21,447 bases of DNA from a virus. Where the stretch lies: IMG/VR virus record IMGVR_UViG_3300035034_001374, positions 1 to 21,447 of that record; one strand, written 5' to 3'. The position numbers and the translations under genes are program-made. Under the pieces are notes generated by a model, which was not told the DNA's origin, made no database searches, and saw only the letters and a program-made list of their open reading frames with translations. Shown one piece after another: positions 1 through 21,447 of the stretch (position 1 is its first letter; each line of letters opens with the position of its first letter).

Positions 1-3000
1 ATGGGTCGCTGTAGCCGTAAGGTCCGTAGATTGGGTAGCCGTCAAATGCCCATCCGACCACAGGACTTGCTGTTTCGCTGCCCCACTCATCTAAACCGAT
101 GACACGTGATTCAATAATATTATAACGCAGCAATCCTACATCGTCGCTAGCATCATTTATAACTTCTACATTATCCGAAATTTGTACATTGTCATATGTC
201 CACATATTGTTACGTTGAGTGCTGCTAATGTAGCTTTTTAGTGGCAGACCGTTTACTAGCACCGCTATTGTTTCGTCCACCGGCAATGCTGATTGGTTGC
301 TGCTGTTTACTTCGAGGTCAACACGTTTAATAGCATATGATGTATCCACTTCCGTAATTTCTATGCCGTTTAATTCTGTTCGACCAATTACTGCTACTGT
401 CTCTGCTTCAGGTAGTGCGTGATTTACAATGCCTTGACTTTCAACGTAGACTGATGTGTTAGCATAGCTTACATTTACACCGTCGGTGTTTAGCCAGCTT
501 GTAGTACGGAAGCTGTAAACATCGTCGTGGTTTCCGGTGTCAACATTATCATATGTACGACTAATAGTTGTGCTACCAGTTGAGAATACTTCACTAGGAG
601 GTAGCAGTTCGCCGCTAATAGCGACAGGAATTATTTGACTAAGACCTAATCGACGATACGGGTTGTTAGCTAGGTAGCGATTGTTAACAAAATTTTCTCT
701 TACACCTAGACGTATAATACCTTCCTCAAGATCACTCCACAACATTGTGTTACGTGGGCTATAGTCAATGGAAGTCACTGCTCGGCCAAGTTCGTCGAGC
801 TCAATAATTGCGTAAAACTCGTCCCACCATCCTGGCTGCTCAGTAAAGCCTAGCATTTCCCAAGGATGTGAATGTGGCCGAACTGTGTCATAATAGTAGG
901 TGTACAGTCCACGCCAGTGTCCCGGCAGCTCGCCGTCGGGATAATAGTTCCAAGTAAACGGATCATTTGCGTCATAATATTCGTTTACTACTGCATCGTA
1001 TTTGTTGTCAACTACCCAGTTAGCAAAGTCATGGCGCAACATATCAGTCCATTCGCGGTTGCTGTAACCTGTGCTGCGGAATGCGCCTTCTTTAACATCA
1101 ACTGGGCTGTAGTCTGGCACGCTGTTTGCCTGGCGGAATTCACGCTTAGCTGCGTTAAAAATACGTTTTTCGAATTCTAAATAAATGCTGTCTCGCTCGT
1201 CGCCCCATAGTGGCGTGCGGCTGCCATCGTGCCCCACTAGCACGTCAATAGGAGTGCTGTAAGAAGTGTCTGTAATTATTTCTGGTTGATACAGCGCGGT
1301 TAGACCCATGGTGCTTGTAGTAGGTGGGCACTCTGCGCTGTCGCGATTTTCATCGTAGAATTTAACAACCAGGTCGTCGCTAGTGAATGCGTCAGCAGCT
1401 GGCAACAGATTAATAGTTATTGGGTTAAAGTTTGTAACCTGGTAATCAACATCACTAACTAGCAGACGATTATTTAGGTAAACCAATATGCTGTTTTCGA
1501 TTCGATTTAACTCAACAAATGTATTAAATACGAATTGTGTTTGGTTTAACGCAACGTCGAATCTTTCTGTTGTATAAGTGTCGCCGAACGGAATTACATA
1601 CGTTCTGTTAAAAATCTCGCGACCGACTTTGTAAGCAATAGTGTTACGTAATGCTTGCTCTAATACTTCTTCTGCTGTATAGTTACTTATGTCGTCTGAC
1701 AGGTAAAAATTATTAATTTCGAGACGGACCCGGTTGCGATATTTTGCATACTCTTCGCTCACATAACGCATTGCGTCAATGAGGTTGTGTGGTTGATCAT
1801 CAAGCAAAAACGATCCAAGTAAAATGTCCTGGTTAGTTTGCACAATTTTGTCTGCATGTTTCGGATCGCGCTCAGTACTGTTAAAATTGTTTGCGCCGAA
1901 TCGGTTGCCGCGGAAACTGTCTTGGCTTGCCATGTAATCAGCAAAATGCTCGAGGTATTCTGGCTCGCTGGTGAACTCAACATCTTCGTTACTATAGTTA
2001 CGTGTCCAGCTAAGCGGTAGCTCAAATTTACTGATGCTAGTATCGCTTATTAATCCATTTACACTATTAGCACTTATTTCGATAAAGTCGCCGGACGCAA
2101 AATTTGCATTGTCAAAATCAACAAAACCTTCACGGGTAAATCCGTATGTGAAATCTGTGCGCTGCTCGCCATTAACATGAATTCTTATATCAAATCCACT
2201 TGCTACGCTCGGCTTATTATCCGGCACGCAACCTACAAAGAACGAACGTCGGTTGTTGTCGACGTCTAATTGAGATACAGAATATGTTGTAATAATACGC
2301 TGGTTTGCTTGCTCGTCTACAAACCTCCATACTCCATTAAACTCATTTGTGTCAGTAAATTTGTAATAGTAATAACCGTCGATTGTAAACATGTCGACTG
2401 ACCCAACAGGCGAAAATGCATACGTTTTAGTAAGCTGATAATTTTCAAAAAGTATTTCCGAGCTTGCTTTAAATTGACGGTATACTAAGTCGATTCCTAA
2501 TTCGCTGTCAGTTACTGTTGTCTTAACTGTATCTGCTGTCGGTGCTTCTTTAGCAAAGCCAAATATTTCGTTACCGGCAAACGTGGTCTCTGGATATCTA
2601 GCAGTATCGCCTAGGAAGTTGCCGTCGGTGTCATATAGATTAAATAGCGGTGGCTGATTAATTTGTACTTTTTCTTGTGCCAGAGCCCACTCTAACCCAT
2701 TCCATATATATTCTTTGCCTATGCCAAATTCACCGGACGTAATTTGCACTACCTGGCCAACTGTTGGCATTAGAGGAACGAAACCAGCGTCGCCGTCTCT
2801 GGTGTCACTTGCATTTAACGCCGGGTTAGCTATCCGCTCAACTCGGAGTGTGCCGGCCTGATAGAATCCGCTACCTGAATTTGTTACGTTAATAGCAGTG
2901 ATTCGGCCTGCTACAATTTCTACTTCTGTTTCTACGTCAACACCAAACTCGCTAGTTACACTCACGCTAGTATTTGCTACAGTATATCCATCGCCCGGAT

Positions 3001-5020
3001 CGGTTACGCTAATACTTTCGATGCCGCGTGCCTTGCCCTGGACAGATGATTGCACAGAAGCCGTAGCCGCTGCGTTAGCTCCGTCGCCGATTATAGTAAG
3101 GGTTATAGTGTCATTTACTACAGGAATCGCTGTATATAAAAATTGCGAAATTTCTTTTTCTTCTGCAGGAAAAATAAACGTAGCATTTTGCAGCGGAATA
3201 TTATCTGCTAGTGCAGACACATCCTTACCGTCTACTTCAAGAAAATTAAGGCTGTTAACCGCTAGATTAATAGCGCCAAGACTAGACTTGCCGTGATTAA
3301 ACATCTCAAGGTTTCGATCAAATTCAATGATAGGTCGATTAGCACGAAATTCTCGTCCCGGGATTGGTTGACCTGCTTCAATAAAATTGTCGCGGTGATA
3401 CCAAAAGTTTACACGGCTCCACACGTTACGGTTTGTTGCGCCACGCTCCTGGAGAATGTAATCTGGATTACTTTGTCCAGCAAAGCCGCCCCATGCTAAG
3501 TCACCGGCACCATCGCCGTCGGCGTCCTGATCAAAACCGTTTGCTCCGCCTAGTAGATAAAAGTCATTTAACTGATTCGGGTTTACACCTACACGAACTT
3601 GTGTATTATCTAGTGTTACCGAAGTAGGTGTTATAACATGCATGTCTTCAAAACGAAGCTCAGCATCAAAATCTATTCCTACAAACGACAGCAGTGACGC
3701 ATTAGCAAATTCATCATAATCGATAGTAACAGTTTCTTGCAGTATTACACGTGGGTTGTCTACGTTGTCAATTACCTGCTGCACTTTTCCGTTAAACGAA
3801 AATCCTGTAACAAGCTGGCCTTGCTTGATGCCGCTAATAGAATCTACATATATAGTGTCAGTTACCTCAATGCTACTATCACTTAGTGACAGCATAAATG
3901 CAACGTTAGCAGTTACGTCTACAAGCTGACGATAAACTTCGGCACGTACCTCACCGAAATAATTTTCACCGGGCTCAACTACAGAAACTTCTGTTATTTC
4001 GCCCACAGAAGAAATATTTGCATCAAGCACCGCAAGGTTGCCCACACGGTATGTATCAGCTACATCTCTCAGAACAGTGTATTCATTTATTTCGCTGGTC
4101 TCACGCACACTGTCTACAATATTAAAAAAGTAAACAACATTTTCTTCGATCCCTAATCCTCTATCCTCAACTATAACCTGGTCGGGGTATGCTGCGTGAA
4201 GATTAGCGTCAGTTGAACGGAAGTTGTCATACACAAAAACTTCTGGATTATTGTATCCGATGCCTGTGTTTATAACCTCCACGCTTGTTAAACTAGCTGC
4301 GCTGTATACTACATCACCGCCATCATTGAGAACGTCGTCGTCGTAGTTGTCGCCTTCAAATGTGCTAAACCGTGTGCTAAAATTATCTGCTTGCGGCAGC
4401 AAGAAAATACTTGATCCAACCCCCTCAACAATATATTCAGTTTGCGTTTTGTTTTCTGGGATGACGAATTCACCGCTGAATTTAACTACCATTCCGCTGC
4501 GAAGTACTGTACCGTCAGGTGCTGTATAAAAATCTTTGCCAACAATATCGAGATCGACATCAATTGGATTAGCTAGTGTTCCTTGCAGATTAATAGCATC
4601 AGGGCCTTGCGGCATCCAGTAATACTCTTGATAGTTTATTAACTTGTCGATATTAACAGGAGGCAAATAGGTTGCATAGTTACCACCGAAGATTTTGTTA
4701 TGATTTCTAACATCTACACCTGCAATTTTTAAGCTGTCAATAAACTCATCGTAGAATATAAAATTTTCGCTCTCAGCAGAGTCCGGATTTATTGTGTTAA
4801 CTGTCGGGCTTAGGCCGTAGAAACGCTTAGTGTAGGTTGGCTCCTGGAGGAAATCACCGTTAACAGAATAATCTCTGTTTCGGGGTGAGCCAACAAATCC
4901 CTGAATTTGTTCTGTATTTGATTTACTAAACAGTTGTTCAACTGAATTTTCGAAAAAGTTTTTAATCGCAGTAGTCTGATGTACCGCGGGTAACTTATTG
5001 TAAATCTTCTTGTCTGACAT
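1..5020 (-). CDS. Very large virion structural protein with YHYH-type domain, partial (3' end beyond window)
   Basis: The frame is open from the ATG at 5020 down to base 1, giving about 1,673 residues with no stop, so the C-terminus is missing. The N-terminus begins MSDKKIYNKLPAVHQTTAIK and continues with FFENSVEQLFSKSN, which I recognise as the usual start of very large structural proteins of marine T4-like phages. At least four short beta-type motifs of the form 'V-x-x-x-G-x-G-Y/F' occur near residues 247, 350, 675 and 715. At the window edge, GWAFDGYPIYGPYG (near residue 1660) matches the core of the YHYH domain family. A Trp/His-rich stretch, HPWEMLGF...PGWWDEFY, lies at about residues 1385-1410. 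Thirteen bases separate it from gp6, with AAGGA about 10 bases before the ATG, so it belongs to the gp25-gp6 operon. Its role is inferred to be a virion component, probably baseplate or tail periphery; the exact function is unknown. Confidence 0.88.
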   Translation of the reverse strand, partial: MSDKKIYNKLPAVHQTTAIKNFFENSVEQLFSKSNTEQIQGFVGSPRNRDYSVNGDFLQEPTYTKRFYGLSPTVNTINPDSAESENFIFYDEFIDSLKIAGVDVRNHNKIFGGNYATYLPPVNIDKLINYQEYYWMPQGPDAINLQGTLANPIDVDLDIVGKDFYTAPDGTVLRSGMVVKFSGEFVIPENKTQTEYIVEGVGSSIFLLPQADNFSTRFSTFEGDNYDDDVLNDGGDVVYSAASLTSVEVINTGIGYNNPEVFVYDNFRSTDANLHAAYPDQVIVEDRGLGIEENVVYFFNIVDSVRETSEINEYTVLRDVADTYRVGNLAVLDANISSVGEITEVSVVEPGENYFGEVRAEVYRQLVDVTANVAFMLSLSDSSIEVTDTIYVDSISGIKQGQLVTGFSFNGKVQQVIDNVDNPRVILQETVTIDYDEFANASLLSFVGIDFDAELRFEDMHVITPTSVTLDNTQVRVGVNPNQLNDFYLLGGANGFDQDADGDGAGDLAWGGFAGQSNPDYILQERGATNRNVWSRVNFWYHRDNFIEAGQPIPGREFRANRPIIEFDRNLEMFNHGKSSLGAINLAVNSLNFLEVDGKDVSALADNIPLQNATFIFPAEEKEISQFLYTAIPVVNDTITLTIIGDGANAAATASVQSSVQGKARGIESISVTDPGDGYTVANTSVSVTSEFGVDVETEVEIVAGRITAINVTNSGSGFYQAGTLRVERIANPALNASDTRDGDAGFVPLMPTVGQVVQITSGEFGIGKEYIWNGLEWALAQEKVQINQPPLFNLYDTDGNFLGDTARYPETTFAGNEIFGFAKEAPTADTVKTTVTDSELGIDLVYRQFKASSEILFENYQLTKTYAFSPVGSVDMFTIDGYYYYKFTDTNEFNGVWRFVDEQANQRIITTYSVSQLDVDNNRRSFFVGCVPDNKPSVASGFDIRIHVNGEQRTDFTYGFTREGFVDFDNANFASGDFIEISANSVNGLISDTSISKFELPLSWTRNYSNEDVEFTSEPEYLEHFADYMASQDSFRGNRFGANNFNSTERDPKHADKIVQTNQDILLGSFLLDDQPHNLIDAMRYVSEEYAKYRNRVRLEINNFYLSDDISNYTAEEVLEQALRNTIAYKVGREIFNRTYVIPFGDTYTTERFDVALNQTQFVFNTFVELNRIENSILVYLNNRLLVSDVDYQVTNFNPITINLLPAADAFTSDDLVVKFYDENRDSAECPPTTSTMGLTALYQPEIITDTSYSTPIDVLVGHDGSRTPLWGDERDSIYLEFEKRIFNAAKREFRQANSVPDYSPVDVKEGAFRSTGYSNREWTDMLRHDFANWVVDNKYDAVVNEYYDANDPFTWNYYPDGELPGHWRGLYTYYYDTVRPHSHPWEMLGFTEQPGWWDEFYAIIELDELGRAVTSIDYSPRNTMLWSDLEEGIIRLGVRENFVNNRYLANNPYRRLGLSQIIPVAISGELLPPSEVFSTGSTTISRTYDNVDTGNHDDVYSFRTTSWLNTDGVNVSYANTSVYVESQGIVNHALPEAETVAVIGRTELNGIEITEVDTSYAIKRVDLEVNSSNQSALPVDETIAVLVNGLPLKSYISSTQRNNMWTYDNVQISDNVEVINDASDDVGLLRYNIIESRVIGLDEWGSETASPVVGWAFDGYPIYGPYGYSDP

Positions 5021-5033
5021 TTATGCGTATTCC

Positions 5034-8000
5034 TTAGTTGTCGATGCGTAGAGTTTGATTATCTAGTCGACTGATAATTTCTATATCATTTACGGTAGCT
5101 GTGCTTATAAACAATTCATTCGGATCTGACTTAACTTGAAACAGTTGGCCAAATTTTCCGCTTGTGTTTCGAGGCACAATTACTATACTACCCAACGAAC
5201 TTCCTAATTGTTGGTGTATGTAAGTTGCGAGTTCAGTGAAATAAAATGTCTCACCAAAGTCCCAGTTATTAACGTTAAAATATTCATTTATTGTACTAAT
5301 AATTCTTGTCTTCAATTCATTGTCGCTTATATTATCGCTAAGTTTCACTACTCGAAAATTTGCTTCTGCTTCTGCAGACTGTGTCCCAAATAATAACCTG
5401 AACTTTGCGCTACGGAATGTAAGTGTGTCGCTTGCTGCTTTGTATGTATTTAGTCCCGAAAATTGCGAGCTTAGTTCATTTGAGGTAGGTTCTAGAGGAA
5501 ATTCTATAGACGGGTCTGCTTGCCATCGCTGTACTTCCTCAAAATAATCTGTAGTTAAAATAGTCATTTCTACAATGTTACTAATGCTAGGATCGATGCG
5601 TACATCATTGGGTGCAACGTGTTGCCATCTTATAGTGCCGCTTGTTTGTACTGTAGCTGTAGTGTTTTGTGTTTTGCCTCGACCCGGCTTAACAAAATAA
5701 TCTCGCGATTCCACTACCTGTACATCATCAGGTGATGTACTTAATGGAGTAAGCTGATAGGTTTTATTTGTCTCAAGTACATACCCTATCATGCCAGCAC
5801 TAGATGGAACACGAGCAAGTTCGCTAAGCGATGATAGATTTTTAACAATAATCCATTCAATGCTTGACACTGATACTCGGTCTCTACCGATCGGCGTAAT
5901 ACTGTCGTCTGCTACACTAATATCAAGTGTTTCTTCTGTTCGTACATCGAGCACTCTGCCAAAGAAAGGACGATCGTAAATAAATCCGTCGAGGTCAGTA
6001 AAGAACTCAAAAAGTACTAAATCTCGCTCTCCTACAAATTCAGCAAACTGGCGCGGCCGGTCTGGCACTAGATCGCTATCAGTGTCAAACGGTGCGACTC
6101 GCACTTTTCTCGCATCAGTAAAACCATCTGCTTCGGTATAGACATCAGCAATTTCCCACGTGATTGATTCAGTTAGATTACTACGATTAACAAAATAAGT
6201 AACTACTAATTTGTCGCTGCTAACTTGTCCAGTAACGTCTGTGCTAGAATGGAGCGTTTCGGTTTGTATATTTCTATATTCTAAATTACCTGTTTGTGTA
6301 CTAACATCGTAATCGATTAAAAATAATTTGCCCTCAGCTGATGTATCAATAGTAGATCCGTCGACTCCGTAGCTAACCGGAGACGTACCTACTTCTGCTA
6401 AAAACACAACTTCAGAACCGCTTGCACCATCAATCGGCGTCTGCTTGTATGAAATACTTGCATTTCCGCTGGTGTCTATAATATTCGAGCCGAATGTATT
6501 TGCATTAAATGGTATTCTAATACGCGACGGTAGGAACGTAATAGCGCCAACATTTTCTTGTATCACAACATTTGTTCCTGACGTAATTGATTCGTTAACT
6601 GGCACAAACACATTCAATGGTACAGTTGTTTCGTTTACATAATTGTTATTAGCTGCATTATCTGCTATGCTACCTGTTGATTCTAGTATACCAAAATTGC
6701 TTTGCCATGCAACACTAATATCTCGCCAGCCGGTGTCTCTGGTAACCAATGGTAACGTAATACCAACGCCAGCTGGTGCATGACGTGTGCCAGTTGTTTT
6801 ATTTTCCCACACTGTATTATCCCATTCATACACCTCCACAGTAGAAGGCTTGGTATTAACAGTACTGAATGTAATTAAGTCTTGACTACTTTTATTATTG
6901 CTGCCAACAACCTTAACATTCTTAACATTATAAAACTGGATGTCGTCTTCACTTTGTATCACATAGTCTAGGCTGCGCTGTGTTACATTATATTTAAATG
7001 TAAACTGATTAACGTCTTCTTTCTCAAGCAGCAGGAGCCACGAGCTCGGACCTCGCTGCGATCCATTTATAGCATATGGGCCTGATTTGTCTAATGCATC
7101 ATTTTCTATTACGTACCATGTGTTGGTAAGCAAATCGTATCCTAATCCGAACGTTTCCTTGTCTGAGATCTTTTGCTCGATTAACGTTGCCTCTGGCACT
7201 GTAAATAATTTTCTTAGTGACACAATAGTATCACTAACATACCAACCACCTGGAATTTCTTCACTAAATGCGAATGGGCCGCGAGACGTGTTTACACCTG
7301 CGCTAAGAGCGCCGTTACTAGCTACACTAATAATTCTTGTCCATTTAAATTCTCCAGTGTCGGCTGGATTTGTAAATTTAACTAATGTATTTTCTTTAAA
7401 CTGAGATGTTTTAACCGTGTTGTTTACTAGCACATTTACCGTGCCTGGAGTAGAAAATTCTTCTGTTAAGAATCCTGTCTTGCCTTCGGTTCGTGCCGGC
7501 AATGGATTCCACGTAATATTATCAGTTGGTGTAAACACAAAATTCGACAATGATCCGTTACGAGCTGGATCACGCAAAACGTTGTACATATTATAATATA
7601 CAAAATTGTTAATCTCTCGCTCACGCAGCAAACTTGGCAAAAAGCTAGCAACTACTTCAATTGGTGTTGTGTTGTTGTTCACTATTACCTGATCTGTTTT
7701 TGTATCTATCTCAACATACAGAAATGCATCGTCAGCAAATGTATCAACATTTTGGTATGTACCAGTTGGATCGTTTAGATCAATATAACGACTATGCCCG
7801 GCATGAGTACGGTTAATTGCTGTTAGCTTAGTAATATTACTGCTCTGGCTTTGCGGGAACACGTTATAGTCTTGCGCACTTACCATTCGGTTTTGTGTGT
7901 AGAATACCTGTGGCGCATTATTTTTAATAGAATTAAGACCCTCTGCTGGCAAGCTGTTATTAACAGTGGTCTGGAGGCTAAAGGTTAATGTAAGATCTTG

Positions 8001-9170
8001 CCGACGTCCGTTACGGTCTGCGTAAGGTATAGTGATACTTTTGTTTCGCGCATCTTCTGGCTGAATAGTATAACGCACAGGATCGCTAACTCGATGCCAA
8101 AAACGATAGAGTCCAACAGGCACGTTAGCAAAATTACCATCGCTAAATCTTAAGCGTATACCATCTGCACCTCTGTTCTCGATTGCATATAAATTTCTGT
8201 TGTTTAGCTCTACGCTGTTATAGTTTAGTGTTTCGCCTACTACGTTTGCGACGCGTTCCCAGTTGTTTAGCACTAGCCCGTTTGAATCAATTTCTTGCAA
8301 ATAAACATCGCCTTCGGTAATATTTTCTACTCCTATATTTTCCACGCGGTTTTGTAAGGGTGCTGTATAGTTAAAATCTACTGAATCTAAATTACCTTGC
8401 CTGAAATATACAAAAAAGCCGGTGTCAGGTGAATTAAATCCCTGGCTGTCGTTGCGGTAAATCATGTTGAATAAATTTGTGGTGTCAGGTGTACGTTCAC
8501 TAAACACACCGTTGTCTTTGAACGTTGGGTTTACAACGTTAAATGCTCTCGGCACTCCGTTTACTGTTAGATTAAAATTGTACGCAATCGGTGAGCCGAG
8601 CACAGTATTAAATTGATACAGTTCCGTATTGACGCCGCCAACTGTTCCCTCCTTGATCGGACTAGTAAAACGATTAGTTCGACTCATAGCCGCGTTCATA
8701 ATTAGTATAAACTGCTCGTAACTTTGCGGGTTGTTTACATCGTTCCAGAATACTGTCCGGTTAGACAGTTGGTCGTCTAGGCTATCAGTCAATGACTCGG
8801 TAGTCCTAACGCTAGTTATTTTCATTAGACCGCTAGCTGGAATATTACGCTTGGGATTATAGCCCAGCATACGTGCTAGTTTAAATACACTGTCGCGACG
8901 TTCTGCCGTTTCCAAAAAGTTTTCACGTGTGTTAACATCCATTCGGAACGCAAGATTTTGCGACAGATAGGCAAGCAATTCGATAATAGCTATAAATTCA
9001 CTACTTTCAATATAGTCGTTAAAATTTTCAGGAAAATTAGTTCGCACATAATCAACAAGAGCGCTACGCACACTGTCGAAGTCGTATGCCTGGAAGTTTA
9101 TCTGGCTAAATGCTTTATAAGCAATACGCCAATCTTCCGCAGCAAACAAGCTGGCTTGTCGATTATTCAT
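5034..9170 (-). CDS. 6: Baseplate wedge subunit gp6, enlarged form
   Basis: This 1,378-residue protein matches T4 gp6, the wedge subunit that dimerises to form the inner ring of the baseplate. The N-terminal block at about residues 46-112 has the family signature (FPENFNDYIESSEF, then RENFLETAERRDSVFKLARM and GYNPKRN). The C-terminal block at about residues 1300-1370 has NVNNWDFGETFYFTELATYI and the closing ELFISTATVNDIEI, also typical of gp6. T4 gp6 is 660 residues, so the roughly 700 extra residues lie in the middle. That region is rich in Thr, Asn, Val and Asp and looks like added beta domains. The start is clear: the gp25 stop and this ATG overlap as TAATG, with AAGGAG about 8 bases upstream. 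It should assemble with gp25, gp53 and gp48, all encoded in this window. Confidence 0.95.
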   Translation of the reverse strand: MNNRQASLFAAEDWRIAYKAFSQINFQAYDFDSVRSALVDYVRTNFPENFNDYIESSEFIAIIELLAYLSQNLAFRMDVNTRENFLETAERRDSVFKLARMLGYNPKRNIPASGLMKITSVRTTESLTDSLDDQLSNRTVFWNDVNNPQSYEQFILIMNAAMSRTNRFTSPIKEGTVGGVNTELYQFNTVLGSPIAYNFNLTVNGVPRAFNVVNPTFKDNGVFSERTPDTTNLFNMIYRNDSQGFNSPDTGFFVYFRQGNLDSVDFNYTAPLQNRVENIGVENITEGDVYLQEIDSNGLVLNNWERVANVVGETLNYNSVELNNRNLYAIENRGADGIRLRFSDGNFANVPVGLYRFWHRVSDPVRYTIQPEDARNKSITIPYADRNGRRQDLTLTFSLQTTVNNSLPAEGLNSIKNNAPQVFYTQNRMVSAQDYNVFPQSQSSNITKLTAINRTHAGHSRYIDLNDPTGTYQNVDTFADDAFLYVEIDTKTDQVIVNNNTTPIEVVASFLPSLLREREINNFVYYNMYNVLRDPARNGSLSNFVFTPTDNITWNPLPARTEGKTGFLTEEFSTPGTVNVLVNNTVKTSQFKENTLVKFTNPADTGEFKWTRIISVASNGALSAGVNTSRGPFAFSEEIPGGWYVSDTIVSLRKLFTVPEATLIEQKISDKETFGLGYDLLTNTWYVIENDALDKSGPYAINGSQRGPSSWLLLLEKEDVNQFTFKYNVTQRSLDYVIQSEDDIQFYNVKNVKVVGSNNKSSQDLITFSTVNTKPSTVEVYEWDNTVWENKTTGTRHAPAGVGITLPLVTRDTGWRDISVAWQSNFGILESTGSIADNAANNNYVNETTVPLNVFVPVNESITSGTNVVIQENVGAITFLPSRIRIPFNANTFGSNIIDTSGNASISYKQTPIDGASGSEVVFLAEVGTSPVSYGVDGSTIDTSAEGKLFLIDYDVSTQTGNLEYRNIQTETLHSSTDVTGQVSSDKLVVTYFVNRSNLTESITWEIADVYTEADGFTDARKVRVAPFDTDSDLVPDRPRQFAEFVGERDLVLFEFFTDLDGFIYDRPFFGRVLDVRTEETLDISVADDSITPIGRDRVSVSSIEWIIVKNLSSLSELARVPSSAGMIGYVLETNKTYQLTPLSTSPDDVQVVESRDYFVKPGRGKTQNTTATVQTSGTIRWQHVAPNDVRIDPSISNIVEMTILTTDYFEEVQRWQADPSIEFPLEPTSNELSSQFSGLNTYKAASDTLTFRSAKFRLLFGTQSAEAEANFRVVKLSDNISDNELKTRIISTINEYFNVNNWDFGETFYFTELATYIHQQLGSSLGSIVIVPRNTSGKFGQLFQVKSDPNELFISTATVNDIEIISRLDNQTLRIDN

Positions 9171-9544
9171 TAACTAACTCCTTGGGATATATTTCGTACG
9201 AATTCTAGGTATAATGTATCAGTATCGTTTAACTGTATATACGTAAGATCTACTTCTGCGCGAATAGTATGCTCAGCAACAAGAACGCGTATGTCTCTTA
9301 CCGTAATACGTGGATCACGTGATGCAATACGATTGATGTCTGTTCTTACTGCTTCTTCAAGATCGCTAGTACTCGGGTCCATTAATAAATCCCAAACAAT
9401 GCTGCCGAAATTCGGCCTCATCACTCTTTCGCCTTTACGGGTATAAAATTCATTAAGCAGGTCTCGTTTAACCAAAGCCGAGTCGCTTAACTCGTACGGT
9501 GCGCGTACTTTATTTGCTGTGCTAAATCCTACAAATCGTGTCAT
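9170..9544 (-). CDS. 25: Baseplate wedge subunit gp25
   Basis: About 124 residues, close to T4 gp25 (132). The sequence RDLLNEFYTRKGERVMRPNF followed by GSIVWDLLMDP is the hallmark of the gp25/GPW family, a small wedge protein that contacts the sheath-tube junction and gp6. I chose the ATG at 9544 because MTRFVGFSTANKVRAPY matches the usual family start. An in-frame ATG at 9571 would add nine residues. Neither start has a clear Shine-Dalgarno sequence. A GATAAATA box sits only five bases upstream of the chosen ATG, so the late mRNA may have almost no leader. It overlaps gp6 by one base (TAATG). The opposite-strand gene at 9687-9974 separates it from the upstream baseplate genes, so it probably needs its own promoter. 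Confidence 0.92.
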   Translation of the reverse strand: MTRFVGFSTANKVRAPYELSDSALVKRDLLNEFYTRKGERVMRPNFGSIVWDLLMDPSTSDLEEAVRTDINRIASRDPRITVRDIRVLVAEHTIRAEVDLTYIQLNDTDTLYLEFVRNISQGVS

Positions 9545-9549
9545 AGTGT

Positions 9550-9557
9550 TATTTATC
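9550..9557 (-). promoter_or_regulatory. Candidate T4-type late promoter box for gp25-gp6
   Basis: On the minus strand this reads GATAAATA, one base from the T4 late box TATAAATA. The same 8-mer lies upstream of gp48. It is placed where gp25, gp6 and the giant structural gene need a promoter after the interruption by the plus-strand gene. If transcription starts about six bases past the box, as in T4, the mRNA would begin at or next to the gp25 ATG. The call is inferred from motif and position only. Confidence 0.45.
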
Positions 9558-9589
9558 GTTATTGTTAACATTAGTTTTAACCAGAAAAC

Positions 9590-9617
9590 TTGACACTAGC
9601 GGCAGTACCTGTATAAT
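9590..9617 (+). promoter_or_regulatory. Consensus sigma-70 promoter for the small gene at 9687
   Basis: TTGACA (9590-9595) and TATAAT (9612-9617) are both perfect sigma-70 hexamers, 16 bases apart, with TG directly before the -10. Transcription should start near 9624, leaving a leader of about 60 bases. The leader contains a small GGC-GAAA-GCC hairpin at 9648-9657. This looks like an early-type phage promoter read by the host polymerase. The -35 and -10 arrangement closely resembles the promoter upstream of gene 55 (same spacing, TGTATA[A/C]T). Confidence 0.85.
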
Positions 9618-9686
9618 TAGTAGTAAGCACATAACATTGTGTGAGACGGCGAAAGCCATTTTTAACTCCCAAAGAAGGAAAGCAAA

Positions 9687-9974
9687 ATGCGCCGAGATAA
9701 GGTATCACTACCAAGCGTGTTTGATAATATTTGGAAGCAGGCTGCAAAGCGTAATTCCGAATTGAATCCATTGTGTGTTTATGCCGATTATACCGGCGGA
9801 CGTTTCCAGCGCATCTATGAGCAGGATAAGCGTTACATTACGATGGGTATCTATGATACTGTAAGTAAAAAGTACAGTATGTTTAACACCATTAATTTGG
9901 TGGGCAATTTTCGCTATAACACTCAGGTTGTGCCACCCGAGTTTAGCGAGATGCGCCGCATAATCTCTGCCTAA
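9687..9974 (+). CDS. Small hypothetical protein, early-type gene antisense within the late block
   Basis: This 95-residue protein does not match a family I recognise. It has no signal peptide or membrane segment. It is basic at the start (MRRDKVSLPSVFDNIWKQAA) and rich in aromatic residues through the middle (YADYTGGRFQRIYEQDKRYI), which suggests a small compact cytoplasmic protein. The gene is convincing: AAGGA at 9675-9679 sits seven bases before the ATG, a consensus sigma-70 promoter lies upstream, and an intrinsic terminator begins 14 bases after the stop. It is the only plus-strand gene among the virion genes, between the lysozyme-like gene and gp25. Its own promoter suggests expression early in infection, unlike its neighbours. 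Possible roles include host takeover or regulation, but nothing in the sequence decides this. Confidence 0.85.
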   Translation: MRRDKVSLPSVFDNIWKQAAKRNSELNPLCVYADYTGGRFQRIYEQDKRYITMGIYDTVSKKYSMFNTINLVGNFRYNTQVVPPEFSEMRRIISA

Positions 9975-9988
9975 ACGTAGAGATACCT

Positions 9989-10013
9989 AAAGGGGCGCTT
10001 GCGCCCCTTTTTT
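9989..10013 (+). terminator. Rho-independent terminator
   Basis: AAAGGGGCGC pairs with GCGCCCCTTT around a TT turn, followed by a run of six T (10008-10013). It lies 14 bases after the stop of the small plus-strand gene. The opposite strand has only three T after the hairpin, so it works best in the plus direction. The T run overlaps the stop codon of the minus-strand lysozyme-like gene, so the hairpin may also mark the 3' end of that transcript. Confidence 0.9.
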
Positions 10014-10482
10014 ACGACAAATTTTCGAAGTATTCTCTTCTAAGTGTACGCAGAGATTCTGCTTGCTGCAAAAAGTTTAAATTATCTTTACCGTTTGCTA
10101 CCTGTATTGACACAGCAGATGGCGTCTGGAATAGTTCGCCTTCGTACGCTCGGCGTGCTGCTAGTTCACTCCTACGGACAACTCGTTCGTTGCGACCATC
10201 TCCCACCCATTCTGCCATCAAATGAGGAACATTTTGGTACATACTTTTATTAAGTGATGCTAACACTTTGCTGCTCAAAAAATTCTCAGTTCCTATATCC
10301 AATGCAAAACTAGCCAGAGCTAATGCTTGATTCTCTGTTATAGGAACTGTTATACTGTCGCGTATGCTGTTATATGCTTGATTGAGATCTGCAATTAATA
10401 TTAGATTAACTGCTATGTCGCCTACGCCATCTTTGAAATCAATTAATATGTTTCCCTTCTTGTCTCTGTAAATTGTGCTCAT
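10012..10482 (-). CDS. Lysozyme-domain-like protein, apparently lacking the catalytic N-terminal part
   Basis: 156 residues. Residues about 30-115 resemble the C-terminal three quarters of the T4/P1-type lysozyme fold (GH24): VPITENQALALASFALDIG, then SSKVLASLN, a Trp at 92, and RRSELAARRAYEGELF. The N-terminal part, which in T4 lysozyme carries the Glu-Asp-Thr catalytic set (E11, D20, T26) within an 'E...D..G..TIGxGH' motif, is not visible. In T4 the lysozyme domain is embedded in gp5, the baseplate hub. Here it is a separate gene directly after gp5 (overlap TAATG), so it may be the split-off tail lysozyme turned into a structural or peptidoglycan-binding part. No membrane segment is seen. 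The fold is a moderately confident call; loss of activity is inferred. Confidence 0.7.
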   Translation of the reverse strand: MSTIYRDKKGNILIDFKDGVGDIAVNLILIADLNQAYNSIRDSITVPITENQALALASFALDIGTENFLSSKVLASLNKSMYQNVPHLMAEWVGDGRNERVVRRSELAARRAYEGELFQTPSAVSIQVANGKDNLNFLQQAESLRTLRREYFENLS

Positions 10483-12581
10483 TAGTCGCCTCCTGCTACT
10501 GCGTCCGGTATTGTTTCTATCCCACGTTTTGCTAGCTCTGTTACAAGTTGCTCTTGCGTTTCTACCTGTGCTGCTATTTCATTAACTACATTTTGTATTT
10601 CTCTGCCTATTGCATCGGTTGCTTCTTGTATTTGTCCTTGTGCGTCGATTACTAATTGTTGCGCCCTTGCTGCTTGTTCAGAAATAATTTTTTGGCTAGC
10701 AATAACTTTTTGGCTAAACGCATTAGTGGTCTCAAAACGGATAGGAGGTAATGCACTAATATAACTAGCAGCAAACGATGATAATCGGTCAATTGCTGCT
10801 GCTTTAATTTGATTTGCTGACTGAAAGTTGTCCGCAATAACACTAAACTGCGTATAATCCGCTAGGGGCTGACTTGCTGGCGCAAACTCCTCAACAAAGG
10901 TACCAGTCGATGCATCAATATAGCCATTGCCTTTAAATATGCCAACTGGTGTAATAGCATCGTCGGGTCTATTTTCGGATGCAGCTAATAAACCAGAACT
11001 TGCTGGCAGATTTGCTATTGCACTTGCGTCTTGTGCTGCTACTATAGCACTTACATCTAGTGGATCTGCTTGACTATGTCCACTGTATGGCTCAGCGGTT
11101 AGCAGTACACCGACAATAGTTGAGATACTTGCACTACGTCCTTCACGCTGGCCGCCGCCTGGTGCATAGCTAACATTACCGGTTGCATCTTTGTTAAATA
11201 ATGGTTCTCCGGGTGGTGCATCTTTTTGCGAACTGGTGCCTATTCTATTTGCTGTCACGCTAGGTGCAGCTGGCATTGCAGGAGGACCACCTGAGTTTAA
11301 AAGTATCTGCGGAGCCGTTATCGATGTTGCAATAATAGATGTTACGTTTACGCCAGCGGTCGCTAATATATTTGTAGATCCGACTAAACTTGATATTTTT
11401 ATTGGACCAATGGTCGATAATAAGTCGATGCCTTTACTACCCCCGGCGGTAGCAGCGAATCTTCCGCCTGAGTTTAATTGGATGTCGCCACCGTTTGCAG
11501 TTATTAGCTGATTAAGAGTTGCGTATTGGCTAATACTTGCAGCGGCATCAAAGTTAATATTACCACCACTACCCTTAGGTCCGATTGCAAGAAATCCTGG
11601 CACTGATCCTACATTGGTTCGTCCTATTGTATCGCCAGCTGCCTTCATGTTAATATTCTGACCTGCTTCAATGTTAATATCCTGGTCTGCACGTAAATTA
11701 AAACTGCCTTTGGCCCGCATGTTTATACTAGACTCGGAATATATTTGTACATCGCCTTGGCTTGTTAATTCAACCCACGCTTTTCCTTTGCGGTTTATAA
11801 TGTATATTGTTCCGTTTTTATCATCAAGTAATATCTGATTTCCTTTAGCTGAACGAATACGAATTAGGCGTGAATCTAAATTATCATCCATAACAAACTG
11901 ATGGCCGGCTAGTCTATTAGTAGCATCATTTGGGTCCCGAGGTCCAGGTGTTAGTATACCAAATACTTCGCTAGGAGATTCCCTACGTGCCCCACTGCTG
12001 CCTGCACCGCGCAAAGGATCTTGTAATAAGCCCTGTGTCACAATCGATTCAGCAAAATCTCCGTGTACCGGTCGAGTGGCATCGTTGTGAGTGGGTCTGC
12101 CATCTAGTTTATTTTTTTCTGCCACAGGCATTTGTAATGCGCTGTCTGAAAAACTCTGACCCGCAGGCATGCCAGGCACCATGTGATTCTTTTTGTCTGA
12201 AAACATGCAGCTTAATATAACAGGATATTTAACGTTGCTTTCGAGAAAACCAACGATTACAAAATTACCCACATCCGGTGGTACCATCCACATGCCGTAA
12301 CTTTTTTGCGTATTTTTGTAATTTTCTACTGGCTCGCGTAATAAATCAGGATCAGTTGACCCAGCAAATGGACTACTCCATATACAGTCAAAGTAGCCAT
12401 CAGTTTTAATACCCACTTTGCTTAATGCGTCGATTCTAACTCGTATGCGGCCCGACAGTGAAAGGTCGCGTGTATCTACTATTTCGCCTATATAGATTCC
12501 AGGAAGGGTCGATTCAGCATTTTGTCTTTTTTTAATCTGATTCGACGAATTGGCACTATTTCTGTTTGTTTTATTACTCAT
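10482..12581 (-). CDS. 5: Baseplate central spike/hub protein gp5
   Basis: 699 residues. Residues about 25-135 form the OB-fold typical of gp5/VgrG-like spikes (PGIYIGEIVDTRD...LSGRIRVRI; then WMVPPDVGNFVIVGF and YPVILSCMF). From about residue 240, IRIRSAKGNQILLDDKNGTI begins the triple-stranded beta-helix, followed by repeats such as VQIYSESSINMRAKGSFNLR and INIEAGQNINMKA. The C-terminal 110 residues are helical and Gln/Ala/Glu-rich and probably form a coiled coil (QLVIDAQGQIQEATDAI). T4 gp5 is 575 residues and has a lysozyme domain between the OB-fold and the helix. That domain is absent here, and a lysozyme-like gene follows immediately. The start overlaps the upstream gene as ATGA. It should pierce the outer membrane during tail contraction. 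Confidence 0.92.
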   Translation of the reverse strand: MSNKTNRNSANSSNQIKKRQNAESTLPGIYIGEIVDTRDLSLSGRIRVRIDALSKVGIKTDGYFDCIWSSPFAGSTDPDLLREPVENYKNTQKSYGMWMVPPDVGNFVIVGFLESNVKYPVILSCMFSDKKNHMVPGMPAGQSFSDSALQMPVAEKNKLDGRPTHNDATRPVHGDFAESIVTQGLLQDPLRGAGSSGARRESPSEVFGILTPGPRDPNDATNRLAGHQFVMDDNLDSRLIRIRSAKGNQILLDDKNGTIYIINRKGKAWVELTSQGDVQIYSESSINMRAKGSFNLRADQDINIEAGQNINMKAAGDTIGRTNVGSVPGFLAIGPKGSGGNINFDAAASISQYATLNQLITANGGDIQLNSGGRFAATAGGSKGIDLLSTIGPIKISSLVGSTNILATAGVNVTSIIATSITAPQILLNSGGPPAMPAAPSVTANRIGTSSQKDAPPGEPLFNKDATGNVSYAPGGGQREGRSASISTIVGVLLTAEPYSGHSQADPLDVSAIVAAQDASAIANLPASSGLLAASENRPDDAITPVGIFKGNGYIDASTGTFVEEFAPASQPLADYTQFSVIADNFQSANQIKAAAIDRLSSFAASYISALPPIRFETTNAFSQKVIASQKIISEQAARAQQLVIDAQGQIQEATDAIGREIQNVVNEIAAQVETQEQLVTELAKRGIETIPDAVAGGD

Positions 12582-14935
12582 GGTGGCGGATCACTCTCTA
12601 GTGGTTCATCTTCAATTATTGGCTCTATTAGATTATATAGTTTGTGCGCGTTCACTGTTACTGTGTAAACTCCGCCGCTGAAAGAATTAACTACGTTTAA
12701 CATTCTGTATACACCAGAAAATGTACGCGATCCTTTGTTAAATTGTCTATATCCCGAATTATTATCTTCGTCGTCTACATCTGAATCAAATAACTCCGGT
12801 TGCTTAATATGTAAATAGAACTGAGCATCTCGTCGGCGGTCTGTTAAACGAACATGATCCGGCAGTAATAATGATGTCCTTGCTAGGTACCAAGGATCGC
12901 CCCGCAGAGTTAATTCTACTTGTAACAAAAAGATTGATCTTTCTATGTTAGCAGATTTTGCTGTAAAAAATCCCTGAGTATTTTTAATCACATTGTTAGC
13001 ACTTTGCACATTAGGCTTTTCAAAGCTAGTGTCCTTAGACATTGTTAGAGGATCAATGTCTCCAGCTGCAATTGGCACAAATGAATCGTCTAGTGTATCC
13101 AGGCTGAATGCAATATCATCTTCGTCTAATAGATCTGAAATAAATGTTGCATCAGTAGGTGCAATAGGAGGGGCAAAATTTTCCGGATTTTCGGTAAATG
13201 TTGTTACTATGCTATTTGCTTGGATTACTTGATCTGTTGTTAAATTTCTAACTCGCGACTCTGCTGCTTCTGGATTATTGTCGATCTCATTTCTAAGTGT
13301 AACCGGGTCAATCTCAACTGCTTTTGCTAATTGATCAATGAACACCAGCCGACCAGGACTCGGTGTTGCTCCCGGCGAAGTTATAGCTATAAAATTATTA
13401 AGTAGGTTTTCTCTTTTAGCAATGTCAGCAGTAACTTGTTCCTGCGTTGTATTGATGTTCGGATTTGCTTTAACAGCAGAAACTGTAGCATGCTCACCTA
13501 TTGATCCACCCAATGATGTAGTTAATAGTGCTATGCCCGACGTAAGTTCTAAGTCTAAATTCAGAATCTGATCATTCATTCCTGTAAACAAATAATGATA
13601 TGCCTTAGATAGCGAGTTACTCTGACGATAATTTAATGTTCGGGCTACTGCAAAGTCACGAGTAATAACTGTTTCGGTTTCCTTGTCTGATGTATCGTTA
13701 CGACTAGTTTGATATAAAAACGGGGTAAACGTAATCAAGCGTCTATATATTTTACGCTTAGGGTCGAACTCTCCGAGGCGTAGATCTGTTTTAACATCAA
13801 AATAGGTAGCAAAGCCTTTTTTCATTGCTTGCTCAACGTTGTCAGTTTTTTCGTTTAGATCTTTGTTATCTCGCTCTGTTAGTGCGCGGAATATTGGCGA
13901 CATACTTAATAGGTTACGTATATATTTAATTATGCTGTCGCCCTCGTTAGCATACAATACAAACTCTGAGGGGATGGATTCCTGTGCTCTATTAGTAAAT
14001 ATCGGCTGCTGGTCTTTTTCGTTGCGGTATTCAGGAATTGTATATGACTCAACTTGATTTTCTGTATTCGGTCTAACAGATTGTTCAACTTCTGAGTCTA
14101 ACGGTGTTTCGATAAATCCTGGGAATTTTAATTTAAGTGGTGTTTCTTGTTGGCCGTTAGAATTTTCAATTGGCGCTGACGTATCGTCTAATAACTCGCT
14201 AGTATCAATTGTGTACACATCTGAAAATATTGCATCAACATTATCAGCTGCCGAGTTTAGTTTAATTTCTAAATCTCTTAGATATGTTTCAATATTTTTA
14301 CCATGTGTTTGATGTGTCTGTTTAAATTTAAACAGAAAGTTTGCCCGCGCCATGTCTTCTAAAATAATACCCTTAACATTATACTTTGCACCAGTCGAAT
14401 CAACATTTGCTTGTATGTCAGTGAGGTACACTTTATAATAATATGGTCCAGCTATAACAACAGGCTTGCCGCTGTCTTCTTCATTTTCTGCGTACGACTC
14501 GTCGTCCTCATCATAAGAGTATCCCTGAAAACGTATTTCTAATACCACCGACAAATCGCTAGATGACTCGTAACCTAAATATTGTTTTGCTAACAGTAAC
14601 TGATCTAAAAATGATACGCTGTTTGGCTCTATTAACGTAAATTCTACTGTTCGTTGTATTAGTCGTTCAGGTGCGCTAGCTGCCTCAAGGGTAAGATCGT
14701 CTATTTGAAGATTTGTTACGCCTGTTTGTGCTAGTATAACAGCGTTATTCTTAGTTATAAAATTGTTTAGATTAAAATCCGGATTTTCTAAATCACCGTC
14801 ACTTAGTGCATTCATAACATCTCTACGGAACAATATCATTCGTATATTATAAGTAGGACTGTCAAAGAAATCTAATGCGTTGGCATACACCGGTCCGACA
14901 ATAGGATCTTTATATTCTAAATCAGATAATTGCAT
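12578..14935 (-). CDS. Baseplate structural protein, possible hub (gp27-like position)
   Basis: 785 residues, encoded between gp53 and gp5 with a one-base gap on one side and an ATGA overlap on the other. I cannot assign it to a named T4 protein with certainty. Two features suggest a tail hub. FTLIEPNSVSFLDQLLLA near residues 98-115 resembles the 'EP.g.sfl..L' element of hub proteins. The C-terminus (GSRTFSGVYRMLNVVNSFSG followed by GVYTVTVNAHKLY) resembles the 'GxYrV..V.h.fs.G.yt' segment of gp27/gpD-like hubs. The middle (about 230-330 and 590-650) is acidic and probably flexible. In related marine T4-like phages a large protein in this place is often annotated as a virion structural or VrlC-like protein. 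Structural role is confident; hub identity is inference. Confidence 0.75.
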   Translation of the reverse strand: MQLSDLEYKDPIVGPVYANALDFFDSPTYNIRMILFRRDVMNALSDGDLENPDFNLNNFITKNNAVILAQTGVTNLQIDDLTLEAASAPERLIQRTVEFTLIEPNSVSFLDQLLLAKQYLGYESSSDLSVVLEIRFQGYSYDEDDESYAENEEDSGKPVVIAGPYYYKVYLTDIQANVDSTGAKYNVKGIILEDMARANFLFKFKQTHQTHGKNIETYLRDLEIKLNSAADNVDAIFSDVYTIDTSELLDDTSAPIENSNGQQETPLKLKFPGFIETPLDSEVEQSVRPNTENQVESYTIPEYRNEKDQQPIFTNRAQESIPSEFVLYANEGDSIIKYIRNLLSMSPIFRALTERDNKDLNEKTDNVEQAMKKGFATYFDVKTDLRLGEFDPKRKIYRRLITFTPFLYQTSRNDTSDKETETVITRDFAVARTLNYRQSNSLSKAYHYLFTGMNDQILNLDLELTSGIALLTTSLGGSIGEHATVSAVKANPNINTTQEQVTADIAKRENLLNNFIAITSPGATPSPGRLVFIDQLAKAVEIDPVTLRNEIDNNPEAAESRVRNLTTDQVIQANSIVTTFTENPENFAPPIAPTDATFISDLLDEDDIAFSLDTLDDSFVPIAAGDIDPLTMSKDTSFEKPNVQSANNVIKNTQGFFTAKSANIERSIFLLQVELTLRGDPWYLARTSLLLPDHVRLTDRRRDAQFYLHIKQPELFDSDVDDEDNNSGYRQFNKGSRTFSGVYRMLNVVNSFSGGVYTVTVNAHKLYNLIEPIIEDEPLESDPPP

Positions 14936-14936
14936 C

Positions 14937-15239
14937 TTATCCCTGCTGTGTGATACGGCGTACTGCTTGCTGACTTGGTAAGATTATTGTTTTTCCTGCC
15001 GAAAAATCTCTTAGAGGATCTCGCAGACTATCCGGGTTACGGAGGAAAAATACCCACCACAATCTCGATTCGCCGTATATATTGTGTGCTAGGAGATCTG
15101 GTCGTTGGTCATATGCGGTATCAATGAGGTACTCTTCGTCGGCAGCAGAAGGCCGAATCGATGGTAGATTATTGATACCCATAAACTGCTTGAGTAAAAT
15201 TTCGGGGTTACGAATAAATGAATTTGATGCAGTAGGCAT
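14937..15239 (-). CDS. 53: Baseplate wedge subunit gp53
   Basis: 100 residues, shorter than T4 gp53 (196). The central block YDQRPDLLAHNIYGESRLWW followed by VFFLRNPD, then RDPLRDFSAGKTIILPSQ, is the gp53 signature and resembles a LysM-like fold ('RPD.L...yG....WW', '.DP..DF..G..i.iP'). In T4, gp53 clamps the wedge onto the central hub. The gene starts within the gp48 stop (TAATG) and ends one base before the next start, so it is co-translated with its neighbours. The short length probably reflects absence of the T4 C-terminal extension. Confidence 0.88.
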   Translation of the reverse strand: MPTASNSFIRNPEILLKQFMGINNLPSIRPSAADEEYLIDTAYDQRPDLLAHNIYGESRLWWVFFLRNPDSLRDPLRDFSAGKTIILPSQQAVRRITQQG

Positions 15240-16165
15240 TAGATAAATCCATCCTTGTAGTTAGCCCCGTTTGCTAATCCATCTATGCTAAACTTTTTAC
15301 GTAATTTACGAGGTGTGTAATATGGCATTAGGTTAACACTAATTCGTGCTTCGGTTGGAACGTAAGTAGTTGTTTTGTCTTCTACTACTACCGGAACATA
15401 ATCAACGTTGTCAGCATATTCCATCGTGTACGAAGCTACTACTACAGGTACTTTATTAAATCCATGATCGCCTAAGTACTCGAACAACATAACAGGCGGT
15501 GGCGTGCCGTAACGTGCCATACCATCGTCATCTTCTCGCAGGCTTTCTTCGCCATAGTAAGACTTAGTAACTACCTTTAAGAATGTTAACACAGCTAAAA
15601 GATAACGCGCTTCGTAAATATTATTGGCTGTAAATGGTGCTGTTACAGGAAAACTATTATCAACGCCACGACTTTTTATGTATGAAGGAATTGCATAGTT
15701 TGAGCCAACTAGTTCATGCATGTGGTAATCAGCACTACTTGTAATAAAAATTGTAGGAGTATATTGCCATACCAAGCCGCCACTTGCCTCAATCGGTGCT
15801 AATAGATAATCACCGAATGCATCTGACAATGGCGTATTTCCGGCACGTTTATACAGCGTTTCAATTCCGCCGTTCTTTGGGCGCAACCTGGCTCGCCAGT
15901 CGTATGATCGGTTTAGCTCAGCTGAGCCAACGTCGCCGGTTGTTGCTGCTGGTTGCGTAAACGTGTCGAATTCTGCGTTAAATGCTGCTCGGTCTATTCC
16001 GTTTACATCATTGCCGAATCTGCTAGCACTTGCGCTAGATAGTGGTCCTAGCCCAGGAAAAGCCTCAGTTAAAATAGTGTTTGCACCGCTGCGAAACGGT
16101 TGAGGCAATCTATTAACTTTGTCCTTAGCAAGCTCGCTTAGTGTTTTTGATAAAAATGACATCAT
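15239..16165 (-). CDS. 48: Tail tube/baseplate junction protein gp48
   Basis: 308 residues; T4 gp48 is 364. The family is recognised from GGLVWQYTPTIFITSSADYH, the 'FTANNIYEARYLLAVLTFLK' segment, GTPPPVMLFEYLG and the closing MPYYTPRKLRKKFSIDGLANG. In T4, gp48 sits on the hub and starts tube assembly, so it links the baseplate proteins here to the tail tube. Two ATGs are adjacent (16165 and 16162); AGGAG lies three bases before the first and six before the second, so the second may be the true start. A GATAAATA box lies 17 bases upstream of 16165. It overlaps gp53 by one base. Confidence 0.92.
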   Translation of the reverse strand: MMSFLSKTLSELAKDKVNRLPQPFRSGANTILTEAFPGLGPLSSASASRFGNDVNGIDRAAFNAEFDTFTQPAATTGDVGSAELNRSYDWRARLRPKNGGIETLYKRAGNTPLSDAFGDYLLAPIEASGGLVWQYTPTIFITSSADYHMHELVGSNYAIPSYIKSRGVDNSFPVTAPFTANNIYEARYLLAVLTFLKVVTKSYYGEESLREDDDGMARYGTPPPVMLFEYLGDHGFNKVPVVVASYTMEYADNVDYVPVVVEDKTTTYVPTEARISVNLMPYYTPRKLRKKFSIDGLANGANYKDGFI

Positions 16166-16182
16166 TATCTCCTGTTACAGTG

Positions 16183-16190
16183 TATTTATC
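16183..16190 (-). promoter_or_regulatory. Candidate T4-type late promoter box for gp48 and downstream baseplate genes
   Basis: GATAAATA on the minus strand, one base from the T4 late consensus, in the 40-base gap between the glycosyltransferase-like gene and gp48. Transcription would start near 16177, giving a leader of about 12 bases that contains the AGGAG ribosome site. Geometry and strand fit a late promoter for gp48-gp53-785 aa-gp5-lysozyme-like. It matches the box before gp25. Confidence 0.6.
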
Positions 16191-16205
16191 AGAGAGATTA
16201 ACTGC

Positions 16206-17276
16206 TTACTTTACAGTATCTTGCATGCATTTTACAAAACTATCAACTAAGAATTCCCTATTAAATAATAAATCATGGTTATGCTTAATTATATCCTGGT
16301 CAGGCTCGTGCTTGTCTAGTACGTTTTCACATATAAATTTAACCTGGTTGTGGTAGTCAAGGTGGTCGTATTTAAATTGGAAGCGAAAACCAAACTCTTC
16401 TAATTTGGTCTGTATGCCTTTGCACCCAACCGGTAAACTGCCGCTGCCGGTTATAAAGCTCTTAAACGTTTTTTCTGTAGGGAATATATGATCTTGATAA
16501 GTCTCTAAAGCTATATGCCATTTGTATTTGCCGTACCAAGCTGGCTCAACTGCATTCATATGTATTTTCCCTAGTCGTGTGCCCGGTATAGCTCTAGGAA
16601 ATATATTATCTCGTATTACAGAATACTGGCTTAAATTATCTGGATTGAGGTTAGGGCCGTGCCAAAAATCAAGAGGTACTGTCTTGCCAGTATGTATTAT
16701 AGTAGACCAATCGCAGCGATCAAGATACCCGTAATCATGTAAGCACTGGATCGCTGCGATTCGATGCTGTCTGGGATTACGGTTAGGAATTATGGCTAGT
16801 TTTTTATAATTAGGCGCAGAATAGTTATATAATGTAGAATCATGTTTGGTTAAACTGTATACATGTAGCATAAAAATAGGCAGATGATGCTGATCTGTAT
16901 TAAACCCTGACGATAATAATTTAGATTTTTCTGGCAAGATTTCTAGTTTGTTAAATCGATAACCTCCTTCAGTTGTATCAGATATAAGAAGATTATACCT
17001 ATCTAGCTGTTTTAATAGTCTAGGCGGCAACGACAATAAATCATTGGTAAACACTTCGTAAATACATTCGTCGCTAGTGTCCATATTGAACAATGAGCAA
17101 GGCGTCGTGTTTATTTCTATACCAGTAGCTGATAATTTTTTTAGCAGAGTGGTGCTGAATTCTGTTCGCATGGTGTCGTACACCTGCTCAAATGGTGTAG
17201 GTCGACTGGTAAACAACGACTCAACAAAACCTAAATTCATTTTTTGTTGTGGTAACGCTGCCGGTTTAATTATCAT
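16206..17276 (-). CDS. Putative glycosyltransferase-like protein (fucosyltransferase-like C-terminus)
   Basis: 356 residues. The C-terminal third holds ALETYQDHIFPTEKTFKSFI, then GSGSLPVGCKGIQTKLEEFG followed by FRF. This resembles the nucleotide-sugar-binding segment of GT10-like and related phage glycosyltransferases ('ET......TEKtfK.......Pfi..G..g....L...GF.tF'). The N-terminal two thirds are not recognisable; there is a basic 'IIPNRNPRQHRIAAIQCLHD' segment near residues 165-185. No signal peptide or membrane segment is seen. It lies at the head of the minus-strand block, 40 bases before gp48, and diverges from gene 55. It could modify a virion protein, DNA or host surface sugars; the acceptor is unknown. 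In place of the usual 'qPFI' the sequence has GSLPVG, so activity is not certain. The ATG at 17276 has only a weak GGA upstream; M13 is an alternative start. Confidence 0.6.
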   Translation of the reverse strand: MIIKPAALPQQKMNLGFVESLFTSRPTPFEQVYDTMRTEFSTTLLKKLSATGIEINTTPCSLFNMDTSDECIYEVFTNDLLSLPPRLLKQLDRYNLLISDTTEGGYRFNKLEILPEKSKLLSSGFNTDQHHLPIFMLHVYSLTKHDSTLYNYSAPNYKKLAIIPNRNPRQHRIAAIQCLHDYGYLDRCDWSTIIHTGKTVPLDFWHGPNLNPDNLSQYSVIRDNIFPRAIPGTRLGKIHMNAVEPAWYGKYKWHIALETYQDHIFPTEKTFKSFITGSGSLPVGCKGIQTKLEEFGFRFQFKYDHLDYHNQVKFICENVLDKHEPDQDIIKHNHDLLFNREFLVDSFVKCMQDTVK

Positions 17277-17304
17277 CTTTATCCATTTTCTGGCCTAGAA
17301 TTAG

Positions 17305-17332
17305 TTGACATACGCTATATATAGTGTATACT
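17305..17332 (+). promoter_or_regulatory. Sigma-70 promoter for gene 55
   Basis: TTGACA (17305-17310) and TATACT (17327-17332), spaced by 16 bases, with TG before the -10. Only one base departs from consensus. Transcription should start near 17339, about 26 bases before the GTG start. The same spacing and TGTATA(A/C)T form occur in the promoter of the small gene at 9687, suggesting a shared early class. Confidence 0.8.
17316..17323 (-). promoter_or_regulatory. Weak candidate late promoter box for the glycosyltransferase-like gene
   Basis: TATATATA, one base from TATAAATA, lies 40 bases before the start at 17276 and inside the spacer of the gene 55 promoter. It is part of the 10-base palindrome CTATATATAG (17315-17324), so strand is ambiguous. 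AT-rich palindromes are common by chance, so this is a tentative call. Confidence 0.2.
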
Positions 17333-17353
17333 TAGTACTTAATAATAATATGC

Positions 17354-17358
17354 AGGAG
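17354..17358 (+). promoter_or_regulatory. Ribosome binding site that fixes the GTG start of gene 55
   Basis: AGGAG ends six bases before the GTG at 17365. The upstream in-frame ATG at 17350 has no such site, and the TTG at 17305 is the -35 hexamer of the promoter. The GTG is therefore the best start. Confidence 0.75.
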
Positions 17359-17364
17359 TTCTTC

Positions 17365-19203
17365 GTGGCACAACCTAAAAAAGTAAATTATCTTAATAAC
17401 AAAGACATCTTACGTGAAATTCATAAAAGTAAGATGACTTTTTGCTGGAGTCTGGATAGCAAATATGAACAGTTTGACGTAATCTTAGATGACATCAAAG
17501 ATATTAACAAGAAAAATCTAAAACTTGCTAAGAAAAATCACACAGCAAGATTACAAGCAGATGCGTATGCTGACGCTATGAAAAATTACACTGACGATTA
17601 TCGTAATAAACCAAAGCAAAAAGATTTTGCAGTAAGCGTTGATTCAATTGATGATGACGGTGTTGTATTCCGGGTAATGACATTCGATCATATTCCCCTA
17701 GAGCCCGGTCGTAAGAAAAATCCTAAAACTGTCGCTGACACAAAAAGCAAGGTTAATTTTCCTCCTTTTAAGCAATATGCGTATATAAACGGGGACCTAA
17801 CTGAAGTGGTTCGGTCTCACTGGACAGGCGATCTAGATACTGGCAATTTTAGCGTCGATGGCGGTCGCGTTACTAATAAGCTAGGCACAATGTTTCTCAA
17901 GCTGGTGGAGCGTTATGGCCATCGTGCAAACTGGCGTGGCTATTGTGTAGATGAAGAGACCGAAGCACTAACACAACGTGGCTGGATGAAGCACAATGAA
18001 ATTACAACACAAGACAATATACTTTCTTACGAAAGCGGTGAGTTAAAGTGGTCAACTGTTGATTCTATTTTTTCAGATGAATACGATGGTAAAATGTTTA
18101 AGTTAGATTGCAAAGGTATGGATGCATTAATTACACCCGGACATAAACTCGTCACCGAACACGGAATGACACGGGTTGAATACTTACTTGAATCTGATCG
18201 AGTGGTGTTAATGGGGTCCGAAGTTAAAACAACACACGATGCTGTGTACGACGACGATCTAGTTGAATTAGTAGGCTGGATAATTACAGAAGGTAATTTC
18301 CAGCCTAAAAAGAATCTAGTGTCAATTTATCAAAACAAAGGCGCATACGCCGATCGCATCAGGCAGTGTCTCGGTAACTTAGACTACAAACACACAGAGT
18401 CAATGGATCACAAGGGAAATATTAGGTTTTTAATTTGTGTTAAACATTCTAAATACCTAATGAAATTGTTACCGGACAAAAACGTCACAATGAATTTTGT
18501 AGTTGCACTGTCGTCTTCTCAACGAAAACTGTTGATTGAGACCATGGTTGACGGTGACGGATGGCGAAGAGGACAATATAAGCAATACAATAGCTATTGC
18601 CAAAAAGATAAAATGCATGTGGATTTATACCAGGCATTATGTGCTATCGCCGGACAAAAAACAAATTCTAAATTAAACCACATTGTATCTTACGGGAAAC
18701 CAACTAGTTGTTACACCATTCATACATTTGCAAAGAACACAACCAGAGGTGAGTGTATTGATATGCACAATGGTAAAAATAACGGCAGTGAAAGAATAAG
18801 CCCAGGAAAGGAAAAAATTAATTTCCCGAATAACCCAACTGTTGATTACAAAGGTATAGTTTGGTGCCCAAAGACTGAGTTTGGATGTTTCGTGGCACGT
18901 CGCAATGGCAAAGTTTACCTTACTGGCAATACATACGTTGACGAAATGCGTGGACAGGCGCTGGTACAGCTTAGCCAAGTGGGCTTGCAGTTCAACGAAG
19001 CAAAAAGTGACAACCCATTTGCCTACTACACCGCAGCCGTTAGCAATAGCTTCACTCGTGTTCTCAACATCGAAAAGCGCAACCAAACTATTCGCGACGA
19101 CATTCTCATTGATCAAGGACACATGCCCAGTTACACACGACAGCTCAAGCACGAAGAAGAAGTGCGACAGCTTCGCGAAAGTGCTGAATCAGAAGAAAAC
19201 TGA
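17365..19203 (+). CDS. 55: Late-transcription sigma factor gp55, interrupted by an intein
   Basis: The precursor is 612 residues from GTG. Removing the intein (precursor residues 194-522) leaves a 283-residue sigma factor. The N-extein has the gp55 start (VNYLNNKDILREI) and ends LGTMFLKLVERYGHRANWRGY. The C-extein starts TYVDEMRGQALVQLSQVGLQ and continues with NPFAYYTAAVSNSFTRVLNI and EKRNQTIRDDIL. These align with T4 gp55 around NFSGYTQSWKQEM and NPHAYITQACFNAF, the sigma region-2-like part that binds RNA polymerase. T4 gp55 (185 residues) directs the host core polymerase to late promoters. The N-extein has over 100 more residues than T4 gp55 between 'NNKDIL' and 'LGTMF'. It is followed by genes 47 and 46, as in T4. 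Late promoter candidates (GATAAATA) before gp48 and gp25 are its likely targets. The N-terminus (MAQPKK... from GTG) is set by AGGAG. Confidence 0.93.
   Translation: MAQPKKVNYLNNKDILREIHKSKMTFCWSLDSKYEQFDVILDDIKDINKKNLKLAKKNHTARLQADAYADAMKNYTDDYRNKPKQKDFAVSVDSIDDDGVVFRVMTFDHIPLEPGRKKNPKTVADTKSKVNFPPFKQYAYINGDLTEVVRSHWTGDLDTGNFSVDGGRVTNKLGTMFLKLVERYGHRANWRGYCVDEETEALTQRGWMKHNEITTQDNILSYESGELKWSTVDSIFSDEYDGKMFKLDCKGMDALITPGHKLVTEHGMTRVEYLLESDRVVLMGSEVKTTHDAVYDDDLVELVGWIITEGNFQPKKNLVSIYQNKGAYADRIRQCLGNLDYKHTESMDHKGNIRFLICVKHSKYLMKLLPDKNVTMNFVVALSSSQRKLLIETMVDGDGWRRGQYKQYNSYCQKDKMHVDLYQALCAIAGQKTNSKLNHIVSYGKPTSCYTIHTFAKNTTRGECIDMHNGKNNGSERISPGKEKINFPNNPTVDYKGIVWCPKTEFGCFVARRNGKVYLTGNTYVDEMRGQALVQLSQVGLQFNEAKSDNPFAYYTAAVSNSFTRVLNIEKRNQTIRDDILIDQGHMPSYTRQLKHEEEVRQLRESAESEEN
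17944..18930 (+). mobile_element. Intein with LAGLIDADG homing endonuclease, inserted in gp55
   Basis: A 329-residue in-frame insertion between Tyr and Thr of the conserved gp55 'GYT'. It starts with Cys1 (CVDEETEALTQRGWMKHNEI: block A). TPGHKLV at residues 64-70 is block B with its His67. The end is block F/G: GIVWCPKTEFGCFVARRNGK then VYLTGN, with terminal Asn329 and Thr as the +1 nucleophile. The penultimate residue is Gly instead of His, a form I recall from phage inteins ending 'RRNGK..xTGN'. Two LAGLIDADG motifs (LVELVGWIITEG at 106-117 and LLIETMVDGDG at 196-206), each with an acidic catalytic candidate (Glu116, Asp205), lie about 90 residues apart. All residues needed for splicing and endonuclease activity appear present. 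Hand-counted 60-base samples give 35% and 38% GC inside the intein against 55% in both immediate flanks, consistent with later acquisition. Confidence 0.95.
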
Positions 19204-19214
19204 TTCAGTATTTT
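19178..19214 (+). terminator. Long hairpin over the gene 55 stop, possible terminator
   Basis: CTGAATCAG (19184-19192) pairs with CTGATTCAG (19200-19208) across a seven-base AAGAAAA loop. The stem extends outward, with two G-U pairs, to AAAGTG/TATTTT, giving up to 15 pairs followed by a short T-rich end. The stop TGA (19201-19203) lies within the stem. It may end or protect the gene 55 transcript, or reduce read-through to gene 47. The T run is short and interrupted, so termination strength is uncertain. Confidence 0.45.
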
Positions 19215-19216
19215 CG

Positions 19217-19232
19217 CACTAGTATACTAGTG
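19217..19232. repeat. Perfect 16-base palindrome between genes 55 and 47
   Basis: CACTAGTATACTAGTG is its own reverse complement. It sits in the 65-base gap between gene 55 and gene 47 and contains TATACT, the same -10 as the gene 55 promoter, but no good -35 lies 16-17 bases upstream. It could be an operator, a binding site for a dimeric regulator, or part of a weak promoter for genes 47-46. Confidence 0.5.
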
Positions 19233-19268
19233 TCTGCTAACTAATTATAACAACATAATGGGCACAAT

Positions 19269-20282
19269 ATGTCACAACTCTTTAAGAAGGCTGCGGTCTG
19301 CACGGATTTGCATGTAGGCCTCAAGAATAACAGCAAACTACACAACGACGACTGCGAGCGATTTATCGATTGGTTTATTGCTGAATCAAAAGCTCGCGAT
19401 GCCGAAACGTGCATTTTCATGGGAGACTGGAGCCATCATCGCGCAAGCGTTAATGTTAGCAGTCTCAATGTTAGCATACGGTTGTTCAAAAAACTAAACA
19501 ATGCGTTTAACACAGTATATTTTATTACTGGCAATCACGATCTTTATTACAAAGACAAACGTGACCTAAACAGTGTAGAGTATGCTCGCGATCTCGAAAA
19601 CTTTGTGTTTGTTGACGATATCTACACAAAAGACGATGTAGCTATTGTGCCATGGTTAATTGGCGACGAATGGAAGAAAGTTAAAAAAATCAAAGCCAAA
19701 TATATGTTCGGACATCTCGAGCTTCCGCATTTTAAAATGAATGCAATGATAGAAATGCCGGACCATGGCGGGCTGAAAGCTGAGCACCTTACAGGGCCCG
19801 AATATGTTTTTTCTGGTCACTTTCACAAGCGGCAATATAAGAATAATATACACTATATTGGAAACTGTTTTCCTCACAATTTTGCCGACGCCGGTGATAC
19901 GGATCGCGGTGCTATGTTTCTCGAATGGGACAAAGAACCTATTTTTGTAAACTGGAAAGAGTGTCCTAAGTATAAGGTGATGCTGCTAAGTGAGCTAATC
20001 GATAAGCATGCCGAATTGTTAGACAAATATACACATGCGCGAGTTAAGTTAGATATTGATATTAGTTACGAAGAAGCTACGTTTATTAAAGAAAAGTTTG
20101 CTGAACAATATAATGTGCGCGAAATACATCTACTTCCTATAAAAGAAGAAGAAGAGTTTGAAGGTGGCGACATAGCTTTCGAAAGTGTTGATCACATTGT
20201 GTTATCGCAGCTGGACACTATTGAATCAACTACAATTGACAAAGAAAAACTTGTGTCAATTTACAACGGACTAGAACTTTAA
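19269..20282 (+). CDS. 47: Recombination nuclease subunit gp47 (Mre11/SbcD-like)
   Basis: 337 residues, almost the T4 gp47 length (339). All calcineurin-like phosphoesterase motifs are visible: D13-x-H15 (TDLHVG), GD at 52-53 (FMGDWSHH), GNHD at 88-91, H149 (FGHLELP) and GHFH at 183-186. It is the nuclease partner of gp46; together they resect DNA ends for recombination-dependent replication. In T4-like phages they also help degrade host DNA. The stop overlaps the gp46 start (TAATG), so the two are translationally coupled. The start MSQLFKKAAVCTDLHVG places the first motif where expected; there is no clear ribosome site before it. Confidence 0.95.
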   Translation: MSQLFKKAAVCTDLHVGLKNNSKLHNDDCERFIDWFIAESKARDAETCIFMGDWSHHRASVNVSSLNVSIRLFKKLNNAFNTVYFITGNHDLYYKDKRDLNSVEYARDLENFVFVDDIYTKDDVAIVPWLIGDEWKKVKKIKAKYMFGHLELPHFKMNAMIEMPDHGGLKAEHLTGPEYVFSGHFHKRQYKNNIHYIGNCFPHNFADAGDTDRGAMFLEWDKEPIFVNWKECPKYKVMLLSELIDKHAELLDKYTHARVKLDIDISYEEATFIKEKFAEQYNVREIHLLPIKEEEEFEGGDIAFESVDHIVLSQLDTIESTTIDKEKLVSIYNGLEL

Positions 20283-21447
20283 TGCTCAAGATTAAGAACG
20301 TATCAGCAAGAAATTTTATGAGTATCGGTGCGCAGACTCAAGCTGTTAATTTTGAAAACAGTCAGCTTACTCTTGTACTGGGTCAAAACCTAGATTTAGG
20401 CGGCGATGGGTCTCGTAACGGAACAGGAAAAACCACTATAATTAATGCGCTAAGCTATGCACTGTATGGCGAGGCCTTAACATCAATCAAAAAAGATAAT
20501 CTCATTAATAAAACTAATGGCAAGCAAATGCTTGTAAGTACAGAATTTGAGGTCGGTAGTAATAAGTATCGCATTGAGCGAGGTCGTCGTCCCAATGTGT
20601 TACGATTGTTTCTCAACGACACCGCAATGCAAGACGATGAAGCGCAAGGTGACAGTCGCGAAACTCAAAAAGAAATCGAAAAGATAATCGGCTTTCCGCA
20701 CAATATGTTTAAGCACATTGTTGCGCTAAACACATACACTGAGCCATTCCTTAGTATGAGAGCGTCTGACCAGCGCGAGATGATTGAGCAACTACTAGGC
20801 ATAACTGATCTTAGTGCTAAAGCTGAACTGCTTAAAGAACTGGTACGTGCTGTTAAGGAAGAAATTCGCGACGAAGAAACTCGTATCAATACTATAAAAG
20901 AATCAAACAAGCGTATCGAAAAAAATATACGAGACATCGAAGTAAAAGGCGCTGCGTGGAGAAACTCACATGCCGCTAAGGTGGCTGAATTCGAAAAAAG
21001 CATTGTTACCATGCATGAAATTAATATCGAAGAAGAAATTGAGCACCACCAATATAATGCATCATATAACGATTGGAAATCTACATCAACTGCGCTAGAA
21101 AAAGAACTAAAAAGTATCGAGTCTAGTTTTACCCGTGCACAAACACGATTTAACGATATTACTAGTAGTTTAGAAAGTGCTAAAGAAGGATCTTGTCCTA
21201 CTTGCGGACAAGATACCGCTCATTTAGATACCCATGAAGCGTACGAAAAAGATCTTAAAGACAAACTGGATGCAGAGCTTGCACACATACACGAGCTTAA
21301 TGAAAAAAGAGATGCTATCATCGTACCACCCGAGCCAGTTGGACCGTATGATACCTTTTATGCAGACATTGCACAAGCATACGAACACAAACATAACCTA
21401 GAAGCACTAGCTAGTACGCTAGAAGAAAAGCGTGTAGAAGTTAATCC
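20282..21447 (+). CDS. 46: Recombination ATPase subunit gp46 (Rad50/SbcC-like), partial (3' end beyond window)
   Basis: 388 codons lie in the window and the C-terminus is cut off. The N-terminal lobe has the Walker A site GSRNGTGKTT at residues 43-52 (Lys50), preceded by an extended glycine-rich loop (GQNLDLGGDG) unlike the shorter T4 loop. The segment from about residue 180 is charged and helical, the rising arm of the coiled coil. CPTC at residues 305-308 is the zinc hook that dimerises Rad50-type proteins at the tip of that arm. The missing part should hold the returning coil and the Walker B lobe. It acts with gp47 as an ATP-dependent DNA end-processing complex. It starts inside the gp47 stop codon. 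Confidence 0.95.
   Translation, partial: MLKIKNVSARNFMSIGAQTQAVNFENSQLTLVLGQNLDLGGDGSRNGTGKTTIINALSYALYGEALTSIKKDNLINKTNGKQMLVSTEFEVGSNKYRIERGRRPNVLRLFLNDTAMQDDEAQGDSRETQKEIEKIIGFPHNMFKHIVALNTYTEPFLSMRASDQREMIEQLLGITDLSAKAELLKELVRAVKEEIRDEETRINTIKESNKRIEKNIRDIEVKGAAWRNSHAAKVAEFEKSIVTMHEINIEEEIEHHQYNASYNDWKSTSTALEKELKSIESSFTRAQTRFNDITSSLESAKEGSCPTCGQDTAHLDTHEAYEKDLKDKLDAELAHIHELNEKRDAIIVPPEPVGPYDTFYADIAQAYEHKHNLEALASTLEEKRVEVN

Follow-up and report, generated by a model that had tools for sequence, protein, structure and literature searches.

The short open reading frame antisense to the late genes upstream of gp25 in this phage, an apparent orphan, belongs to a defined and widespread gene family with a gene-specific RNA element. 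According to the explanation that we favour and regard as probable, its product is a regulator or host-takeover protein, early and vertically inherited, whose gene carries a post-transcriptional control hairpin and resides in an antisense cargo slot. Early timing, nucleic-acid binding, the role of the hairpin, and autoregulation are what we infer from sequence. More generally, the structural core of T4-like jumbo phages appears to contain a fixed antisense slot, preceded by divergent early and late promoters, in which early genes are exchanged.

Antisense unit in the window

The window, i.e. the whole stretch of DNA analysed here, is a complete viral contig of 21,447 bp. All elements reported in the preliminary description between the lysozyme-like gene and gp25, on the opposite strand, were recovered: the promoter, the ribosome site, the 95-residue ORF, and the terminator. 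The unit and its flanks comprise the following features.

9170..9544, minus strand: gp25 baseplate wedge gene, flank (PF04965, E 1.5e-11)
9550..9557, minus strand: late-type motif GATAAATA of gp25, pointing away from the sigma70-type promoter (motif in 89/96 distinct relatives)
9590..9617, plus strand: sigma70-type promoter TTGACA-N16-TATAAT (12/12 match)
9627..9642, plus strand: 5' leader hairpin GCACA-taacat-TGTGT with AA and GA flanks (fold, covariation)
9648..9657, plus strand: small second leader hairpin GGC-gaaa-GCC (fold; present in many, not all, relatives)
9674..9679, plus strand: ribosome-binding site GAAGGA, 7 nt 5' of the ATG (sequence)
9687..9974, plus strand: 95-aa gene, ATG at 9687, stop at 9972-9974 (ORF, family, dN/dS, AlphaFold2 model)
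9989..10013, plus strand: intrinsic terminator (-15.1 kcal/mol, z -3.1)
10012..10482, minus strand: lysozyme-like gene, flank, convergent with the unit (PF00959, positions 43-124 of 125 only)

The promoter at 9590 is the sole 12/12 site in the window, where 0.03 such sites are expected on both strands (first-order Markov, i.e. dinucleotide, simulations of the window). Two sites match at 11/12 positions, one of them before gp55 at 17305. Transcription would start at about 9624, and the leader between promoter and ORF comprises 69 nt. The terminator consists of a 9-bp stem at 9989-10010 and a U tract extending to 10013; it was missed by a simple scanner and recovered by folding. The minus-strand version of this hairpin is also stable, but the U run there is short.

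Flanking late genes

The start codon of gp25 is probably that at 9544, not at 9571. The lysozyme-like gene (10012-10482, minus strand) shows a partial Phage_lysozyme match, its N-terminal catalytic part being apparently missing. A domain similar to that of this gene is fused to gp5 in the related locus L001, and the Mimasvirus phages have a second separate lysozyme gene as well.

The unit had been described as lying in a single late baseplate operon. Two late units were found instead, with minus-strand GATAAATA motifs at 16190-16183 and at 9557-9550. Transcription of the block that ends in gp5 and lysozyme would start from the motif at 16190, and that of gp25-gp6 from the motif at 9557. Because of these two motifs, the antisense unit is placed between two late units, convergent with the gp5/lysozyme unit and divergent from the gp25-gp6 unit. 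The flanking late genes would be read later in infection from these gp55-type promoters, that of gp25 being divergent to the early promoter.

The late promoters of the clade look extended. The element TTAwAAC starts 23 nt before GATAAATA in 71/108 contexts, mostly at gp25, and a TTTAAT/TTAAT element occurs 7-12 nt before GATAAATA, at several late genes other than gp25 too. The corresponding region of the window is 9550-9580 (minus strand). The gp55-like late sigma gene (17305-19203, plus strand) has its own promoter, TTGACA-N16-TATACT at 17305, of the same class as that of the antisense unit; an intein-like insert appears to split this gene in frame, with a weak match to LAGLIDADG_3 (E 0.049).

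Relatives and the antisense slot

Relatives were defined as distinct gp25 variants with readable flanks, taken from loci chosen by gp6 and from a further scan (n = 96). Profile search revealed the family gene in 70 of them, always antisense and upstream of gp25; this number is not a frequency, since the family itself served to gather part of the collection. The loci L019-L098, selected by gp6 and independently of the family gene, give the fairer figure of 48/80, yet this set is restricted to the best gp6 matches. As to search sensitivity, a single sequence retrieved two contigs and a two-sequence alignment 15 loci. No matches were obtained with the 95 residues as single query against the phages collection, PHROGs, and Pfam, or with the family alignment against GTDB genome contigs.

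The preliminary description had proposed looking for the unit at the same place in related phages, and it is there in these 70 relatives and in the cultured phages PA5oct and Paride. Presence combined with late expression in all relatives had been named as the outcome that would speak against an early-type unit; the unit is present in most relatives, not in all.

An antisense cassette was identified in 96/96 relatives and was empty in none, with the gene order family-hydrolase-coiled-coil. The cassette contains the family gene alone (30 relatives), family and coiled-coil genes (26), hydrolase and coiled-coil genes (20), all three (10), the coiled-coil gene alone (6), the family gene with two coiled-coil genes (2), or family and hydrolase genes (2). 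Other antisense cargo includes a putative metalloprotease in L014/L016, a porin-like protein in L037, and further small genes in L031. The place before gp25 thus appears to be an antisense cargo slot with the family gene as its commonest occupant, and is usually located behind a sigma70-type promoter diverging from the late promoter of gp25. The antisense alpha/beta hydrolase upstream of gp25 occurs in L036-L062, L071, L083, L084, and L098 (Abhydrolase_1, E 8e-13 in L071) and is followed by a coiled-coil-like protein of ~65 aa; some loci in the L036-L098 range have the coiled-coil gene only.

The homologues in PA5oct (gp352) and Paride occupy the same slot on the same strand and match the family profile with 64 and 63 bits, respectively (E ~1e-18 among 1,953 ORFs). 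The single-sequence route to PA5oct gave only a weak tblastn match of the relative L031 (E 0.02), which the profile then confirmed. The genes for gp55 and SbcD adjoin the cluster in PA5oct, the same as in the window. Gp352 of PA5oct-like Pseudomonas phages, Paride included, provides a cultured, genetically accessible family member, and the role of early genes inside late clusters becomes directly testable. In the more distant Mimasvirus lineage, gp5, lysozyme, gp25, and gp6 are collinear, without insert or slot. The jumbo phages Phosso and Atu_ph07 (L181 and L183) also have antisense genes just before gp25, including one for a 3'-5' exonuclease-like protein; these genes fail to match the family profile and are unrelated to the family.

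Promoter and terminator across relatives

Control signals were surveyed in 57 distinct members, i.e. PA5oct and 56 drawn from viral contigs, the window among them. A canonical promoter, TTGAC[ATG]-N16-18-[TC]A[TC]ANT, is located just upstream in 34/57 members. In 16/57, the -10 place is taken by TTAAATA, usually with TTGAC kept at about -35, and the remaining 7/57 have neither type. The mark of an early gene that was looked for, a conserved canonical sigma70 promoter directly upstream, is accordingly present in the window and in those 34 members. Host sigma70 RNA polymerase would transcribe the unit from TTGACA-TATAAT soon after infection.

The TTAAATA(C) type, which marks a subclade, was found in L001, L005, L007, L009, L011, L013, L019, L023, L024, L030, L112, L114, L115, L116, L123, and L128, and is usually preceded by TGC or TGT. 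The -35 element is missing too in three of these (L001, L013, and L114). Within the tested contigs, TTAAATA is essentially confined to the family gene, and canonical promoters are present elsewhere in the same contigs. Judging by this motif, the gene may be expressed later or with another factor in some relatives. An assignment of TTAAATA to a MotA box or a plain T4-late promoter was rejected; it comes without the TTTAAT element found upstream of the late GATAAATA motifs.

Most cassettes that begin with the hydrolase or the coiled-coil gene likewise have a TTGAC[AT] promoter in this position. The hydrolase ATG lies a few bases after the -10 of a TTGAC[AT]-TATAAT promoter, so that this gene looks leaderless. 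The divergent pair of early-type and late promoters is kept in most relatives.

A strong intrinsic terminator follows the family gene in 36/57 members vs 3/57 in shuffles. In several members without one (e.g. L090 and L093), the start of the hydrolase gene overlaps the stop codon region in an operon-like manner. With the terminator in place, the transcript would end short of lysozyme/gp5 and not extend over them in antisense. The view of the unit as an independent one, with a host-type (early-type) promoter and antisense to late genes, is borne out by the layout and by the recurrence of promoter and terminator in relatives.

Inheritance and the moron question

The family shows a median dN/dS of 0.07 and a maximum of 0.21 (54 pairs), indicative of strong purifying selection on the ORF. 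Family divergence tracks that of gp25 (Mantel r 0.43, 0/999 permutations). Because of these dN/dS and Mantel values, the gene is considered to be vertically inherited and stable in a clade of jumbo T4-like phages related to Arenbergviridae such as PA5oct and Paride.

An RNA-level explanation, in which the ORF would be incidental and gp25/gp5 would be held back up to the late phase by transcription of the unit or by its antisense transcript, is highly improbable. The selection on the ORF speaks against it, as does the replacement of this ORF in other cassettes by intact ORFs and never by non-coding DNA; moreover, the terminator stops the transcript before the lysozyme/gp5 overlap and the promoter is located outside gp25. 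It would account for the conservation of the divergent early and late promoters as a pair.

The unit had also been called a typical moron. The layout agrees with this term, the window unit having its own promoter, its own terminator, and an orientation opposite to that of the late genes. The notion of a sporadic recent gain does not stand: gene, place, and orientation are the same in 70/96 distinct relatives and in PA5oct/Paride, the divergence follows gp25 under low dN/dS, and the remaining relatives have other antisense genes at this place, none being empty. We regard a true moron, i.e. a recently acquired, dispensable, and sporadic gene with its own promoter and terminator, as very doubtful, even with the variable slot contents among relatives and the absence of any insert from gp5-lysozyme-gp25-gp6 of Mimasvirus phages in its favour. 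Base composition bears on both sides. The GC3 of the gene is 0.49 vs 0.29-0.33 in the late genes tested and 0.40 in SbcD, which would fit an old foreign origin, but its total GC (0.431) is close to that of the window (0.407). The moron as a recent event is largely refuted; an ancient insertion in the common ancestor is possible and compatible with the explanation that we favour. It is the slot that resembles a moron site, its antisense contents differing between relatives.

The encoded protein

The window protein shares 31-63% identity with 49 other members of the family. The near-invariant residues are F12, A19, N23, R39, F40, G54, Y56, D57, F66, N70, G73, N74, R76, Y77, P83, E85, and M89. 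The protein is basic (pI 9.7), and pI values of 8.7-10.1 were calculated for 49/50 members. Its AlphaFold2 model displays an alpha-beta-beta-beta-alpha topology (pLDDT 88.4, pTM 0.76), with a helix predicted at residues 8-26, strands at 40-47, 50-57, and 62-67, and a second helix at 84-94. The model of a second member, L086, is weaker (pLDDT 73) and has the same topology.

The earlier remark that the protein has no recognised family holds, as profile searches gave no Pfam, PHROGs, or NCBIfam family. Weak matches to NUMOD1, grpIintron_endo, DUF3825, PC4, and others (E 0.004-0.1, one or two members each) were dismissed as chance. No matches were obtained with PADLOC or in a sequence search of solved structures. 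Foldseek gave no significant fold match (E above 0.03), and the best VIA-align Z was 3.9. The top VIA-align row is T7 Gp1.2 (71 residues, 3% identity), tied with many unrelated folds. The predicted model has the alpha-beta-beta-beta-alpha topology of dsRNA-binding domains (dsRBDs), several of which appear at VIA-align Z 2.5-3.4, below the meaningful level; a Pfam search at E 0.1 detected no dsRBD sequence family among 32 members.

From its charge and topology, this small basic protein is most likely nucleic-acid-binding. It would act as an early regulator or host-takeover factor. The PA5oct record contains an ESI-MS/MS note on the flanking genes and none on gp352, which agrees, as weak evidence, with a non-virion role.

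Leader hairpin

A hairpin was identified within the first 42 nt in 49/49 leaders examined, with two weak stems (L157 and L165). The median distance from the -10 to the stem is 8 nt and the median stem length 7 bp; 38 different arm pairs form these stems. Over the first 38 nt, z averages -1.53 in the 49 family leaders vs -0.09 at 35 further sigma70-type promoters, taken from PA5oct and related contigs. The hairpin is specific to the family gene and not general to the sigma70-type promoters of the same phages.

In the subgroup of the window, 97.8% of the cells of the five-pair stem are paired, and 4/5 pairs are changed on both sides. The covariation score was reached in 0/500 shuffles, with hand-paired arms and hence a bias towards the structure. 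Because of a conserved G-U pair at the stem base, the comparison argues for an RNA element rather than a DNA operator. The AA before the stem and the GA after it are invariant in 27/27 leaders of two subgroups (19- and 8-member alignments), and the loop sequences are not conserved. In the window, the hairpin is separated by ~30 nt from the downstream ribosome site and leaves it accessible. An Rfam search over 9400-10100 gave no match. A put-like two-hairpin antitermination element was rejected, as the second hairpin is not general among relatives. The leader of L037 (2694-2751, minus strand) has a 12-bp stem followed by eight T and resembles an attenuator or a terminator, located downstream of the promoter and ahead of the gene.

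The 5' hairpin would serve gene-specific post-transcriptional control, either as a 5' stabiliser or by binding a regulator, which could be the encoded protein. Stems at the 5' end protect mRNA in E. coli mRNA decay, and the family hairpin is located at the very 5' end. It may act as a stabiliser only, with the protein having a function unrelated to RNA, such as inhibition of a host enzyme; T7 Gp1.2, the top structural row, inhibits dGTPase. This is a reasonable possibility, short of being likely: other early-type leaders of the same phages have no hairpin, the invariant AA and GA flanks go beyond the needs of a simple stabiliser, and the Gp1.2 row shares its score with many unrelated folds.

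Specificity, covariation, and these same flanks would instead suit an autoregulatory operator, in which the basic protein with its predicted dsRBD-like topology would attach to the 5' hairpin of its own mRNA, with repressed translation or a less stable mRNA as the result, in the manner of T4 gp43 or gp32. A precedent is T4 gp43, with a leader hairpin ~40 nt upstream of the start codon (PMC3014915). The variable loops, the distance of the window hairpin from the ribosome site, and the lack of a dsRBD sequence family match, with structural Z under 4, make such an operator rather unlikely. The fuller proposal that this unnamed small basic family is a dsRBD-like RNA-binding early regulator, which recognises the AA-stem-GA hairpin at the 5' end of its own mRNA, and perhaps other RNAs, and so times phage or host gene expression, is more speculative still. 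The explanation that we favour, an early regulator or host-takeover protein with a control hairpin, accommodates the hairpin in either role.

Comparison with known systems

The closest counterparts are PQE65_gp352 of PA5oct and Paride_0440 (Arenbergviridae, Wroclawvirus), homologous by profile and located in the same antisense slot between gp25 and gp5. They share with the window unit a sigma70-type promoter of their own (TTGACG-N17-TATACT in PA5oct), a 5' hairpin, and a terminator. In contrast to the window protein, they are very divergent, are ~10 residues shorter after the third strand, and are annotated as hypothetical proteins. Another small gene (gp351) follows the homologue there, unlike in the window.

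Lambdoid morons are recent, GC-distinct acquisitions, and novel ORFs of T4-like phages are mostly not moronic-looking (PMC1524935). Like a lambdoid moron, the window unit is an ORF equipped with a promoter and a terminator of its own and surrounded by genes that belong to a different expression class, but the family gene is fixed across the clade and follows its vertical history. The window unit also shares with the early-promoter/stem-loop cassettes of T4-type phages the combination of exchangeable genes behind early promoters, stem-loops, and a fixed intergenic place. Arbiol et al. are said to have described, in 2010, how T4-type phages shuffle such cassettes. In the present case, however, the hairpin is part of the leader, downstream of the promoter, and the slot belongs to the structural core; the window showed no repeated copies.

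The likeness to T7 Gp1.2 and to dsRNA-binding domains is one of predicted fold only, alpha-beta-beta-beta-alpha, with Z under 4, no sequence similarity, and no significant fold match. The autoregulatory leaders of T4 genes 43 and 32 differ from the family leader in that the proteins are unrelated and the loop is not conserved here. The two are alike in having a leader hairpin before the gene of a nucleic-acid-binding protein (binding being predicted in our case), and a structured leader with compensatory changes, as in an autoregulated gene, is present in the family as well (hand-paired arms).
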